From contig JAFXYF010000008.1 of NCBI GenBank assembly GCA_017541885.1, positions 1 to 64,000 of the forward strand: 64,000 nt of DNA, read 5' to 3'. This stretch comes from Bacilli bacterium. Its GTDB lineage: Bacteria > Bacillota_I > Bacilli_A > RF39 > UBA660. This document shows positions 1 through 64,000 of the stretch, piece by piece. The notes under the pieces are model-generated. The model was not told where the DNA came from, did not search any database, and saw nothing but the letters and a program-made list of their open reading frames with translations. Position 1 is the stretch's first letter. Each line of letters starts with the position of its first letter. A program made the translations under genes and the position numbers.

Positions 1-399
1 GCAGAAAAATTAGGTGTTACAAGTAAATCAATTAGTAGATGGGAAAATGGCAATACAATGCCAGATTATTCTTTATTAAAAGACTTATGTAATGAGTTAG
101 ATATTAATGTTAATGAATTATTATCTGGTGAAAAAATTAAGGGGAATGATTATATGAACAAATCTGAAGAAAACTTAATTAAATTAAGAAAACAAATAGA
201 TAAAAGAAAAAAAGTATTAAAGATTATTACTTATATATTTATGGCAATCATTATTATTGCATTTGTTTTAAATATAGTATTAAATCGTATTTTGCCTGAT
301 GATAGACATTGGACTATAATTAGATATACTTTTTTATATAGTGGCATAGCTCTATTCATAGTTTCTATTGTTCTTGAATTATTTAAATTTGATAAATAA
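1..399 (+). CDS. XRE-family transcriptional regulator with C-terminal membrane segments (5' truncated)
   Basis: The open frame runs in from the window edge, so the true start lies upstream. The first about 45 visible residues are the end of a Cro/C1-type helix-turn-helix (EKLGVTSKSISRWENG, then PDYSLLKDLCNELDINVNELL), which binds DNA. A basic linker follows, then two hydrophobic helices at about visible residues 73-95 and 107-127. It is therefore probably a membrane-tethered XRE regulator, an arrangement common in Bacillota. An ATG at 58 lies inside the HTH and is not a credible start. The target is unknown; no partner gene is visible upstream. Confidence 0.85.
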   Translation, partial: AEKLGVTSKSISRWENGNTMPDYSLLKDLCNELDINVNELLSGEKIKGNDYMNKSEENLIKLRKQIDKRKKVLKIITYIFMAIIIIAFVLNIVLNRILPDDRHWTIIRYTFLYSGIALFIVSIVLELFKFDK

Positions 400-525
400 A
401 AGCTCGGAAGATTAAGATATTACGAAGTTGTATATAACCCCCCTAAGTCCAAAGCAGTATAAGCTGCTATTAAAGAAAAAGAAGCTAAGAAAGCAGAAAA
501 GAAAGCTGCAAAGAAATCTAAATAA
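400..525 (+). pseudogene. Lys/Ala-rich gene remnant with an in-frame stop
   Basis: Directly after the regulator stop, one frame reads 42 codons to a TAA at 523-525, interrupted once by TAA at 460-462. Before the break it reads GRLRYYEVVYNPPKSKAV; after it comes a typical basic tail of a small protein (AAIKEKEAKKAEKKAAKKSK). The biased composition and the terminator right behind it suggest the 3' end of a lost gene. No family is recognised, and no start or ribosome-binding site is visible. Confidence 0.35.
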
Positions 526-532
526 TAAAATT

Positions 533-558
533 AAGACTAGAGTAATCTAGTCTTTTTT
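533..558 (+). terminator. Rho-independent terminator (GACTAG type)
   Basis: AAGACTAGA and TCTAGTCTT form a 9-bp stem with a GTAA loop, followed by a T run. It has the same stem as several other terminators in the window. Confidence 0.85.
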
Positions 559-564
559 CTGTGA

Positions 565-598
565 TATAATATTTTTAATATTTATTTAATAAATAAAT
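565..598 (+). promoter_or_regulatory. -10 box and 19-bp palindrome ahead of the two-component system
   Basis: TATAAT lies at 565-570. At 580-598 there is a perfect palindrome, ATTTATTTA-A-TAAATAAAT, between the expected transcription start and the response-regulator ribosome-binding site. It could be an operator for autoregulation or a short mRNA hairpin; the sequence alone does not decide. Confidence 0.4.
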
Positions 599-627
599 GC
601 ATAATTATATTTGAGGTGATGAACACT

Positions 628-1317
628 ATGAGAATATTAATTGTAGAAGATGAAGAGTCATTAGCTGAATTAGTAGCAAATAGATTAAAAAAGGAAAAAT
701 ATATAGTAGATATATCAAACGATGGAGAAGATGGTTTATATAATGCATTAGAAGATGTATATGATTTAATATTATTAGATATAATGTTACCTAGCGTAAA
801 TGGTATTGATATATTAAAAGAAATTAAAAAGAACAATATTAAAGCCAAAGTAATAATGTTAACAGCTAAATCTGAATTGGAAGATAAACTATTAGGATTT
901 AGTGAAGGTGCTAATGATTATATCCCAAAACCTTTTCATATTGATGAAGTGGTCGCAAGAGTAAATGCTCAACTAAGAATTGAAAAAGTAAAAGATAATA
1001 ACTTAGAATTTGGAGATTTAATTCTTGATTTAAAAACATCTGATATAATTAATAAAAACAATAATGAAAAGATAAATATTATAAATAAAGAATTTCAATT
1101 ATTAGAATATTTTATGAATAATCCAAATCAAGTTCTATCAAAAGAGATGATTTATGATAAAGTATGGGGAATAGAAAATGACTCAATTTCTAATAACTTA
1201 GAAGCATATTTATCTTTTATTAGAAAGAAATTAAAACTTATTGGATCAAATGTAACTATAAAGTCTTTAAGAAATTTAGGATATAAAATGGAGTATAATG
1301 ATGAAGGAATTAAATAG
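628..1317 (+). CDS. OmpR/PhoB-family response regulator
   Basis: The receiver domain spans about residues 1-115, with the acidic pair around D8, phospho-acceptor D51 (LILLDIMLP), T79 and K101 (IPKPF). A winged-helix DNA-binding domain follows (about 130-225, ending SLRNLGYKMEYN). It should be phosphorylated by the kinase encoded next, whose start overlaps this gene by about 17 nt. The start at 628 gives MRILIVEDEE and sits 9 nt after GAGGTG; GTG 616 and ATG 619 lie on the ribosome-binding site and are less likely. Likely targets are the surface genes at 2614-4172 (inference from position only). Confidence 0.92.
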   Translation: MRILIVEDEESLAELVANRLKKEKYIVDISNDGEDGLYNALEDVYDLILLDIMLPSVNGIDILKEIKKNNIKAKVIMLTAKSELEDKLLGFSEGANDYIPKPFHIDEVVARVNAQLRIEKVKDNNLEFGDLILDLKTSDIINKNNNEKINIINKEFQLLEYFMNNPNQVLSKEMIYDKVWGIENDSISNNLEAYLSFIRKKLKLIGSNVTIKSLRNLGYKMEYNDEGIK

Positions 1318-2479
1318 AAAAGTTTTTACAATTATATTTTTAATTTTATCTTTATTTGTTTTCTTTTATATAGTTTCTAATAATGTTCAATTATATTTTA
1401 AAGAATATGAAAATGTAAGAAGAAATCTTACTTTTAATAATGGTTTAAATAGACCTAATGATGATTTAGATAGAATGATTGTGATGGATTACGAAATATA
1501 TACTGTTATTCTTGATAATAAATCAATATATAAAATAATTAATCATAGTAATACTATTAGTAATTTTAATATATTATCTGTTGCCTCTAATATAATTAAG
1601 AATAATAGAGTTGGGTTACATATTGGCAATTTATATTATAATAAATATTCTTATAATTATATTGAGAATGATATTATTGTTATTAATACTGAGAAGATTA
1701 ATAATAGATTAATACTAGAATTAATCAAATCTATTATTATATTTTTATTAGTTGAAATACTTATTTATATTGTTTCCAAGATATTAACTGATAATATTAC
1801 TAAACCTGCAGAAGAATCTTTTGAAAAGCAAAAAGATTTTATTGCGGATGCATCTCATGAATTAAAGACACCTCTTGCGGTTATTATGGCTTCTGCAGAT
1901 GAGTTGAAGACTGATAAGAAAAATAAGAAATATATAGATAATATTAAATATGAAACAGAAAGAATGAATACTTTAATTAAAAGTTTACTTGATTTATCTA
2001 AATTAGAAAAAGGTATTAATATAGAAAATTATAAAGATGAAAATATTTCTAAAATAATTGAGAGAATTTGTCTTACTTTTGAAGCTATTGCATTTGAGAA
2101 TAATGTTTCTATCAATACAAATATAGAAGAGAATATAAATTTTAAATGTAGCAAGGAAGAGATTGAAAAACTAATATCTATAATAATAGATAATGCGATT
2201 AAACATAGTTACAAAGATAGTTCTATAAAAGTATTAGTTAATAGTGATAAACTTGGTATTAATATAGAAGTGACTAATAATGGAGATCCAATTAAAAGTG
2301 GAGATGAAGAAAAAATATTTGAAAGATTTTATAGAGCTGATAAGTCTCGTAAGAGAGAATCTAATAGATATGGATTAGGTCTTGCAATTGCGAAAAATAT
2401 CGTATTAAATCATAATGGTACGATTAAAGCTTATTCTAAAGATAATTTTACAACATTTAAAGTAAATTTAAAAAAATAG
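1301..2479 (+). CDS. Sensor histidine kinase (class I, membrane bound)
   Basis: TM helices lie at about 8-26 and 138-160 and flank a 110-residue extracellular sensor of unknown fold. The HisKA motif is FIADASHELKTPL with phospho-His186. The HATPase domain shows the N box (DNAIKH), the F box (FERFYRADKSR) and the G2 box (GLGLAIAKNI). The domain order matches PhoR/VanS-like kinases; no clear HAMP is seen. ATG 1301 is 7 nt from GGAG; ATG 1298 is also possible. It is cotranscribed with the upstream regulator. The input signal is unknown. Confidence 0.92.
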   Translation: MKELNRKVFTIIFLILSLFVFFYIVSNNVQLYFKEYENVRRNLTFNNGLNRPNDDLDRMIVMDYEIYTVILDNKSIYKIINHSNTISNFNILSVASNIIKNNRVGLHIGNLYYNKYSYNYIENDIIVINTEKINNRLILELIKSIIIFLLVEILIYIVSKILTDNITKPAEESFEKQKDFIADASHELKTPLAVIMASADELKTDKKNKKYIDNIKYETERMNTLIKSLLDLSKLEKGINIENYKDENISKIIERICLTFEAIAFENNVSINTNIEENINFKCSKEEIEKLISIIIDNAIKHSYKDSSIKVLVNSDKLGINIEVTNNGDPIKSGDEEKIFERFYRADKSRKRESNRYGLGLAIAKNIVLNHNGTIKAYSKDNFTTFKVNLKK

Positions 2480-2506
2480 GAACATTTAATGTTCCTTTAA
2501 TTTTTA
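2477..2506 (+). terminator. Terminator after the two-component operon
   Basis: GGAACAT-TTA-ATGTTCC begins on the last base of the kinase stop codon and is followed by a T-rich tract. The T run is interrupted (TTTAATTTTT), so read-through is possible. Confidence 0.7.
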
Positions 2507-2613
2507 TATATTATTATTAATACATGAAAGGAGAGATAATATAGAAAAAAAGATTAGAAAAAAATTAATAAATAATTATATAATATTATTATAAATAAAA
2601 TAGGAGAGATAAA

Positions 2614-2859
2614 ATGAAAGATAATATTTTAATATTTATAATTGGTTTATTATTAGGTGCTTGTATTGCAACCGGAGCTTTCTTTGTTTATTCTACAACT
2701 AGCAATACTTGCAATAATAATAACCAAACTATGGAAATGGGTGGAGGTAATCAAGGACAAATGGGTGAACCACCAGAAAAGCCCGGAGAAAATAATGAAC
2801 AAAATGAAAATGGTGAACCACCAGAAAAGCCAAGTGAAAACAATAATCAAGGAGAATAA
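2614..2859 (+). CDS. Small membrane-anchored Gly/Pro/Glu-rich protein
   Basis: The protein has 81 residues. An N-terminal hydrophobic helix (about 5-27) contains GACIATGAFF and is followed by an Asn/Gly-rich segment and two near-identical copies of GEPPEKP(G/S)ENN. A disordered extracellular tail is expected. GGAGAGAT precedes the ATG. The cysteine in LLGAC could be read as a lipobox, but the hydrophobic stretch continues past it, so a plain signal anchor is as likely. It lies 2 nt upstream of the beta-helix gene, probably in the same transcript. No function is recognised. Confidence 0.7.
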   Translation: MKDNILIFIIGLLLGACIATGAFFVYSTTSNTCNNNNQTMEMGGGNQGQMGEPPEKPGENNEQNENGEPPEKPSENNNQGE

Positions 2860-2861
2860 TT

Positions 2862-4172
2862 ATGGATGGTAAAACAATAAAATATATAGTTATAATTCCT
2901 TTATTAGTTATTATTTTAAGTGTTTTATGGATACTTATTATTCATAATAATTCTACTAATAAAATAGTATCAGGTAATAATTCTAATACCGATTACTCTG
3001 CTGCAAAGGTAATAGATAGTGATGAAGATATTGATGGAGAAGAGTTAAATTCTAGTACTAGTGATCAAAATACAATATTAGTTGATGGCAGTACTTCTAC
3101 TTTATCTAATATTACTGTATCTAAGACAGGGGACTCTGATGGCGGTGATAATACTAGTTTTTATGGAACTAATTCAGCTATACTTGCGAAAAGCGGAGCT
3201 AATGTAACAATAAAAAATGCTTCTATTAATACTAATGCAACCGGAGCAAATGGTGTATTTAGTTATGGTGGATCTGCCACTACAAATAATTCAAATAGTG
3301 ATGGAACAACAATAAACATTTCTGATTCTACAATTACTACAAGTAAAGATAATTCTGGAGGAATAATGACAACTGGTGGTGGAGTAATGAATGCTACTAA
3401 TTTAACTATTAATACTGCTGGAACAAGTAGTGCGGCAATTAGATCTGATAGAGGAGGCGGTACAGTTACAGTAAATAAAGGAACATATAAAACTACAGGA
3501 AAAGGATCTCCTGCAATATACTCAACAGCAGATATAACAGTTAAAAATGCAACATTAATTTCTAAAGCAAGTGAAGGAGTAGTTATTGAAGGAAAAAATA
3601 GTGTAACACTTGAAAATGTTAAATTAACTGATACAAATAATACTCTAAATGGACAATCAACTACATATAAAAACATTTTCTTATATCAATCAATGAGTGG
3701 TGATGCAGCAGATGGAGAAGCTGTATTTACTTCTAAAAATTCTACAATAACAACAAATAAAGGAGATAGTTTCTATGTAACTAATACAACCGCAACAATA
3801 AATCTAGAAAATAATAAAATAGTTAATAATGATTCAACAGGAAACTTTTTAAGAATTCAAAAAGATTCATGGGGTAATTCAGGAAGTAATGGAGGTACAG
3901 TAACTTTAAATCTAACTAATCAAGAAGTAAATGGAAATATTGTAGTAGATTCTATCTCTAAATTAACAATGAATCTAACAAAATCTTCATTTAAAGGATC
4001 AATTAATAATAGTAATGAAGGAGAAGTATCAATTACCCTAGATAATAATAGTACACTTACTCTAACAGGAGATACATATATAAAATCATTAACAAATAAA
4101 GATTCTACCAATAGCAATATTAATTTAAATGGATATAAATTATATGTTAATGGAGTTGAATTAACTAAATAA
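2862..4172 (+). CDS. Signal-anchored beta-helix (adhesin-like) surface protein
   Basis: The protein has 436 residues. An N-terminal TM anchor (about 6-26) is followed by a Ser/Thr/Asn/Gly-rich region of irregular repeats (NVTIKNASINTN, GTINISDSTITTS, NLTINTAGTSSAAI, DITVKNATLIS) typical of right-handed parallel beta-helix surface proteins. There is no C-terminal LPXTG-like signal; it ends in KLYVNGVELTK. Similar proteins are often annotated as carbohydrate-binding or polymorphic surface proteins, so a role in adhesion or glycan binding is inference. A GGAG ribosome-binding site lies inside the end of the upstream gene, suggesting cotranscription with it. Confidence 0.7.
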   Translation: MDGKTIKYIVIIPLLVIILSVLWILIIHNNSTNKIVSGNNSNTDYSAAKVIDSDEDIDGEELNSSTSDQNTILVDGSTSTLSNITVSKTGDSDGGDNTSFYGTNSAILAKSGANVTIKNASINTNATGANGVFSYGGSATTNNSNSDGTTINISDSTITTSKDNSGGIMTTGGGVMNATNLTINTAGTSSAAIRSDRGGGTVTVNKGTYKTTGKGSPAIYSTADITVKNATLISKASEGVVIEGKNSVTLENVKLTDTNNTLNGQSTTYKNIFLYQSMSGDAADGEAVFTSKNSTITTNKGDSFYVTNTTATINLENNKIVNNDSTGNFLRIQKDSWGNSGSNGGTVTLNLTNQEVNGNIVVDSISKLTMNLTKSSFKGSINNSNEGEVSITLDNNSTLTLTGDTYIKSLTNKDSTNSNINLNGYKLYVNGVELTK

Positions 4173-4178
4173 TAAAAT

Positions 4179-4204
4179 AAAGACTAGAGAAATCTAGTCT
4201 TTTA
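4179..4204 (+). terminator. Rho-independent terminator (GACTAG type)
   Basis: AGACTAGA-GAAA-TCTAGTCT stem with a T tail, 7 nt after the beta-helix gene. Confidence 0.85.
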
Positions 4205-4252
4205 AATTGAATTAAAAACATAATAGATATATAATTCTTATAGGTGATAAAA

Positions 4253-4942
4253 ATGGAAAGTCTATTTAAAAAACATGAAACTTTATTTACTATAGGATTA
4301 ATAGTTATATATGTAGTGATGAATTCTTATATGATACAAAACTTTGGTTATACTAGCCTTGCTTCAGCAATAGCTAATACAGTATTATCTATTTTAATAG
4401 TAATATTAATTATAGTTATTAAAAGAATAAAATATTATGGTCTAACTAAAGCAGAACATAAAAAAGAATTATTATTTTTTATTCCATTAATAATAATTTC
4501 ATTATTTAATTTAAGATATGGAATAACAATAGCTAATAAAACTCATGAAATTATATTTCATATAATTACAATGATCAATGTTGGATTCATAGAAGAAATA
4601 TTATTTAGAGGATTCTTATTTAAAATGATGGAAAAGGATAATTTAAAAACTGCAATAATAGTAAGTTCTATTACTTTTGGTTTAGGTCATATCGTAAATC
4701 TATTAAATGGAGCTGATCTAGTGCCAACATTATTACAAGTTTGTTATGCAATTGCAATTGGTTATATGCTTGTAATGGTATTTATAAAGAGTAAATCATT
4801 AATTCCTTGTATTATCTTTCATGGAGTATTTAATTCATTAAGTATTATTAGTTCAAATACAAGTGGTTATATTAGTACTATCATCTTAATGCTTTTAACT
4901 ATTGGATATGGATATTATATAAGTAGAAAAGTAAAAAATTAA
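4253..4942 (+). CDS. CPBP-family intramembrane glutamic endopeptidase
   Basis: The protein has 229 residues with about six to seven TM helices. The family motifs are present: EEILFRG (E114, E115, R119), FGLGH (H146) and HGVFNSL (H190, N194). These match the Abi/CAAX-prenyl-protease/Rce1-like superfamily, which cleaves within membranes and in Bacillota often serves bacteriocin self-immunity or surface-protein processing. No bacteriocin gene is visible nearby. ATG 4253 is 6 nt from AGGTG; a GTG at 4244 falls inside that ribosome-binding site and is rejected. Confidence 0.88.
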   Translation: MESLFKKHETLFTIGLIVIYVVMNSYMIQNFGYTSLASAIANTVLSILIVILIIVIKRIKYYGLTKAEHKKELLFFIPLIIISLFNLRYGITIANKTHEIIFHIITMINVGFIEEILFRGFLFKMMEKDNLKTAIIVSSITFGLGHIVNLLNGADLVPTLLQVCYAIAIGYMLVMVFIKSKSLIPCIIFHGVFNSLSIISSNTSGYISTIILMLLTIGYGYYISRKVKN

Positions 4943-4965
4943 AGGAACGAATAGTTCCTTTTTAT
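4942..4965 (+). terminator. Rho-independent terminator
   Basis: AAGGAAC-GAATA-GTTCCTT followed by TTTTA, immediately after the CPBP stop. Confidence 0.8.
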
Positions 4966-4969
4966 ATGT

Positions 4970-4975
4970 TATAAT
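4970..4975 (+). promoter_or_regulatory. -10 box for the nitroreductase transcript
   Basis: TATAAT a few bases after the preceding terminator, about 41 nt upstream of ATG 5017. No clear -35 is seen. Confidence 0.4.
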
Positions 4976-5016
4976 ATTTTTAAGAAGAATAATCTAATTA
5001 GAAAGGAAATAGTTAT

Positions 5017-5541
5017 ATGAACGAAACATTAAAAGTATTAGAAGAAAGAAGAAGTTGTAGAAAATTTAAACCTGATATGATTACTGAAGAAGAATTAAAT
5101 GCTGTAATTAAAGCAGGTACTTATGCACCAACTGGTATGGGAAAACAATCACCAATTATAATTGTAATCACAAATAAAGAAAAGAGAGAAGAACTAGTAA
5201 AAGTAAATGCAGAAATAATGGGAAGAGAAGGAATTGATCCATTCTATGGAGCACCAGTGATTCTAATTGTTTTAGCAGATAAAAATTCATTTACTTATAA
5301 AGAAGATGGAAGCCTTGTAATTGGTAATATGTTAAATGCAGCAGAAAGCTTAGGATTAGGAAGTATTTGGATTCATAGAGCTAAAGAAGAATTTGAGAGA
5401 GACTTTGGTAAGAATCTATTAAAAGAATTAGGAATTGAAGGAGATTATGAAGGAATAGGTCACTGTGCTATAGGTTATAGAGATGGTGAAAAGTCTCCAG
5501 CAGCTCCTAGAAAAGAAAACTATGTATATTTTGTTAAATAG
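5017..5541 (+). CDS. Nitroreductase-family flavoprotein
   Basis: The protein has 174 residues. It starts LKVLEERRSCRKFKPD, the FMN-phosphate-binding RRSxRxF signature of the nitroreductase fold, followed by AGTYAPTGMGKQSPIIIVI and, later, SLGLGSIWIH. It is expected to be a soluble FMN-dependent NAD(P)H oxidoreductase active as a dimer. The physiological substrate is unknown. GAAAGGAAAT precedes the ATG. The two following genes are within 30 nt and probably cotranscribed. Confidence 0.9.
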   Translation: MNETLKVLEERRSCRKFKPDMITEEELNAVIKAGTYAPTGMGKQSPIIIVITNKEKREELVKVNAEIMGREGIDPFYGAPVILIVLADKNSFTYKEDGSLVIGNMLNAAESLGLGSIWIHRAKEEFERDFGKNLLKELGIEGDYEGIGHCAIGYRDGEKSPAAPRKENYVYFVK

Positions 5542-5555
5542 AACGGAGTGATAAT

Positions 5556-5756
5556 ATGGATTTAGTTAAAGAATTAAAAAAACAAGCTAATGATATTATG
5601 AAAGATAAGAAGAAAAAAGAAAAAGCAGGAGATGCAGTAGAAGGTATATTAAAATCAGTTAAAAAGAATGTAAAAGATAAAGGTAAACAAAAGATGATTG
5701 ATAAAGCTATTAAAGCAGTTGATGATGCAACTACTGCAAAGAAAAAGAAGAAATAA
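5556..5756 (+). CDS. Small lysine-rich hypothetical protein
   Basis: The protein has 66 residues, about one third Lys, with predicted amphipathic helices (ELKKQANDIMKD; GILKSVKKNVKD) and a TAKKKKK tail. GGAGTGAT precedes the ATG. It is weakly reminiscent of MT0933-like antitoxins and other small basic helical proteins, but no toxin gene is adjacent and the similarity is compositional only. It sits between the nitroreductase and the SDR with short gaps. Confidence 0.65.
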   Translation: MDLVKELKKQANDIMKDKKKKEKAGDAVEGILKSVKKNVKDKGKQKMIDKAIKAVDDATTAKKKKK

Positions 5757-5767
5757 ATGGAGTTAAT

Positions 5768-6565
5768 ATGAAAAAAGTAATTGTAGTATCAGGAGCATCT
5801 TCTGGAATGGGAAAAGAATTTATTATACAAATATTAGAAAAAGAAAAAGATATAGATGAAGTTTGGGCTATTGCTAGAAGAGATGATAGATTAATAGAAT
5901 TAAAAGAAAAAATTAGTGATAAGATTATTCCAATAAAATTAGATTTAACTAAAGAAGAAGATTTACTAAAATATAAAGAAAAAGTAGATAAAGAAAAACC
6001 AAATATAATTATTCTAGCTAATTGTGCAGGATTTGGTGTATTTGATCATTCTGAAAACATTGATACTAATATTAAATTAAATATGATTGATTTAAATGTT
6101 AAAGCTCCTGTTGCATTAATTGATTATAGTTTGCCTTATATGAAGGAAGAATCTAAGATTATGAATATTGCATCTTGTGCAGGGTTTCAACCAATTCCAT
6201 ATATTAATGATTATGCATCTACTAAATCATTTTTATTGTCATATTCTAGAGCTTTAAATAAAGAATTGAAATATAGAAATATTCATGTACTAGCAGTTAC
6301 TCCATATTGGACTAAAACTGAGTTCTTTGATAGGGCTATAGATGATAAGAAAAAGAAAGTCGTAATTAATTATAATGCAATGTATGATCCTAAAGATGTA
6401 ATGAAGTTAGCTATTAAAGATTTATATAATCCAAAGAAAGATATATCATGTTTTGGATTTGTAAATAGATTTCAAAAAATGCTTACTAAGATATTACCTC
6501 ATAGTTTGGTAATGAAAGTATGGATGAATCAACAAAAGTTAGATGGAACACCTAAAATTAGATAG
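5768..6565 (+). CDS. Short-chain dehydrogenase/reductase
   Basis: The protein has 265 residues with a Rossmann fold. It shows a dinucleotide motif (GASSGMG, about 9-15), NCAG in place of NNAG, the Ser region (NIASCAGFQPIPY) and the catalytic Y-x3-K (DYASTKS). The extended C-terminal region resembles DltE/YqjQ-like membrane-associated SDRs. The substrate cannot be deduced. GGAG lies 7-8 nt upstream; this is the last gene of the transcript before a strong terminator. Confidence 0.88.
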   Translation: MKKVIVVSGASSGMGKEFIIQILEKEKDIDEVWAIARRDDRLIELKEKISDKIIPIKLDLTKEEDLLKYKEKVDKEKPNIIILANCAGFGVFDHSENIDTNIKLNMIDLNVKAPVALIDYSLPYMKEESKIMNIASCAGFQPIPYINDYASTKSFLLSYSRALNKELKYRNIHVLAVTPYWTKTEFFDRAIDDKKKKVVINYNAMYDPKDVMKLAIKDLYNPKKDISCFGFVNRFQKMLTKILPHSLVMKVWMNQQKLDGTPKIR

Positions 6566-6576
6566 ATTATTGTTTT

Positions 6577-6603
6577 GACTAGAAACATCTAGTCTTTTTT
6601 TTA
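6577..6603 (+). terminator. Rho-independent terminator (GACTAG type)
   Basis: GACTAGA-AACA-TCTAGTC followed by eight T. Confidence 0.9.
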
Positions 6604-6606
6604 TGT

Positions 6607-6612
6607 TATAAT
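6607..6612 (+). promoter_or_regulatory. -10 box of the ABC-F gene
   Basis: TATAAT lies only 4 nt after the terminator T run and 17 nt before ATG 6630, so the 5' leader would be only about 10 nt long. Its -35 would have to lie within the terminator hairpin. Confidence 0.5.
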
Positions 6613-6629
6613 TTAAGTGGGTGATAGTT

Positions 6630-8114
6630 ATGTCGATGATTAAGGTATCTAATTTAACATTTAATTATGACACTCATCCTGATAGTATTTTTGAAAATGT
6701 TTCTTTTATAATTGATACTGATTGGAAATTAGGGTTTATTGGCAGAAACGGAAAAGGAAAGACTACTTTTTTAAATTTATTATTAGGTAAGTATGAATAT
6801 AGTGGTCAAATTGTTTCTGATGTAACATTTGATTATTTTCCTTTTGAAGTAAAAAATAATAATTTAACTCCATATGAAATTGCAGAAGAATACTGTAATT
6901 CTTATGAAGCTTGGAAATTTGAAAGAGAAATATCTTTGCTTAATATGGATTTAGATAGATTAACTAAACCTTTTAATATATTAAGTAAAGGTGAACAAAC
7001 TAAGATATTACTTGCGATATTATTCTTAAAAGAAAATAATTTCTTATTAATTGATGAACCTACTAATCACTTAGATATTGAGGCTAGACATGCTGTTGCA
7101 GCTTATTTAAATAAGAAGAAAGGTTTTATATTAGTTTCGCATGATAGAACTTTTATTGATAGTTGTGTTGATCATATTTTATCTATAAATAGAGCAGATA
7201 TTAAAATTTATAAAGGCAATTTCTCATCATGGTATGAAAATAAAAATAGACAAGATAATTTTGAACTTAGTGAAAATGAAAAATTAAAGAAAGATATTAC
7301 GAGACTTGAAGAGTCTGCTAAAAGAACTGCCGAATGGTCTGATAAAGTAGAAGCATCTAAATATCATGCTCCTAGAGATATATTATTAGATACAGGTAGA
7401 ATTGGTCATAAAGCAGCTAAAATGATGAAGAGAAGTATTGTTGCACAAAATAGAATAGAAAAAGCAATAGAAGAGAAAAGTAAGTTACTTAAGAATATAG
7501 AAGAAGTAGAAGATTTAAAGATTAGTCCTTTAAAAAATAGAGGGGGACATTTAATTGAAGCACATAATCTAAATATTAAATATGGTGATAATGTTGTAGC
7601 ATCTAAGATTAATTTTTATTTAGAAGATGGAGATAGACTACATTTAAAAGGAAAGAATGGTAGTGGTAAGTCTAGTTTAATTAAATTAATATTAGGAGAT
7701 AATATTTCTTATGATGGAGATTTATTTATTCAAGGTGGTTTAAAAATATCTTATGTATCACAAGATACATCTCACCTTAAAGGAACATTAAATGATTATG
7801 CTAGAGATAATGGAATTGACCAAACTCTATTTAAAACTGTTCTTAGAAAAATGGACTTTGAAAGAGAACAATTTGAAAAAACTATAGATAGTTATAGTGA
7901 GGGTCAAAAGAAGAAAGTATTAATCGCAAGAAGTGTTTGTGAACAAGCAAATATTTATATTTGGGATGAACCATTAAATTATATTGATGTATTTAGTAGA
8001 ATGCAGATAGAAGATTTAATTCTTAAATTTAATCTAACAATGATATTTGTAGAACATGATGAGACATTCTCAAATAATATTGCGACAAAAGTATTAGAAA
8101 TAGATAGGAGGTAA
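6630..8114 (+). CDS. ABC-F ATPase of the Lsa/CplR type (putative ribosome protection)
   Basis: The protein has 494 residues and two ABC domains joined by a charged linker, with no TM helices. Walker A motifs are GRNGKGKTT (38-46) and GKNGSGKSS. Signatures are LSKGEQTK and YSEGQKKK. Walker B/D-loops are LLIDEPTNHLD and IYIWDEPLNYID. The N-terminus (SMIKVSNLTFNY, then DWKLGFIGRNGKGKTTFLNLLLG) and length fit the Lsa/CplR/Vga branch, which displaces lincosamide, pleuromutilin and streptogramin A drugs from the ribosome. The resistance phenotype is inference. The start follows GTGGGTGAT; no long attenuator leader is present, unlike some relatives. Confidence 0.88.
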   Translation: MSMIKVSNLTFNYDTHPDSIFENVSFIIDTDWKLGFIGRNGKGKTTFLNLLLGKYEYSGQIVSDVTFDYFPFEVKNNNLTPYEIAEEYCNSYEAWKFEREISLLNMDLDRLTKPFNILSKGEQTKILLAILFLKENNFLLIDEPTNHLDIEARHAVAAYLNKKKGFILVSHDRTFIDSCVDHILSINRADIKIYKGNFSSWYENKNRQDNFELSENEKLKKDITRLEESAKRTAEWSDKVEASKYHAPRDILLDTGRIGHKAAKMMKRSIVAQNRIEKAIEEKSKLLKNIEEVEDLKISPLKNRGGHLIEAHNLNIKYGDNVVASKINFYLEDGDRLHLKGKNGSGKSSLIKLILGDNISYDGDLFIQGGLKISYVSQDTSHLKGTLNDYARDNGIDQTLFKTVLRKMDFEREQFEKTIDSYSEGQKKKVLIARSVCEQANIYIWDEPLNYIDVFSRMQIEDLILKFNLTMIFVEHDETFSNNIATKVLEIDRR

Positions 8115-8118
8115 TATT

Positions 8119-9066
8119 ATGACTAATTTTAGATTTGTCAGTATTAGTGATTTAGTTACAGACATATATTATGACAAGAATTTAAAATTAATTGGCGCTG
8201 ATGGAGGAATAACTGCCCATAATATTATTTGTAATTTAGAGTATTTTGGATTTAAGACATTTGCTTTTGGAGTTTGTGGTAATGATCCATTAGGGAAAAT
8301 ATCAATTAATAGTTTAAAAGATTGTAATGTAGATAATGATATATTAATTAGGAATGATATAAAAACAAAAGCATTTCATATTAGAAGAGTAATTGATAAT
8401 AATAAATATGCTTATAGATCAGTTAAAAGATGTCCTTTTTGCGATACTAAGTTTTGGTATGAAGGAAGTTTCATAGATCCAGAATATATTTTAAAGAAAA
8501 TTAAAAAAGATGATATTTTAGTATTTGATAATTTAAATGATAAGAATCAGTTTATTATTGATAATTCTAGTAATCTTAAATTAATTGATTTAGGTATATC
8601 TAAAGAATTTGATGAATTAAGTAAAGATGAAATTATAAAGAAAATTAGTAATAAATTTGAAATAGTTAATTTAAATGAAAGAGTAGAGAAATACCTAATA
8701 GAAAAATTAAATTGTACTGATTCAATTGGCTTATCAAAAATATTTAATTCTAAATTATTACTTATTACTAGAGGTAAAAGAGGAAATGAATTTGTTTTTA
8801 ATAATAAAAAATATATATTTCCACTAAAAGAAGTAATAGAAGAAGTAGATGATAGTGGTGCAGGAGATGCATTTTTCTCTACTATTATTAAGAATTGGGC
8901 AAACAATAACTTTGAAATAAAAGAAGAATATTTTGAAGAATGGTTTAATGATACATCTATTCTTATTAAGAAAATATTAAGATTAGTTGGATCTAGAAGA
9001 CATATTAAAAAACTATATAAAATAACCTACAAAGATATATGTAATTGTAGTTTAAAAAAAGGCTAG
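8119..9066 (+). CDS. PfkB-family carbohydrate kinase-like protein
   Basis: The protein has 315 residues. The glycine-rich N-terminal element is GADGGITAHNIICNLEYFGF, and the C-terminal PfkB signature DDSGAGDAFFST carries the catalytic Asp. An unusual insertion, RCPFCDTKFWYEG, with a CxxC may bind metal. It is expected to phosphorylate a sugar or nucleoside with ATP; the substrate is unknown. GGAGGT precedes the ATG by 7 nt and the upstream gene ends 4 nt before it, so it is cotranscribed with the ABC-F gene. The stop codon lies inside the terminator stem. Confidence 0.82.
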   Translation: MTNFRFVSISDLVTDIYYDKNLKLIGADGGITAHNIICNLEYFGFKTFAFGVCGNDPLGKISINSLKDCNVDNDILIRNDIKTKAFHIRRVIDNNKYAYRSVKRCPFCDTKFWYEGSFIDPEYILKKIKKDDILVFDNLNDKNQFIIDNSSNLKLIDLGISKEFDELSKDEIIKKISNKFEIVNLNERVEKYLIEKLNCTDSIGLSKIFNSKLLLITRGKRGNEFVFNNKKYIFPLKEVIEEVDDSGAGDAFFSTIIKNWANNNFEIKEEYFEEWFNDTSILIKKILRLVGSRRHIKKLYKITYKDICNCSLKKG

Positions 9067-9084
9067 TAATTCTAGTCTTTTTTA
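9057..9084 (+). terminator. Rho-independent terminator (GACTAG type, one wobble pair)
   Basis: AAGGCTAG-TAATT-CTAGTCTT plus T run. The preceding stop codon is part of the 5' arm. Confidence 0.85.
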
Positions 9085-9100
9085 GTATATATTACTATGT

Positions 9101-9106
9101 TATAAT
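9101..9106 (+). promoter_or_regulatory. -10 box of the radical SAM operon
   Basis: TATAAT 33 nt before ATG 9140, after the previous terminator. No clear -35 is seen. Confidence 0.45.
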
Positions 9107-9139
9107 TACTATGTAATAATAAAATTAGGAGATGTATTA

Positions 9140-10513
9140 ATGGAACGAGATTATGTTTATTATGAATATACAAACAGTTTATGTAATGAGTGTTTAAAGG
9201 TAATACCAGCAAAAATTATATTTAAGAATAATAAAGTTTATTTATTAAAACATTGTATGGAGCATGGAGAACAATTAGAATTATTAGAGCACGATATTGA
9301 ATACTTTAAAAACAAACGTAAATATGATAAAGCTGGTAATATAGCTGTTACTCAAACAGAAGTAAAGAAAGGTTGTCCATATGATTGTGGCTTATGTCCT
9401 AATCATGATCAACATAGTTGTATTAATTTAATAGAAGTTACAAATAAATGTAATATGTGTTGTAATACTTGTTACGCAAATAGCGGTAAAGGAGAAGATC
9501 TTCCTTTAAAAAAGATTAAAGAGATGATTGACTTTGGAGCTAAATGTGAAGGCGGTAAAGGAGAAGTATTACAAGTAAGTGGAGGAGAGCCAACACTTCA
9601 TAAAGATATTATTGAAATACTTAAATATGCTAGAGAAAAATATCAATATGTAATGCTTAATACAAACGGTATTAGAATTGCAGAAGATTTAGATTTTGTA
9701 AAAGAATTAAGTGAATTTAAAGGTCGTTTTGAAATATATTTACAATTTGATTCATTTAATGATGATGTCTATGAAAAAATTAGAGGAAGAAAACTTGTAG
9801 ATATAAAGAAGAAAGCTATTGAGAACTTAAATAAATATAATATTCCAATTACTTTAGTAATGACAATTGAAAGAGATTTAAACGATAAAGAATTAGGTAA
9901 GATTATTGCATATGGACTTGATACTGGATGTATTAGAGGAGTTAATATTCAACCAGTAGCATATTTTGGTAGAAAAAATGGTAATAATGATAGAAGTAAT
10001 AGAGTTACATTAACTAATGTAATTGAGTTAATAGAAGAACAAACAAAGAAAATGATAATTAAAGATGATTTTGTACCATTGCCTTGTAATGTAGAAAGAG
10101 TATCATTAACTTATTTATATAATACCAAAGATGGTTTTATTCCAATTACTAGAATGGATAATATTAAAAAGTATTTACCTTATGTAAATAATACATTTAC
10201 TTTTAAAATAGAAGATGCTTTAACAAGTGGTAAAGATATTATTTTTGGTTGTTGCTGCAACCCATTAAGTTTCTTAAAAGATTTTAAAAAATATGTTCCT
10301 AAAGGATTTATGAAATGGGATATTGAAAAACGTAGTGAATTTGTAAGTAACAATACTTTTAGAATTAGTATTACATCATTTATAGATAGATATAATTTTG
10401 ATATTAAATCTATGCAAAAAGAATGTGCTCATATAATTACTACTGATCTTAAGAGAATTCCATTTTCTTCATATAACATGATTTATAGGAGTAAGTATGA
10501 TTCTAGAAAATAG
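9140..10513 (+). CDS. Tes/MJ0619-type radical SAM protein (putative lipid-modifying)
   Basis: The protein has 457 residues. An N-terminal rubredoxin-like half-site (C15, C18; H38, C39, H42, in SLCNECLKVIPAKI and KHCMEHGE) precedes a second Cys/His block (GCPYDCGLCPNHDQHSC: C79, C83, C86, H89, C94). The radical SAM CX3CX2C motif is C104/C108/C111 (TNKCNMCCNTCYA), followed by VSGGEPTLH. Late FGCCCN and KECAH supply more ligands. This layout matches the family containing archaeal tetraether synthase Tes and MJ0619 (established knowledge). The bacterial substrate is unknown; membrane-protein partners suggest a lipid (inference). AGGAGAT precedes the ATG. Confidence 0.85.
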   Translation: MERDYVYYEYTNSLCNECLKVIPAKIIFKNNKVYLLKHCMEHGEQLELLEHDIEYFKNKRKYDKAGNIAVTQTEVKKGCPYDCGLCPNHDQHSCINLIEVTNKCNMCCNTCYANSGKGEDLPLKKIKEMIDFGAKCEGGKGEVLQVSGGEPTLHKDIIEILKYAREKYQYVMLNTNGIRIAEDLDFVKELSEFKGRFEIYLQFDSFNDDVYEKIRGRKLVDIKKKAIENLNKYNIPITLVMTIERDLNDKELGKIIAYGLDTGCIRGVNIQPVAYFGRKNGNNDRSNRVTLTNVIELIEEQTKKMIIKDDFVPLPCNVERVSLTYLYNTKDGFIPITRMDNIKKYLPYVNNTFTFKIEDALTSGKDIIFGCCCNPLSFLKDFKKYVPKGFMKWDIEKRSEFVSNNTFRISITSFIDRYNFDIKSMQKECAHIITTDLKRIPFSSYNMIYRSKYDSRK

Positions 10514-11141
10514 CATAAAAGAAATGATTAATAAAGTAGTAAGTACTATTGGTATAGAAGAAACAATAATTAACTATATTATTATTTTAGGTATCTTGTT
10601 AATTTATCTATATGTTCTTTATAATTTTATAAGTGCTAGATTTAGAAAAAATAAAAAGAAAAAAGAAGTTAAATCTATAGTTGAAACTGCCAGTATGAGT
10701 GCATTCTTCGCAGTTATATGGCTTGTAGTATTCACAAGAACAGGAGTAATTAATTTTCACAATACTTATCTTAATATCTTTTTTCTAATTATATATGTTA
10801 TCGGTATAGCTACAAACCTATTAGGACGTTTTTATTTAGGTAAGAACTGGGGTAATAATGTAGTTATATATGAAGATCATACTTTTGTACATAATGGAGT
10901 ATATAAGATAGTTAGGCATCCTTTATATGCATCAATTATTTGGATGATATACTCAATAAGTTTTTTAAAGAGTAATTATTTAGTATTTATATTAAATACT
11001 ATTATCTTTATTCCATTTATGTATTATAGAGCTAAACAAGAAGAAAAAGAATTAATTAAAGTATTTAAAGAATATAATGATTATATTAAAAATACAGGAA
11101 TGTTTTTTCCAAAAATAAAAGTTAATAGAAAGGAAAAATAA
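10497..11141 (+). CDS. Isoprenylcysteine carboxyl methyltransferase (ICMT/PEMT)-like membrane protein
   Basis: The protein has 214 residues with about five TM helices. The C-terminal SAM-binding region carries the family motif HNGVYKIVRHPLYAS and, later, RAKQEEKELIKVFKEYNDY. Families with this fold methylate thiols, carboxylates or amine headgroups at the membrane surface. The gene starts within the last 17 nt of the radical SAM gene, after TAGGAGTAAGT, so the two are translationally coupled. Its role, probably methylation or modification of the same lipid-like substrate, is inference. A second ICMT-like gene is at 45449. Confidence 0.8.
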   Translation: MILENSIKEMINKVVSTIGIEETIINYIIILGILLIYLYVLYNFISARFRKNKKKKEVKSIVETASMSAFFAVIWLVVFTRTGVINFHNTYLNIFFLIIYVIGIATNLLGRFYLGKNWGNNVVIYEDHTFVHNGVYKIVRHPLYASIIWMIYSISFLKSNYLVFILNTIIFIPFMYYRAKQEEKELIKVFKEYNDYIKNTGMFFPKIKVNRKEK

Positions 11142-11142
11142 T

Positions 11143-11625
11143 ATGACTAAATATCAAATGGCTACTGTGCCAAAAAAAGGATTTGCTTTTTGTAGATATA
11201 CTATTGCATTACTATTATGGATTACTGTAATAGCATTATTCTTTAATATAAAATGGGTAATATTTATACCATTTGCAATAATGTTATTATCTGGAATTCT
11301 AACCGTTAAAAGAGCCCCTTTAATTATGCTTTATAAATTATTATTTGACAGAGATGGAAAAGCAGAAACAGATGTATTAAATGTAAGTAGTATCAGATTT
11401 TCTCACTATGTAGGATCATCTTTTGCATTAATAGCAATATTATTCTTATATGTATTTAAGATTGATATAGTTGCTTATATTTTCTTAGGTATTCTAACTA
11501 TATTACAAACTATTGCAGCTTTAGGATATTGTTCAGCACAGAAATTATATGAATGTTTAGTATTAGGTAAGAATTGTTGCAACTTAGGAAGAAAGATTAG
11601 AGGAGGAAGTTGTAATGTTAGATAA
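11143..11625 (+). CDS. DUF4395-like membrane protein with C-terminal cysteines
   Basis: The protein has 160 residues with about four TM helices. The C-terminal GYCSAQKLYECL matches the ending fC-x-x-CK-x-Y seen in DUF4395 proteins (one Cys replaced by Ala here), followed by further cysteines (CC and a terminal SCNVR). A redox or sulfur-related role has been guessed for the family, but none is established. The ATG lies 1 nt after the stop of the ICMT-like gene and its end overlaps the next gene by 11 nt, so it is an integral operon member. Confidence 0.6.
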   Translation: MTKYQMATVPKKGFAFCRYTIALLLWITVIALFFNIKWVIFIPFAIMLLSGILTVKRAPLIMLYKLLFDRDGKAETDVLNVSSIRFSHYVGSSFALIAILFLYVFKIDIVAYIFLGILTILQTIAALGYCSAQKLYECLVLGKNCCNLGRKIRGGSCNVR

Positions 11626-12403
11626 TCATTTTGTTCCAGATGGTTATGGTATTATTCCTTATATTACATTATTTGGAAAAGAAGTATCTACTTATTCAAT
11701 ATTTGTTTTATTAGGATTAATAATTGGAATACTATGGTTTATGCTTACAGTATCCTTAAAAGATAAAGTAAGAGGAGATAAAGCTTATATAATTGTTTTA
11801 TCCGCATTAATATTTGGAATTATTGGATCTAAACTATTAGTAGTAATAGAAAATATTGATGTTTTAATAAAAGATATAAGTCAGATTAGAGTATTTCTTT
11901 TTACTGGTAAATCTATAGTAGGTGGATTAATAGGAGGATTCATTGGAGTTAAATTAGCAAAAAAACTGTTAAAACTAGAAAATATCAGAACTGGTAATAG
12001 AATTGCTCCTGCTATAGCATTAGGTATGGGGATTGGAAGAATTGGTTGTTTTTTAACAGGTTGTTGTTTTGGTATAAGAACATCTCTTCCTATTGGAGTA
12101 GATTTTGGAGATGGAGTATCAAGAATTCCTACACAACTTATTGAAATGATATTTTGTTTTATATTATTTATATATTTATTCTATAAACAAAGAAAAAATA
12201 ATAAATTAATTCCAGGAATTCTTTTCAATGAATTAGTACTTTATTATTTTACATTTAGATTTTTAATTGAATTTATTCGAGATACACAAAAGAATATCTT
12301 ATTCTTGAGTATTTATCAAATAATATCAATTATCGGAATAGTATATATTTTAATAAGAATAAGAAAGGAGAAAAAATTATGGATGAAAAAACAAATGAGT
12401 TAA
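11615..12403 (+). CDS. Prolipoprotein diacylglyceryl transferase (Lgt)-like paralog with altered active site
   Basis: The protein has 262 residues and about seven TM helices. The Lgt topology and landmarks are present: GGLIGGF (103-109), GRIGCFLTGCCFG (141-153), IPTQLIE and RFLIEFIRD (R215, E219). Canonical Lgt has HGG, GRxGNFxNxE and HPSQLYE; here the catalytic His positions and the Asn/Glu positions are replaced, partly by Cys (C145, C150, C151). It is thus probably not the housekeeping lipoprotein enzyme but a paralog acting on another lipid or acceptor. GGAGGAAG precedes the ATG. It overlaps both neighbours. Confidence 0.78.
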   Translation: MLDNHFVPDGYGIIPYITLFGKEVSTYSIFVLLGLIIGILWFMLTVSLKDKVRGDKAYIIVLSALIFGIIGSKLLVVIENIDVLIKDISQIRVFLFTGKSIVGGLIGGFIGVKLAKKLLKLENIRTGNRIAPAIALGMGIGRIGCFLTGCCFGIRTSLPIGVDFGDGVSRIPTQLIEMIFCFILFIYLFYKQRKNNKLIPGILFNELVLYYFTFRFLIEFIRDTQKNILFLSIYQIISIIGIVYILIRIRKEKKLWMKKQMS

Positions 12404-12828
12404 ATACTAATAATGTGTATTGTGGTAATTGTGGGACATTAAACACGTCTGACAATAACTTTTGTCATAATTGTGGTACAACTATTGTACCTCCTCTTCA
12501 AGAACCTCAAATACAAGTTCCTGTAGAAACTTCACCTCAAAATAATATAACACCAGCACCTAAACCTGAAGATACAGACACTGCAGACCAAAAAGTTTTA
12601 TATATTACATTAGGAATAGTTGGTGGAATTTTATCTCTAGTAATTAGTTACTTTTTCCCACCTATATTAATTGCTGCAATAGCTGGTGCCATTACATCAT
12701 TGTTCTTTAAAAGATTTAGAGCCTTTGGTATAACAGTTTTAGCCTCAATTGGAATACTAGCTATAACAGCTGTTGTATTTGTAATTATAATGTTTGGTGC
12801 TTGTATTGCAGCCTTTGGATCAATGTAA
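12379..12828 (+). CDS. Zinc-ribbon membrane protein
   Basis: The protein has 149 residues. An N-terminal zinc ribbon (YCGNCGTLNTSDNNFCHNCG, four Cys) is followed by a Pro/Gln-rich linker and two to three hydrophobic helices with a Gly-rich break (about 75-145). It starts 25 nt inside the Lgt-like gene, after AAAGGAG, and is the last gene of the radical SAM operon. The topology suggests a cytoplasmic zinc domain tethered to the membrane; scaffold or regulator is a guess. Confidence 0.75.
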   Translation: MDEKTNELNTNNVYCGNCGTLNTSDNNFCHNCGTTIVPPLQEPQIQVPVETSPQNNITPAPKPEDTDTADQKVLYITLGIVGGILSLVISYFFPPILIAAIAGAITSLFFKRFRAFGITVLASIGILAITAVVFVIIMFGACIAAFGSM

Positions 12829-12855
12829 AATATTAAAAACATAACAAAAATAATA

Positions 12856-12884
12856 AAAAACTAGTGAAAACTAGTCTTTTTATT
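12856..12884 (+). terminator. Terminator of the radical SAM operon
   Basis: ACTAGT-GAAA-ACTAGT hairpin followed by CTTTTTATTT. The extra C interrupts the stem-to-T-run junction slightly. Confidence 0.75.
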
Positions 12885-12912
12885 TGATTTTTAAATTATT
12901 TTATAGTATTAT
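12884..12912 (+). promoter_or_regulatory. Sigma-A promoter of the glycan-like operon
   Basis: TTGATT (12884-12889), 17-bp spacer, TATTAT (12907-12912). It lies directly after the preceding terminator. Confidence 0.6.
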
Positions 12913-12918
12913 ATATCT

Positions 12919-12931
12919 CGTAAAATTTACG
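12919..12931 (+). promoter_or_regulatory. Palindrome at the predicted transcription start (possible operator)
   Basis: CGTAAA-A-TTTACG, 6-bp arms with a 1-nt centre, lies 7 nt after the -10 box. The tiny centre argues against an RNA hairpin and for a protein-binding DNA site; no regulator is identified. Confidence 0.35.
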
Positions 12932-12970
12932 GGGGTTTATCCATATTTATTATTATGGAAATTAATAACA

Positions 12971-15022
12971 ATGAAGAATTATGAGTTATCACAATTAACA
13001 TTTGGAACACTATTCAATCATTTCTATGAAAGTCATGATACTGTTTTAGTGACCGAAAATGGTGTTCTAATTGGCGCGATAACTTATAATTCTTTTGTTT
13101 CTTCTGAGGATATTTCTGATATAATTAGAAAAGCTATTGTAATAGATTCTGAAGATGAAATGGAAATTGGTGATCTAGTTAATGTTTACATATTAAGAGA
13201 TGGAAATAGTTTTAGAGAAGTAAGTAAAAAAGTAGATCCAAGATATGCATTTACAATAGATAGATTTAAAGATTTATATAATGATAATGATATAATTGCT
13301 AATTACGTTAAGTCTCTTAACTTAGATACTATTTTTGTAATTGGTGATAATAGAAATTATATTTATTCTTTTTTAAATATGTATGGTCTAAAAGCAAATA
13401 TAATGAATGTAGATGAAAAGTATTTACCATATTTATTAAATAGTAATTTTCCTAATTCAATAGTAATAGATACTTCTGGATTTAATACAGAGTTATTACA
13501 AAAATTAGGTAGAAGACAAAAACTAGAACAAAGAATAATAGATTTAAAAGAATTATCAAAATATGCAGAAATATATAACTTTGTAAATGTAACATCAAAA
13601 AATGATTCAGTAAAAAGTATGGTATTTCAATTCCCAGATATTCCTGAACTTACAAATCTAACAGAAGAAGAAAAACAAAGAATTATATTTGATCATTATT
13701 ATAAGTATTATTTTGATACTTATCTAAAAGAAGGACGCTTTGAAGACTTATTAAAAAGTGTCTTTAAAGAACATTTTTCAAGAGAGTTCATTGAGTCTAG
13801 ATATACAATGCCTAAAGTATATAATAGAGGTGGAGTATTATTCTTAGAAGACTCTAATAATCCATTATGTTTAAGTGTAAATGGTATGAGAGTTACAACA
13901 GATCAAGATAGAGATTTTGCAGCTAACATTAATATGTTTGGAGCATGTGTTGTATTTAGTGCTTTAGCAGATGATCAACATACTCTTCCAAGTTATTTAC
14001 AAAGACTTCTTAATAGTAATGATTATCCATATCAAGTAAATAACTATGGAGCAAGAGCAATCGATTTCTCAGAAAATCTAAGAACTTCAAGAAGTATTAA
14101 CCTACATAGAAATGATGTTAATGCTTTTGTAGTAATGGGTGATGAAGCAAGAATATTAAAACAAATGGGTTATGATGAAATATATTCATTAACTCCAGTA
14201 TTTAATAGTCCTAGATTAAAAGACTACTTTGTAGATGAACCAGCTCACTGTAATCATGAAGCAAATAAATATATGTCTGCAGGAATATATCTGGAATTAG
14301 AAAGAATCTTAGATAAAGAATTAACTAAAGAAGAATGTCCATTAATACAAGTCCCTAAGACAAAAGACATATTTAGTGATAATAAATATTTAATTGAATA
14401 TTTAAGAACACTAGAGCCATATAGAGGCTTTGATGGAGTAACAGGAGCAGTTGTAATGAACTGTAATCCATTTACATATGGTCACTATAATTTAGTTAAA
14501 TATGCTAGTGAACATGTAGATAGATTAATGGTATTTGTAGTAGAAGAAGATAAATCATATTTTAAATTTAAAGATAGATTTCAAATGGTAAAAGAAGGAT
14601 GCAAAGCATTTCCTAATGCCATAGTAGTACCTAGCGGTAATTTACTCGCATCAGCACTTTTATTTCCAGAATACTTCGATAAAGAAGATAATCCAGATGT
14701 AATGGTAGATGCATCAAAAGATATCGCAGTATTTTCACAATATATTGCACCATTCTTAGGCATAACTAAAAGATTTGTTGGAGAAGAAAACTTTGATAAA
14801 GTAACTCATGCCTATAATATAAGTTTAAAAGAAACTCTTCCATTATATGGAATAGAAGTAATAGAAATACCTAGATTCTTAGATAGAGAAGGTCATGAAA
14901 TAAGTGCTAAAGTAGTAAGAAGAAACTTTGAAGACGAAAAATGGACTGAATTAGATAGTCAAATACCAGAGTCAACAGTAAAAGTATTAAAATTAATAAA
15001 AGATAGGGGAGAAAGAGAATGA
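12971..15022 (+). CDS. Multidomain protein with SGNH-like region and citrate-lyase-ligase-type nucleotidyltransferase domain
   Basis: The protein has 683 residues from ATG 12971 (GGA-type ribosome-binding site, weak; an upstream TTG at 12884 would overlap the promoter). The C-terminal about 190 residues carry a cytidylyltransferase fold: VMNCNPFTYGH (496-505, T/HxGH motif) and, near the end, EISAKVVRRNF, equivalent to the ISSTxVR motif. It resembles the CitC C-terminal domain. The middle part (SVNGMRVTTDQDRDFAANI, later RSINLHRNDVNAFVVMGDE) resembles SGNH/GDSL-like modules in polysaccharide genes. No citDEF genes are present. Activation of a phospho-polyol by a nucleotide is inferred from the neighbours. 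Confidence 0.7.
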   Translation: MKNYELSQLTFGTLFNHFYESHDTVLVTENGVLIGAITYNSFVSSEDISDIIRKAIVIDSEDEMEIGDLVNVYILRDGNSFREVSKKVDPRYAFTIDRFKDLYNDNDIIANYVKSLNLDTIFVIGDNRNYIYSFLNMYGLKANIMNVDEKYLPYLLNSNFPNSIVIDTSGFNTELLQKLGRRQKLEQRIIDLKELSKYAEIYNFVNVTSKNDSVKSMVFQFPDIPELTNLTEEEKQRIIFDHYYKYYFDTYLKEGRFEDLLKSVFKEHFSREFIESRYTMPKVYNRGGVLFLEDSNNPLCLSVNGMRVTTDQDRDFAANINMFGACVVFSALADDQHTLPSYLQRLLNSNDYPYQVNNYGARAIDFSENLRTSRSINLHRNDVNAFVVMGDEARILKQMGYDEIYSLTPVFNSPRLKDYFVDEPAHCNHEANKYMSAGIYLELERILDKELTKEECPLIQVPKTKDIFSDNKYLIEYLRTLEPYRGFDGVTGAVVMNCNPFTYGHYNLVKYASEHVDRLMVFVVEEDKSYFKFKDRFQMVKEGCKAFPNAIVVPSGNLLASALLFPEYFDKEDNPDVMVDASKDIAVFSQYIAPFLGITKRFVGEENFDKVTHAYNISLKETLPLYGIEVIEIPRFLDREGHEISAKVVRRNFEDEKWTELDSQIPESTVKVLKLIKDRGERE

Positions 15023-16002
15023 AATTTAAAGGGGAAGTAATAGAATGCAATTATATAGAATATTTAAATAATCTTAATGGAAAAGTATTATTTATTTATT
15101 CTCCTACATCAAAAGAAATTAATAACTTAGAATTAAATAATAATTATATTATCTTTAATACTAAAGAATTAACTCAAAATGTAGATGAATTAGAAAATAG
15201 AATAAAAGAATTAGGAAAATTCGATAAAGTAGTTGCTTTTGGAGGAGGAACTGCTATAGATCAAGCTAAATTCTTTGGATCTAGATTAAATAAAAAAGTA
15301 ATAGTAATTCCAACTATGATTTCAACTAATGCTTATGCAACAGATAAAGTAGCATTATATGAGAATAATAAGAAAGTAACATTACTCGCAAAAGATCCAG
15401 ATATTATATTATTAGATAAAGAAATATTAAAAAGATCTACTCTAAAAAATGTCTATGGACTAGTTGATGTATTATCAATTTATACTGCTTTAAATGATTG
15501 GGATCTAGCAATCGAATATAATAATGAAGATATATCTATTGAGTATTCTTATGCACATAAATTATTATTAGAAACATTATCATTTATAAATAATCATACC
15601 TATGAAGAAATAATAAATGATACTCATAAAATATTTGAACTAGTTGGAAAAGCAGGAATTATTACTGATATTTATGGAAGTGGTAAACCAGAAAGTGGTT
15701 CAGAACATTTATTTGCTAAAGAATTAGAAGCAATTAAAAGAGTTCCTCATGCCATATCAGTATCTAATGGTATACTTCTAATGTCTCTACTACAAAACAA
15801 GTTCTCAGAAGAAGTATTAAGTGCTATAAGAAAGTTAAGAGTATTTGAAGATGAACATCTATATGGAATAAATGAAGAATTATTAAAAGAAGCATTCTTT
15901 AATGTTAAAGTAAGACCTGATCGTTTTACCATAGTAAATCTAGATAATAATGATTTAGAAAAAACATTTAAAGATTTTTGCAATATAAAGAATAGAGGGT
16001 AA
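15019..16002 (+). CDS. Glycerol-1-phosphate dehydrogenase-like (iron-containing alcohol dehydrogenase superfamily)
   Basis: The protein has 327 residues. VVAFGGGTAIDQAKFFG is the NAD(P)-binding GGGs motif, and IPTMISTNAYATDKVAL matches the IPTxxSxDa motif of sn-glycerol-1-phosphate dehydrogenases (EgsA/AraM). The metal ligands are H230 (SGSEHLF) and H244 (RVPHAIS), plus an Asp near GLVDVLS. Known relatives reduce dihydroxyacetone phosphate to sn-glycerol-1-phosphate. The start overlaps the previous gene by 4 nt (GGGGAGAAAG ribosome-binding site). It may supply the polyol-phosphate that the preceding nucleotidyltransferase activates (inference). Confidence 0.78.
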   Translation: MKFKGEVIECNYIEYLNNLNGKVLFIYSPTSKEINNLELNNNYIIFNTKELTQNVDELENRIKELGKFDKVVAFGGGTAIDQAKFFGSRLNKKVIVIPTMISTNAYATDKVALYENNKKVTLLAKDPDIILLDKEILKRSTLKNVYGLVDVLSIYTALNDWDLAIEYNNEDISIEYSYAHKLLLETLSFINNHTYEEIINDTHKIFELVGKAGIITDIYGSGKPESGSEHLFAKELEAIKRVPHAISVSNGILLMSLLQNKFSEEVLSAIRKLRVFEDEHLYGINEELLKEAFFNVKVRPDRFTIVNLDNNDLEKTFKDFCNIKNRG

Positions 16003-16004
16003 TT

Positions 16005-17024
16005 ATGATAGTAGTAAATGATTTCTTTAAAAGATATAAAGAAGCTGTTTCAAATCAAATGGAACTAGTAAAAAACGGTTATGATTGTAAAATTATAACC
16101 GCAACTCGTTTTATGAAACAAAAAGCAAATCAAAAAGAAGACAGAAAAGATAATATATTTATTTATCATCCATTTATTTATCATATAGTTTTATTTTTTA
16201 ATATGTTTAGTAAAGATAAAGATGTTCATATCTTTGAAGAAGAACCTCAATTTGAAAAAAGATTCTTATTTAATACATTTAATAAAAATGTATATGTATC
16301 AATGTATAGAGAACCATTCGAAAAATATGCTAACCATTTAAAAAAATATAAAAATTTAAAAGCAGTATATGTAGAGATGGAAAAACATAAACAAGAATTG
16401 ATTGACTTTGGAATAGATAAAAAATTAATTCATGTAACTTATACTCCAGCAAAAATAGAAAGACATAAAAATACTAAAAAATATGATCCAAAACATGTTA
16501 ATCTTTTATTTGCAAGTTGGAATAATAAAGAAGGAAATCCTTTACTTGAAAGAGGATTAATATATTTATTAGAGTTACTAGAATTAAATAAGAATTTATA
16601 TTTAACAATTCTATTAAGAGATAATGATACTAAAGAGTATCTAGAAATGATTCATAATAAAAAATTAGATAAAAGAGTTAAATTACTAGATATAAAAGAA
16701 GAAGAATTAGTTGGAGAATTTGATAAGAGTGATTTTGTCGTATTTCTAATTCAAAAGAAAATTACAAAAGATATTCCAAACTCATTAATAGATGGAATAA
16801 GTAGAGGTAAACCAGTACTTTTATCCACAATCTTTGGTTTAGCAGAAACAATTAAAGAAAATAATGCTGGAATAGTAATTGAACCAAATACAAAACCATT
16901 TAAATTTAATATAGATGAAAAAGAATATAAGAAATTAAGTAATAATGCCTATAATTTATCAGAAAGATATGTAGGAAAGAATTATCAAAAAGTAATATTA
17001 GATAATTATAAGAAAGTGAGATAA
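16005..17024 (+). CDS. Glycosyltransferase (GT-B fold, family 4-like)
   Basis: The protein has 339 residues. It lacks a TM helix and has a GT-B-like C-terminal half (HVNLLFASWNNKEGNPLLERG, KRVKLLDIKEEELV, then PNSLIDGISRGKPVLLS, equivalent to the donor-binding region). The N-terminal half is lysine-rich and divergent. It probably transfers a sugar from a nucleotide donor at the cytoplasmic membrane face; donor and acceptor are unknown. It starts 2 nt after the dehydrogenase stop with a GAGGGT ribosome-binding site. Confidence 0.72.
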   Translation: MIVVNDFFKRYKEAVSNQMELVKNGYDCKIITATRFMKQKANQKEDRKDNIFIYHPFIYHIVLFFNMFSKDKDVHIFEEEPQFEKRFLFNTFNKNVYVSMYREPFEKYANHLKKYKNLKAVYVEMEKHKQELIDFGIDKKLIHVTYTPAKIERHKNTKKYDPKHVNLLFASWNNKEGNPLLERGLIYLLELLELNKNLYLTILLRDNDTKEYLEMIHNKKLDKRVKLLDIKEEELVGEFDKSDFVVFLIQKKITKDIPNSLIDGISRGKPVLLSTIFGLAETIKENNAGIVIEPNTKPFKFNIDEKEYKKLSNNAYNLSERYVGKNYQKVILDNYKKVR

Positions 17025-17026
17025 AT

Positions 17027-18151
17027 ATGAATATTGCACTAATAACTCCATGGTATATAGATAAAAACTCAATAGGTGGTACAGAACGTTTCACTGAAGA
17101 TTTAGCTATTTCTCTAAAAGAATTAGGTAATAATGTAGATATCTATATGCTTTCGGGTAAGAGTTATAAAAGAAAAGGAATAAATTATATTAGTCTAGAT
17201 TTATTTGGTAAAAATACTATTGCCGATGAATATATGATTAATAAAGAGTTTGGAGTATTCGATAATACTAAAACTTATGAAGCATTTGCTAAAAGAATAG
17301 AAGGCTTAGTAGATGTTTCTAAATACGATTTATTACAATTAAATTCTAATTTATTCTTATCTCTTTGGAGAAATAAGAAAAGAATATTTACATTACACTC
17401 TAATAAAGCAGAGTTTATGGTCTTAGGAACAGAAAAAGAATATAATTGTATGTTAGATGTAATGAAAGAAGAAGCAAAAAATAATAATACTTTCTATATT
17501 TGCCCATCAGAGTATTACTCTAAAGAATGGAAAAAAATCTTAGGTGATAGTGTTAAGTGTATTCCTCATGCAATTAATTCAAAAAGATTAAAATGCAATA
17601 AAAGCAAAAAAGAAATATTAGAAAAATATAATTTATCTAAAGATAAAATAAAAATATTACTTCCTAGTAGATTAGAAATGATTCAAAAAAGACCATATCT
17701 AGTATTAGAAGCATTAAATTTACTAGATGAAAAAATAAAAAATAAATATCAAGTAATATTTACTGGAATAGATCTTCAATATCGAGATAATGAAAAAGAA
17801 TTAAAAAAATTATCAGAAGAATATAAAATAGATTCAAAATTCATTATATTTGATTCAATTAACGAAGGATATAAAGTAACTGATATTGTTTGCGTACCAT
17901 CAAGTTCTGAGTCATTTGGATATTCTGCATTAGAAGGATTATATTTAAAGAAAACAACAATATTATCAGATATTCCAACTTATAATGAATTTGCTAAAGA
18001 ATCTAATGCCATTATTTTTGGTAATACAAAAGAAGATCTAGCAAAAGTATTTGAAAACATAGATAAATATAAAAATAAAAAATATGATTATGAAGTATTT
18101 GCTGATAAGTATTCAATGAATACTTTTGGTAAAAGTTATATAGGAGTTTAA
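17027..18151 (+). CDS. Glycosyltransferase family 4
   Basis: The protein has 374 residues. The N-terminus (PWYIDKNSIGGTERFTEDLA) is the typical GT4 acceptor-domain motif. The C-terminal domain shows LLPSRLEMIQKRPYLVLEAL and PSSSESFGYSALEGLYL, the nucleotide-sugar-binding E-x7-E region. It is expected to be a retaining transferase using an NDP-sugar. It starts 2 nt after the previous stop, so the two transferases are made together and probably add successive sugars to one glycan. Confidence 0.85.
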   Translation: MNIALITPWYIDKNSIGGTERFTEDLAISLKELGNNVDIYMLSGKSYKRKGINYISLDLFGKNTIADEYMINKEFGVFDNTKTYEAFAKRIEGLVDVSKYDLLQLNSNLFLSLWRNKKRIFTLHSNKAEFMVLGTEKEYNCMLDVMKEEAKNNNTFYICPSEYYSKEWKKILGDSVKCIPHAINSKRLKCNKSKKEILEKYNLSKDKIKILLPSRLEMIQKRPYLVLEALNLLDEKIKNKYQVIFTGIDLQYRDNEKELKKLSEEYKIDSKFIIFDSINEGYKVTDIVCVPSSSESFGYSALEGLYLKKTTILSDIPTYNEFAKESNAIIFGNTKEDLAKVFENIDKYKNKKYDYEVFADKYSMNTFGKSYIGV

Positions 18152-18152
18152 T

Positions 18153-18998
18153 ATGACAGAAAGGTTCGGGAGTTTAAATAACAATTACGATAAGATTAGA
18201 GAAATCTTAGGAGAAGATTATTTAGAAAAATCTCTAAATGATACTTTAACTAGAGAAGAGTTTATTGAAGCTAATTATAAAATTGGTAGTTTTTGTTATG
18301 GAGAAGAAGTAAATAGATTACTCTGGGAAAGAAGATTAGATTTAATTTATGCTCTATATAAAGAATATTTAGATTCCTTGAACTTAGAAGAATTACGAGA
18401 AGTAGACTTTTCTAAATTAGGTTTAATATTAGTAAGACCTGAAGTATATTACTATAGAGAAGAGTATAGAACTTTCTTAGAAGAAAGAGATTTAGAAGTT
18501 GTATTTGAGAAAAAAATAAGACTTGACTTTAAAGAATATTTATTATTATATTATGATAGTTTTATATTAGATGATACAATGTATGACTTTCCATCAAGAA
18601 CTTTTAATTATATAGATAATGATAGTTATTTATTTGTTGTAACAAGTAAAACTAAAGATAATGTAGCGGATTATCTATTTAGTATTAAAGGTAAACAAGG
18701 AAGATATGAAATTGGTACTTTAAGAGGAGATGTGTCATATACTCTTTTAAAAGATAATGTTCATGAAGGAATGTTTATTAAAGAAGCAATTATACCATTA
18801 GATCCAATAGGGGCAGGAAGAATGCTTACAAGAGACTTAATACCACATGATGGATCACATAATGTATCTGATATACCACTTCTTTTCTATGCAGGACAAT
18901 CAGTTCATATTCCAAATAGTAAAGAAATTAAAAGAGATATGGCAACACTATGTGATAGAGAAGAAATACAAATAGTACTTAAAAAAGTGAGGAAATAA
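18153..18998 (+). CDS. Nucleoside-diphosphate-kinase-like domain protein
   Basis: The protein has 281 residues. An N-terminal helical region (about 1-85) precedes a part with NDK-like landmarks: LGLILVRPEVYY (cf. the KPD strand), FLEERDLEVVFEKKIRLDF, the TLRGD motif (residues 189-193) and NVHEGMFIKEA, in which H204 aligns with the phospho-His of NDK (NxxHGSD). The family assignment is my reading of these motifs, not a search result. If right, it would recharge nucleotides or act as a phosphotransferase in the pathway. It is 2 nt from its upstream neighbour. Alternative: an unrelated hypothetical protein. Confidence 0.5.
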   Translation: MTERFGSLNNNYDKIREILGEDYLEKSLNDTLTREEFIEANYKIGSFCYGEEVNRLLWERRLDLIYALYKEYLDSLNLEELREVDFSKLGLILVRPEVYYYREEYRTFLEERDLEVVFEKKIRLDFKEYLLLYYDSFILDDTMYDFPSRTFNYIDNDSYLFVVTSKTKDNVADYLFSIKGKQGRYEIGTLRGDVSYTLLKDNVHEGMFIKEAIIPLDPIGAGRMLTRDLIPHDGSHNVSDIPLLFYAGQSVHIPNSKEIKRDMATLCDREEIQIVLKKVRK

Positions 18999-19000
18999 TA

Positions 19001-20083
19001 ATGAATGAAAATAATTTATCTTTAATATTTGATTTAGATGGAACTCTATGGGATTCAACTAATACAATCTTTAATGTTTGGCACAAAGAATTTAATATTA
19101 CTAAAGAAGAACTAGATTCATTAATGGGTAAAACAAACGATGAAATAATTAAATATTTAAATGTCTCAATAGATGCTTTAGATAAGGTACAACAAAAAGA
19201 AAATGAAGGTATTAGAAAAAATGGTGGTAGAATCTTTGATGGAGTACTAGAAATCATTCCAAAACTTTCTAAGAAATATAATTTATATATTGTAAGTAAT
19301 TGTCAAGATGGTTATATTGATGCATTCTTAGATTACTATAAATTAAGAGATTATTTTAAAGACTTTATTTGTAGTGGTAATACAGGTAAGAATAAAAAAA
19401 CTAATCTAAAAGAATTAATAAAAAGAAATAAGATAAGAAATGCTATATTTATAGGAGATACAAAAAGCGATTTAGATGCCGCTAATAATGCAGTTATCCC
19501 ATTTCTTTATTGTACTTTTGGTTTTGGTAATTTAAGAGTAAAAAATAAGTTTAACAATTTCTATGAATTAGAAAATAAAATAAAAGATATATGTAATGGA
19601 AGAGAATATAGAGATTTATATAATAAAGATAAAATAAATATCTATGAAAGAGTAAAAAAAGGAAATAAAATTCCAAAGAATAGATACTATATAACTGTAG
19701 TAGTATTTATAAAAAATAGTGAAGGTAAATATTTCTTACAAGTAAACAAAAAGTTTAATAAATGGAGTATTACTGGAGGGCATCCTAAAAGTGGAGAATC
19801 ATCAATTGTTGGAGCTCAAATAGAATTAAAAGAAGAATTAAATCTAGATATAAAACAATCTGAATTAAAATTAATTAAAAGTATAAGAACAGAAGATGAC
19901 TTTGTAGATTTATATTATTTAGAAAAAGAAATAGATATAGATAATCTTAAAACTCAAGTAGAAGAAGTAGGAGATATTAATTGGTTTACTAAGTCTGAAA
20001 TAGATAAACTTATTAAAGAAAATAAATTCTTAGATCCTCATATCGATATATACAATATGTATATAGATTATTTAAAAGACTAG
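19001..20083 (+). CDS. HAD-like phosphatase fused to Nudix hydrolase
   Basis: The protein has 360 residues. HAD domain: motif I LIFDLDGTLWDS (about 8-19), motif II VSNCQDGY, motif IV IFIGDTKSDLDAANN (about 1-200). The C-terminal Nudix domain (about 225-355) has the box GHPKSGESS...IELKEELNLDI, in which the usual Arg of REUxEE is Ile. The fusion could remove a phosphate from a sugar- or polyol-phosphate and hydrolyse a nucleotide-linked by-product. It is the last gene of the operon, 2 nt after its neighbour. Its stop lies in the terminator stem. Confidence 0.85.
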   Translation: MNENNLSLIFDLDGTLWDSTNTIFNVWHKEFNITKEELDSLMGKTNDEIIKYLNVSIDALDKVQQKENEGIRKNGGRIFDGVLEIIPKLSKKYNLYIVSNCQDGYIDAFLDYYKLRDYFKDFICSGNTGKNKKTNLKELIKRNKIRNAIFIGDTKSDLDAANNAVIPFLYCTFGFGNLRVKNKFNNFYELENKIKDICNGREYRDLYNKDKINIYERVKKGNKIPKNRYYITVVVFIKNSEGKYFLQVNKKFNKWSITGGHPKSGESSIVGAQIELKEELNLDIKQSELKLIKSIRTEDDFVDLYYLEKEIDIDNLKTQVEEVGDINWFTKSEIDKLIKENKFLDPHIDIYNMYIDYLKD

Positions 20084-20098
20084 TAATAGTCTTTTTTT
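20075..20098 (+). terminator. Rho-independent terminator (GACTA type)
   Basis: AAAAGACTA-GTAA-TAGTCTTTT plus T run, overlapping the last codons of the HAD-Nudix gene. Confidence 0.85.
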
Positions 20099-20125
20099 AG
20101 TTTACACTTAAATATATTTTAATTA

Positions 20126-20152
20126 TTTACACATACTATAATATGATATAAT
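20126..20152 (+). promoter_or_regulatory. Probable promoter of the ucpA transcript
   Basis: TTTACA (20126-20131), 15-bp spacer and TATAAT (20147-20152). A second TATAAT at 20137-20142 overlaps the region, so the exact start is uncertain. Confidence 0.45.
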
Positions 20153-20176
20153 TTATAATGAAAGGTAGAGAGTTAT

Positions 20177-20956
20177 ATGAAATTAGAAAACAAAGTAGCA
20201 GTAGTTACTGGTGGAGCAATGGGAAATGGATTAGGAATTGTAAAAGTATTCCTAAAGTATGGAGCAAAGGTAGTAATACTTGATTATTCAGATGAAATAG
20301 ATAAAACAATATCTGAATTAAATACTGAAAATGTTTCAGGATACAAAGTAGATATTAGAGACAAAGAAAAAGTGAATGAATGTATTAATAAGGTCATAGA
20401 AAAATATGGACATATAGATGTATTAGTAAATAATGCTGGAGTATGTAAATTAGTTAAATTTGAAGATATGACAGATGAAGAAAGAGATTTTCATTTTGAT
20501 ATAAATATTATTGGTACATGGAATGTAACTAAAGCATGTCTCCCTTATATGAAAAATAGAAAAGGATCAATTATTAATTTATCAAGCGTTACAGGACCAA
20601 TGGTTGCAGATAGTGGAGAAGTAGCTTATGCAACAACAAAAGGAGCAGTACTTGCCTTTACTAAGTCTTTAGCTGCCGAATTAGTAAGTGATGATATTAG
20701 GGTAAATGCAATAATGCCTGGATATATAAGAACACCAATGGTAGATAATATGTCTAAAATATCTTGTCCAGAAAATCCTGAATCAGTAATAGATGGAATT
20801 GCACAAGCAATACCAATGAAGAGAATGGGTAAAATAGAAGAATTAGGAGAACTTGCTGCTTTCTTAGCAAGCTCTGAATCAAGTTATATAACTGCTCAAG
20901 GTATTGTAATAGATGGTGGTAGTACATTACCTGAGACAATGACAATGGGAGTATAA
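20177..20956 (+). CDS. ucpA: UcpA-type SDR oxidoreductase
   Basis: The protein has 259 residues. A complete classical SDR pattern is present: TGGAMGNGLG (coenzyme loop), NNAGVC, INIIGTWNVTKACLP, SSVTGPMVADSGEVAYATTKGA (Ser plus Y-x3-K), RVNAIMPGYIRTPM and a C-terminal FLASSESSY...IDGGSTLPET. Length and several blocks closely follow E. coli UcpA. It is a cytosolic NAD(P)-dependent oxidoreductase; its physiological substrate is not established. It starts after GAAAGGTAGAGAG. The dehydrogenase that follows 21 nt downstream is probably in the same transcript. Confidence 0.85.
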   Translation: MKLENKVAVVTGGAMGNGLGIVKVFLKYGAKVVILDYSDEIDKTISELNTENVSGYKVDIRDKEKVNECINKVIEKYGHIDVLVNNAGVCKLVKFEDMTDEERDFHFDINIIGTWNVTKACLPYMKNRKGSIINLSSVTGPMVADSGEVAYATTKGAVLAFTKSLAAELVSDDIRVNAIMPGYIRTPMVDNMSKISCPENPESVIDGIAQAIPMKRMGKIEELGELAAFLASSESSYITAQGIVIDGGSTLPETMTMGV

Positions 20957-20977
20957 AAGTATTAAGGAAGTGATTTT

Positions 20978-21949
20978 ATGGGATATAAAAAAGTAGTAGT
21001 AGCTGGTGGAGGAGTATTAGGAAGTCAAATAGCCTTTCAAGCTGCATATTGTGGTTTTGATGTAACAATTTGGTTAAGAAGTGAAAAAAGTAAAACTCAT
21101 ACTCAACCTAAATTAGATAAACTAAAAGAAGATTATGTAAAAGATTTAGAATTAATGAATACAAAAGAAGGTAAAGCTGAATCTAATTGGAGTAGAGGCT
21201 TAGCAGATATTGATAATTTTGATTATGATAAATGTATTGAAAAAGTACAAACTGCTCATACTAATATAAAATTAGAAACAGATTTAAAGAAAGCAGTAGA
21301 AGACGCAGATTTAGTTATAGAGTCTATTGGAGAAGATACAAAAGTAAAAATAGATTTCTATCAAAAACTTGCACCATTACTACCAGAAAAAACTGTAATA
21401 GTAACAAACTCATCTACATTACTACCATCAACTTTTGCAAAATATACAGGTAGAGGAGATAAATATCTATCTCTACATTTTGCCAATACTATTTGGAGAA
21501 AAAATACTGCTGAAGTAATGTGTCATATTGGAACAGATCCAAAAGTATTCACAGATATCATTGAGTTTGCTAATGAAATAAGAATGGTAGCTTTACCAAT
21601 TACAAAAGAAAAGAATGGTTATTTATTAAATTCAATGTTAGTACCATTCTTACTAAGTGCATTTGATTTATATGCTAATGGAATATCTACTCCAGAGACA
21701 ATAGATAAAGCATGGACATTAGGTACAGGCGCACCTAATGGACCATTTAGAATAATGGATACAGTAGGACTAGAAACAGTAAAAAATATTGTCTTACAAT
21801 ATCAAAAAGTCCCAGGATTATTTAGTCCATTATTAAAGAAAATGATGATGCCATACAATTTTAAAGGTATGTTAGATATTTTAAATAAATATATATCTGA
21901 AGGAAAAATGGGTAAATCAACCAAAGAAGGATTTTATAAATATGAATAA
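20978..21949 (+). CDS. 3-hydroxyacyl-CoA dehydrogenase family protein
   Basis: The protein has 323 residues. The NAD-binding Rossmann motif is AGGGVLGSQIAFQAA (about 8-22). The 3HCDH features are DADLVIESIGED, VTNSSTLLPS, LHFANTIW (in place of the usual HFFNP) and, in the C-terminal helical domain, KNGYLLNSMLVPFL and GTGAPNGPFRIMDTVGL. It should oxidise or reduce a 3-hydroxyacyl substrate with NAD. Together with the SDR upstream it may form a small catabolic unit; the real substrate is unknown. AAGGAAGTG precedes the ATG. Confidence 0.88.
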   Translation: MGYKKVVVAGGGVLGSQIAFQAAYCGFDVTIWLRSEKSKTHTQPKLDKLKEDYVKDLELMNTKEGKAESNWSRGLADIDNFDYDKCIEKVQTAHTNIKLETDLKKAVEDADLVIESIGEDTKVKIDFYQKLAPLLPEKTVIVTNSSTLLPSTFAKYTGRGDKYLSLHFANTIWRKNTAEVMCHIGTDPKVFTDIIEFANEIRMVALPITKEKNGYLLNSMLVPFLLSAFDLYANGISTPETIDKAWTLGTGAPNGPFRIMDTVGLETVKNIVLQYQKVPGLFSPLLKKMMMPYNFKGMLDILNKYISEGKMGKSTKEGFYKYE

Positions 21950-21973
21950 GACTAGATAATCTAGTCTTTTTTT
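21948..21973 (+). terminator. Rho-independent terminator (GACTAG type)
   Basis: AAGACTAGA-TAA-TCTAGTCTT plus T run; the stop codon touches the 5' arm. Confidence 0.9.
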
Positions 21974-21975
21974 AT

Positions 21976-21981
21976 TATAAT
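21976..21981 (+). promoter_or_regulatory. -10 box of the Nudix-GNAT-GtrA-lipoprotein transcript
   Basis: TATAAT follows the terminator T run by 2-3 nt and precedes ATG 21997 by 15 nt, giving an extremely short leader. Confidence 0.45.
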
Positions 21982-21996
21982 TAAATTGGTGATAGT

Positions 21997-22407
21997 ATGT
22001 TTGAAGTAAAAACATATGATTTAGGTTATTGTAAGGAAGAAGATTATACTAGAGTAATTTGTGTATGTAGATATAAAGGAAAATATCTTTTCTCATATAA
22101 TAAGAAAAGAGAAGGTTGGGAAATTCCAGGAGGTCATATAGAAGAAGGAGAATCTTGGATAGATGCAGCAAAAAGAGAAATGTATGAAGAAACAGGTGCA
22201 ACAAAAATAGAAGTAACTCCAATTTGTGTCTATAAGATATCTACATTTGGATTATTATGTTTCTGTGAAATATTAGAACTAGATAAACTCCCAGAAGAAT
22301 ATGAAATGTCAGAAATATTATTAAGTGATAAATTACCAGATAATTTAACATTCCCTGAATCATCTACATTATTCTTTAATACAGTTAAAGAGAAAATGAA
22401 TCTATAG
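21997..22407 (+). CDS. Nudix hydrolase
   Basis: The protein has 136 residues. A complete Nudix box runs from G46 to A68 (GGHIEEGESWIDAAKRE, then MYEETGA), with all catalytic Glu present. The N-terminal beta strands and WEIPGGH are typical of MutT/ADP-ribose pyrophosphatase-like enzymes that hydrolyse nucleoside diphosphate derivatives with Mg2+. The substrate is not predictable. It is the first gene of a closely packed four-gene set; a TTGGTGAT ribosome-binding site precedes the ATG. Confidence 0.9.
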   Translation: MFEVKTYDLGYCKEEDYTRVICVCRYKGKYLFSYNKKREGWEIPGGHIEEGESWIDAAKREMYEETGATKIEVTPICVYKISTFGLLCFCEILELDKLPEEYEMSEILLSDKLPDNLTFPESSTLFFNTVKEKMNL

Positions 22408-22415
22408 GAGAATTT

Positions 22416-22853
22416 ATGAAAATAAGAAAAGTAGAAAAAAAAGAAATGGATTATGCCCTAGATCTAGTATGGAGAGTATTTCTAGAGTTTGAAGCTCCAG
22501 ATTATACAGAAGAAGGTATAAATGAATTTAAAAAAACAATAGATGATAAAGTATGGGTAAATGCAAGAGAATTCTATGGAGCATTTGATGAAAATAATAA
22601 AATGTTAGGAGTAATTGCGACAAAAGATATATCTCATATTGCATTATTCTTTGTAGAGGGAGAATATCATAGACAAGGGATAGGTAAAAAGTTATATGAA
22701 AAAGTAAAAGAATTAAATAATCAAGGATTCTTTACCGTAAACTCATCACCCTATGCTCATGAAGTATATAAAAGATTAGGATTTACTGACACTGATGAAA
22801 TGCAAGAAGTGCACGGATTAAAATTCTATCCAATGATTATAAGTTTGAATTAG
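22416..22853 (+). CDS. GNAT-family N-acetyltransferase
   Basis: The protein has 145 residues with a GNAT fold. The acetyl-CoA pyrophosphate-binding motif A is HIALFFVEGEYHRQGIGKKL (R/Q-x-x-G-x-G/A type), followed by VNSSPYAHEVYKRLGF, the usual C-terminal beta/alpha element with Tyr. It acetylates an amine on a small molecule or protein; the target is unknown. It starts 8 nt after the Nudix gene with a GGAG ribosome-binding site. Confidence 0.88.
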   Translation: MKIRKVEKKEMDYALDLVWRVFLEFEAPDYTEEGINEFKKTIDDKVWVNAREFYGAFDENNKMLGVIATKDISHIALFFVEGEYHRQGIGKKLYEKVKELNNQGFFTVNSSPYAHEVYKRLGFTDTDEMQEVHGLKFYPMIISLN

Positions 22854-22861
22854 AGGCATAT

Positions 22862-23281
22862 ATGAATAAAAAAGAATTAATAAGAACAATTAAATTTACT
22901 TTATTTAGTATATCTGCAGGAGTAATAGAATTTGTTTCATTCACATTATTAAATGAATTTACTTCTTTTGGATATTGGATATGTTATTTAACAGCATTAA
23001 TACTAAGTGTAGTATGGAATTTTACTCTGAATAGAGAATTTACTTTTAAATCTACTGCTAATGTACCTGTTGCTATGTTTAAAGTATTTATTTTCTATTT
23101 AATATTTACTCCAGCATCAACAATTCTAGGAGATTATTTAGTAAATAAAGTAAATATAAATGAATATTTAGTCACAATACTAAATATGTTATGTAATTTT
23201 GTGTTAGAATACTTATATGATAAATATATTGTATTTAGAGGTAAAATTGATACTAAGGTAAAAAATAAGGAGGAAGTATGA
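22862..23281 (+). CDS. GtrA-family membrane protein
   Basis: The protein has 139 residues with four TM helices. The GtrA pattern is visible: IKFTLFSISAGVIEFVSFTLLNE, LSVVWNFTLNREFTFKS and a C-terminal LCNFVLEYLYDKYIVFRG. GtrA proteins help translocate lipid-linked (bactoprenol) sugars during surface-glycan assembly. No glycosyltransferase partner is adjacent; the cluster at 12971-20083 is the nearest candidate source of substrate (inference). Its end overlaps the lipoprotein gene by 4 nt. Confidence 0.85.
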   Translation: MNKKELIRTIKFTLFSISAGVIEFVSFTLLNEFTSFGYWICYLTALILSVVWNFTLNREFTFKSTANVPVAMFKVFIFYLIFTPASTILGDYLVNKVNINEYLVTILNMLCNFVLEYLYDKYIVFRGKIDTKVKNKEEV

Positions 23282-23826
23282 AAAAGATATTTTATTTATT
23301 GATTATTATAGTTTTAATGTTTACTGTTACAGCATGTACTAAAGAAAAAGAAGAAGTAAAAGAGGAAACACCAGTAGTAGAAAACACTAAAAACAAAAAT
23401 ATTACAATTGTAGATGATGAGTATATCACTATTAAATTCTTAAAAAGAGAACATAAGAAAGTTCCTGGAATGCTTAATAATAAAGGTACAACATTTAATC
23501 TACCAACACTATTATTAAATATTACAAATAAGTTAAATGAAAAGATTCATTTTGAAGTAAGAGCAACTACCGAAATAGGAGCAGATTTAGGATATTATTA
23601 CTCTCTAACAAATGAAACTAGAAATATAGACTCATCAGGCACAGTAATACAACCTAAAAAATCCTTAGATGTTAATGTTATATATGAACAATCAAGAGAC
23701 TTAGAACAAGAATATCCATTAAGTGTATTTGATAATAAAAAAGTATATTTAAGATTATATAGAACCGGTGAATATGGTTATAATTTCGTAAAAGAATATG
23801 AATTAGATGGATCAGTATTAGAATAA
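23278..23826 (+). CDS. Lipoprotein, function unknown
   Basis: The protein has 182 residues. The signal sequence is KKIFYLLIIIVLMFTVTAC, with a lipobox ending at C20, then a charged linker (KEKEEVKEETP). The mature part looks like a beta-sandwich of roughly 150 residues (TTFNLPTLLLNITNKLNEKI, later KSLDVNVIYEQSRDL), recalling the extracellular DUF5067/DUF4352-like Ig folds. It is anchored outside the membrane. AAGGAGGAAGT precedes the ATG, which overlaps the GtrA stop. Confidence 0.8.
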   Translation: MKKIFYLLIIIVLMFTVTACTKEKEEVKEETPVVENTKNKNITIVDDEYITIKFLKREHKKVPGMLNNKGTTFNLPTLLLNITNKLNEKIHFEVRATTEIGADLGYYYSLTNETRNIDSSGTVIQPKKSLDVNVIYEQSRDLEQEYPLSVFDNKKVYLRLYRTGEYGYNFVKEYELDGSVLE

Positions 23827-23850
23827 GAATAGTAATTACTATTCTTTTTA
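23824..23850 (+). terminator. Rho-independent terminator
   Basis: The perfect 22-nt palindrome AAGAATAGTAATTACTATTCTT (as two 11-nt arms) is followed by TTT. It overlaps the lipoprotein stop. Confidence 0.8.
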
Positions 23851-23862
23851 TATGTAGTTTGA

Positions 23863-23868
23863 TATAAT
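23863..23868 (+). promoter_or_regulatory. -10 box of the ABC exporter operon
   Basis: TATAAT 19 nt upstream of ATG 23888. Confidence 0.45.
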
Positions 23869-23887
23869 TAATCTAGGATGTGATTCT

Positions 23888-24763
23888 ATGGATAATGTAT
23901 TAATTGAGTTAAAACATTTAAAAAAATATTATGGCAAAGCAAGGGGTATAGAAGATGTATCTCTAAAAATCAATAAAGGAGAAATATATGGATTTATTGG
24001 ACCAAATGGTGCAGGTAAATCAACAACTATTAGAACTATTATTGGTTTAATTAATAAGACTTCTGGAAGAATACTATTTGATGGAAAAGAAGTAGATTTA
24101 AGTGATACTAATATTAAGAAAAGAATAGGCTATCTTCCTAGTGAAATAAATCTATATCCAGAAATGACTGTCAGAGAAATACTAAATTATCATGAGAATT
24201 TCTATAAAGAAGATATTCATAGAAGAAGAAAAGAATTAGTAAAAGCTTTAAAAATAGATGAAAATAAAAAGATAGAAGATCTATCTTTAGGTAATTTAAA
24301 GAAAGTAGGAATTGTACTTGCCTTAATGCATAATCCAGAATTACTTATATTTGATGAACCTACAAGTGGACTAGATCCTATAATGCAAAATGTATTTCAT
24401 GATCTATTACTTAAAGAGAAATCAAGAGGCACAACAATTCTTTATTCATCACATGTTTTAAGTGAAGTTGCAAATATCTGTGATAGAGTAGGATTTATAA
24501 AAGATGGAATAATTATTAAAGAAGACTCAATGGATAATATCAAAAAAGATAATTATACTTATTTAAAAATAAGATCTAGTGAAATAGATAAAATTAAAAA
24601 AGAATTAAAACTAAGAGTAGTTAAAGACGATAAAGATGAAATAACCTTTATGAATAATTTAAAAGCAAATGATTTATTATCTAAATTAAGTAAATATAAA
24701 ATAGATAATCTATTAATAGAAGAAATTCCATTAGAAGATTTATTTATTAATTATTATAAGTAG
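23888..24763 (+). CDS. ABC transporter ATP-binding protein
   Basis: The protein has 291 residues. Walker A is GPNGAGKST (38-46), the signature is a variant LSLGNLKK, Walker B is LLIFDEPTSGLDP, and the switch His is in SSHVLSE. The C-terminal about 80 residues form the extension typical of drug/peptide exporter ATPases of the CcmA/BcrA type. It energises the ABC-2 permease encoded 8 nt downstream. The substrate is unknown; such pairs commonly export antimicrobial peptides or drugs. Confidence 0.92.
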   Translation: MDNVLIELKHLKKYYGKARGIEDVSLKINKGEIYGFIGPNGAGKSTTIRTIIGLINKTSGRILFDGKEVDLSDTNIKKRIGYLPSEINLYPEMTVREILNYHENFYKEDIHRRRKELVKALKIDENKKIEDLSLGNLKKVGIVLALMHNPELLIFDEPTSGLDPIMQNVFHDLLLKEKSRGTTILYSSHVLSEVANICDRVGFIKDGIIIKEDSMDNIKKDNYTYLKIRSSEIDKIKKELKLRVVKDDKDEITFMNNLKANDLLSKLSKYKIDNLLIEEIPLEDLFINYYK

Positions 24764-24771
24764 GTGATGAT

Positions 24772-25563
24772 ATGTTAAAACGAGAATTTAAAGTTAATTT
24801 AAAAAGTTTTATTATATGGCTCTCAATACTTATTATTATGTTCTTATTTGTATTCTTAATTTATCCATATATTATTACAGATGATACTATGAAAAGTATG
24901 GATGAACTAATGAAAGTATTCCCTGAAGATGTTTTAAAAGCATTTAATATGGATATGAGTTCTATATCTACTGCCTATGGTTGGTTAAAGTCAGAAGGAT
25001 TTATGTTTATATTATTAGTAGTAGGATTCTATTCATCTTATTTAGGTGGCAGTATTCTACTAAAAGAAGAAAATGATAAGACAATAGAGTATTTATCATC
25101 ACTGCCAATAAAGAGAAGTAGAATTGTTACTAATAAGATTATAGTTGGAATTACTTATATAATATTAATGGTATTAATATTAGGAGTATTTAATTATATA
25201 GCTTTAAAATTAAGTTGTGATTTTGAAGAGAAACAATATCTATTATTAAGTATTACTCCATTATTTATAGGTTTACCTTTATTTGGAATTAATTTATTTA
25301 TTTCAACATTTATGCATAAAACAAAAGCAGTAGTTGGAATAAGCTTAGGAATGGTATTTATATTCTATTTATTAAATGTTTTATCTGAAATATCAAGTAA
25401 CGTAGAAGTATTAAAATATTTTAGTATTTATACTTTAGCAGATGTAAGAAATGTAATTACAGATATTACAATTAATCCAATTTATGTATTAGTAAGTTTT
25501 AGTATAACAATAGTATTTATTATTAGTTCATATATCGTGTACAATAAAAAGGAATTAATTTAA
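24772..25563 (+). CDS. ABC-2 type permease
   Basis: The protein has 263 residues with six predicted TM helices: one near residues 13-35 (SFIIWLSILIIMFLFVFLIY), a large loop, then five more, including GFMFILLVVGFYSSYLGGSIL and the typical cytoplasmic ETIEYLSSLPIKRSRI-like segment (here DKTIEYLSSLPIKRSRI). It is the partner of the preceding ATPase. A second ATPase/permease pair follows directly, so the four proteins may form one system or two. Confidence 0.87.
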   Translation: MLKREFKVNLKSFIIWLSILIIMFLFVFLIYPYIITDDTMKSMDELMKVFPEDVLKAFNMDMSSISTAYGWLKSEGFMFILLVVGFYSSYLGGSILLKEENDKTIEYLSSLPIKRSRIVTNKIIVGITYIILMVLILGVFNYIALKLSCDFEEKQYLLLSITPLFIGLPLFGINLFISTFMHKTKAVVGISLGMVFIFYLLNVLSEISSNVEVLKYFSIYTLADVRNVITDITINPIYVLVSFSITIVFIISSYIVYNKKELI

Positions 25564-25573
25564 GGAGATTATT

Positions 25574-26278
25574 ATGATAGAGATTAAAAATGTAACTAAA
25601 AAATATGGAGATAAAAAAGCAGTAGATAATGTATCATTCACAGTAAATGATGGAGATATATTTGCTTTTATTGGACACAATGGAGCAGGAAAAACTACAT
25701 TAATTAAATCAATAGTAGGAATTCATGATTTTGATGAAGGAGATATTTTAATAGATGGAATGTCTATTAAAGATAATCCTGTAGAATGTAAAAAGAAAAT
25801 GGCATTTGTTCCAGATAATCCAGAAACATATGAACATATGAAAGCCATAGATTACATTAATTTTATTTGTGATATGTATGAAATAGATACTGAGACAAGA
25901 GTAAATAATATAAAAAAATATGCTAAATTATTTGATATGGAAGATAAATTAAATGATACTATTGATAGTTATTCTCATGGTATGAAACAAAAAGTAGTAT
26001 TAATATCAGCTCTAGCACATGACCCTAAAATACTTATAATGGATGAACCATTTGTAGGATTAGATCCTAAAGCAGTATTTGATATTAAAGAAGTATTAAA
26101 TGAAATGGTTAAAGAAGGAAAAATTGTATTCTATTCAACTCATATATTGGATGTAGCTGAAAAGCTATGTTCAAGAGTTGCTATTATAAAGAATGGAAAA
26201 TTAGTAAAAGCAGGAAGTATGAAAGAAATTAAAGGAGATAAATCTCTAGAAAATGTCTTTATGGAATTAGAGGGTTAA
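25574..26278 (+). CDS. ABC transporter ATP-binding protein
   Basis: The protein has 234 residues. Walker A is GHNGAGKTT (34-42), the signature is YSHGMKQKV, Walker B is ILIMDEPFVGLDP and the His loop is YSTHILD. It lacks the C-terminal extension of the first ATPase. It is encoded 10 nt after the ABC-2 permease, with AAGGAGAT, and just before the large permease at 26281, its likely partner. Confidence 0.92.
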   Translation: MIEIKNVTKKYGDKKAVDNVSFTVNDGDIFAFIGHNGAGKTTLIKSIVGIHDFDEGDILIDGMSIKDNPVECKKKMAFVPDNPETYEHMKAIDYINFICDMYEIDTETRVNNIKKYAKLFDMEDKLNDTIDSYSHGMKQKVVLISALAHDPKILIMDEPFVGLDPKAVFDIKEVLNEMVKEGKIVFYSTHILDVAEKLCSRVAIIKNGKLVKAGSMKEIKGDKSLENVFMELEG

Positions 26279-26280
26279 TT

Positions 26281-27885
26281 ATGAAAAAGATATATTCACT
26301 ATTAAAAGCATGTATGACTAGTGATATGAATATCTTTAAGATTAAACAAAAAAAGGATAATAAAAAGAATCTATTACCTATAGTTTTATCTTGTCTTTTC
26401 ATGTTTGCAATCTGGTCTAATGCTAATATGATATTTGAAGAATTAGCTCCAATGCACCTTCAAATATTAGTAATATCAATGATAGTTTTCGCAACATCAA
26501 TAATGGTAATTGTAGAAGGAGTATATAAAGCAGGTCCATTACTTTTTAATTGTAAGGATGATCAGTTATTATTATCTCTACCAATTAAAAGAAGTACTGT
26601 ATTATTTGTTAGAATGTTTAAATTCTATGTATTTGAACTAGTATTTAATAGTTTATTTATAATTCCATTAATAATAGCTTACCTAAGATGGGCAGAAAAC
26701 ATAGAATGGACATTTTTCCTAACAAGTTTTGTAATGCTTATATTCTTACCAATAATACCAATAACATTATCTTGTATTTTAGGAGCAATCTCATCAAGTC
26801 TATCTAGTAGATTTAAATTTAAGAATTTAGCTCAAATATTAATATCAATGGCAGTAATCTTTGGAGTATTCTTCCTATCATATAATATGGATCATATGGC
26901 AGAGTATCTTGCTAAACACGCTACAAGCATAAATGATTTTATAATGAAAATATATTATCCAGCTGGAGTCTATGCAAAATTAATAACTGAGTTTAATGTT
27001 ATAGATTTATTAATATTTATTCTAGTAAATATAGTAATATTTGTAATTACATTATTAGTATTAAGTAAATTCTATTTCAAGATAAATTCAAGATTAAAAA
27101 ATGTATCAACATCTAAAAAAGTAAAAATAGATAATCTAGTAATAAAATCTAGATCAAAAACTATTTCATTAATAAGAAAAGAATTAAATACTTTCTTTAA
27201 AACACCAGTATTCATAGTAAATGCTGGCTTCAGTTTAGTATTATTTGTAATAGCAGTAATAGGAATATGTATTAAATATGATAGTGCTATTAATCTATTT
27301 AAAGACTTTTTACCAGAAGATGTATTAAAGAACTATATATCAATAATTATATTTATAATGATATCATTTGCCTCATATATGACATCTATTACTAATTCAG
27401 TAATAAGTCTAGAAGGAAAGAATATAAATATATTAAAATCTTTACCATTAAAAGTAAAAACAATAATAATGTCTAAAGTATATGGAGCATTATTAATCAC
27501 AACTCCTCCAATAATAATAGGAGATATAATATTATTTATAAGATTCAAATTAAATATTTTTGAAATGATTATACTATTATTACTATCTATTTTAATGCCA
27601 CTAGTATCACACTTTATTGGAATAATCATGAATCTAAAATATCCAAAATTAGATTTTGAAAATAGTGCAGAAGTAGTAAAACAAAGTACAAGTTCATTCT
27701 TATCAGTAATGGTTGGGATGCTATTATTAATAACATCAGTAATAATAGTTACTAAATTAATTGAATTTATTAGTTCATTACTAATTCTTCTAATATTCTT
27801 AGGAATATATATAATAATTGATATTATTCTTTATACTTATCTAACAAAAGTATCAGTAAAAGAATTCAATAAATTAACAATTTAA
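26281..27885 (+). CDS. Large ABC exporter permease
   Basis: The protein has 534 residues with about twelve hydrophobic helices in two halves separated by a basic cytoplasmic region near residues 270-305. Segments such as NCKDDQLLLSLPIKRSTVLFVR and EGKNINILKSLPLKVKTIIM repeat the coupling-loop pattern (LSLPIKR / KSLPLKV) twice, so it looks like two fused ABC-2-like halves. It follows the small ATPase by 2 nt. No substrate can be named. Confidence 0.82.
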   Translation: MKKIYSLLKACMTSDMNIFKIKQKKDNKKNLLPIVLSCLFMFAIWSNANMIFEELAPMHLQILVISMIVFATSIMVIVEGVYKAGPLLFNCKDDQLLLSLPIKRSTVLFVRMFKFYVFELVFNSLFIIPLIIAYLRWAENIEWTFFLTSFVMLIFLPIIPITLSCILGAISSSLSSRFKFKNLAQILISMAVIFGVFFLSYNMDHMAEYLAKHATSINDFIMKIYYPAGVYAKLITEFNVIDLLIFILVNIVIFVITLLVLSKFYFKINSRLKNVSTSKKVKIDNLVIKSRSKTISLIRKELNTFFKTPVFIVNAGFSLVLFVIAVIGICIKYDSAINLFKDFLPEDVLKNYISIIIFIMISFASYMTSITNSVISLEGKNINILKSLPLKVKTIIMSKVYGALLITTPPIIIGDIILFIRFKLNIFEMIILLLLSILMPLVSHFIGIIMNLKYPKLDFENSAEVVKQSTSSFLSVMVGMLLLITSVIIVTKLIEFISSLLILLIFLGIYIIIDIILYTYLTKVSVKEFNKLTI

Positions 27886-27890
27886 AAAAT

Positions 27891-27915
27891 AAGACTAGAT
27901 TATTCTAGTCTTTTC
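27891..27915 (+). terminator. Rho-independent terminator (GACTAG type)
   Basis: AAGACTAGA-TTAT-TCTAGTCTT plus T run, ends the ABC operon. Confidence 0.9.
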
Positions 27916-27918
27916 TAT

Positions 27919-27924
27919 TATAAT
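27919..27924 (+). promoter_or_regulatory. -10 box of the sortase gene
   Basis: TATAAT right after the terminator, 22 nt before ATG 27947. Confidence 0.45.
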
Positions 27925-27946
27925 TAAGTAAGAATAGGGTGATTAT

Positions 27947-28642
27947 ATGAAAAAGAAAACTAAAAGTCTTTTAATTAAAGTAGTTTTATTATTAATATTT
28001 GCTGCCGGTATATTTTTTGGTGGTAAATCAATACTATATTGGATGGTAGAAAATAGAGTAGTAAAAGATATAGTAGAGGAAGAAGAAAAAAGATTAGTAA
28101 AAGAAGAAGATATTACTTATCTAGATCCTGAAATTAAAAGAGATAATTTCTATACAGTTGGATGGTTAATAGTAGATGGTACTAAAATTAATTATCCAGT
28201 AGTAAGATATATAGATAATGACTATTATTTAAATCACGATTTTAAGAATCAAGATAATAGTGCTGGTTGGATATTTATGGATTATCAAAACAAATTAGAT
28301 GATGATAATTTAGTAATATATGGTCACCATAGACAAGATGGTTCAATGTTTGGATCAATTGATAATTTATTTAGTAAAAAAGATGATGAAAATATTGAAA
28401 TTTCACTAATTACTACAGATGAAATAATTACTTATAAAGTATTCTCAGTATATAAAACAACCAAAGATGATGATTATATAACAAGAAACTTTGATAATTT
28501 TAATAAAAAAGTTAAAGAACTTCAAGAAAAGAGTGAAGTAGAATTTAATCAAGATGTATCAAAAACTTCACAAATTATTACTCTATCAACATGTCATGAT
28601 AACAATGTAGATAGAATAGTAGTTCATGGATATAAAAATTGA
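27947..28642 (+). CDS. Class B sortase
   Basis: The protein has 231 residues. An N-terminal signal anchor (about 9-27) is followed by the sortase beta-barrel. Catalytic residues are H127 (YGHHRQDGSMF), C216 (LSTCHD) and R223 (DRIVVHG). The spacing and the YLNHDF and GWIFMDY segments fit class B. It acts outside the membrane and links proteins bearing an NPxTx-like signal to peptidoglycan. Three proteins in this window carry NPKTG followed by a hydrophobic stretch and Lys (36931, 39475, internal in 54800), and are plausible substrates. GGGTGAT precedes the ATG. Confidence 0.92.
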   Translation: MKKKTKSLLIKVVLLLIFAAGIFFGGKSILYWMVENRVVKDIVEEEEKRLVKEEDITYLDPEIKRDNFYTVGWLIVDGTKINYPVVRYIDNDYYLNHDFKNQDNSAGWIFMDYQNKLDDDNLVIYGHHRQDGSMFGSIDNLFSKKDDENIEISLITTDEIITYKVFSVYKTTKDDDYITRNFDNFNKKVKELQEKSEVEFNQDVSKTSQIITLSTCHDNNVDRIVVHGYKN

Positions 28643-28671
28643 AATTAGGTCTTCCTAATTCTTTTTTTTTG
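28642..28671 (+). terminator. Rho-independent terminator after the sortase
   Basis: AATTAGG-TCTT-CCTAATT followed by CTTTTTTTTT. Confidence 0.85.
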
Positions 28672-28674
28672 TAA

Positions 28675-28740
28675 TATAATTGTTATATATAGTAGAAGGC
28701 TATATGAAACTACGTAGATATCATATGGAGGTGGTTCAAG
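28675..28740 (+). promoter_or_regulatory. -10 box and leader of the TasA/SipW operon
   Basis: TATAAT at 28675-28680 is followed by a leader of about 50 nt that contains ATATAG...CTATAT (28686-28705), the 8-bp palindrome CTACGTAG (28710-28717) and the ribosome-binding site GGAGGTGG (28727-28734). The leader is longer than those of neighbouring units. Confidence 0.45.
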
Positions 28741-29850
28741 ATTACTAGTAAAAAGAGATTATTTTTACTAGGTTTAGTATTGTTTTTAATCATGTGTATC
28801 TCTGGGATATACTCCTTAACAGACGAAATGAACAAAACAGAAAGTGGTTTATCTACAAGTGCAGTAGATATTGAGATTAAAGAATACAATCAAAACAATG
28901 AACCATTTCAAGATGATGGAAAAGTAGTAATGCCTGGAGATGAAATAATACTCATTCCAAGAGTAAATAATCTCGGGATTGAATGCTATTTAAGAGCAAA
29001 GATAACTTATACTATTAGGGATGAATCTTTCAATGTAGAAGATTACATCAATGGTAATTACTCTTCTTGGACTAAGAGTGGAGAGTATTACTATTACGAT
29101 GGAGTCTTTGATAAAGAAGCTTCTGTTGATCTATTCAACAAAGTAACAATCCCAAATCTATCAAACGATTACTACGGAAGTATAATTGTTGTCCATATTG
29201 TTGTTGAAGCAATACAAGCAAAGAACTTCGATGGTAATTGGGAAGGAATTGAAATCAAAGAAAGTGTTGATAGAACATATGATATTGATTATGATGGAGA
29301 GTCATCCGTTATATATGAAGATAATGTTCATAAACATATTACTTTAGATGATCATTTCTTTGATAATCTAGGAAACTTACTTCCTGGAGATAGTATTAGT
29401 GAAGAAATTACAATATTAAATAGCAGCTATGATAAAAATGAATATTTCGTTGCTATCGATTACGATAATTTATCTGATGAAGAAAAAGCACTACTTCGCA
29501 GTATTAAATTAAAAATAAGAAATAGTAATGGAGAAGAACTTGTCTCTAGTAATCTAGAAGATAAGACAAGACATAGTCTAGGAATCTATCGAAAAGGTGG
29601 AGGAGATAGACTAACAATTGAGTTATCTTTACCAACTGATATTGATAACGATTATAGTAAATTATTTACTAAAATAATGTGGAGATTCTCATATGATGTA
29701 ATAAGTCATGGAAATCTGCCACCAAATCCTAATACATGGGATTTAAAATTTGATTTGTCTATAGCATTATTTATTGCTTCAGCAATTGGATTCTTAGTTG
29801 TCCTATTTGCATGGAAAATAAATAATGATGATATAGAAAAAAACAATTAA
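28741..29850 (+). CDS. TasA-operon-associated surface protein with N- and C-terminal TM segments (AUU start)
   Basis: The protein has 369 residues if it starts at ATT 28741, which sits 6 nt after GGAGGTGG and restores a basic SKKR plus hydrophobic signal (RLFLLGLVLFLIMCISGIYS). The only in-frame start codons downstream (TTG 28780, ATG 28792) would remove that signal and have no ribosome-binding site. The extracellular part carries STSAVDIEIKEY and VVMPGDEIILIPRVNN, like TasA/camelysin-type fibres; a second MPGD-like element, LLPGDSISEEITILNSS, follows. A C-terminal TM helix (SIALFIASAIGFLVVLFAW) ends in charged residues. Probably an anchor or accessory of the fibre; inference. Confidence 0.72.
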   Translation: MTSKKRLFLLGLVLFLIMCISGIYSLTDEMNKTESGLSTSAVDIEIKEYNQNNEPFQDDGKVVMPGDEIILIPRVNNLGIECYLRAKITYTIRDESFNVEDYINGNYSSWTKSGEYYYYDGVFDKEASVDLFNKVTIPNLSNDYYGSIIVVHIVVEAIQAKNFDGNWEGIEIKESVDRTYDIDYDGESSVIYEDNVHKHITLDDHFFDNLGNLLPGDSISEEITILNSSYDKNEYFVAIDYDNLSDEEKALLRSIKLKIRNSNGEELVSSNLEDKTRHSLGIYRKGGGDRLTIELSLPTDIDNDYSKLFTKIMWRFSYDVISHGNLPPNPNTWDLKFDLSIALFIASAIGFLVVLFAWKINNDDIEKNN

Positions 29851-29867
29851 GAAAGAGGTAAAAAAAT

Positions 29868-30527
29868 ATGAACAAAAAGAAAACAATTTTAGCCGCAGTT
29901 GTACTTTTACTAGTATTCGTAGTAGGAGGAGCAATTGCATATTTCACTGACACAGCTACAAAAACAAACACATTTACAATTGGTAATGTAGATATTGATT
30001 TAGTTGAAACAGCTTGGGATGCATTAGCTGATACAAATGATAATGATATTCCAGATGCTGCAGAAGACATGATGCCTGGAGAATTTGTTACAAAGGACCC
30101 AGTAATTAGAAATCTTTCAACTAAAAATCCTGCATATGTATTTGCTAAGGTAGAAGTACCTTGTTCTAAAACAGTTTCAACTCCATCATTACCTACTACA
30201 GAATTATTTACATATACTGTAAATAGTGCATGGACTGAGTTAACAGGAGAAGCAGTTGCTTGTACAGATAGTGGAACTGCTACACACGTTTACTATTATG
30301 GAACTGGTGGTACTTTAACAGAATTAGCTAAAGCTACAAACGATTCTACTCCAACTGCTGCACCAGCATTATTTGTTGATAACAAAGTTACATTATTAGG
30401 TACATTAAGTTCTGAACAAATCCCTAATCCAACAGCTGCAAAGAATATTGTAGTTACTGGATATGGAATTCAAACTGAAGGTTTAGCAAGTACAGCTCCT
30501 GCAACTGTTTGGGGATACTTTGCATAA
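29868..30527 (+). CDS. TasA/camelysin-like secreted fibre protein with SipW-type signal
   Basis: The protein has 219 residues. The signal region KKKTILAAVVLLLVFVVGGA, then IAYFTDTATKTNTFTIGNVD, is the SipW-dependent signature (hydrophobic core, AYFTD, NTFTxGN). The mature domain contains DMMPGEFVTKDPVIRNLSTKNPAYVFAKVEVP, as in TasA-family beta-sandwich subunits that polymerise into biofilm matrix fibres. It is encoded 17 nt after the anchor-like gene with AAAGAGGT and just before the SipW-like peptidase that should process it. High Thr/Ala content fits an abundant extracellular protein. Confidence 0.85.
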   Translation: MNKKKTILAAVVLLLVFVVGGAIAYFTDTATKTNTFTIGNVDIDLVETAWDALADTNDNDIPDAAEDMMPGEFVTKDPVIRNLSTKNPAYVFAKVEVPCSKTVSTPSLPTTELFTYTVNSAWTELTGEAVACTDSGTATHVYYYGTGGTLTELAKATNDSTPTAAPALFVDNKVTLLGTLSSEQIPNPTAAKNIVVTGYGIQTEGLASTAPATVWGYFA

Positions 30528-30534
30528 TTAATTT

Positions 30535-31017
30535 ATGAAAATCATTAAAGGAATAATTAACGTCTTAACGACGTTAATTATTGTCATTGGAGGATTATTT
30601 TTAATACTATATTTTTGCGGTGTTGTACCATACGTAGTATTATCTGGATCTATGGAACCTACTATAGAGACAGGTAGTGTATGTTTTATAAATAAAAATA
30701 CAAAGATTAGTAGTATTAAAGAAAAAGATATTATTGCTTTTAAGTTTAAAGATGGTACTTTAGTAACTCATAGAGCTATTAAAATTACTGATTCAGGAAT
30801 AACAACTAAAGGTGATAATAATGAAGATATAGATGGTAATAAAGTAACAAAAGAAAATTTTGTAGGTAAAAATATAATATGGATTCCTAAAGTTGGTTAT
30901 CTTATTAAAGCATGCCAAACAACTAAAGGAAAAATAATATTATTTACTATTGTAATATTACTATTTGTATCAGGTTTTCTCTTTGGAGAAGATAAAAAGA
31001 AAAAATTAGAAGATTAA
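30535..31017 (+). CDS. sipW: SipW-type signal peptidase I
   Basis: The protein has 160 residues. An N-terminal TM helix (about 10-28) is followed by VVLSGSMEPTIETGS with nucleophile S39, then LVTHRAI, where H79 replaces the Lys of standard bacterial enzymes, and GDNNEDID, which supplies the Asp. A C-terminal TM helix is present. This is the ER/SipW-type S26 peptidase that releases TasA-like proteins. Only AATTAATTT precedes the ATG, so translation initiation is weak or coupled to the fibre gene 7 nt upstream. Confidence 0.9.
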   Translation: MKIIKGIINVLTTLIIVIGGLFLILYFCGVVPYVVLSGSMEPTIETGSVCFINKNTKISSIKEKDIIAFKFKDGTLVTHRAIKITDSGITTKGDNNEDIDGNKVTKENFVGKNIIWIPKVGYLIKACQTTKGKIILFTIVILLFVSGFLFGEDKKKKLED

Positions 31018-31039
31018 CAAGAAGAAAGAGGTGAGAAGT

Positions 31040-33385
31040 ATGAATAGAATCAAACAATATGCATTTTTGTTTGTTTTTGCTATCTCATCTCTTTTTGTTG
31101 TTAAAGGTATTTATGGCTACTTTACTGTTGAAACAGAGCCAAAAGTAAATGCTTTATCAATAGAGAAGAATACAAGTTATACTGTAGTTCATGAATTAAT
31201 GAATATAGATGGAACTACTTATACTGAGCATAGTAGAACTCATTATGCAGAAGTACCGCTCGGTCAAGAAGTAACACCAGCAGTATTAACTCTAGAAGGA
31301 TTTACATCCCCTGCAACACAGACAGTAACCTTAAATAGCTTTAATGATACAGTAATCACATATAGATATACAAGAAATCAGTATACTTTAACAATAAATA
31401 ATAGTACTTATGTAACAACAAGTACTCCTAGTGGAACATATTACTATGGACAAGAAATACATTTAGTTGCCGATGAAGAAAATGGAAATGGTGCTCCATT
31501 CGTAAGATGGAGTAATAATGAAACCAATAGAGATTATACTTTTACATTAACAGGAAATACAACGATTGGTCCGATATATGCTGATAGTTATACAATTACA
31601 TATGTTCCGAATAATGAAGAAGATCCATTTACGGAAGAAATAATACAACATGAACCAATCACAACGTTCCCAGATGTAGAATATAATGATTGTTCTAGTA
31701 GTACAGGATCTTTTCAAGAAAGAGGATGTACTTACTATTATCAATTCCTTGGTTGGTATAAAGAATCCAACTTTGTTACTAAAGTAGATGAAACTTTTGT
31801 TCCTACAGGGAATACAACATTATATGCAAAATGGAATAAAATCTATTATGGTCATCCAGGACAATATGAGTTTACTGGAAATAGCTTTATAAATACATAT
31901 GTAGAGTTATTTAATGAAGAAAATGCTAGAAAAGACTTCATTGTAACATTTACAGTTGATGAATATACAGGTTTTAATAATACTGGTAATTCAGATCATA
32001 GAGGAACAATTTTCTCTAATATGGATGAATCAGGAAATCCTTATTATGGTGTACACTTCTATCATGATACAGAATATGTAGTAAATATTAATGCATCAAC
32101 GAATCAAAATGATAGGATGAAAGATAATACGACTGGTTATGTTACAGGCCAAAAAGTAGTATTTAAAAGAGAAAATGGAATAGTCTATTATAGTTATGAT
32201 GATGGTCCATTCGTTCAAACTAAAAACTTCAGTTCATTTACTGCATACTTCGATGATCCTGCAACATTCGGTGGAGGTTTTAAACCGAATGATCCAAGAT
32301 ATTTAATTGGAAAATTATCTGACATGAGTGTAGAAATAATTGAACCAGAAACATATACAATTCATTTTGATGCTAATGGTGGTACTGGTGTAATGCCTGA
32401 TCAAGTTATTGAACTTGGAGATACACCAAATATAACATCAAACAGCTTTACAAATGGTGATTCTACATTTGGTGGATGGAATACTGCTGCAGATGGAACT
32501 GGTACAAGCTATACAAATAATTACGCTATAACATCTGATTTAGCAAATGCTGGAGAGACACTTACATTATATGCACAATGGATACCTACAGATCATTACT
32601 ATGTTCACTTTGATGCAAATGGTGGAACTGGTACAATGGATAATCAAAGTTTTGTTGTTGGTGCTCCTGCTGAACCTTTAACATCAAACGAATTTACAAG
32701 AACTGGTTATGAATTTAGAGGATGGAATACTGCAGCAGATGGAACTGGTACACATTATGATGATGAAGAAGCAGTAAGTGGTTTAAGTAATGTTGTTGAT
32801 GATGTTGTTACATTATATGCAGAATGGTGGAAGATTCAATACATTCATACAGGTGATGCAACATTTAATTGTACTCAAAGCACATTTATTGATACTGGTG
32901 TTAATGTATTTAGCTCTGCTAATATTAATAAGGATTTTGAGATTAGATTTACATTCAAGTCTGTTGCTAATGATCAAATAGCATGTACAGCTCAACAACC
33001 TACAATATTCAATGTTAAAGATGAATCTAATAATGCTATGCCTGGATTTAACTTACGTTTCAACGAAAAGAAAGACCCTGTTACAAAAATAACTCCTACA
33101 TATAAATGGAAAGCAAATGGAAATTCTACGAGTGGAGCTACTATTAATACAACTAATGCACCAATTGAATTCATCTATAAGAGAACTAATAGAGTTATTA
33201 CAATGCAATATAAATACAATAATACAACAAGTTCTGTGACTGAAATCATTAATCAAAGTTCATGGACATTAAATCAACCTTTTGCAACTAATGTAGCATT
33301 TGGAGGATACTTCGATGGCAATAACCAACCTGGAAGATTCTTCAAAGGAACTTTAGCAGATATGATTATCTTAATGGATGATTAA
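31040..33385 (+). CDS. Large InlB/Flg_new-repeat surface protein with SipW-like signal
   Basis: The protein has 781 residues. The N-terminus (YAFLFVFAISSLFVVKGIYG, then YFTVETEPKVNAL) resembles the SipW-type signal of the fibre gene. Three to four InlB B-repeat-like units occur (HFDANGGTGVMPDQVIELG, FGGWNTAADGTGTSYTNN; HFDANGGTGTMDNQS, FRGWNTAADGTGTHYDD). Two lectin/laminin-G-like domains surround them (YGHPGQYEFTGNSFINTYVE, YIHTGDATFNCTQSTFIDTG). No C-terminal anchor is seen. ATG 31040 follows AGAGGTGAG; the GTG at 31031 lies within that site. It is the last gene of the TasA/SipW operon, so it may be a fibre-associated adhesin. Confidence 0.82.
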   Translation: MNRIKQYAFLFVFAISSLFVVKGIYGYFTVETEPKVNALSIEKNTSYTVVHELMNIDGTTYTEHSRTHYAEVPLGQEVTPAVLTLEGFTSPATQTVTLNSFNDTVITYRYTRNQYTLTINNSTYVTTSTPSGTYYYGQEIHLVADEENGNGAPFVRWSNNETNRDYTFTLTGNTTIGPIYADSYTITYVPNNEEDPFTEEIIQHEPITTFPDVEYNDCSSSTGSFQERGCTYYYQFLGWYKESNFVTKVDETFVPTGNTTLYAKWNKIYYGHPGQYEFTGNSFINTYVELFNEENARKDFIVTFTVDEYTGFNNTGNSDHRGTIFSNMDESGNPYYGVHFYHDTEYVVNINASTNQNDRMKDNTTGYVTGQKVVFKRENGIVYYSYDDGPFVQTKNFSSFTAYFDDPATFGGGFKPNDPRYLIGKLSDMSVEIIEPETYTIHFDANGGTGVMPDQVIELGDTPNITSNSFTNGDSTFGGWNTAADGTGTSYTNNYAITSDLANAGETLTLYAQWIPTDHYYVHFDANGGTGTMDNQSFVVGAPAEPLTSNEFTRTGYEFRGWNTAADGTGTHYDDEEAVSGLSNVVDDVVTLYAEWWKIQYIHTGDATFNCTQSTFIDTGVNVFSSANINKDFEIRFTFKSVANDQIACTAQQPTIFNVKDESNNAMPGFNLRFNEKKDPVTKITPTYKWKANGNSTSGATINTTNAPIEFIYKRTNRVITMQYKYNNTTSSVTEIINQSSWTLNQPFATNVAFGGYFDGNNQPGRFFKGTLADMIILMDD

Positions 33386-33395
33386 ATATAAATAA

Positions 33396-33422
33396 AACAG
33401 AAGATTATTCTTCTGTTTTTTT
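33396..33422 (+). terminator. Terminator of the TasA/SipW operon
   Basis: ACAGAAG-ATTATT-CTTCTGT with a T run. Confidence 0.88.
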
Positions 33423-33450
33423 ATGCTATAATAATACTGGAGATGAACTT

Positions 33451-33936
33451 ATGATATTAGTAATAGAAAGTATTATTTTATGTATTCTTTTTACAGTAAT
33501 GGTTTATATAATGTCTAGAGAACCAATTAAAACATTATATAATTATCCCCCTAAGATACAAGAAAGAGTAAAAATGTTAGAAGGATATAAAGATAAAATG
33601 CCAACACAAGAAAATAAGATTACTGCTAAGATAGGAGCATCCATAATATTCTTAATAATAATGTGTATTTTATTACGATATATTAATGGTTGTACTACAT
33701 TTACTGATGCATTTATAAATGGTTTTATATTATGGACTGTAGTAAATTTATATGATCTAATAGTATTAGATATTATATGGTTTTGTCATGATAAATTCTT
33801 TGTGTTTAAAGGTACTGAAGATATGGAATCTGAATATCATAATTATTGGTTTCATACTAAAGGATTCTTTATTGGAGAAGGATTAGCTTTAATTATCTGT
33901 ACATTATCTTCCTTAATCATTCACTTTGTTTTATAG
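33451..33936 (+). CDS. Four-TM membrane protein, function unknown
   Basis: The protein has 161 residues. Hydrophobic helices lie at about 2-20, 63-80, 86-110 and 138-158, and a short cytoplasmic basic/Pro segment (NYPPKIQERVKMLEGYKDK) follows the first. A conserved-looking IIWFCHDKFFVFKG loop precedes an aromatic YHNYWFHTKG. No family is recognised with confidence. GGAGATGA lies upstream of the ATG; the next gene starts 8 nt downstream. Confidence 0.7.
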   Translation: MILVIESIILCILFTVMVYIMSREPIKTLYNYPPKIQERVKMLEGYKDKMPTQENKITAKIGASIIFLIIMCILLRYINGCTTFTDAFINGFILWTVVNLYDLIVLDIIWFCHDKFFVFKGTEDMESEYHNYWFHTKGFFIGEGLALIICTLSSLIIHFVL

Positions 33937-33944
33937 GAGTATTT

Positions 33945-34130
33945 ATGAAATTAGATATTATTAATAATGAAATTATAATAAAAGGTTCTAAAGAAGAATT
34001 AGAAGAATTAATTGAGTATATAAAAAAAGTAACTGAATCTAGTCTTGATAAAGATCATATTCATATAGATGATTTAACTTTAATTAATAAAAATTCTGCT
34101 ATAAAGAATTTAATAATAGAAAAGGATTGA
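33945..34130 (+). CDS. Small hypothetical protein (Imm32-like pattern)
   Basis: The protein has 61 residues. The order IIIKGSKEELEELIEYIKKV, DHIHIDDLTLIN and AIKNLIIEK recalls Imm32-type immunity proteins, which pair a short helix with a HIHID strand. The match is by pattern only, no toxin is nearby, and the family claim is tentative. It is soluble and acidic. AGGAG precedes the ATG; it is probably cotranscribed with its neighbours. Confidence 0.55.
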   Translation: MKLDIINNEIIIKGSKEELEELIEYIKKVTESSLDKDHIHIDDLTLINKNSAIKNLIIEKD

Positions 34131-34134
34131 TTAT

Positions 34135-35355
34135 ATGAAAAAAAGAAGAATTATATATTTAATTGTAACAATTCTATTTATATTTCTAACGATTCATATA
34201 TTGCATAGAACTGATTTAACTAATAATGTATTATTAAGTAAATCAATACAAATTATTTTAATATTATTTTTAATTAGAATATCTATAGGATGTACTTTAT
34301 ATATTAGAAATCAATATGAAAAGAAAAAGTATTCATATTCCATAATTATGAATTTAGGTTTACTTTTATTTATGATTGTAAATATATTAAGACAAATTAA
34401 TCTATTAATAATAAATTGGAATGTATTAAATATTATAGATATATATAATAATACATTAAGATCTTTTTCTTATTTTGCAATGTTAACATTACCTTGTATT
34501 ATCATTCTTTCAATATATGCAATTATTACCAATATTTTCTTAATAATGAAAGAAGGATTTTCTCCTAGAAGATTACTAGGAATAGTATTAGGTTTCTTCG
34601 CATTATTTGGAGTTTGTGGTAGTCAGACACAATATTATATAATTTCAAAATTACTATTAGGAACAGAACATCAATTTATAAAATATGCTTTAGATATTTG
34701 TATAAATGCAACAATTTCTTATCTATATACATTAATAATTGCTACTTTATATTGTAATGTAAGAGCAGCAAACCATATTCCTGCATATGATAAAGATTTT
34801 ATTATAATATTAGGTTCTAAAATTAATGAAGATGGAACTCTTACTCCATTATTAAAGGGTAGAGTAGATAAAGCAATTGCTTTTGGTAAAGCCCAATATG
34901 AATCAACTAAAAAGAAAATAATATATATTCCCTCAGGTGGAAAAGGCAGTGATGAAGTAACTTCAGAAGCAAATGCAATAGAAAAATATTTATTAGAAAA
35001 TGGTATAAAAAAAGATCAAATAATAATAGAAGATAAATCTACTAGTACTAAAGAAAATATGAAATTTTCTAAAGAGAAAATAGATAAAGTAAATAAAGAT
35101 GCAAGAATAAGCTTTTCTACTACAAATTATCATGTATTTAGAAGTGGTGTTATCGCAAGTAATGAAGGTATTGATTGTGAAGGAATGGGAAGTAAAACTA
35201 AATGGTATTTCTATACAAATGCTTTAATTAGAGAGTTTATAGCTAATCTAATGCAAGAAAAGAAAAGTCATATTATTTTATTAATACTAATAAATATTTC
35301 TCTATTATTATTAATATTTATAGGTAAATATTATAATTTTTTATTCATAAATTAA
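34135..35355 (+). CDS. YdcF/SanA-family (DUF218) membrane protein
   Basis: The protein has 406 residues. Six to seven TM helices occupy the first about 210 residues. The DUF218 domain follows: FIIILGSKINEDGTLTPLLKGRVDKAIAFG begins it (typical xLGxxxxxxGxLxPxLxxRxxxA), then YIPSGGKGSDEVTSEANA and ISFSTTNYHVFRSGVIASNEG. A final TM helix ends the protein. Members (YdcF, ElyC/YcbC, SanA) affect the cell envelope, ElyC via undecaprenyl carrier handling. The specific role here is unknown. Confidence 0.85.
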   Translation: MKKRRIIYLIVTILFIFLTIHILHRTDLTNNVLLSKSIQIILILFLIRISIGCTLYIRNQYEKKKYSYSIIMNLGLLLFMIVNILRQINLLIINWNVLNIIDIYNNTLRSFSYFAMLTLPCIIILSIYAIITNIFLIMKEGFSPRRLLGIVLGFFALFGVCGSQTQYYIISKLLLGTEHQFIKYALDICINATISYLYTLIIATLYCNVRAANHIPAYDKDFIIILGSKINEDGTLTPLLKGRVDKAIAFGKAQYESTKKKIIYIPSGGKGSDEVTSEANAIEKYLLENGIKKDQIIIEDKSTSTKENMKFSKEKIDKVNKDARISFSTTNYHVFRSGVIASNEGIDCEGMGSKTKWYFYTNALIREFIANLMQEKKSHIILLILINISLLLLIFIGKYYNFLFIN

Positions 35356-35361
35356 TAAATC

Positions 35362-35390
35362 TTGTACTTTTATGATAGATTTATTATAAT
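35362..35390 (+). promoter_or_regulatory. Sigma-A promoter for the gene pair 35413-36383
   Basis: TTGTAC (35362-35367), 17-bp spacer, TATAAT (35385-35390). GAGGAGGT follows just before ATG 35413. Confidence 0.6.
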
Positions 35391-35412
35391 TTTAATATGA
35401 GGAGGTTCTAGG

Positions 35413-35868
35413 ATGAATAATAATATACATAATATGCGTATTAGAGGTAATTTTGAAGGTACGTATCATTTAAAAAGAGTTAAAAACAATTTATATACAG
35501 ATCGTATTTATGCTGAAAAAAGTAATAAATGTGATAAATTAATTAGACAAGTAAAAGAATTAGATTCTGAAAATATATCTAAAAAAACAAAGAAAAAATT
35601 TATTAAGTTAGTTAATGAATATCGTGATTCTGATTTTGCATCTATGATTTTTAAAAGTGAATTTGATGAAGAAACTATAGGTTATCCTGCATTTACTGCA
35701 AGTCTACTTCTAAATGGTGATCATATAGATTTAGTAATAGTCAACTATGAACATGAAGAATATGGTTCTATTAAGAGAATATCTAATCCAGAAGAAATAT
35801 TACTTACTTATGAAGCAATGATTGCAGATCATAATGTAAAAGAATATAGAAAGAATCATAAAAGATAA
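35413..35868 (+). CDS. Hypothetical protein
   Basis: The protein has 151 residues, soluble, with no TM or signal peptide. The N-terminal part is basic (GTYHLKRVKNNLYTDRI) and the C-terminal half is beta-rich (TASLLLNGDHIDLVIVNYEH). A strong GAGGAGGTTC ribosome-binding site and a good promoter suggest substantial expression. Its stop overlaps the next start by one base (TAATG), implying translational coupling. No family is recognised. Confidence 0.7.
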   Translation: MNNNIHNMRIRGNFEGTYHLKRVKNNLYTDRIYAEKSNKCDKLIRQVKELDSENISKKTKKKFIKLVNEYRDSDFASMIFKSEFDEETIGYPAFTASLLLNGDHIDLVIVNYEHEEYGSIKRISNPEEILLTYEAMIADHNVKEYRKNHKR

Positions 35869-36383
35869 TGACTATAAAAGAAAGTAAGAAAGATTCTGAA
35901 AATAATCTTTCTTTTTATGAGCAATTATACTATAAATTTCTATTAGAGTTAGATGAAGATAGTTTACTTAATATTGCTGTACTAGATGGTATTATTAAAG
36001 AAAAAAGTATTGAACTTTTACATGATGGATGGAGAGTATTTAATTTCTTTTTAGTATCATATAGTACTGATGGTAAATGTTATAGAATCAGTAGAGATTT
36101 AAATGGATTTAGACTGTGTACTAATAAAGTTAATAGTTATAATTTAGGACAAAAGAGAGATAAAGAATTAACATTATTAATAGATAAATCAGAAGAATTA
36201 GATGAACTTCATCAGGCAATGTTAGCAAGAGATGATATTATATATAATCGTAGATATACACTTAAAAATAGTAATCATATAGAAAATGTAGAAAAGATTA
36301 GAGAAATATTAGGATTTAACAATCCAGAAAATACAATTTTACCAATTGATAATAATAATGTAAAAATGACTAGGGCAAACTAG
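35868..36383 (+). CDS. Hypothetical protein coupled to its upstream neighbour
   Basis: The protein has 171 residues, cytoplasmic, charged and mostly helical at its ends (KESKKDSENNLSFYEQLYYK; NSNHIENVEKIREILGFNN). It begins on the A of the previous TAA. The final residues (KMTRAN) and the TAG stop are encoded by the terminator hairpin itself, so the natural C-terminus may have been replaced by terminator sequence. No family is recognised. Confidence 0.68.
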   Translation: MTIKESKKDSENNLSFYEQLYYKFLLELDEDSLLNIAVLDGIIKEKSIELLHDGWRVFNFFLVSYSTDGKCYRISRDLNGFRLCTNKVNSYNLGQKRDKELTLLIDKSEELDELHQAMLARDDIIYNRRYTLKNSNHIENVEKIREILGFNNPENTILPIDNNNVKMTRAN

Positions 36384-36392
36384 TCTTTTTTT
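36367..36392 (+). terminator. Rho-independent terminator (GACTAG type) inside a CDS end
   Basis: GACTAG-GGCAAA-CTAGTC plus T run; the CDS stop TAG (36381-36383) is in the 3' arm. Confidence 0.85.
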
Positions 36393-36394
36393 GT

Positions 36395-36400
36395 TATAAT
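36395..36400 (+). promoter_or_regulatory. -10 box of the GNAT gene
   Basis: TATAAT directly after the terminator and 19 nt before ATG 36420. Confidence 0.45.
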
Positions 36401-36419
36401 TTATATAGGATGTGATTAT

Positions 36420-36869
36420 ATGGATATAGTAATTAGAGAAGCAAATGAAATGGATATTAATAATGGACTTCTTGAAGTATATATTGAAGGCTATAGATTT
36501 CATCAAAATGGTAGACCTGATATTTTTATAGACTTAAGTGATGATGAATTAGAATCTGATTTAATTAATAATATGAAGAATCAAAATACTCTTGTATTAC
36601 TTAGAGACGATAGAGTTGTTGCTTATTTATCATATGTAATTAAAAAACGTCATACTAAGAAACTTGATATGGATCAAATAGTAGTTCTTGAAAAATACCG
36701 TAAATGTGGATATGGTAAAATGCTTATAGATAGAGTATTAGAAATTGGTAGAGAATTGAAATGTGATAGAATTGAATTTAATTGTTGGATGTTTAATACT
36801 AATGCTTTAGAAGCATATGATCATATGGGGTTTAAACATCAAAGAATTCAATATGAAATGAAATTGTAA
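36420..36869 (+). CDS. GNAT-family N-acetyltransferase
   Basis: The protein has 149 residues. Motif A: MDQIVVLEKYRKCGYGKMLI (R/K-x-x-G-x-G), with the catalytic-region strand before it and CWMFNTNALEAYDHMGFKHQ as the C-terminal motif B. It should be a cytoplasmic acetyl-CoA-dependent acetyltransferase; the substrate is unknown. GGATGTGAT precedes the ATG. It stands alone between two terminators. Confidence 0.88.
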   Translation: MDIVIREANEMDINNGLLEVYIEGYRFHQNGRPDIFIDLSDDELESDLINNMKNQNTLVLLRDDRVVAYLSYVIKKRHTKKLDMDQIVVLEKYRKCGYGKMLIDRVLEIGRELKCDRIEFNCWMFNTNALEAYDHMGFKHQRIQYEMKL

Positions 36870-36897
36870 AGACATTAACTTATTGTTAATGTTTTTT
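36870..36897 (+). terminator. Rho-independent terminator (ACATTAAC type)
   Basis: ACATTAAC-TTATT-GTTAATGT plus T run. The same stem recurs at 39412-39442. Confidence 0.85.
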
Positions 36898-36930
36898 ATT
36901 TATTGTGTTACAATTAGAATAGGTGAGAGT

Positions 36931-39429
36931 ATGAAGAAACTTATAAAGATTTTTATATTTATACTTTTGGTTACTTTTTCATTTAGAGTTGATGCTAAAG
37001 AATGGGTTGAAGAAGAATTAAGAGTTAATCCAAATTCTCCATATGTTAAAAACGGTGCATTTATTGATACTAATGATGGTGGTTTTGCTTTAGCTGGTGA
37101 AACTGATTATGTTGGTAAATTACCAAATAGCTTAGATGATGAATGGTTTGTTATTTCTAAATATGATTTATATGGTAAAAAAACTAATCAAATTAATATT
37201 GAAAATGATTATTATTCAGATGGCGATTATTACTATGGTGTTCTTCTGAATAATGGCAATTATGTTATTGTTGGTGAAAGATACAATCAAGCTATAGTTT
37301 TTTGTATTAATAATGATGGTAATGTTTTATGGGGTAAAGAGTTTGAAGATTATCAATTTATAATGAAAATAATAAATGATGACGAATTCATTTATATGAT
37401 TGCTGCTGAAAGAGATTATTCTAATAACATTTATAAGAATCATTTCTTAAAATTTAATTATGCAGGAGAAGAAGTTTCTTCGTTTGTTTATGATGGTAAT
37501 GGGGATTTCGACTTTCTTAAATTATTTGATGATTATATTTATATTTTAACTAGCTCTGCTGATGGTAATTCTAGTGTGATTTATAAATACAATAAAGATG
37601 GTGATTTATTAAAACAATATTCATATAATGATAATACCTATATTTCTAATTTCACTGTAAAAAATGATAATATAATTTTTACAAGATCTGAAGGATATGA
37701 TTATTCTAATAATACTTTTACTAAATCATACGTTGGTAAATTTGATAGTAATGGTAATCTTTCTTTTTCGTATGAATTATCTCCTGAATATCATTTGAAT
37801 GATTATATTGATATTCATAATTTAGGTGAAGGATACTTAATAACAAGAGTAGTCTCTGATAATAATTCTGTAGATAATTTATATACTTTAATTGAAAAGT
37901 ATGATGAGTCTTTTAATAAATTATGGGAAATAAAAAATGATTATAGCAGTGGTGTAGTATTTCCTTTAGCTAATTATCAATTTGTTTTTTTGGGCTGTGA
38001 TTTATTTGATTATTCTGATATGGAATCATTTTTATATTCTGAAAATGGTAAGTTATTAAATAGTTCTTTAATTAGTATTTCTACTATTTCAGGCAGATAT
38101 ATTTCTGCTGTTGTTGATTCTAAAGATAATTATTATATGGCTGGTTATATTGAGGAATATCATGATGGTCGTACCCATGATAGTATGTTTATTAGAAAAT
38201 TTGATAAAAATGATAATTATATTTGGGGTAAAACTGTTCAGGCTGATTATATATCTGCTAGAAAACAAACTGTTACTAAAGATGATAATCTAATTGTTTT
38301 AGCAACAATTCAAGATCGTTCTTTAACTGATAATAATTGGGTATATGAGATATTTAAGTATGATCCTGATGGAAATCTTTTATGGAGTAAATATATTAAT
38401 TATGCTCGGCATAATGATATTTCAGATTTAGTAGAGTTAAGTGATGGTAGTATTGTTGTTTGTGGTTATTATTATCAAGAATATAATGTAAATACTTATT
38501 TTGTTTCTAAATATGATATAAATGGTAATCTTATTTGGCATTCTACCGATTTTACAAGTGGTATTGCTACACTAGAATATATGGATATATTTAATAATAA
38601 AATTTATATATTAGGAAAGAAAACTCAGATAGAACTTGATAGTCCTATTGTATATGTTTTAGATTTAGATGGAAATTACTTAAAGTCTTATGAATTCAAT
38701 CGCGTTTTTAAATTTTTCAGTGAAATATTTGTTTTAGATGATGATGATTTTATTGTAACTTTTTATCATTATGATTCCGATTTAGATAAATATTTATTTA
38801 ATATGATTAGATACAAAAATGGTCAATTACTCTATGATAAGAAATTTGATGTTTTAGATGAACTTTATAGTGGTATTAATTCTATTCATCTACAGGATAA
38901 TAAATTAATTCTTTCAAAGGATGTTGCGTCTGTTTTTGTTGTTGATATTGATGGAAATCCTATTTATGATCAAACGTTTGATAATTATTTTAAAGAGTTT
39001 CTTTACTCATATTATAAGAATGATGGTACTCTTAGAATGATTGCTTGTGAAACCCCTGCAGAAAGATATGGTAGATATCCAGGGTTATTTGAGGCATATT
39101 ATAAATATGATATAACTTCTAAAAAATCCGATGGTGGTAGTTTTACTATTGATAAAACAAAAGCAAAAAATAAGGAAATTATTACTATTAATGCTAAGCC
39201 TAAATTTGGTTATATTGTAGAGAAAGTTATAGTAACTGACACTAAAGGAAATAAAAATGAATTTAAAGATCTTACTTTTGAAATGATTCCTGATGATGTA
39301 GAAATTGAAGTTGTATTTAGAGAATTAATAAATCCAAAGACTGGATTTAGTTTGATAAGTATATTTGCCATGGTTGGTGGTTTATTATTTGTTACAATTA
39401 GAAGTAAAAAGAAAACATTAACAAATTAG
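36931..39429 (+). CDS. Secreted beta-propeller-like protein with NPKTG sorting signal (paralog 1)
   Basis: The protein has 832 residues. The signal peptide is KKLIKIFIFILLVTFSFRVDA. It has many repeated blade-like elements (DGNVLWGKEF, YDLYGKK, DSKDNYYMAGY, DPDGNLLWSKY, DINGNLIWHS), like PQQ/SBBP-type quinone-protein repeats that form propellers. Near the C-terminus an InlB/Big-like repeat (TINAKPKFGYIVEKVIV, DVEIEVVF) precedes NPKTG, a hydrophobic helix and RSKKK, a sortase signal. AGGTGAGAGT precedes ATG 36931; the in-frame start at 36883 lies in the terminator. Adhesion or matrix role is inference. Confidence 0.85.
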   Translation: MKKLIKIFIFILLVTFSFRVDAKEWVEEELRVNPNSPYVKNGAFIDTNDGGFALAGETDYVGKLPNSLDDEWFVISKYDLYGKKTNQINIENDYYSDGDYYYGVLLNNGNYVIVGERYNQAIVFCINNDGNVLWGKEFEDYQFIMKIINDDEFIYMIAAERDYSNNIYKNHFLKFNYAGEEVSSFVYDGNGDFDFLKLFDDYIYILTSSADGNSSVIYKYNKDGDLLKQYSYNDNTYISNFTVKNDNIIFTRSEGYDYSNNTFTKSYVGKFDSNGNLSFSYELSPEYHLNDYIDIHNLGEGYLITRVVSDNNSVDNLYTLIEKYDESFNKLWEIKNDYSSGVVFPLANYQFVFLGCDLFDYSDMESFLYSENGKLLNSSLISISTISGRYISAVVDSKDNYYMAGYIEEYHDGRTHDSMFIRKFDKNDNYIWGKTVQADYISARKQTVTKDDNLIVLATIQDRSLTDNNWVYEIFKYDPDGNLLWSKYINYARHNDISDLVELSDGSIVVCGYYYQEYNVNTYFVSKYDINGNLIWHSTDFTSGIATLEYMDIFNNKIYILGKKTQIELDSPIVYVLDLDGNYLKSYEFNRVFKFFSEIFVLDDDDFIVTFYHYDSDLDKYLFNMIRYKNGQLLYDKKFDVLDELYSGINSIHLQDNKLILSKDVASVFVVDIDGNPIYDQTFDNYFKEFLYSYYKNDGTLRMIACETPAERYGRYPGLFEAYYKYDITSKKSDGGSFTIDKTKAKNKEIITINAKPKFGYIVEKVIVTDTKGNKNEFKDLTFEMIPDDVEIEVVFRELINPKTGFSLISIFAMVGGLLFVTIRSKKKTLTN

Positions 39430-39447
39430 TTAATGTTTTTTCTTTTT
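39412..39447 (+). terminator. Rho-independent terminator (ACATTAAC type), between the paralogs
   Basis: AAAACATTAAC-AAATTA-GTTAATGTTTTTT. The stop codon of paralog 1 is in the loop. The stem is the same as at 36870-36897. Confidence 0.85.
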
Positions 39448-39474
39448 TATGTTAAAATTAAAATAGGTGAGAGT

Positions 39475-42069
39475 ATGAAGAAAATAATAAAAATGATTAT
39501 ACTTATACTTTTTATATGTTTTACAGTAAATGTTAATGCAAAGCAACTAGTATCAGAAAGATTTAAATTTGATTCAGATATTACATATAGTTCAAATGAA
39601 ATAATACTACAAGATGATGATGGAATAATAACTATTGGAAATTCAGAGTTTGATGGTTCAAACCTTACATCATATGGTGACAATGATGGAAATTTTTATC
39701 GTATACTAAAATATACATATGAAGGAGAATTAATATCCGAAAAAAGTGTATTATTACATATAAATCAAATATGTAAAGGTATAATTACCAAAGACAATAA
39801 CATAATTCTAATTGGTAAAGGAACAACTCAAGATGATGAAGAAAGAACAAATAAAGCAAGTGCAATTATATATAAGATTGATTTATCAGGAAATGTTTTA
39901 TGGTCAAACAAATATGAAATACAAAATAAAATAAACTATTTCTACGATGTAATAGAAACAGAAGATGGTGAATTCATAGCAGTTGGTATTTCCGATTCAT
40001 ATAATTCAAATCCGAGATTTGCTATTATGGCAAAATATAGTGCAAGCGGAAATTTAGTTTGGCAAAAAGACTTTTTAAATAAAATTGATAATGCACTAGA
40101 ACACATTATAAAAAAAGATGATAACAATTACATAGTAGCTACAACAGATTATTCTCCTTCTGCAATAGTTGATTCTTCTGGAAATTATATTTCAGATTTT
40201 GAATTTAATGAAACAGGGAAAATATTAAAGAAAACAGAAAATGGATGGATTTTTGCATCAAACTTAAGAAATAGTTCAAATGAACCAGTTATAGAAATTA
40301 AAAGATATAATAAAAATGGTAGAATAGAAAAAAGAACTACTATTGGATTTGATTATCCAGTAATAATAGATTCATTTGAAACTACAAAAGATAATAACTA
40401 CTTAATATCAGGTTTTCTTGGAAAATATAATTCTAGCGAAAACGAATATGATACATACTATTTTTCAAAAAAAATTAATTCATCAAATAGTAGCATAATT
40501 TGGGATTATGAAAAAAAGCTTGAAGAATACTATGATAAATATAAAACATATCTATATGAAACAAATAATGAAGAATATATAAATATAATAAATAATCCAG
40601 AAAACAAAATTGAATTTATACAACTAAAAAATAATGGTGAAATTAAAAACATAAAAAATCATTTAAATATATTTGAGTCAATGGAAAATATATTTGCCGC
40701 AAGATCTCCATTAGATGATGGATTTGTTTTTGCAGGATTAGGCGCAGGACGAAAATCAGCTGTTTATGGTGGATATGACATATCATATGTTAAATATGAT
40801 AAAAACGGAAAAATTGTATTTGATAAATCATTTGGAGGAGAAGCAGAAGAATATATCAATGCATTCAAAGAAACAAAAGATAATGGATATATCATTGCAG
40901 GAAGTACTCATTCTAATAATATAAAAACCAATGCAGTATCTAATGCATTAATATTAAAAATTGATAAAAATGGAGAGGTTGAATGGTATAAAACTTTCTA
41001 TGGTTCACAGTACTATAATGATTTTAAAGATGTAATACAACTTAAAGATGGTAATTATATCGCTGTTGGAAGTAGTTCAGATACAAATATTTCAAATAAA
41101 AATCATGCAATTATAGTAAAATATGATCAAAATGGAAATGTAATATGGAGCAAAAACTATAGCGAAGATAAATACAAAAGATTTGATAAATTAATTCAAT
41201 TAAATAACGACAAAATTATTGTCATTGGTTGTACAAGTTTAGAGTCTCAAATAGATAAATGCTATAATTCAAGAATTGAATTTGATTTAGATGGAAATAT
41301 AAAATATGAAAATATTAATGATGAATCAAATCTTAGCGATTATAAAAGAATTTTTAATACAAGTGATAATGGATATATATTATATGAAATAGAACACTAT
41401 TCTGATAAATATCAATTTATCAAATGGTATTCAAAGTATAATTCAAATAATGAATTAGTATGGCGAAATAAATTTAGTGACAATATTGATATAAATGATA
41501 TTAATTTTATTGAATTAGAAGATTCATATTTAATATTTGGCAATAATCCAAAAGATGATAGAAGTTTTAATACAACTCTTATGTATGTAAATAAGACAAC
41601 CGGTGAATTAAAAGAATCATATAATGTTGCTGAAATGGTAGGAACTCTTGGCTATTATTATTTAATGGATGATGAAACTATAAGATGCTTTTTCCATAAT
41701 GGATCAGCAGATACAATTGAAGGATACCCTGGAATAATAGATTTATATTATAAATATGATATTAACAAAAAGACCTCAAGCAATGGAACATTTACTGTAG
41801 ACAAAACTATAGCGAAAAATAAAGAAATAGTTACTATTAATGCCAAACCTAAATTAGGTTATGTAGTAGATAAAATTATTCTTACAGATTCAAAAGGTAA
41901 TAAAACTGAGTTACATGAATTAACTTTTGAAATGATAGATGATGATGTAGAAATAGAAGTTCTATTTAAAGAATTAATTAATCCAAAAACTGGATTTAGT
42001 CTAGCTAGTATCATAACAATGATAGGAGTACTATTATATTTCACATTAAGAAAGAAGAAAGAAGCATGA
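39475..42069 (+). CDS. Secreted beta-propeller-like protein with NPKTG sorting signal (paralog 2)
   Basis: The protein has 864 residues. Signal peptide MIILILFICFTVNVNA, followed by the same style of repeats (LSGNVLWSNKYEI, ASGNLVWQKDF, DGEFIAVG, DNGYIIAGSTHS, NGEVEWYKTF, QNGNVIWSKNY). The C-terminus is closely like paralog 1: VTINAKPKLGYVVDKIIL, EIEVLFKELINPKTGFSL, helix, LRKKK. Synonymous codons are much more A-rich than in paralog 1, so the copies diverged or had different origins. ATG 39475 follows the same AGGTGAGAGT site. Its stop overlaps coaE by 4 nt. Confidence 0.85.
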   Translation: MKKIIKMIILILFICFTVNVNAKQLVSERFKFDSDITYSSNEIILQDDDGIITIGNSEFDGSNLTSYGDNDGNFYRILKYTYEGELISEKSVLLHINQICKGIITKDNNIILIGKGTTQDDEERTNKASAIIYKIDLSGNVLWSNKYEIQNKINYFYDVIETEDGEFIAVGISDSYNSNPRFAIMAKYSASGNLVWQKDFLNKIDNALEHIIKKDDNNYIVATTDYSPSAIVDSSGNYISDFEFNETGKILKKTENGWIFASNLRNSSNEPVIEIKRYNKNGRIEKRTTIGFDYPVIIDSFETTKDNNYLISGFLGKYNSSENEYDTYYFSKKINSSNSSIIWDYEKKLEEYYDKYKTYLYETNNEEYINIINNPENKIEFIQLKNNGEIKNIKNHLNIFESMENIFAARSPLDDGFVFAGLGAGRKSAVYGGYDISYVKYDKNGKIVFDKSFGGEAEEYINAFKETKDNGYIIAGSTHSNNIKTNAVSNALILKIDKNGEVEWYKTFYGSQYYNDFKDVIQLKDGNYIAVGSSSDTNISNKNHAIIVKYDQNGNVIWSKNYSEDKYKRFDKLIQLNNDKIIVIGCTSLESQIDKCYNSRIEFDLDGNIKYENINDESNLSDYKRIFNTSDNGYILYEIEHYSDKYQFIKWYSKYNSNNELVWRNKFSDNIDINDINFIELEDSYLIFGNNPKDDRSFNTTLMYVNKTTGELKESYNVAEMVGTLGYYYLMDDETIRCFFHNGSADTIEGYPGIIDLYYKYDINKKTSSNGTFTVDKTIAKNKEIVTINAKPKLGYVVDKIILTDSKGNKTELHELTFEMIDDDVEIEVLFKELINPKTGFSLASIITMIGVLLYFTLRKKKEA

Positions 42070-42626
42070 TTATAGGTATTTGTGGTAATTCTGGTTGTGG
42101 TAAATCTACTTTTGCAGATGAATTAGTAAAATTTAGTAATGGTAGAGCAATTCGTTATGATATAGATACTTTAGGACATGATATATTGCTATTAGATTCA
42201 GTTAAAAAAGATATTAGTAATGAATTTGGAGAAGAATTAATAGTAAATGGATATGTTGATCGTAAGAAATTAAGTAAGATTGTATTTAATAATACTAAAG
42301 AAATGGACAAACTTACTGAAATTACTTGGAAACATATGGAATTAGAAATAGATAATTTTATTAAAACTAATAAAGATAAAATTATTATTTTAGATTGGTT
42401 ATTACTTCCAAAAACTAAATTCTTTGATATGTGTGATATTAAAATATTACTTGATATCCCATATGAAGTTAGAATGAATAGAGCAATGCTTAGAGATCAT
42501 ATTACAGAAGAAGAATTTGCTTTAAGAGAAAAAGCAGCATATAAGTATAATAAAAAAGATTTTACTTATGTTGTTAATATTAATAATTATCTTGAGATAG
42601 AAAAGAAGGTGAAGAATATAATATGA
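42066..42626 (+). CDS. coaE: Dephospho-CoA kinase
   Basis: The protein has 186 residues. P-loop GNSGCGKST (7-15), then IRYDIDTLGHDIL matching the D-x-D substrate region of CoaE, IILDWLLL in place of the usual vPLLFE, and RNRAMLRD-like LDIPYEVRMNRAMLRD in the lid. It phosphorylates the 3'-OH of dephospho-CoA to give CoA. It begins in the ATGA overlap of the preceding surface gene and overlaps coaD by 4 nt, so the last two steps of CoA synthesis are encoded side by side in inverted pathway order. Confidence 0.85.
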   Translation: MIIGICGNSGCGKSTFADELVKFSNGRAIRYDIDTLGHDILLLDSVKKDISNEFGEELIVNGYVDRKKLSKIVFNNTKEMDKLTEITWKHMELEIDNFIKTNKDKIIILDWLLLPKTKFFDMCDIKILLDIPYEVRMNRAMLRDHITEEEFALREKAAYKYNKKDFTYVVNINNYLEIEKKVKNII

Positions 42627-43102
42627 TAAAAGTTATATATCCTGGAAGTTTTGATCCAATAACAAAAGGTCATATGAATATTATTGAACAAGCTTGTAAT
42701 TTATTTGATGAAGTTATTGTTGCGATAATGCATAATCCAGATAAAAAAGAACATTTCTTCACAGTTGAAGAAAGACTAGAAATTATAAAAGAAATATATA
42801 AAGATAATCCTAAAGTAAAAGTAATGGCTCCAGTAGGAGCAACAGTAGATATTGCCCTAGAAGAAGGCTGTGTTGCAATTATTAGAGGTTTAAGAAGTGT
42901 ATCTGATTATGAATATGAAATACAAATTCAACAAATAAATAAAGAAATATCTAATAATAAAGTAAATACTATTTGTTTATTTGCAGATAAAGATTATCAA
43001 TTTGTATCTAGTAGTGTAGTTAAAGAAGTATTTCATTTAAAAAAAGATTTAACAAGATACTTAGATCCAATAGTAATTTCTAAAATGAATGAAAAAAGAT
43101 AG
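42623..43102 (+). CDS. coaD: Phosphopantetheine adenylyltransferase
   Basis: The protein has 159 residues, the usual length. The nucleotidyltransferase motif is YPGSFDPITKGHMNI (TKGH, H17). It has VIVAIMHNPDKKEHFFTVEER, the IIRGLRSVSDYEYEIQI motif and SSSVVKE (ISSTxVRE type). It transfers AMP from ATP to 4'-phosphopantetheine, giving dephospho-CoA, the substrate of the upstream CoaE. Cytoplasmic hexamer in known homologues. It is followed by a terminator that overlaps the stop. Confidence 0.97.
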   Translation: MIKVIYPGSFDPITKGHMNIIEQACNLFDEVIVAIMHNPDKKEHFFTVEERLEIIKEIYKDNPKVKVMAPVGATVDIALEEGCVAIIRGLRSVSDYEYEIQIQQINKEISNNKVNTICLFADKDYQFVSSSVVKEVFHLKKDLTRYLDPIVISKMNEKR

Positions 43103-43121
43103 AAGAATATCTATCTTTTTT
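43095..43121 (+). terminator. Terminator of coaED
   Basis: AAAGATAG-AAGAATAT-CTATCTTT plus T run. Confidence 0.85.
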
Positions 43122-43123
43122 GT

Positions 43124-43129
43124 TATAAT
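43124..43129 (+). promoter_or_regulatory. -10 box for the 43147-45405 transcript
   Basis: TATAAT immediately after the terminator and 17 nt before ATG 43147. Confidence 0.45.
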
Positions 43130-43146
43130 TAAATTAGGTGATTTTT

Positions 43147-44262
43147 ATGATAGTAAAGAATAATTACAATGAATGTTTAACAAATCTTGCTTGTTCTATT
43201 AGAAAATATTTTGAACTTGATTATAAACATAATACATTAGATTATATTGATAAATTACTAGAAGAATATAATCCTAAAAATGTAGTAGTTTTATTATGTG
43301 ATGGTATGGGTTCTAATATAATGGATAGAATACTATCTAAAGATTCATTCTTAATTAAAAATAGATTAAAAGCTATAACAACAGTATTTCCTGCAACTAC
43401 AGTAGCAGCAACAACATCAATCACAACAGGATTAAATCCAGTAGAATCAGGAATGTTAGGTTGGGATAGTTATTATAAAGATTTAGATAATGTCTATGCT
43501 ACATTCCTAGGATTTAAAAAAGGTTCTGTAGAAGGAGATTTACCAGATCCAGAAGCAAATAAATACAATGAAGAACATATGAAAACTAAAACTATAGCAG
43601 AATACATAAATGAAACAGGAAAATATAAAGGATATAATTTAATGCCATTTGGACAAGATCCATATCTTGATATATATGATATGGATGAAAGAATTATAGA
43701 ATTATGTAAAAGTGATGGTAAGAAATTTATTTATGCTTATGATGAGGATCCTGATCATACAATGCATAGATTAGGATGGGAAGATCCTGAAGTCCAAAAA
43801 ATATTCCATACAATTAACGAAAGAGTTGAAAAACTATCAAAATTAGTAAAAGATACTGTATTTATAGTAGTAGCAGATCATGGACATACTAATGTAGAAA
43901 ATATCTTATTAGAAGATTATCCTAATGTAGTAGATTGTTTAAAAAGAACTACATCTATGGAACCTAGAGCAACAAACTTCTTTATAAAAGAAGATAAGAA
44001 AGATGAGTTTAAAGAATTATTTAATAAATATTTTGGTAATTACTATGATTTATATAGTATAGACGAAGTAATTGAATCTAAACTTTTTGGTGATGGGGAA
44101 GAAAATCCTATTTATAGAGATCTATTAGGAGACTTTTTAGCAATTGCCAAAACTGAAAAAACATTAATTTATGGAAACCAAATGTTTAAATCACATCATG
44201 CAGGATATACTGAAGATGAAATAATGATACCTTTAATAGTATTTAAAACAGAAAAGGAGTAA
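43147..44262 (+). CDS. Alkaline-phosphatase-superfamily phosphodiesterase/nucleotide pyrophosphatase
   Basis: The protein has 371 residues, no signal peptide. VVVLLCDGMGSN carries the first metal-binding Asp, and FPATTVAATTSITTGL the Thr nucleophile region. The other metal ligands are in DEDPDHTMHRLG, VVADHGHTN and KSHHAGYTEDEIMIPL. This is the NPP/PglZ-like fold that hydrolyses phosphodiesters or pyrophosphates. Being cytoplasmic it may act on nucleotides. AGGTGATTTTT precedes ATG 43147. Confidence 0.85.
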   Translation: MIVKNNYNECLTNLACSIRKYFELDYKHNTLDYIDKLLEEYNPKNVVVLLCDGMGSNIMDRILSKDSFLIKNRLKAITTVFPATTVAATTSITTGLNPVESGMLGWDSYYKDLDNVYATFLGFKKGSVEGDLPDPEANKYNEEHMKTKTIAEYINETGKYKGYNLMPFGQDPYLDIYDMDERIIELCKSDGKKFIYAYDEDPDHTMHRLGWEDPEVQKIFHTINERVEKLSKLVKDTVFIVVADHGHTNVENILLEDYPNVVDCLKRTTSMEPRATNFFIKEDKKDEFKELFNKYFGNYYDLYSIDEVIESKLFGDGEENPIYRDLLGDFLAIAKTEKTLIYGNQMFKSHHAGYTEDEIMIPLIVFKTEKE

Positions 44263-44266
44263 ATAT

Positions 44267-44833
44267 ATGGACCGGAATATATTAATATTAGGAGCAGCTA
44301 GAACTGGTAAAACTAGTTTAGCTAAAAAAATAAGTAAAGAATTAGGTTATAGTCTACTTAGAATAGATGATTTAGTAAGTGGATTTGAAGCTTATCCTGA
44401 TTTAAAAATAAGACATGATTATAATGATATAGAAACAGCTCATAATTTAACTCCATTTCTAGAAAAAATGTTAATAGAATTATCTGAAGGAGAATGTTTC
44501 TATGATGGAATTAAATATGTAATAGAAGGTACTCATATAGATTTTGATGAGCTTATGCCATTCTTAGAAGAACATGAAGATAAATATAAAGTAATAGGTT
44601 TAACATATAACTATATTACTGAAGAAGATTTATATAATAATATTAAAAAATATGATACAGAAGATGATTGGACTTATTGGTGCAGTGATGAAGAATTAAA
44701 AGGAAATGTACCATATTTTATAGAAAGAAATAAATTCTTTAACGAAGAATTTGAAAAATATAATATTAAGTCATATGATACTTCATATGATAGAGAAGGA
44801 ACATTTAAAAGAATTATAGGAGATTTAAAATGA
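44267..44833 (+). CDS. P-loop (adenylate-kinase-like) ATPase/kinase
   Basis: The protein has 188 residues. Walker A is GAARTGKTSL (9-18), followed by LLRIDDLVSGFEAYPDL, a typical small-molecule-kinase acceptor loop, and YVIEGTHIDFDEL as Walker B-like strand. It resembles shikimate/adenylate-kinase-type phosphotransferases; the acceptor is unknown. It starts 4 nt after the preceding stop and overlaps the Ham1-type gene by 4 nt. Confidence 0.8.
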   Translation: MDRNILILGAARTGKTSLAKKISKELGYSLLRIDDLVSGFEAYPDLKIRHDYNDIETAHNLTPFLEKMLIELSEGECFYDGIKYVIEGTHIDFDELMPFLEEHEDKYKVIGLTYNYITEEDLYNNIKKYDTEDDWTYWCSDEELKGNVPYFIERNKFFNEEFEKYNIKSYDTSYDREGTFKRIIGDLK

Positions 44834-45405
44834 AAAAGATAACTTATGTTACTGGAAATTGGGCTAAGATAGCAAGTGCTAAGCAATACTTAGAACCATT
44901 AGGCTATGAAATAGATAATATAAAGATAGAAACACCAGAGATACAATCAGATGATGTTACTGAAGTAGCAAAATATTCAGCTAAATGGGCTGCTAATGAA
45001 CTAAATATTCCAGTTATTAAAAATGATACAGGATTCTTTATAAAACATTATAATGGATTTCCTGGAGCATATATGAAATATATGGATGAAACATTAAAAG
45101 TAGATGGATTATTAAAATTAATGGAAGGTGTAGAAGATAGAAGTGCTTATTTAAAAGAAACAATAGCATATTGTGAACCCGGAGGAGAACCAATTGTCTT
45201 TGAAGGTAAAACTGAAGGAACAATAGCTTATGAATCATCTGGAGAATATGGATGGGGAATAATAGATCATGTCTTCATACCAAAAGGAGAGAATAAAACT
45301 CTAGGTAATTTTCCAGATGAAGAAAGATGGAATTTCTGGAGTGTACAAGCATATCTTGATCTAGCAAAATATTTAGATGACAAAGATAAAACTTTTATGA
45401 AATAA
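44830..45405 (+). CDS. Ham1/RdgB-family non-canonical purine NTP pyrophosphatase-like
   Basis: The protein has 191 residues. TYVTGNWAKIASAKQYL is the TGNxxK motif (the usual Glu before the Leu is missing or shifted), with NDTGFFIKHYNGFPGAY for D(D/T)SGL...L.G.PG. Late residues (EYGWGIIDHVFIPKGENKT, then ERWNFWS in place of K..SHR) complete the fold. RdgB enzymes hydrolyse dITP/XTP to monophosphates and clean nucleotide pools. The divergence at several motif positions leaves substrate range open. No terminator follows directly. Confidence 0.82.
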   Translation: MKKITYVTGNWAKIASAKQYLEPLGYEIDNIKIETPEIQSDDVTEVAKYSAKWAANELNIPVIKNDTGFFIKHYNGFPGAYMKYMDETLKVDGLLKLMEGVEDRSAYLKETIAYCEPGGEPIVFEGKTEGTIAYESSGEYGWGIIDHVFIPKGENKTLGNFPDEERWNFWSVQAYLDLAKYLDDKDKTFMK

Positions 45406-45420
45406 ATTTCATATTTGTGA

Positions 45421-45426
45421 TATAAT
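45421..45426 (+). promoter_or_regulatory. -10 box for the 45449-47238 transcript
   Basis: TATAAT 22 nt before ATG 45449, after the Ham1-type gene. Confidence 0.4.
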
Positions 45427-45448
45427 TAAATAGAATCGGAGTGATAAA

Positions 45449-46120
45449 ATGACTTTTAAGTTATTTATTCAAGGTTTAATTAAATTTATTATTGGTATTA
45501 TACTTGTAGGATTATTAATATTTATACCTGCTGGAAGTATAAATTTTACAAAAGGTTGGTTATTTATGGGATTATTATTTATACCAATGTTTATTGTAGG
45601 AATAATTCTAATGATATTTAATCCTAAATTGCTAGAAAGAAGATTAAATGCCAAAGAAAAAGAAAATGATCAAAAAATAGTATTATTACTTAGTGGAATA
45701 GTATTTATATTAGGATTTATAATTTGTGGCCTAAACTATAGATTTAATTGGTTTAGAATGCCTTATAGATTAACATATATATTTTCTATTATGTTTTTAA
45801 TATTCTATTTCTTATATTGTGAAATATTAAGAGAAAATCCTTTTCTTAATAGAACAATAGAAGTAAGAAAAGATGATAAAGTAATTGATACTGGTTTTTA
45901 TGCCGTAGTAAGACATCCAATGTATTCAATTACATTAATGTTATTCTTACTAATTCCCTTAGTATTAGGAAGTATTCATGCATTCTTTATATTTTTATTA
46001 TTTCCAATAATATTTATAAAAAGAATAATAAATGAAGAAAAAGTCTTAGAAAAAGATCTAAAAGGATATATTGAATATAAAAAGAAAGTAAAATATCGAT
46101 TAATTCCATTTGTTTGGTAG
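45449..46120 (+). CDS. ICMT-like membrane methyltransferase family protein (second copy)
   Basis: The protein has 223 residues with five TM helices. The C-terminal motif VIDTGFYAVVRHPMYSITL and the final NEEKVLEKDLKGYIEYKKKV match the isoprenylcysteine carboxyl methyltransferase/PEMT SAM-binding region. It is related in family, not closely in sequence, to the protein at 10497. The presence of a metal exporter downstream gives no hint to the substrate. CGGAGTGAT precedes the ATG. Confidence 0.8.
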   Translation: MTFKLFIQGLIKFIIGIILVGLLIFIPAGSINFTKGWLFMGLLFIPMFIVGIILMIFNPKLLERRLNAKEKENDQKIVLLLSGIVFILGFIICGLNYRFNWFRMPYRLTYIFSIMFLIFYFLYCEILRENPFLNRTIEVRKDDKVIDTGFYAVVRHPMYSITLMLFLLIPLVLGSIHAFFIFLLFPIIFIKRIINEEKVLEKDLKGYIEYKKKVKYRLIPFVW

Positions 46121-46128
46121 GTGATTAT

Positions 46129-46350
46129 ATGAGTTTAGCAATATTAATGAGTGTATTTGGACTATTAATATTACTCTGTGGTCTATATTTATATACAGGT
46201 CATAAAAATGAAATATTATTATGGAAAGTACATGATATTAAAAATTTTCCAATGAGTGAAGTAAAAAAAGTAGGATTTTGGACAATGGTCTCAAGTTTAA
46301 TACCATTTATTATTGCTTTACTAAGTGTAATTTTTGGATGGAGTGATTAA
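46129..46350 (+). CDS. Small two-TM membrane protein
   Basis: The protein has 73 residues. Two hydrophobic helices (about 2-22 and 46-68) flank KNEILLWKVHDIKNFPMSEVKK, which resembles the short SLATT/DUF3899-like loops but is not assignable. ATG 46129 is after GGTGATTAT; the in-frame TTG at 46114 lies in the upstream gene. Its stop abuts the ATG of the CDF gene, so they are probably coupled. Confidence 0.65.
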   Translation: MSLAILMSVFGLLILLCGLYLYTGHKNEILLWKVHDIKNFPMSEVKKVGFWTMVSSLIPFIIALLSVIFGWSD

Positions 46351-47238
46351 ATGAAAACAGAAAAGAATATATTAATTGCATTTTTATTAAATATATCATT
46401 TGCAATATTTGAGTTTTTTGGAGGAGTATTTACTAATTCAGTAGCAATACTGTCTGACTCAGTACATGATTTAGGAGATGCCTTATCTATTGGTATTTCA
46501 TTCTTCCTAGAAAAGAAAAGTAAAAAGAAAGCAGATAATAAATATACTTATGGATATATTAGATATTCAGTACTAGGAGGAGTAATTACTACTACAATTT
46601 TATTAGTAGGATCAATTCTAGTAATAATAGGAGCTTGTAAGAGACTAATTAATCCAGAAGAAGTAAATTATAGTAGAATGATTATATTTGCTTTATTTGG
46701 AGTAATTCTTAACTTTATAGCAGCCTATGTAACTCGTGAAGGAGATTCTATTAACCAAAGAAGTGTTAATCTTCACATGTTAGAAGATGTATTAGGATGG
46801 ATTGTAGTACTAGTAGGAGCAATTATAATGAACTTTACTGATATTAGTATAATTGATCCAATTATGAGTATAGGAGTATCAACTTATATTCTTTTCCATT
46901 CATTAAAGAACTTTAAAATAATATTAGATTTATTCTTAGAGAAAACTCCAAAAGATATAGATATAGATGAATTAAAAGAACATTTAATTAAAATTGATGG
47001 AGTAGAGGATATTCATCATATTCATGTATGGAGTATAGATGGATATCATAACTATGCTACAATGCATATAGTTACAAAAAGTAAAGATATAGCTCATATT
47101 AAAAAAGAAATAAGAGAAGAATTAAATGAACATAATATTGGACATTCAATTCTAGAAACAGAAGATGAAGTATGTGATGAAATAGAATGTAAAACATGTG
47201 AAAATATAGAAATTCATCACCACCATCATCACCATTAG
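46351..47238 (+). CDS. CDF-family cation efflux transporter with C-terminal poly-His
   Basis: The protein has 295 residues with six TM helices. The transport-site motif in TM2 is SDSVHDLGDALSIG (HxxxD) and in TM5 LHMLEDVLGW (HxxxD), as in Zn2+/Cd2+/Fe2+ exporters of the CzcD/FieF type. The cytoplasmic C-terminal domain (DGVEDIHHIHVWSIDG) is the usual CDF dimer domain. The end is unusual: CDEIECKTCENIEI then seven His, likely a metal-binding or sensor tail. It exchanges divalent metal for protons. Confidence 0.93.
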   Translation: MKTEKNILIAFLLNISFAIFEFFGGVFTNSVAILSDSVHDLGDALSIGISFFLEKKSKKKADNKYTYGYIRYSVLGGVITTTILLVGSILVIIGACKRLINPEEVNYSRMIIFALFGVILNFIAAYVTREGDSINQRSVNLHMLEDVLGWIVVLVGAIIMNFTDISIIDPIMSIGVSTYILFHSLKNFKIILDLFLEKTPKDIDIDELKEHLIKIDGVEDIHHIHVWSIDGYHNYATMHIVTKSKDIAHIKKEIREELNEHNIGHSILETEDEVCDEIECKTCENIEIHHHHHHH

Positions 47239-47267
47239 TTGACAAAAACCAACAAATGTTGTATAAT
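47239..47267 (+). promoter_or_regulatory. Perfect-consensus sigma-A promoter
   Basis: TTGACA (47239-47244), 17-bp spacer, TATAAT (47262-47267). It overlaps the poly-His gene end by no bases and drives the leader described next. Confidence 0.85.
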
Positions 47268-47430
47268 TAGTCTCGTAATAAATCAATTAGTTATTCGCGT
47301 TTTATTACCAGGCACTTTAAATAGTGGGGTTAACAATGATAAGAACCTAAGAATCTCATCATGAATGACAAAAAAATATCGCAGAATTTTTGTGGTAGGT
47401 TTTGCTGTTCATGAAAGGAGGTTCTTTTTT
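47268..47430 (+). promoter_or_regulatory. Structured 5' leader with potential leader peptide and attenuator terminator
   Basis: GTAATAAA/TTTATTAC (47275-47282/47301-47308) and CACT/AGTG form early stems. GGGG (47326-47329) precedes ATG 47336 by 6 nt; the frame reads M-I-R-T-stop (47336-47350). AAGAACCT (47341-47348) pairs with AGGTTCTT (47419-47426) and inside it TCATGAA with TTCATGA and ACAAAAA with TTTTTGT, followed by a T run: a long terminator. GGTT (47328-47331) can instead pair with AACC (47344-47347). This suggests transcription attenuation upstream of the methyltransferase. No known riboswitch or T-box motif is seen. Confidence 0.6.
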
Positions 47431-47467
47431 AATACCACAATAAAGAAATAAAGAAAGAGGTAATAAT

Positions 47468-48235
47468 ATGAAAAACAAAGAATTTGATTTTTATGAAGAA
47501 GTAAAAAATTGGAGTTTTGATGAATTTCAAATAGAGTCAGAAGATTTAACTTTATGGGACTTGTATGAAGAACTTGCTAAAGTTGCAACAAAAGATTCAA
47601 AGGTATTAGATTTAGGAACTGGTGGAGGAGAAAAAGTATTAAAATCATTCCCAGAATGTGCTGAAATACTAGGAACAGATTATTCTCCAGCAATGATTGA
47701 AACAGCAAATGAAAATTTAAAAAAATCAGGAAGAAAAAACATTGCTTTCAAAGTAATGGACAATTTAAACATAGATGTAGCAAATGATTACTTCGATGTC
47801 GTAGTTGCAAGAAACACTGTAACTGATCCAAAACAAATCTACAAAGCATTAAAAAAAGGTGGATACCTATTAATAAGAGGTGTAGACAAAGATGACTGTC
47901 ATGCTTTAAAAATGATGTTTGGAAGAGGTCAAGGTTACAAAGATGCAAAACCAATAAGCATAGTAGATTATGAAAATGTAATAAATGCAGGATTCAAAGA
48001 TGTTGAATTAATACCAATTCATGAAAGAGAGTATTTCAAAAACAGAGAATTATTCAAAGTATTCTTACAAAAAGTTCCAATAATTGATGATTTTTCTGAA
48101 ATGGAATCAAATGAAAACTATGAAAAAACTGAAATTGATGATGAAACTCTAGACAAATACATAAAAGAAAACACATATGATGGAAAAATAAGACTTCTAA
48201 GAAGATATTATGGAATTGTCGCAAGAAAAAAATAA
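47468..48235 (+). CDS. Class I SAM-dependent methyltransferase
   Basis: The protein has 255 residues. The N-terminus is acidic/aromatic; the SAM motif I is VLDLGTGGGEKVL, the post-I acidic position is in LGTDYSPAMIETA, motif IV is YFDVVVARNTV, and GYLLIRGVDKDD follows. No TM. It probably methylates a small molecule or RNA. The leader upstream suggests inducible expression, and by analogy with erm-type genes a resistance role is possible, but the family is not Erm. AAAGAGGTAAT precedes the ATG. Confidence 0.85.
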   Translation: MKNKEFDFYEEVKNWSFDEFQIESEDLTLWDLYEELAKVATKDSKVLDLGTGGGEKVLKSFPECAEILGTDYSPAMIETANENLKKSGRKNIAFKVMDNLNIDVANDYFDVVVARNTVTDPKQIYKALKKGGYLLIRGVDKDDCHALKMMFGRGQGYKDAKPISIVDYENVINAGFKDVELIPIHEREYFKNRELFKVFLQKVPIIDDFSEMESNENYEKTEIDDETLDKYIKENTYDGKIRLLRRYYGIVARKK

Positions 48236-48249
48236 ATTTTCATAAAAAT

Positions 48250-48284
48250 ATAAAGATAGTACTTTTAAGTACTATCTTTTTTTG
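48250..48284 (+). terminator. Rho-independent terminator
   Basis: AAAGATAGTACTT-TT-AAGTACTATCTTT, a perfect 13-bp stem, then T run. Confidence 0.9.
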
Positions 48285-48285
48285 C

Positions 48286-48291
48286 TATAAT
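48286..48291 (+). promoter_or_regulatory. -10 box for the PfkB-Smr pair
   Basis: TATAAT two bases after the terminator T run and 24 nt before ATG 48316. Confidence 0.45.
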
Positions 48292-48315
48292 GTTTATGAT
48301 AAGAAGGTGTTTGGA

Positions 48316-49215
48316 ATGAAAGCAGTGTGTGTAGGGCATTCAACATTTGATACTACATTACCAATGGAAAATTACCCAGTAGAAAATACAAAAAACCGTA
48401 TAAATAAACATATAGAATGTGGTGGAGGGCCTGCTTCTAACGGAGGATATCTACTAGCTAAATGGGGAATGGAAACTACAATGGTATCTATTGTTGGTGA
48501 TGATTACTATGGAGATCAAGTAATTAAAGATTTTGAAGAGATTGGTGCAAATACAGAGTATTTAATAAAATATCCAAATCACCATACATCAAGTAGTTAT
48601 ATTATTGCTAATATGAGTAATGGTTCAAGAACAGTAATTACTGCAAAAAGAGATCCAATACTTAAACTAGATAGACCTGTAGAAATATATGACGCAGATG
48701 TAATACTAATTGATGGAGAACACCCTAAAACAGCAAGAGAAGTATTAAAGAAAAATCCTAATGCAATATCAGTATTAGATGCAGGAAGATTAAACGAACA
48801 TACTAGAAGTTTAGGAAAATTAGTTACATATGTAGTATGTAGTCATGATTTTGCAGAAGAATTCACTGGTAAAAAAACAGATATAAGAGACTTTAATACA
48901 TTAAAAGAAATATATAGAGAATTAAAAAGATACTTTAGAACAAATATAATAATTACATTAGAAGCAAATGGATCTTTTACAGAAATAGATGGTAAATTTA
49001 AAATAATTCCATCAGTAAAAGTAAAAGCAATTGATTCAACAGGAGCTGGCGACATCTTTCATGGAGCTTTTACATACTTTATAGGTATGGGTTATCCTTT
49101 AGAAGAAGCAATAAGATATGCATCAATAACAGGTGCAATAAGTGTTACTAGAATAGGTTCTAGATTCTCTATTCCATTATTATCAGAAGTATTAGAATAC
49201 GATGAAGTTATATAG
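48316..49215 (+). CDS. PfkB-family carbohydrate kinase
   Basis: The protein has 299 residues. The N-terminal motif is ECGGGPASNGGYLLAKWG (sugar and anion contacts) and the C-terminal PfkB signature DSTGAGDIFHGAFTYF contains the catalytic Asp. The length and pattern resemble ribokinase/adenosine-kinase-like enzymes; the sugar is not predictable. ATG 48316 follows AAGGTGTT. Its end overlaps the Smr gene by 14 nt. Confidence 0.88.
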   Translation: MKAVCVGHSTFDTTLPMENYPVENTKNRINKHIECGGGPASNGGYLLAKWGMETTMVSIVGDDYYGDQVIKDFEEIGANTEYLIKYPNHHTSSSYIIANMSNGSRTVITAKRDPILKLDRPVEIYDADVILIDGEHPKTAREVLKKNPNAISVLDAGRLNEHTRSLGKLVTYVVCSHDFAEEFTGKKTDIRDFNTLKEIYRELKRYFRTNIIITLEANGSFTEIDGKFKIIPSVKVKAIDSTGAGDIFHGAFTYFIGMGYPLEEAIRYASITGAISVTRIGSRFSIPLLSEVLEYDEVI

Positions 49216-49450
49216 TAGAATGCCTACTTTAGATCTTCATGGATATGATAGAGACTATAGTAGAATATTAATAAATGACTTTATAGAAGACCAAATAAAG
49301 CAAAAAAATAAAGAATTAATTATAGTACATGGAATAGGTACTGGAGTACTAAAAAAGATGACTCAAGAAACATTAAAGAAAAATAAGCATGTAAAAGAAT
49401 ATAAAATTGATAATTTTAACGATGGAATGACTGTTGTCACACTTAAATAA
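49202..49450 (+). CDS. Stand-alone Smr domain protein
   Basis: The protein has 82 residues. LDLHGYDRDYSRILINDFI contains the LDLHG motif and IIVHGIGTGVL the HGxGxG motif, both hallmarks of the MutS2 C-terminal Smr endonuclease/RNA-binding domain. Stand-alone Smr proteins are nicking nucleases or mRNA/ribosome-associated factors. Too short for the MutS2 ATPase. It starts within the PfkB gene. Confidence 0.85.
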   Translation: MKLYSRMPTLDLHGYDRDYSRILINDFIEDQIKQKNKELIIVHGIGTGVLKKMTQETLKKNKHVKEYKIDNFNDGMTVVTLK

Positions 49451-49454
49451 AAGT

Positions 49455-49483
49455 TTGACTTAACAGTCATTTTGTGTTATTAT
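49455..49483 (+). promoter_or_regulatory. Sigma-A promoter of the large envelope operon
   Basis: TTGACT (49455-49460), 17-bp spacer, TATTAT (49478-49483). The G-rich ribosome-binding site GGGAGGGGG follows before ATG 49516. Confidence 0.7.
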
Positions 49484-49515
49484 AGTGAGCATGTGTAACC
49501 GGGAGGGGGAATATT

Positions 49516-51507
49516 ATGTACACTGAAGAGTACGAAAAAAGAGGTTATCCTATCAGAAGTTTCTTAATTAAGCTTCTATTGGTGGTAATATTTGTACTAT
49601 TATTAGTATGGTTATTATCAAAATTTGTGTTACCTAAACTTAATTCTTCTAATACAACAAATAATGCAAGTTGTAAGGGTAGTACAACTTGTGAAGTATT
49701 AGGTTTAGATGCATTAACTTCTCAAATCTTTGCAAATAATCTTGAAAAGATGAGAGATGCAGCAATCACTTACTATACAGCTGAAAGACTTCCAGCTACA
49801 ATAGGTGAAAGCAAACAAATGACTTTAGGTGAAATGATTGAGAAAAAATTAGTCGTTCCACTAATAGACAAAAATAATAAAGCCGTAGATGTTGATAAGA
49901 GTTATGTAAAAATAACAAAAATGAATGATGAATATCTTCTTAAGGTAAACATCAAAGATAGTGAAAAAGAGGATTATATTCTAGTTCACTTAGGATGTTA
50001 TGCTTACTGTGAGTCTTATATATGTCAAAAACAAACTACTCAAAAAAGCTCAGGATCAAAAGTTACTCCTGTTGTACCAATAACACCTGTAACTCCAAAA
50101 CCTGTGCCACCAACTCCAGATGCAGATGTTAATCCAAAATGTAAACAAGTAGGAAATAAATACTACGATAAAAATGGAAACAGAGTATCAGAAGTTGATT
50201 ATATTAAGAGTTGCCAAAATCCAAAATGTAAGATTGTAAATGGATATTACTTTGATAAGAATGGTAATTCAACTACGAAGTCTAAATATGAAAAAGAATG
50301 TACTACACCAGTAACTTACAAATGTGTTGAAAAGAATGGTAAATACTATGATAAAAACGGAAATGCTGTAAGTGAAGTAAATTACATTATTAGCTGTCAA
50401 GCTCCAGTATGTAAGGTAGTTAACGGTTACTACTTTGGTAAACATGGAACTAATGTAAGTAAAGCTAATTATGATAAACAATGTGGTACACCAACACCAA
50501 CAGTTCACAAATGTGAATACTACGATGGTAAATATTACGATAAAGATGGTAATACTGTAAGTGAAGTAAATTACATTATTAGTTGCCAAGCTCCAAAATG
50601 TAAAGTAGTTAATGGATACTATTTTGGTAAATATGGAACAAACGTAAGTAAAGCAAAATATGAAAAACAATGTGGAGAAAAAGAATACGTTTGGGAATAT
50701 ACAAGAACTACAAATACTGAGTTCAGTGACTGGACTAATTGGAGTGACTGGAACAAAACAGACTGTGCTACAGAAGAAGTAAATTGTAGTAATAGTGATG
50801 CATCATGTTTATTCAAACTACAAAAATTAACTAGAAAAGAAAAGATTGGAAATTATCAAAAGACTTATTCAAAAACTAGACCAATGGTTAGACAAACAGG
50901 TTCTTATGAAATTAAATCTTGTTCTAATTACAATTATGTAGAAATTAATAAGACATTATATGCTACAACTACTACAACTTCATATACAACTATTAATACT
51001 ATTACAACAACTACACAATCAAGTAATGGTACATGGAAGTATAATGGTAGAGCAAGTTATAGTAATCCACCAACAGATACAGCAAATACACATTATAAAT
51101 TTGTAGGAGCTGATTATAGTTATTGTAGTGAAACATGTACTACATTACCAAATTATTACTATGATTCATATACATATACTGGTGGTTTAGCTACAGTTAG
51201 CTCAACTACTTCATCTACAACAACTGCAGGAACTCCATTAAGTGAGACTCATGTTGCTGGTCAAACTACTAGCTACGCTGCAAGTTGTGGATCATACGTT
51301 GTTAAAACAGTTCCAATCTACGGAACAGTAACAGTAACAGAAAAAGCTACTAGAACAGAACCTTTATATGGTGATGTATGTTATAAGAGTACAAAATCAA
51401 GATCTATTGTTAAACCTGGAAAAACTGAAACTACATGGAGTAAGTATAATGATTCAGCATTAATTAATGCAGGATGGACAATGACAGGAAACAAGAAGGA
51501 AAAGTAA
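49516..51507 (+). CDS. Membrane-anchored Cys-repeat envelope protein
   Basis: The protein has 663 residues. A cytoplasmic stub and TM helix (about 15-37) are followed by a globular domain with four to six Cys (SCKGSTTCEVLGLDALTS, LGCYAYCESYIC), then a Pro/Val linker. Six alternating repeats follow (about 208-393; DNA 50140-50690): type A KYYDKxGNxVSEVxYIxSC and type B CKxVNGYYFxKxGxxxSKxxY. After these comes WTNWSDWNKTDC, like a thrombospondin-1 W-x-x-W core, then a Ser/Thr-rich tail with paired Cys. A disulfide-stabilised extracellular protein; function unknown. Strong promoter and ribosome-binding site imply high expression. Confidence 0.75.
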   Translation: MYTEEYEKRGYPIRSFLIKLLLVVIFVLLLVWLLSKFVLPKLNSSNTTNNASCKGSTTCEVLGLDALTSQIFANNLEKMRDAAITYYTAERLPATIGESKQMTLGEMIEKKLVVPLIDKNNKAVDVDKSYVKITKMNDEYLLKVNIKDSEKEDYILVHLGCYAYCESYICQKQTTQKSSGSKVTPVVPITPVTPKPVPPTPDADVNPKCKQVGNKYYDKNGNRVSEVDYIKSCQNPKCKIVNGYYFDKNGNSTTKSKYEKECTTPVTYKCVEKNGKYYDKNGNAVSEVNYIISCQAPVCKVVNGYYFGKHGTNVSKANYDKQCGTPTPTVHKCEYYDGKYYDKDGNTVSEVNYIISCQAPKCKVVNGYYFGKYGTNVSKAKYEKQCGEKEYVWEYTRTTNTEFSDWTNWSDWNKTDCATEEVNCSNSDASCLFKLQKLTRKEKIGNYQKTYSKTRPMVRQTGSYEIKSCSNYNYVEINKTLYATTTTTSYTTINTITTTTQSSNGTWKYNGRASYSNPPTDTANTHYKFVGADYSYCSETCTTLPNYYYDSYTYTGGLATVSSTTSSTTTAGTPLSETHVAGQTTSYAASCGSYVVKTVPIYGTVTVTEKATRTEPLYGDVCYKSTKSRSIVKPGKTETTWSKYNDSALINAGWTMTGNKKEK

Positions 51508-51519
51508 GGGGGAATTTAG

Positions 51520-53913
51520 ATGTTAAAGAAAAGTATAGAAAATATCGTATTTTATAAAACTCTAACAGGAGAGAAAAAAGCTACAGTTTTTTATAAAGAT
51601 GGATTTGTAAAAAACATTAGTTTTGAAGAAGGTATTGATGCTTGCGAAGAAATCGTTAAAGAAAACAATATTCAAACAAAAGATGCTTTCAAAGAAATGA
51701 TCAATCGTAAAGTTGTACATGTAGTTCCTTTATCAACATTAACTGCAACTTTTGATAAATATTTTCCTAAAGATACTAAAAAGGAAGAAGTTAGAAAAGA
51801 TATCAAAGAAGCTATAGATGAAGAAATCTATAAATTCGATGATGATGAAGAAATTAAAGATACTAAAGAAACTAAAAAGGTTGTTGAAACTGCCGCTCCA
51901 GTTCTTGGAGCTGCAGCTGTAGCTTCTACTACAAATGCTAAAGAAGAAGATATCTATCATTTTGATGATGAAGATGAATTCGATGGATCAAGAGATTTCG
52001 ATAACGAAGTTGCAGATGCAAAGATGGAACAAGTTGAAGAAATTGAAGTAGAAGATGAAGAAAAAGAAGGATTCTTCAAGAAAAGCTGGAGAAAAATTAA
52101 AAAGAGTAAACTAATTAAAGGTTTATTAATTGGTGCTACAGCTTTAGCTGTTCTATGGGGAGTTAATTCTTGTTCTAAGAAAACAATGGAAGGTGAAATA
52201 TACCGTAGTAATCTTCCAGGAATTACTAATACATTAGATAAGAACAAAGATACTTCAACTGTATCTCTAACAGAAGATGCTATATTAAAGAGTAGATTCT
52301 ACAATAATGCAACAATTAATGGATTATTAAAAAGAACTACAAATCAAACTCAAAAAACTGCTATGACAAATGCAGGAACTGCTATGGATGGATTTAATAA
52401 TACATTTGCTCATTACTACCTAGAAGATGGTAAAGATGTACGTCCAAGTCTTAAATTTGATGAAGTAGTTGCTTTACAAACTGCTTACAATGATTATTCA
52501 AAAGATGAATTAAGAGCAATATTCAATGGAGCAGACGTAAGAAGTGAAGATTTACAAAGAGCTTATAAAGATGCTTCTCTTCAATTAATGGGAGCACATG
52601 CTATTGAAAATTCTAAACATCCAGTAGATATGTCTATGTTAATTGAATCTAAAGAAGGTAAAGAATTCTATAAAAAATATCATGATGCTTTCTTAGCAGC
52701 TAAAGAAGCTACTAATAAAGACGAAAAGATTAAATTAGTAAAAGAATTCTATGCAATGGTACATCAAGACTTCCCAATTAGTAAAGAAGTACGTACTGAA
52801 GGAATTTCTCATGCAGAAAATTATGAACAATTAGAAGCATACAAATTATCTGTAACTCCAATGATCGCTGCTGCAGAAACAATGTGGCAAAACTTAGAAG
52901 TTGATAATACATTAAATGATATGGAAATTGACTTCTTAAATGACTTAGGATTATGTAATTATGCAGATAAAACATTTGAAAGAGCAGAACTAATTGCACT
53001 TTCAAGTACTACTGATGCAAAGAATCCTAAATATGAAGAATACAAAAATGCATTCGAAAAATACTATAGATCATTAGGAATATATTATATTGATGATGCT
53101 CATCGTGAATTAACTAAATTACAAAGTTTCCAAGATGCAGTTAACTGGCATTTTGCAATTGATGGAGTAGATGAGAAAAATAGTGGATCATCTAAATCAT
53201 CTACATCTACTAAGACTGAAACAAAGACATGGAAGAAAACTACAACTACATATTCAGAAAAAGTAGAGAAGAAGAATAAGAAAATTACTGATAAAGCTAA
53301 AGCTGAAGTAGATGCACAAATTGAAAAAGAAAATGAGCAAGCTAAGAAAGAAGCAGAAGCTGCAGCTGAAAAAGAAAGACAAAGAATTCAAGCTGAAGAA
53401 GATAAAAAAGCTCAAGAAATAGAAAATCAAGTTAAACAAGATGAAAAAGATCTTCAAGATAAGATTAATCAAGCTAATGATAAGATTAATAATGGTGGAA
53501 CAGTAAATGAAAATGATATCGGTCATGGTACACAATTTGATGATAATCATTCTGATTCTAATGGTAACTTAGATAATTCAGTTACAAATATTACTACTGA
53601 TCCAACAGGAGATAAAACAAATGAACCATTACCAGATCCAAATGAAACTGGTAAGAGATTCGATGCAGCTGGAGAAAAACAAAATACAAGTGCAGCACCT
53701 GTACAAGAATCTCCAAAAACATCATCTCCTGCTCCAGAAGTACAACAAGCCCCAACACAATCAGCTCCTGTTCAAGCAGAAGAGCCTAAATTCGAAAGTA
53801 AACAATCTGTTGAAAGTACAAAAGTAGCTGATGATTATTACTTTGAAGACGCTTGGATTGAATTTGAAGAAGATTCAAATACAAACGAAGAAGGATATCA
53901 ATATACAAGATAA
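51520..53913 (+). CDS. Large membrane protein with extracellular helical and coiled-coil regions
   Basis: The protein has 797 residues. An N-terminal cytoplasmic domain (LKKSIENIVFYKTLTGEKKA) is followed by an acidic linker (about 85-185). One TM helix lies near 205-225 (LIKGLLIGATALAVLWGVNS), then a Cys. About 300 extracellular helical residues follow, a Lys/Glu-rich coiled coil at about 590-660, and a Pro/Gln/Ser-rich tail. It starts 12 nt after the Cys-repeat gene with GGGGGAATT, so the pair is coexpressed and may form one envelope complex. No family is recognised. Confidence 0.7.
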   Translation: MLKKSIENIVFYKTLTGEKKATVFYKDGFVKNISFEEGIDACEEIVKENNIQTKDAFKEMINRKVVHVVPLSTLTATFDKYFPKDTKKEEVRKDIKEAIDEEIYKFDDDEEIKDTKETKKVVETAAPVLGAAAVASTTNAKEEDIYHFDDEDEFDGSRDFDNEVADAKMEQVEEIEVEDEEKEGFFKKSWRKIKKSKLIKGLLIGATALAVLWGVNSCSKKTMEGEIYRSNLPGITNTLDKNKDTSTVSLTEDAILKSRFYNNATINGLLKRTTNQTQKTAMTNAGTAMDGFNNTFAHYYLEDGKDVRPSLKFDEVVALQTAYNDYSKDELRAIFNGADVRSEDLQRAYKDASLQLMGAHAIENSKHPVDMSMLIESKEGKEFYKKYHDAFLAAKEATNKDEKIKLVKEFYAMVHQDFPISKEVRTEGISHAENYEQLEAYKLSVTPMIAAAETMWQNLEVDNTLNDMEIDFLNDLGLCNYADKTFERAELIALSSTTDAKNPKYEEYKNAFEKYYRSLGIYYIDDAHRELTKLQSFQDAVNWHFAIDGVDEKNSGSSKSSTSTKTETKTWKKTTTTYSEKVEKKNKKITDKAKAEVDAQIEKENEQAKKEAEAAAEKERQRIQAEEDKKAQEIENQVKQDEKDLQDKINQANDKINNGGTVNENDIGHGTQFDDNHSDSNGNLDNSVTNITTDPTGDKTNEPLPDPNETGKRFDAAGEKQNTSAAPVQESPKTSSPAPEVQQAPTQSAPVQAEEPKFESKQSVESTKVADDYYFEDAWIEFEEDSNTNEEGYQYTR

Positions 53914-53914
53914 T

Positions 53915-53940
53915 AAAAAAGCGTTTAATACGCTTTTTTG
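53915..53940 (+). terminator. Rho-independent terminator of the envelope operon
   Basis: AAAAAAGCGT-TTAAT-ACGCTTTTTT. Confidence 0.9.
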
Positions 53941-53958
53941 TTATTTAACAAGAAAAAG

Positions 53959-53987
53959 TTGACAATAAACAACAAGTGTGGTATAAT
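53959..53987 (+). promoter_or_regulatory. Perfect-consensus sigma-A promoter
   Basis: TTGACA (53959-53964), 17-bp spacer, TATAAT (53982-53987). The leader of about 45 nt has a 5-bp hairpin AGGTA...TACCT and the ribosome-binding site AGGGGGT. Confidence 0.85.
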
Positions 53988-54040
53988 GTTTATACATTGA
54001 AGGTATAGAGGGGTTACCTACAAGTTAGGGGGTTGAATAT

Positions 54041-54460
54041 ATGAGTACTAACTATATATTTGAATATTTAGATGAAAATGATTTTAGAAAGAAAGAGAGA
54101 TCTGTTCGTAAGTATAACATGTTAGCTTATAAAAAATTAACATTTACTTATTATCCAGAAATCAGAAAAGGTACTTTCTTAGGTAAAGAAATTAATAGAG
54201 ATGAAAAGAATAATACTATTAGTTATGAATTACAATTACCTACAGATGAGTTATTTAAGAAAGTTCATGGACCAATCATTCTACATTATACAGTTTATAC
54301 TGAAAAGGGTATTATATTATTAACTAATATTACTCCTGAAGGTATCTTAGATGAAGGTCATAGAGCTGAGTTATCAACTTATAAAGGTGTAATGATTTCT
54401 AAGACAAATCCTGAGAAAGATATGTTTAAAATCAATTTATTAAATATGTTACAAAAATAG
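54041..54460 (+). CDS. Hypothetical protein, strongly promoted
   Basis: The protein has 139 residues, soluble. The N-terminus is charged (YLDENDFRKKERSVRKYNML), followed by a beta-rich core (KKLTFTYYPEIRKGTFLGKE, GPIILHYTVYTEKGIILLTN). No signal or TM helix. It stands alone under one of the two best promoters of the window, so it is probably abundant. No family is recognised. Confidence 0.72.
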   Translation: MSTNYIFEYLDENDFRKKERSVRKYNMLAYKKLTFTYYPEIRKGTFLGKEINRDEKNNTISYELQLPTDELFKKVHGPIILHYTVYTEKGIILLTNITPEGILDEGHRAELSTYKGVMISKTNPEKDMFKINLLNMLQK

Positions 54461-54479
54461 AGATTTTCTCTATTTTTTG
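54453..54479 (+). terminator. Rho-independent terminator
   Basis: AAAATAGAG-ATTTT-CTCTATTTT plus T run, overlapping the preceding stop. Confidence 0.85.
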
Positions 54480-54489
54480 TTTTTTTCTA

Positions 54490-54518
54490 TTGCTTATAGG
54501 GTTTTTTTATGCTATTAT
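54490..54518 (+). promoter_or_regulatory. Promoter of the tRNA pair
   Basis: TTGCTT (54490-54495), 17-bp spacer, TATTAT (54513-54518). An inverted repeat TGCTATT-ATTA-AATAGCA (54510-54527) covers the -10 box. Confidence 0.6.
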
Positions 54519-54539
54519 TAAATAGCAATGCAAAAAGAC

Positions 54540-54616
54540 GGACCCTTAGCTCAGTTGGTTAGAGCATCCGGCTCATAACCGGGCGGTCATAGGTTCGAGC
54601 CCTATAGGGTCCACCA
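54540..54616 (+). tRNA. tRNA with CAU anticodon, probably tRNA-Ile2 (lysidine) or tRNA-Met
   Basis: The 77-nt cloverleaf has acceptor arms GGACCCT/AGGGTCC, encoded CCA, anticodon loop CTCATAA (CAT at 54574-54576) and T loop GGTTCGAGCCC. The GGACC acceptor and D-arm AGCTCAGTTGGTTAGAGC closely resemble the Bacillota minor tRNA-Ile whose C34 is converted to lysidine by TilS; elongator tRNA-Met usually begins GGCGG. I favour tRNA-Ile2, but assignment from sequence alone is not certain. Confidence 0.93.
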
Positions 54617-54626
54617 TTCTATATTT

Positions 54627-54710
54627 GCGGGTATGGCGGAATTGGCAGACGCGCTAGACTTAGGATCTAGTGTCCCAGACGTGCAGGTTCAACTCCTGTT
54701 ACCCGCACCA
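54627..54710 (+). tRNA. tRNA-Leu (UAG)
   Basis: The 84-nt class II tRNA has acceptor GCGGGTA/TACCCGC, anticodon loop CTTAGGA with TAG at 54661-54663, a long variable arm (TGTCCCAGACGTGC) and encoded CCA. It reads CUN-family Leu codons. It lies 10 nt after the first tRNA in one transcript. Confidence 0.97.
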
Positions 54711-54718
54711 TTGAAAAT

Positions 54719-54743
54719 AACAGTTCGAAAGAGCTGTTTTTTT
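54719..54743 (+). terminator. Terminator of the tRNA operon
   Basis: AACAGTTC-GAAA-GAGCTGTT (one G-T pair) plus T run. Confidence 0.85.
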
Positions 54744-54799
54744 GTTTCCTTTTTTAACTATATATGATATATTGATTATAGTAGAGGAGTGTAGATAAA

Positions 54800-55747
54800 G
54801 TGAAAAGATGTTTAATACCATTACTTCTTATAATCTTATTAATCCCAACATTTATATATGCAAAAGATACATGTGATGAATCAAATGTATCAATTATAGA
54901 TGTTACTAATAAAGAAATGAAAGGAAAACTAATAGAGGAAGAAAAGCCATCTATAGTTGGAAAAGGTCTTAAATTTAATCTACGTTTCTATGAAGTAGGG
55001 GATGAAGTAACATATTCCTTTAAAATAGAAAATGAGTCAGATAATGACTTTTTACTAAGCGAAAAAGATTTTGAAATTGATTCAGATTATTTAACATATT
55101 CTTTAATAACAAATGATAATAATATGGTTGTTAAAGCAAATAGTACAAAAGAATTTCAATTAAGAATAGCATATACTGATGAAGTTCCAAGTACATCATT
55201 TGATAATCATGAATATAATAGTAGTAATTCATTCCAATTAAACTTATCAAATAATTCTCTAGGAGATAATCCAAAGACTGGTACAATCCCAACAATGATA
55301 ATATTGTCAGTAGTACTATCAATTATTATTATTTTAAGTTTATTAAATATGAAAAAATTAGTTTATTATGTATTGTTAGTAGGATTTGCATTATTAATAC
55401 CAAATACAGTTTATGCTTTATGTACATTAAATCTACAAATAACCAATAACTATAAAATAAGTAATAGACCATTATTCTGTGTAACAGTAGATAATGATAA
55501 AACATATTACTATGAATATGAAGAAGGCATGACTTTTGAAGAATATTTATCAAGTTCATTAAATAAAGAGTACTTTATAAAACAAAAATATAAAAGAAAT
55601 TATTATACATCAATTTTTAAAGATAAAATAAGTGAAGAAAATTGTAATGGAATAAGGTACGCAAGTGAACAAATAGTATATATAACAGAGCCAGTTAGAA
55701 ATCTAGAATGTTATATATTTAATGAAAATACCTGTGACTTAGAATAG
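54800..55747 (+). CDS. Secreted/membrane protein with internal NPKTG signal and internal signal-peptide-like helix (GTG start)
   Basis: The protein has 315 residues; GTG 54800 lies 10 nt after GAGGAG and gives signal peptide KRCLIPLLLIILLIPTFIYA. An Ig-like extracellular domain (YEVGDEVTYSFKIENESDND, then FDNHEYNSSNSFQLNLSNN) leads to NPKTG at about 157-161, a hydrophobic helix and NMKK. There the chain continues with a second signal-like stretch (KKLVYYVLLVGFALLIPNTVYA), followed by a domain of about 110 residues with Cys. It looks like two exported proteins fused in frame: the first would normally end after a sortase signal. No internal ribosome-binding site is obvious. Confidence 0.8.
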   Translation: MKRCLIPLLLIILLIPTFIYAKDTCDESNVSIIDVTNKEMKGKLIEEEKPSIVGKGLKFNLRFYEVGDEVTYSFKIENESDNDFLLSEKDFEIDSDYLTYSLITNDNNMVVKANSTKEFQLRIAYTDEVPSTSFDNHEYNSSNSFQLNLSNNSLGDNPKTGTIPTMIILSVVLSIIIILSLLNMKKLVYYVLLVGFALLIPNTVYALCTLNLQITNNYKISNRPLFCVTVDNDKTYYYEYEEGMTFEEYLSSSLNKEYFIKQKYKRNYYTSIFKDKISEENCNGIRYASEQIVYITEPVRNLECYIFNENTCDLE

Positions 55748-55755
55748 GTGATATT

Positions 55756-56256
55756 ATGAAGAAAAAAATAGGGTTTGGCTGGGCTATTATAGGTATAATT
55801 CCATATGCATTAACATTAATAATGTCTATAATCGCAATGTTTAATGGAATTAATACTTGTTTAGTTATAGCCAGTTATACAATTTGTGATTATGTATTTG
55901 GGCTAAAAGCTTTTGGTCAAGTATGGTATATGCTTCTAAATATATGGTTTCCTCTTTATTTAGCATTTATGTTTTTCATGATCTTAGGATTCTCAGGAGA
56001 AGACAAAATGACTTCATTTAAGAGAAGTAAACTATTATTACTATTTGGAATAGCTCCATTTGGTTTATCATTATGTTTATTCTTATTCTCTTGCTTAGCA
56101 AATGCAGGATATCCAATATCAGCTTTATTTGAAGATATATTTATGAATCATATATTTATAGTAGGATCTGACTTTATTGGAATAGTTCTAATATTATTAG
56201 GACTAAATGGACTACAAAAAGAAGAACAAAAAAGCAAAAAAAATAAGAAAAAATAA
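55756..56256 (+). CDS. Four-TM membrane protein, function unknown
   Basis: The protein has 166 residues. Hydrophobic helices lie at about 5-27, 49-75, 88-113 and 128-152, and the C-terminus is Lys-rich (EEQKSKKNKKK). Some positions (GWAIIGIIPYALTLIMSII) recall short transport-accessory proteins, but no family is recognised. It starts 8 nt after the NPKTG protein, with TAGGTGAT, so the two are cotranscribed. Confidence 0.68.
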   Translation: MKKKIGFGWAIIGIIPYALTLIMSIIAMFNGINTCLVIASYTICDYVFGLKAFGQVWYMLLNIWFPLYLAFMFFMILGFSGEDKMTSFKRSKLLLLFGIAPFGLSLCLFLFSCLANAGYPISALFEDIFMNHIFIVGSDFIGIVLILLGLNGLQKEEQKSKKNKKK

Positions 56257-56281
56257 AAGACACTATTAAGTGTCTTTTTTA
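56255..56281. terminator. Bidirectional terminator between convergent genes
   Basis: AAAAGACACT-ATTA-AGTGTCTTTT has A and T tracts on both sides, so it can act for the + gene ending at 56256 and the - gene ending at 56279. Confidence 0.85.
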
Positions 56282-56743
56282 ATATCCTAACTCTTTAATT
56301 AATTCTACAGCGTACTCTTTATATTCAATAGGTACATTACCATAGATAAACATATTATCAACTTTAATTAATACTTTATATTTAGTATCAGTTTCTAATA
56401 CATATTTTGTATATGATCCATATTCAACTTTAGTCTCTTTAGATTTACCATCTTTTTCTAACTCAAATGCTTGTTTATTCTTATTAAACATACTAGTAGT
56501 TTCATCTTTAGATGATAAAATATAGTGTTCTAATTGCCATTGATTTTCGACTATTGCAACATTAGCTTTTTTAACTTGAGGTGATTCCTCAAATTGATCA
56601 ATAACATCAACAACAATCATATCCTTTCCTTCAGCAATCTTAGTAAATGTTTCTACTGAAACAGGTTTCTTTGCTAGACCGCAAGCTGTTAATAGAAGGA
56701 TTGCTACTAACATAACAGGGATCATTAATAATTTTTTCTTCAT
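56279..56743 (-). CDS. Lipoprotein, function unknown
   Basis: The protein has 154 residues; the only complete - strand gene in the window. The signal is KKKLLMIPVMLVAILLLTAC with the lipobox ending at C21. The mature domain (SVETFTKIAEGKDMIVVDVI, KYVLETDTKYKVLIKVDNMF) is a small alpha/beta fold. The start codon follows AAGGAGGAG on the - strand. No family is recognised. Confidence 0.82.
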   Translation of the reverse strand: MKKKLLMIPVMLVAILLLTACGLAKKPVSVETFTKIAEGKDMIVVDVIDQFEESPQVKKANVAIVENQWQLEHYILSSKDETTSMFNKNKQAFELEKDGKSKETKVEYGSYTKYVLETDTKYKVLIKVDNMFIYGNVPIEYKEYAVELIKELGY

Positions 56744-56766
56744 CTTCTCCTCCTTAGCATAAATTA

Positions 56767-56772
56767 ATTATA
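56767..56772 (-). promoter_or_regulatory. -10 box of the lipoprotein gene (- strand)
   Basis: ATTATA on the + strand, i.e. TATAAT on the - strand, 23 nt upstream of the lipoprotein ATG. Confidence 0.5.
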
Positions 56773-56861
56773 ACATATTTTTAGAATATGTTTTTATTTT
56801 TTTCTAAAATGTGATATATTTACATATAGAATAATAATACATGATATCTAGGAGGGGTTGT

Positions 56862-57938
56862 ATGAGAAATACAAGACTAGAAGTTAATTTGGATAATTTC
56901 AAATACAATGTAGAACAAATAAAGAAATATACCAATAAAGAAATTATGCCAGTAATAAAAGCTAATGCTTATGGAACCTATATAAATAAAAGAATGGAAG
57001 TAATAAAAGAATTTGATATAGTTGCAGTAGCATTAGTAACAGAAGGAATAGAATTAAGAAAAAAAGGATATGAAGGAAATATATTTATTTTAAATCAACC
57101 TTCTATTAGTGATATAGATGATATTATTAAATATAATCTTACTATTGGTATAAGTGATTTTAGTTTTTTAAATGAATGTATCAAAAGAGAAGCAAGTTTT
57201 AAAGTACATTTAGAAATAGAAACAGGAATGAATAGAACAGGAATTCAAATAGAAGATTTAAATAGATTCTTAGATACTAATATTAAGAGTTCTTTAAAAA
57301 TAGAAGGAATATATTCTCATTTTTCATCAGCAGATTATAATAATGAATATACTGAACAGCAAATAACAGTATTTAAAGAAGCATTAGATATATGTCGAGA
57401 AAGAGGAATAAACTTTAAATATATTCATATAAGTGCATCTAATGGATTATTAAACTATAATTTAGATTTTACTAATTTAGTACGTCCAGGATTATTACTA
57501 TATGGATATGAATCATATAAAGATTGTTCTAAGAAAATACCTCTAAAACCTGTATGTAAATTAATAAGTGAAGTAACATTTATTAAAAGAGTTCAAGAAG
57601 GCTCTAAAATAGGCTATGACGGGTCATATACATGTGATATTGATTCATCTATCGCAACAGTACCAATTGGCTATGCAGACGGTATTAGACGTGCTTTATC
57701 AAATAAAGGATATGTTTATATTAATAATCGTAAAGCTCCTATTGTAGGAAAAATATGTATGGATAGTTTTATGATTGATACAACAGGTATAAGAGTAAAT
57801 GTAGGAGACGAAGTAGTAATATTTGATGATGAACATATTACCCTAGATGAAGTAGCAAATTTATGTAATACAATATCATATGAGATACTATGTAATATAA
57901 GTAATAGAGTAACAAGAGTATTTATTAAAAAGAAATAA
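56862..57938 (+). CDS. alr: Alanine racemase
   Basis: The protein has 358 residues. The PLP lysine K33 is in MPVIKANAYG. The second-domain motif is KIGYDGSYT with the opposite-face catalytic Tyr. GYADGIRRALS, IVGKICMDSFMIDTT and EVVIFDDEHITLDEVA complete the fold-type III/C-terminal barrel pattern. It interconverts L- and D-Ala for peptidoglycan, so the organism is walled. ATG 56862 follows GGAGGGG; upstream starts are in or before it. Confidence 0.93.
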   Translation: MRNTRLEVNLDNFKYNVEQIKKYTNKEIMPVIKANAYGTYINKRMEVIKEFDIVAVALVTEGIELRKKGYEGNIFILNQPSISDIDDIIKYNLTIGISDFSFLNECIKREASFKVHLEIETGMNRTGIQIEDLNRFLDTNIKSSLKIEGIYSHFSSADYNNEYTEQQITVFKEALDICRERGINFKYIHISASNGLLNYNLDFTNLVRPGLLLYGYESYKDCSKKIPLKPVCKLISEVTFIKRVQEGSKIGYDGSYTCDIDSSIATVPIGYADGIRRALSNKGYVYINNRKAPIVGKICMDSFMIDTTGIRVNVGDEVVIFDDEHITLDEVANLCNTISYEILCNISNRVTRVFIKKK

Positions 57939-57957
57939 GGAATTATTTCTTTTTTTA
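57928..57957 (+). terminator. Terminator of alr
   Basis: AAAGAAATAA-GGAA-TTATTTCTTT plus T run; the stop codon lies in the 5' arm. Confidence 0.82.
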
Positions 57958-57991
57958 TGTTAGAATATATATAAGTAGATTGGGTGATATT

Positions 57992-59101
57992 ATGAACATT
58001 TATGATTACATGGACCAATATGGTATATATTCTTTTGATGAAAAACCATTTAATGAAGTAGATAGTGCAATATTTGCATTTTTATCATATGCAGATTTCG
58101 ATAAAGTAGTAGAGCACAAAAAGATTGCATTAAAAGATGCAGGTAGAATATTTATGGGTCTACATTCAAAAAGTGAAAAGAATATTCTAGCAGTAAGAGA
58201 AGCAAATAAAATCTTAAAGTATATGAAAGATACAAAAAGATATCGTGATTGTCTGTTATATAACTATGTTTATGAAGGAACTAAAGATCTACAATTTAGT
58301 GCCTTAATGATAGATTATACAAAGAATATGACTTATGTATCATATGAAGGTACAGATCAGTTAATAAGCGGATGGAAAGAAAACTTTTTATTAAGTTATA
58401 GTTATCCAACTCAAACTCATAGAAAAGCAATTGCTTATTTAAATAAACATTGTACTTTTGGATTTAAAAAGTATATTGTAGGAGGTCATTCTAAAGGTGG
58501 TAATCTAGCATTAGTCGCATCTATGGAATGTAATAGATTTGTCAAAAATAAAATCGTAAGTGTCCATAACTTTGATGGTCCAGGATTACTAGATAAAGAA
58601 TTTAGATCAAAACAATTTAAGAATTTATTACCAAAATATCATCATTATATGCCTAATGATTCAATCGTTGGAATAATGTTATATAATTCTAAAGATCAAG
58701 TAGTACATGCCAATATGACAGGGCCTTTAGCTCATGATATAATCTATTGGGAAATTGATAAAAATCATTTTAAGAAAGATAAATTAAGTTCATTCTCAAA
58801 ATCATTAAAACAAGGATTATTAGGATATATTGATTCTCATTCAGAAGAAGAATTAAAGATGATAGTAAATAACTTAGATAAAATGTGTCAAAAAGCACAT
58901 ATTGTAAGTTTAATTGAATTTAAACAAGATTATCGTAAAATAATAGACTTCTTAAAAGCTTGTGCATCCCTAGATCTTGCGACAAGAAATAAAATATTTG
59001 ATTTAATGAATGTTATTATAAAAGCAGTAGGGGACTCTAAACATAAAGACTTTATGGATTTTGTTAAGAAGTTTAAATTGGATTACTTAATATGGAAATA
59101 A
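57992..59101 (+). CDS. DUF2974/Mbeg1-like alpha/beta hydrolase
   Basis: The protein has 369 residues. The N-terminus (YDYMDQYGIYSFDEKPFNEV) and the nucleophile elbow GGHSKGGNLALVAS (GxSxG) match the Mbeg1-like/DUF2974 family of lipase-like proteins. An Asp/His pair lies further on (HNFDGPGLLD; HDIIYW). It may act on lipid or acyl substrates; unproven. GGGTGATATT precedes ATG 57992. Its end overlaps the DUF4186 gene by 10 nt. Confidence 0.85.
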   Translation: MNIYDYMDQYGIYSFDEKPFNEVDSAIFAFLSYADFDKVVEHKKIALKDAGRIFMGLHSKSEKNILAVREANKILKYMKDTKRYRDCLLYNYVYEGTKDLQFSALMIDYTKNMTYVSYEGTDQLISGWKENFLLSYSYPTQTHRKAIAYLNKHCTFGFKKYIVGGHSKGGNLALVASMECNRFVKNKIVSVHNFDGPGLLDKEFRSKQFKNLLPKYHHYMPNDSIVGIMLYNSKDQVVHANMTGPLAHDIIYWEIDKNHFKKDKLSSFSKSLKQGLLGYIDSHSEEELKMIVNNLDKMCQKAHIVSLIEFKQDYRKIIDFLKACASLDLATRNKIFDLMNVIIKAVGDSKHKDFMDFVKKFKLDYLIWK

Positions 59102-59487
59102 ACGAAAAACAAAGAACTTATATTGATAAAAAATTAAATAGTTTAAGTCATTCTAAATTTAGAAATAGTTTCCATCTAAGAAAATATATGCTTGATTATA
59201 TTGATGAAAAAGGTATGGAAAAGATAGAAGAACATGCCTATGACTTTATAAGAAAGAATCTTATGCCAGAAATAATTCCAAATGATGGAAAACAAACTCC
59301 AATGAAAGGGCACCCAGTATTTATTGCCCAGCACGCTTGTGGATGTTGTTGTAGAGGATGTTTAGAAAAATGGCATAATATTCCCAAAGGTAGAGAACTA
59401 AAAGAAAATGAAATAAAATACCTAGTATGTCTAATAATGGAATGGATTAGACGAGACTATAATAAACAAAAAGGAGAAACACAATGA
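59092..59487 (+). CDS. DUF4186 protein
   Basis: The protein has 131 residues. It contains HPVFIAQHACGCCCRGCLEKWH, characteristic of DUF4186, with five Cys and His that suggest metal or cluster binding, and a C-terminal IKYLVCLIMEWIRRDYN. The function is not established. It lies between DUF2974 and the peptidase and overlaps both neighbours, so it is one transcript. Confidence 0.85.
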   Translation: MEINEKQRTYIDKKLNSLSHSKFRNSFHLRKYMLDYIDEKGMEKIEEHAYDFIRKNLMPEIIPNDGKQTPMKGHPVFIAQHACGCCCRGCLEKWHNIPKGRELKENEIKYLVCLIMEWIRRDYNKQKGETQ

Positions 59488-60179
59488 AATTAATGTTAAT
59501 AGGTGGAGGAGAAATAGGAAGAGGTACTACTACTTATGAAACTAAAGAAATAGATGAAGAAATAGTTAAAATGACGGGTAAAGAAAATCCTAATCTATTA
59601 TTTGTAGGTTTAGCTAGTAGTTTTAGTGATTCTTACTATGATGTAATAAAAAATATCTATAAAAATCTTAACTGTACTCCAGTATATTTAAAGAAAAATA
59701 ATTTAATACATAATCCAGATCTAGTAAAACAAAAATTTTTAGATGCAGATATTATTTATATTGGTGGTGGAGACACAGTAAAACTTCTAGAAAAGATAGA
59801 AGAGTATAACTTAAAACCTCTATTTGATGAAGCTCTTGAAAATGATACAGTACTTGCAGGAATCTCCGCAGGAGCAATTCTCCTATCAAAAGAAGGTTTC
59901 TCTGATGCTTATATCCTAAGAGGAGAAAAAGATACATACGAAATGATTAAAGGATTTAATTATTTTAAAGAAACAATTACTCCTCATTATCATTCAGACC
60001 CAAAGAAAACAGAAGAATTAAAAGAAGTATTAAAGCAAAATAAAGATATCTGTTATGGAATAGAAAATGGTACTGCATTAAAAATAGATAATGATAAAGT
60101 AGAAGTAATAAAATCAATAAAAGATAATAATGTATATAAAGTATCATACAAAGATAAACTAATAGAAGAAAAAATATAA
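59484..60179 (+). CDS. Peptidase E (S51 family, dipeptidase E-like)
   Basis: The protein has 231 residues. IYIGGGDTVKLLEK and the nucleophile element LAGISAGAILLS contain the catalytic Ser; H in TPHYHSDP completes the triad region. S51 peptidases cleave alpha-Asp dipeptides. Fused or related cyanophycinases share this fold, so the exact specificity is not fixed. A 4-nt overlap joins it to the DUF4186 gene. Confidence 0.88.
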   Translation: MKLMLIGGGEIGRGTTTYETKEIDEEIVKMTGKENPNLLFVGLASSFSDSYYDVIKNIYKNLNCTPVYLKKNNLIHNPDLVKQKFLDADIIYIGGGDTVKLLEKIEEYNLKPLFDEALENDTVLAGISAGAILLSKEGFSDAYILRGEKDTYEMIKGFNYFKETITPHYHSDPKKTEELKEVLKQNKDICYGIENGTALKIDNDKVEVIKSIKDNNVYKVSYKDKLIEEKI

Positions 60180-60201
60180 CACATCTAAGATGTGTTTTTT
60201 A
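60177..60201 (+). terminator. Rho-independent terminator
   Basis: AACACATCT-A-AGATGTGTT plus T run (tiny loop; 8-9 bp stem). Confidence 0.78.
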
Positions 60202-60224
60202 TTTACTAAAAGATAAAATTTTAC

Positions 60225-60230
60225 TATAAT
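60225..60230 (+). promoter_or_regulatory. -10 box of the repeat-protein gene
   Basis: TATAAT 19 nt before ATG 60250. AGGAG lies between them. Confidence 0.45.
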
Positions 60231-60249
60231 TAAACTAGGAGTACTATAT

Positions 60250-62877
60250 ATGAAGCATACTAGAAGAAGAAAATTTTATAACAAAAAATATAGAATTTTT
60301 GCAATTCTAGTTTTTGTGTTGGCCTTAACAATAGGATATTCACTATTAAATGCAGAATTAGGAATAACAGGAAATATAACAGTAAAAAAAATAAAAGAAC
60401 CTATTATAAGAGCAACATATTCTGGTGATACAACAGCTTTTAGAAATAGTGCTTATAAACAAAAAATAAAAACGATAACCTTAGATGACGAAATTAATCC
60501 GCCAAACAATGTAGTAGCAAGTTGGGATTATGGAGTAGCCGGTAATGGAAATGTAATGGCATATATTACAACAAATCAAGATGATAATACAATGTATGAT
60601 TTATATATACAAGGTGATGGACATTTATATGCTAATGAAGATAGTTCGTATTTGTTTGCAAATTTTAATTATTTAGATGAAATTATTGGAATTGATAATT
60701 TAGATGTTTCTAGAGTAAGTAATATGTCAAATATGTTTGAAAGCACTGGATATAGAAGCACTTCTATTTCATTAGACCTTGGTAATAATTTTGATACAAG
60801 TAACGTTACTAATATGAAAAGTATGTTTTCAAGTGTGGGATATTCTAGTCCAGTATTTACACTAAATTTAGGAAATAAATTTGATACAAGTAACGTTACT
60901 AATATGGTCAGTATGTTTTCAAGTGCGGGATATTCTAGTCCAGTATTTACACTAAATTTAGGAAATAAATTTGATACAAGTAACGTTACTAATATGGGAA
61001 GTATGTTTTATCGAACTGGATATAATAGTACAGTTATAACTTTAGATTTAAGAGACAAATTTGATACAAGTAACGTTACTAATATGTATGATATGTTTAG
61101 TCAATTGGGTCCCTATAGCACATCATTCACATTAAATTTGGGTAATAAATTTGATACGAGTAAAGTTACAAATATGTCTGAAATGTTTAATAACGTTGGT
61201 AATGGTAACACTCAATTCACATTAGATTTAGGAGATAAGTTTGATACGAGTAGTGTAACTAACATGAGTTCTATGTTTAATGCCGCTGGAAAAAATAGTT
61301 CGGTTTTTACGCTAGATTTAGGAGATAAATTTGACACAAGTAACGTAACTAATATGAAAGCAATGTTTTATAACACCGGTGCAAATAGTTTGTCTTTCGT
61401 TTTAAATTTAAAAGATCGTTTTGATACAAGTAATGTTACTGATATGAGTTCGATGTTTTATAGTACTGGGATTAATAGTACAATATTTACTCTTGATTTA
61501 GGAGATAAATTCGATACAAGCAAAGTTACTAATATGAAGCAGATGTTTTATAGAACTGGTTATAATAATACTTCTTTTACATTAGATTTACGGAATAAAT
61601 TTAATACAAGTAATGTTACTGATATGTCTTATATGTTTTATTATACAGGATATAAAAGTTTAGTGCTTACATTAGATTTAGGAAGTTTGTTTAATACAAG
61701 CAATGTTACTGATATGTCTTATATGTTTAATTATACAGGATATAAAAGTTTAGTGCTAACATTAGATTTAGGAAGTTTGTTTAATACAAGCAATGTTACA
61801 AATATGTCATATATGTTTTATTGTTCTGGACATGACAGTACAAATTATATACTAGATATGGGAGATTCTTTCTATACAAGTAAAGTTACGAATATGTCAG
61901 GAATGTTTACTGCTAATGGATATAGTTCCCCATCTTTTACTCTTAATTTGGGAGATAAGTTTGATACAAGTAAAGTTACAAATATGTCAAATATGTTTAA
62001 TTCTACTGGTTATGAAAACTCTTCATTTGTATTGGATTTAAAAGATAAATTTGATACAAGTAATGTTACTGATATGTCATATATGTTTAAGTATATTGGT
62101 TATTCAAACTCTTCATTTATACTAGATTTGGGCAACGGCTTTGATACAAGCAAAGTTACTAATATGAAGCATATGTTTGAGGGATTTGAATATAATAATA
62201 CTAGTTTTAATTTAAACCTTGGAAGTTTATTTGATACAAGTAAAGTAACAGATATGACAGAGATGTTTGAATCTGCTGGTGGAAACTGTACAAATATATA
62301 TTTGGATTTATCATCACTAAACACTTCAAGTGTAACAAAAATGTCTGCAATGTTCTTTAGGTTTGGATATAATGCAAATACAATTAATCTTTATTTGGGA
62401 TTTGATACAAGCAAAGTAACTAATATGTGGGGTATGTTTACTTGGTTTGGCTATAATAGTCAATCCATACAATTAAACTTAGGAAATAGTTTTGATACAA
62501 GTAATATTACTACTATGAATGGTATTGATATTGGGTACCTAGAAACTGGTTCAAGTAGTGGATTAGATTATGGTATGTTTGAATACTTAGGAACTATGTG
62601 CACTAGTGTTAATGTATACTTAGGCGATAAATTTGATACAACACAAATAACAGATATGACTAATATGTTTAGTCGTATGGGTAGTAATAGTACAAATTTA
62701 ACTCTTGATTTAGGTGATAGTTTTAACTTCGACAATGTTACTGCATTTTCTGGTATATTTACAAATTTTGAAACAACACACATAATATATGTAAAAGATG
62801 CTACTGCTCAGGCATGGATAATTAATAATGGTAATAATAGTAGCTTAACAACATCCAATGTCTTAATAAGAACATAA
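60250..62877 (+). CDS. DUF285/BspA-like repeat surface protein
   Basis: The protein has 875 residues. The N-terminus is a basic signal anchor (RRRKFYNKKYRIFAIL, then FVLALTIGYSLLNAELGITG) of the type seen in BspA-like proteins. From about residue 150, some 22 tandem 30-residue repeats follow with core F-D-T-S-N/K-V-T-N/D-M-x-x-M-F and L-D/N-L-G; early units are near identical. Such leucine-rich-like DUF285 arrays form surface solenoids for adhesion or immune evasion (established for related families). No C-terminal sorting signal. A single gene between terminators. Confidence 0.9.
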   Translation: MKHTRRRKFYNKKYRIFAILVFVLALTIGYSLLNAELGITGNITVKKIKEPIIRATYSGDTTAFRNSAYKQKIKTITLDDEINPPNNVVASWDYGVAGNGNVMAYITTNQDDNTMYDLYIQGDGHLYANEDSSYLFANFNYLDEIIGIDNLDVSRVSNMSNMFESTGYRSTSISLDLGNNFDTSNVTNMKSMFSSVGYSSPVFTLNLGNKFDTSNVTNMVSMFSSAGYSSPVFTLNLGNKFDTSNVTNMGSMFYRTGYNSTVITLDLRDKFDTSNVTNMYDMFSQLGPYSTSFTLNLGNKFDTSKVTNMSEMFNNVGNGNTQFTLDLGDKFDTSSVTNMSSMFNAAGKNSSVFTLDLGDKFDTSNVTNMKAMFYNTGANSLSFVLNLKDRFDTSNVTDMSSMFYSTGINSTIFTLDLGDKFDTSKVTNMKQMFYRTGYNNTSFTLDLRNKFNTSNVTDMSYMFYYTGYKSLVLTLDLGSLFNTSNVTDMSYMFNYTGYKSLVLTLDLGSLFNTSNVTNMSYMFYCSGHDSTNYILDMGDSFYTSKVTNMSGMFTANGYSSPSFTLNLGDKFDTSKVTNMSNMFNSTGYENSSFVLDLKDKFDTSNVTDMSYMFKYIGYSNSSFILDLGNGFDTSKVTNMKHMFEGFEYNNTSFNLNLGSLFDTSKVTDMTEMFESAGGNCTNIYLDLSSLNTSSVTKMSAMFFRFGYNANTINLYLGFDTSKVTNMWGMFTWFGYNSQSIQLNLGNSFDTSNITTMNGIDIGYLETGSSSGLDYGMFEYLGTMCTSVNVYLGDKFDTTQITDMTNMFSRMGSNSTNLTLDLGDSFNFDNVTAFSGIFTNFETTHIIYVKDATAQAWIINNGNNSSLTTSNVLIRT
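60785..62500 (+). repeat. 90-bp tandem repeats within the DUF285 gene
   Basis: The unit TTTGATACAAGTAACGTTACT recurs (20-nt core GATACAAGTAACGTTACTAA) at exactly 90-bp spacing, for example at 60791, 60881, 60971 and 61061. Adjacent units 1-2 and 10-11 are almost identical, a sign of recent duplication, and later units are more diverged. Two late units are shortened and one is enlarged. Confidence 0.9.
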
Positions 62878-62902
62878 AAAGACCTTGTTAGGTCTTTTTA
62901 TT
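62874..62902 (+). terminator. Rho-independent terminator
   Basis: AAAGACCT-TGTT-AGGTCTTT plus T run. Confidence 0.85.
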
Positions 62903-62928
62903 TTTGTTATGATTTAGATGGTGATAAT

Positions 62929-63822
62929 ATGAGAAAAATACTTAGAAGATTATTCTTTATATTTATAGTATGTGCAGTAGGATATGTATTTTTAACATCA
63001 ATTGATTCTAATACAGGCGATATAGAAGAAGTAGTATTAAAAGATGAAGAATTACTAGAAATATATTACTTTGATGTAGGAGAAGCAGATTCTACTTTAA
63101 TAAGATATAAAAACCATAATATATTAATTGATGCAGGAAATACGATAGATGGAAAGAAATTATCTAAATATTTAAAAAGTATTGGTGTAACAAATATAGA
63201 ACTTGCTTTCGCAACTCATGCTCATGAAGATCATATTGGTGGTATGCAGTGGATTGTATATAAGATTCCAGTAGATGTTATTTATATGCCAGAACACTTT
63301 GCCGAATGGAAAAGCTATCAAAATCTAATGAATTCTACAAAAGAAAAAAATGTACCTATAAAGGTACCTCAAATTGATCAAGAATTTAATATAGAAGATT
63401 TAAATATAAAAGTACTATGGGTAGGTAAAAGTGAAGATTATAATGAAAATTCAATAGTTTTAAAATTAAACTATAAAAATACTAATTATCTATTTATGGG
63501 AGATGCAACTAATGATGTAGAATTACAAATCTTAGATAAAGATATAAAAAGTGATGTATTAAAAGTAGGGCATCATGGATCAAAAAATTCATCATCAGCA
63601 AACTTCTTATATAAAGTAGAACCAAAATATGCAATTATAAGTGTAGGAAAAGATAATGAATATGGACATCCTCACGATATAGTATTAGAAAAACTAGAAA
63701 AACTAAATACAACAATCTATAGAACAGATTTAAGTCATACTATTAGATTAAAAAGTGATGGAGAAGGTATTAAATTTGATTTTATAAAAACAGATGTTAA
63801 TGGAGGAGATTTAAGAGATTAA
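62929..63822 (+). CDS. ComEC/Rec2-like MBL-fold hydrolase, membrane anchored
   Basis: The protein has 297 residues. An N-terminal TM helix or signal (about 5-24) precedes an MBL domain: YFDVGEADSTLIRYKNHNILIDAG, the metal motif THAHEDHIGG (HxHxDH), YLFMGDAT, VGHHGSKNSS and YGHPHD. This is the ComEC C-terminal domain family, here free of the channel part. Secreted members are thought to be nucleases or phosphohydrolases. Its 3' end overlaps the convergent fragment at 63811-64000. Confidence 0.85.
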   Translation: MRKILRRLFFIFIVCAVGYVFLTSIDSNTGDIEEVVLKDEELLEIYYFDVGEADSTLIRYKNHNILIDAGNTIDGKKLSKYLKSIGVTNIELAFATHAHEDHIGGMQWIVYKIPVDVIYMPEHFAEWKSYQNLMNSTKEKNVPIKVPQIDQEFNIEDLNIKVLWVGKSEDYNENSIVLKLNYKNTNYLFMGDATNDVELQILDKDIKSDVLKVGHHGSKNSSSANFLYKVEPKYAIISVGKDNEYGHPHDIVLEKLEKLNTTIYRTDLSHTIRLKSDGEGIKFDFIKTDVNGGDLRD

Positions 63823-64000
63823 ATCTTCTTTTATTTTATTATTACAATTATGAGTAATAATCTTAGCTTTAGACTTAAAGATATTTTTATTCTTTTCAAT
63901 TAATTTAATCGCATTATCTAAATCATTATGTTCAACTTTATAAGTCTTATATTTATACTCAATACCATTATCATCTCTTTCAGGAATAGTTTCTGTATAT
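63811..64000 (-). CDS. C-terminal part of an unrecognised - strand gene
   Basis: On the - strand an open frame enters from the window edge and runs 62 codons to a TAA (complement of 63811-63813). It encodes YTETIPERDDNGIEYKYKTY and, later, AIKLIEKNKNIFKSKAKIIT. The composition is coding-like (Lys/Glu/Asn) and there is no + strand alternative after 63822. It overlaps the 3' end of the ComEC-like gene by 12 nt. No start is visible because the gene continues beyond 64000. Confidence 0.65.
   Translation of the reverse strand, partial: YTETIPERDDNGIEYKYKTYKVEHNDLDNAIKLIEKNKNIFKSKAKIITHNCNNKIKEDLIS

Follow-up and report, generated by a model that had tools for sequence, protein, structure and literature searches.

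Gene content of the operon

The window, by which we mean the whole stretch of 64,000 nucleotides that was analysed, contains a set of five closely packed genes on the forward strand. The features of the locus are as follows.

9055-9083, + strand: terminator-like hairpin 5' of the operon, from a hairpin scan
9140-10513, + strand: radical SAM gene (457 aa; Pfam Radical_SAM, 3.8e-23; Zn_ribbon_HMPTM, 9.1e-18)
10497-11141, + strand: ICMT-like gene (214 aa; PF04140 (ICMT), 1.4e-13)
11143-11625, + strand: DUF4395-like gene (160 aa; PF14340, 1.3e-12)
11615-12403, + strand: Lgt-like gene, a second Lgt by sequence (262 aa; PF01790 (LGT), 2.6e-35)
12379-12828, + strand: fifth gene, small membrane protein (149 aa; zinc ribbon Pfam, 6.5e-06)
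12775-12828, + strand: end of the C-terminal helix of the fifth protein, with a G-A-C motif and a seven-residue tail, kept across loci

All five overlapping genes of the preliminary description are present, with Pfam matches that agree, and their successive overlaps are 17, -1, 11 and 25 nt. The hairpin at 9055-9083 sets the operon apart from the preceding gene. The proposed boundary signals fared less well: the claimed -10 box has no support, promoter-like sites being no commoner than in shuffles (30, against 36.7), and the 3' terminator, AAAACTAGTGAAAACTAGTCTTTTT at about 12859-12883, is visible by eye but was not called by the hairpin scan.

The product of the second gene is an integral membrane methyltransferase with VRHPLYA and AKQEE motifs, whose nearest solved structure is 4a2n (8.4e-16). 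It scores above the cut-off of PF04140 and below that of the ICMT equivalog NF040696 (76.9 bits against 160).

The radical SAM enzyme and its distance from Tes

By sequence, the radical SAM enzyme belongs to the MJ0619/Tes/TrsS superfamily. PF23545 (64 bits) and PF04055 (82.9 bits) both exceed their cut-offs alongside a CX3CX2C motif, the combination that defines MJ0619/HMPTM-type members, and the metal motifs that had been claimed are all in place: a rubredoxin-like CX2CX20CX2H site (C15, C18, C39, H42), a second cluster motif of the form CX3CX2C..H at C79, C83, C86 (H89), and the CX3CX2C cysteines of the radical SAM cluster (C104, C108, C111). There is an additional C371-C373, and C429 is kept. 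The rubredoxin-like site, the N-terminal [4Fe-4S] motif with its histidine and the CX3CX2C motif form an N-terminal architecture shared with Tes (GDGT-MAS; MJ0619; NF045702; PDB 7TOL), which is also the top structure match (7tol, E 3.5e-76).

The description of the enzyme as Tes-type nevertheless has to be given up. Against the Tes model NF045702 it reaches 312.9 bits, below the cut-off of 450, while an Omnitrophota control (L074) scores 549.5 bits; MJ0619 pairs with this control in the tree (100/99), and the operon's protein falls in a separate 11-row clade (100/99). In Tes, a sulfur of the C-terminal cluster holds the first radical. The KCC..PFC motif in the region of this C-terminal [4Fe-4S] cluster has become KEC..PFS in the operon's protein, with two cysteines replaced, and most cassette members read KEC..PFS or K[TS]C..PF[DE]; the region is rewired, with a new CC/CxC. 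Equivalents of Tes Met439 and Tyr459 are missing from the PDB alignment; the Tes cluster residues RCC..IPFC correspond to KEC..IPFS here, and ligand roles beyond Met439 are read from this alignment. TrsS (NF045646) is the top full-length NCBIfam model for every cassette member tested. The clade of the operon's protein has no known function, and the membership in a clade of known non-lipid function that had been named as evidence against a lipid role was not found. An AlphaFold2 model from a three-row alignment (mean pLDDT 44.7) was too poor for cluster geometry.

A second Lgt

The fourth gene encodes a second Lgt, a paralogue of the ordinary Lgt of the host genome (G000:C16:36150-36875). It scores 122.3 bits against PF01790 (cut-off 24.9) and 74.5 against the lgt equivalog TIGR00544 (cut-off 118.9). 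Relative to E. coli Lgt (5AZB), the equivalents of R143 (here R142), R239 (R215) and E243 are kept, whereas H103, N146 and E151 are replaced by V, C and C. H103, R143 and R239 are essential in E. coli Lgt (PMC4728403), and H103 of the HGGL motif is V102 in the operon and V or I in cassettes, an observation that runs counter to a role in lipidation. This loss does not settle the activity of the Lgt-like protein, because H103 is also absent (Y/Q) from the ordinary Lgts of Omnitrophota with a single Lgt.

A second, ordinary Lgt was found in all eight of the cassette genomes checked, which are Bacilli and Omnitrophota carriers (G000, G430, G431, G703, G727, G741, G799 and G1186), and a genome with a true Tes (G748) has one Lgt only. 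We considered a Cys-rich GC..GCC signature as the mark of an inactive, cassette-only Lgt and discarded it, since the sole Lgt of G748 shares it. Among 384 Omnitrophota genomes, 13 carry the cassette core, and 13 of the 14 best Lgt-like matches come from exactly these 13 radical-SAM genomes. A Foldseek search with an AlphaFold2 model of the Lgt-like protein (three-row alignment, mean pLDDT 58.2) returned nothing meaningful, and the model was too poor for pockets; none of the conclusions depends on a predicted structure.

A recurrent C-terminal cysteine in the small proteins

The fifth protein combines a variable N-terminal zinc ribbon with a C-terminal helix ending VFVIIMFGAC-IAAFGSM. It had been characterized by the zinc ribbon, a hallmark that is absent in L035, L036 and Omnitrophota; the feature common to the system in all phyla where it was found is instead the C-terminal transmembrane G-x-C. 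The conserved element is a last transmembrane helix with a K/R-rich start, an uncharged core and G-x-C placed 5-17 residues from the C-terminus. In all 26 small proteins examined, positions -35..-18 relative to the Cys contain at least two K/R, and the 18 residues that precede it contain no more than one charge. The final helix of the DUF4395-like protein likewise ends in G[YF]C[ST]; its gene is limited to the Bacilli loci and part of the Omnitrophota loci.

One to three G-x-C small membrane proteins occur in 20 of 21 loci. Under a strict automatic rule the motif was called in 20 of 51 small ORFs inside cassettes and in 1 of 150 outside (Fisher value 7.6e-13, which overstates the case because the loci are partly homologous and the counts not independent). 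Within 390 kb of the host genome, the single G-x-C protein among 387 ORFs is the cassette's own (0/386 others), and a host zinc-ribbon paralogue carries Ser (GIAS) close to the position of FGAC. G-x-C small proteins are lacking in four loci that have a related radical SAM gene and no Lgt-like gene. Sequence change is fastest in the fifth gene (25-36% identity, against 61-88% for the enzymes), which fits the expectation for substrates.

The order K/R, hydrophobic stretch, Cys is the same in G-x-C proteins and bacterial lipoproteins, and the G-x-C helix resembles a lipoprotein signal peptide shifted to the tail. A lipobox [LVI][ASTVI][GAS]C following an N-terminal signal peptide was not found in these proteins; G-x-C sits after the last helix, at the C-terminal end. 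The motif also differs from the classical lipobox L-[AS]-[GA]-C, which speaks against lipidation.

Distribution and genomic context

The operon is absent from 35 sister species, and the five genes recur in the same order with different flanks in three other Bacilli MAGs. A core of two to four genes is found in Omnitrophota, Persicobacter, Mycobacterium (M. avium, M. branderi) and Nonomuraea. Carriers thus range from gut bacteria to mycobacteria and environmental bacteria of deep-branching lineages. The radical SAM gene, a second Lgt and one to three G-x-C proteins form a conserved gene set of sporadic occurrence, usually with the ICMT-like gene, which is conserved in cassettes; the operon is probably a transferred cassette. 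Loss of the neighbourhood in relatives had been named as grounds for rejecting the operon's proposed role. It applies narrowly, to the sister species, and fails broadly, as the neighbourhood is kept in distant carriers. The Omnitrophota cassettes adjoin genes for a fused LplT/PlsC/acyl-activating protein, an acyl-CoA/ACP-synthetase-like protein, a hydrolase and an acyltransferase. With this lipid-acyl context and conservation far outside the host genome, the original suggestion of an undescribed lipid-related operon stands, and among open-licence papers none was found on the gene set, on DUF4395 function or on a C-terminal lipobox system.

A search of 192 Patescibacteria genomes, run without a positive control, gave no cassette, and a Daviesbacteria match (L038) was set aside as a fragment beside transposase-like genes. 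A search for phage carriage gave no match among viral contigs, and matches in a plasmid collection were large replicons; neither vehicle was retained. A G1P-dehydrogenase-like gene downstream of the operon was dropped as a pathway member, as it is not near other cassettes. No peptidase is common to the loci, a further point counter to lipidation.

A possible route of C-terminal protein lipidation

The gene association is observed, and from it we infer a chemistry whose best reading, held at slightly less than even confidence, is a dedicated protein-lipidation system; the conserved C-terminal G-x-C points to protein lipidation over a free membrane lipid. The small proteins would be the substrates. 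Their last helix, with its K/R cluster, 18 nearly uncharged residues and Cys, is predicted to be oriented outward, so that the Cys would be exposed on the outer side of the membrane, which is where Lgt acts on the lipobox Cys. The Lgt paralogue might move a glyceryl lipid from phospholipid to this C-terminal Cys, and the radical SAM enzyme might alter an acyl chain, either in the donor or in the attached lipid, via C-H activation. The ICMT-like enzyme could methylate the product or lipid, and the added acyl-activation and reacylation genes of Omnitrophota could supply or repair lipid. The variable portions of the small proteins may hold the biological role. More doubtful is the specific proposal of a new post-translational system, present in four or more bacterial phyla, whose radical SAM enzyme and dedicated Lgt paralogue put a radical-modified lipid on the C-terminal Cys of the small proteins; the same doubt attaches to viewing that system as a mirror image of lipoprotein biogenesis, at the tail and not the head.

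Alternatively, the small membrane proteins might themselves be the direct substrate of the radical SAM enzyme, which would work at or close to the G-x-C Cys, for example to form a thioether, with the Lgt-like and ICMT-like proteins finishing or anchoring the product, as in a RiPP-like pathway. Precursor peptides are typically encoded by short, fast-evolving ORFs like the one to three that lie beside the radical SAM gene, and the second-ranking structure match after Tes is the sactipeptide enzyme SkfB. We nonetheless consider this unlikely: a Pfam search found no SPASM or precursor-recognition domain, the predicted position of the Cys, at the outer membrane face, is across the membrane from a soluble, cytoplasmic radical SAM enzyme, and Tes, the solved member of the superfamily, binds lipid tails (PMC9433317).

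Somewhat less probable again is the original idea of a free membrane lipid, tail-coupled or methylated by Tes/Mss-like chemistry, with the small proteins as accessories. Kinship with Tes, the acyl-lipid remodelling genes of Omnitrophota and the ICMT/PEMT-like enzyme would all suit it, but the radical SAM protein's position outside the Tes clade and below its cut-off, together with the replaced cluster-region cysteines of most cassette members, argues against it, and the recurrent G-x-C Cys would be left unexplained. Sulfur/selenium or metalloid thiol chemistry, in which cysteines of the small, Lgt-like and DUF4395 proteins carry S/Se species and lipid is not the substrate, is improbable: TrsS is the best full-length model, and in L070 and L071 ArsP permease, Se/S-carrier and sulphur-transport genes come directly after the radical SAM gene, but such neighbours occur in these two loci only, acyl-lipid neighbours are commoner, and the radical SAM score (350.2 bits) does not reach the TrsS cut-off of 490.

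If the lipidation reading is true, it would mean that bacteria can also lipidate proteins at the C-terminus, provide substrates for some of the many Tes-like radical SAM enzymes of bacteria and give a reason for the second Lgt in some bacteria. Should the chemistry prove wrong, the tight association of radical SAM enzyme, second Lgt and G-x-C proteins would still make the function directly testable. Before bacterial 'Tes homologues' are taken to indicate membrane-spanning lipids, their clade and cysteines should be checked.

Comparison with known systems

Unlike Tes, the cassette radical SAM enzyme always occurs in a genome with the Lgt-like gene and nearly always adjoins it. It differs from TrsS in that its frame needs no selenocysteine and in its gene partners. 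Mss, a bacterial membrane-spanning lipid synthase for which tail coupling of lipids has been proposed in Bacillota, was modelled as Tes-like by its authors (PMC13274423); Ger/PlsA, discussed with Mss, is not in the operon. The modification of a C-terminal Cys with an ICMT-family methyltransferase recalls CaaX processing (prenylation, proteolysis, ICMT methylation), but the loci have no prenyltransferase or Rce1/Ste24 in common, 5-17 residues follow the Cys, and the system is bacterial. Lgt-like lipidation has also been proposed for the C-terminal, membrane-proximal Cys of MYXO-CTERM/myxosortase proteins (PMC11980579). That system uses different enzymes, and its CPBP protease was not seen in our loci. 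In MYXO-CTERM the Cys motif is followed by a helix and an Arg-rich cytoplasmic tail (PMC11980579), whereas in the small proteins the Cys comes after the helix and prediction places the tail outside.

The cassette and its small proteins

The cassette combines a radical SAM gene, an Lgt-like gene and genes for small proteins that carry a shared G-x-C motif, a Cys at the end of the last transmembrane helix near the C-terminus. Its five open reading frames lie where the preliminary description had placed them, each overlapping or abutting its neighbor, and a domain search returned the families named there; the operon promoter that it had claimed found no support above chance. The preceding gene ends in a terminator-like hairpin.

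Genes of the cassette, in order
9140-10513 (+), radical SAM protein
10497-11141 (+), ICMT-like protein
11143-11625 (+), DUF4395-like protein
11615-12403 (+), Lgt-like protein
12379-12828 (+), small membrane protein, the proposed substrate

When the small proteins of all cassettes were aligned, the N-terminal part, including the zinc ribbon, was not conserved, and the last transmembrane helix always ended in a Cys, located 5-17 residues from the C-terminus and preceded two positions earlier by Gly in 21 of 26 proteins. At least two Lys or Arg residues stand upstream of this helix, and the 18 residues preceding the Cys carry at most one charge. The positive-inside rule predicts that the Cys lies at the outer face of the membrane, and the predicted layout of helix and Cys is that of a lipoprotein signal peptide moved to the C-terminus.

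Of the 21 loci, 20 encode G-x-C small proteins, and the one that does not (L081) is a broken contig; three each are encoded in L066 and L071, and two each in L070, L090, L091 and both mycobacterial loci. When a strict rule was applied automatically, 16 of the 19 loci passed, with 20 of 51 small ORFs qualifying inside cassettes versus 1 of 150 outside; two of these 20 are DUF4395 proteins. L091 and L042, both among the 19 loci, were picked up once the limits were relaxed; L173 and L174 entered the set through inspection. Across 390 kb of the host genome, the cassette's own fifth protein was the single ORF of 387 to pass, and a zinc-ribbon paralogue in the host has Ser near the position of the motif Cys. 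G-x-C proteins were absent from four loci in which a related radical SAM gene occurs and an Lgt-like gene does not. The fifth proteins of the Bacilli loci are 25-36% identical to that of the window, the enzymes 61-88%.

The last helix of DUF4395 ends in G[YF]C[ST] in the window protein (11143-11625) and in L035, L036, L065, L067, L068, L088 and L089, and DUF4395 proteins may be related to the substrates. From the Cys onward, the G-x-C proteins of the M. avium and M. branderi plasmids (L042, L173) have a common tail, CTGLNPxxY, which Nonomuraea shows as well (CTGINPSLY), suggesting a lineage-specific recognition tail.

Distribution

The host is a Bacilli genome of 1.45 Mb, in which the window lies on a contig 230 kb long. 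The cassette's radical SAM protein was found in none of 35 other species of the host genus, where weak matches were different radical SAM proteins, and in none of 391 further sampled genomes of the host phylum. Three other Bacilli MAGs (L035 and L036, both Lapin MAGs, and G703/L065) keep the five genes in order within different surroundings, with radical SAM identities of 78-87%. The host MAG has an estimated contamination of 7.2%, and the cassette nevertheless occurs in four independent Bacilli assemblies.

Among 384 Omnitrophota genomes, 13 carry the radical SAM protein, and L067, L068, L088 and L089 have the radical SAM, ICMT-like, DUF4395 and Lgt-like genes in the order of the window. The Lgt-like and radical SAM genes overlap in Persicobacter, and in the M. 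avium, M. branderi and Nonomuraea records Lgt-like, small-protein and radical SAM genes are grouped together. The four Bacilli radical SAM sequences are nested within the Omnitrophota cassette clade, separate from Tes, the fork adjoining them being weak (83/90). Since the G+C content of the cassette (25.6%) equals that of its surroundings (26.0%), any transfer would not be recent. A Daviesbacteria contig holds a fragment, the N-terminal 210 residues, of a related radical SAM protein, abutting transposase-like genes (L038:7998-8630). In G751 two in-frame TAG codons interrupt the radical SAM gene, the adjoining Lgt-like and G-x-C genes being open (L073:8200-9600).

The two enzymes

Tes-type tail coupling, which the preliminary description had offered as an example, is not supported: the protein scores below cut-off, has replacements among the cysteines in the region of the C-terminal cluster of Tes and lies in a separate clade, and it would not act by the route known for Tes. 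It reaches 350 bits on the TrsS model (cut-off 490) and 313 on Tes (cut-off 450), where a genuine Omnitrophota Tes (L074) reaches 549; in the latter (L074:7256-9112), the N-terminal rubredoxin-like domain is apparently duplicated. In Tes, the C-terminal [4Fe-4S] cluster holds the first substrate radical on one of its sulfurs (PMC9433317). The KCC..PFC of this region is kept in L070 and L071, and Actinobacteria have [KQ]CC..PFC; the window clade has KEC..PFS in its place and the Persicobacter clade K[TS]C..PF[DE]. About 55 residues closer to the N-terminus, both of these clades have a new CC or CxC (C371-C373 in the window), a candidate site for a new cluster. Judged by kinship, the substrate of the enzyme is probably hydrophobic.

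An ordinary Lgt is encoded elsewhere in the host genome, and likewise in each of the other Bacilli and Omnitrophota cassette genomes that were checked; G748, the true-Tes genome, has a single Lgt only. R142, R215 and E219 of the Lgt-like protein are the equivalents of E. coli R143, R239 and E243, and H103, N146 and E151 are replaced by V, C and C. In E. coli, transfer requires R143 and R239, and activity requires H103 (PMC4728403). These changes do not prove that transferase activity was lost, because ordinary Omnitrophota Lgts also carry the GC..GCCYG signature, with Y or Q at the His position. Two such Lgts (G748:C50:2441-3148 and G799:C1:164793-165500) read GRxGCFxNGCCYG and have Y or Q for the His of HGGL, unlike E. 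coli Lgt. Since 13 of the 14 best Lgt-like matches in the 384 Omnitrophota genomes fall within exactly the 13 radical-SAM genomes, the two genes are gained and lost jointly there.

Proposed function

The analysis establishes the gene triad of radical SAM enzyme, Lgt-like protein and G-x-C small proteins, together with the motif. The most likely reading, which we infer, is that the Lgt-like protein lipidates the C-terminal Cys of the small proteins. The radical SAM enzyme would modify the lipid, the ICMT-like enzyme would methylate, and the neighboring genes in Omnitrophota would supply acyl groups. Direct modification of the small proteins by radical SAM chemistry is unlikely, though the foremost of the alternatives, and a free modified lipid as the product is slightly less probable than that. 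Omnitrophota cassettes are often preceded by a gene that fuses MFS, PlsC-type acyltransferase and acyl-activating domains (like LplT-Aas), as well as by alpha/beta hydrolase, hexapeptide transferase and DUF2339 genes, or have a separate acyl-activating enzyme alongside. These neighbors support a lipid role for the cassette. Sulfur or selenium chemistry is improbable, being kept alive by genes for an ArsP-like permease, a Se/S-carrier-like protein, a carbohydrate-kinase-like protein and sulfur-transport-like proteins, which in L070:4765-9497 and L071:5354-10106 come immediately after the radical SAM gene, with no gap between.

The cassette falls outside the tested definitions of Tes, TrsS, the Lgt equivalog, the ICMT equivalog and MYXO-CTERM, its proteins belonging to the wider domain families. 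MYXO-CTERM is the nearest idea, with a C-terminal Cys and a proposed Lgt-like lipidation, but its topology is inverted relative to the cassette proteins (PMC11980579). Our search, limited to open-licence literature, found no description of the triad there; the parts of the gene system are variant forms of families already known.

Flanking genes

The gene directly upstream of the cassette (6621-8114, +) encodes an Lsa-type ribosomal-protection protein of the ABC-F family, which scores 719.8 bits on NF000167 (cut-off 750) and 473 on NF000355, above its cut-off of 380. In the next operon (12974-16002, +), a citrate-lyase-ligase C-terminal domain is fused to an N-terminal part without a family assignment, and the fusion gene overlaps with one whose product resembles glycerol-1-phosphate dehydrogenase, at 117 bits against a cut-off of 413.
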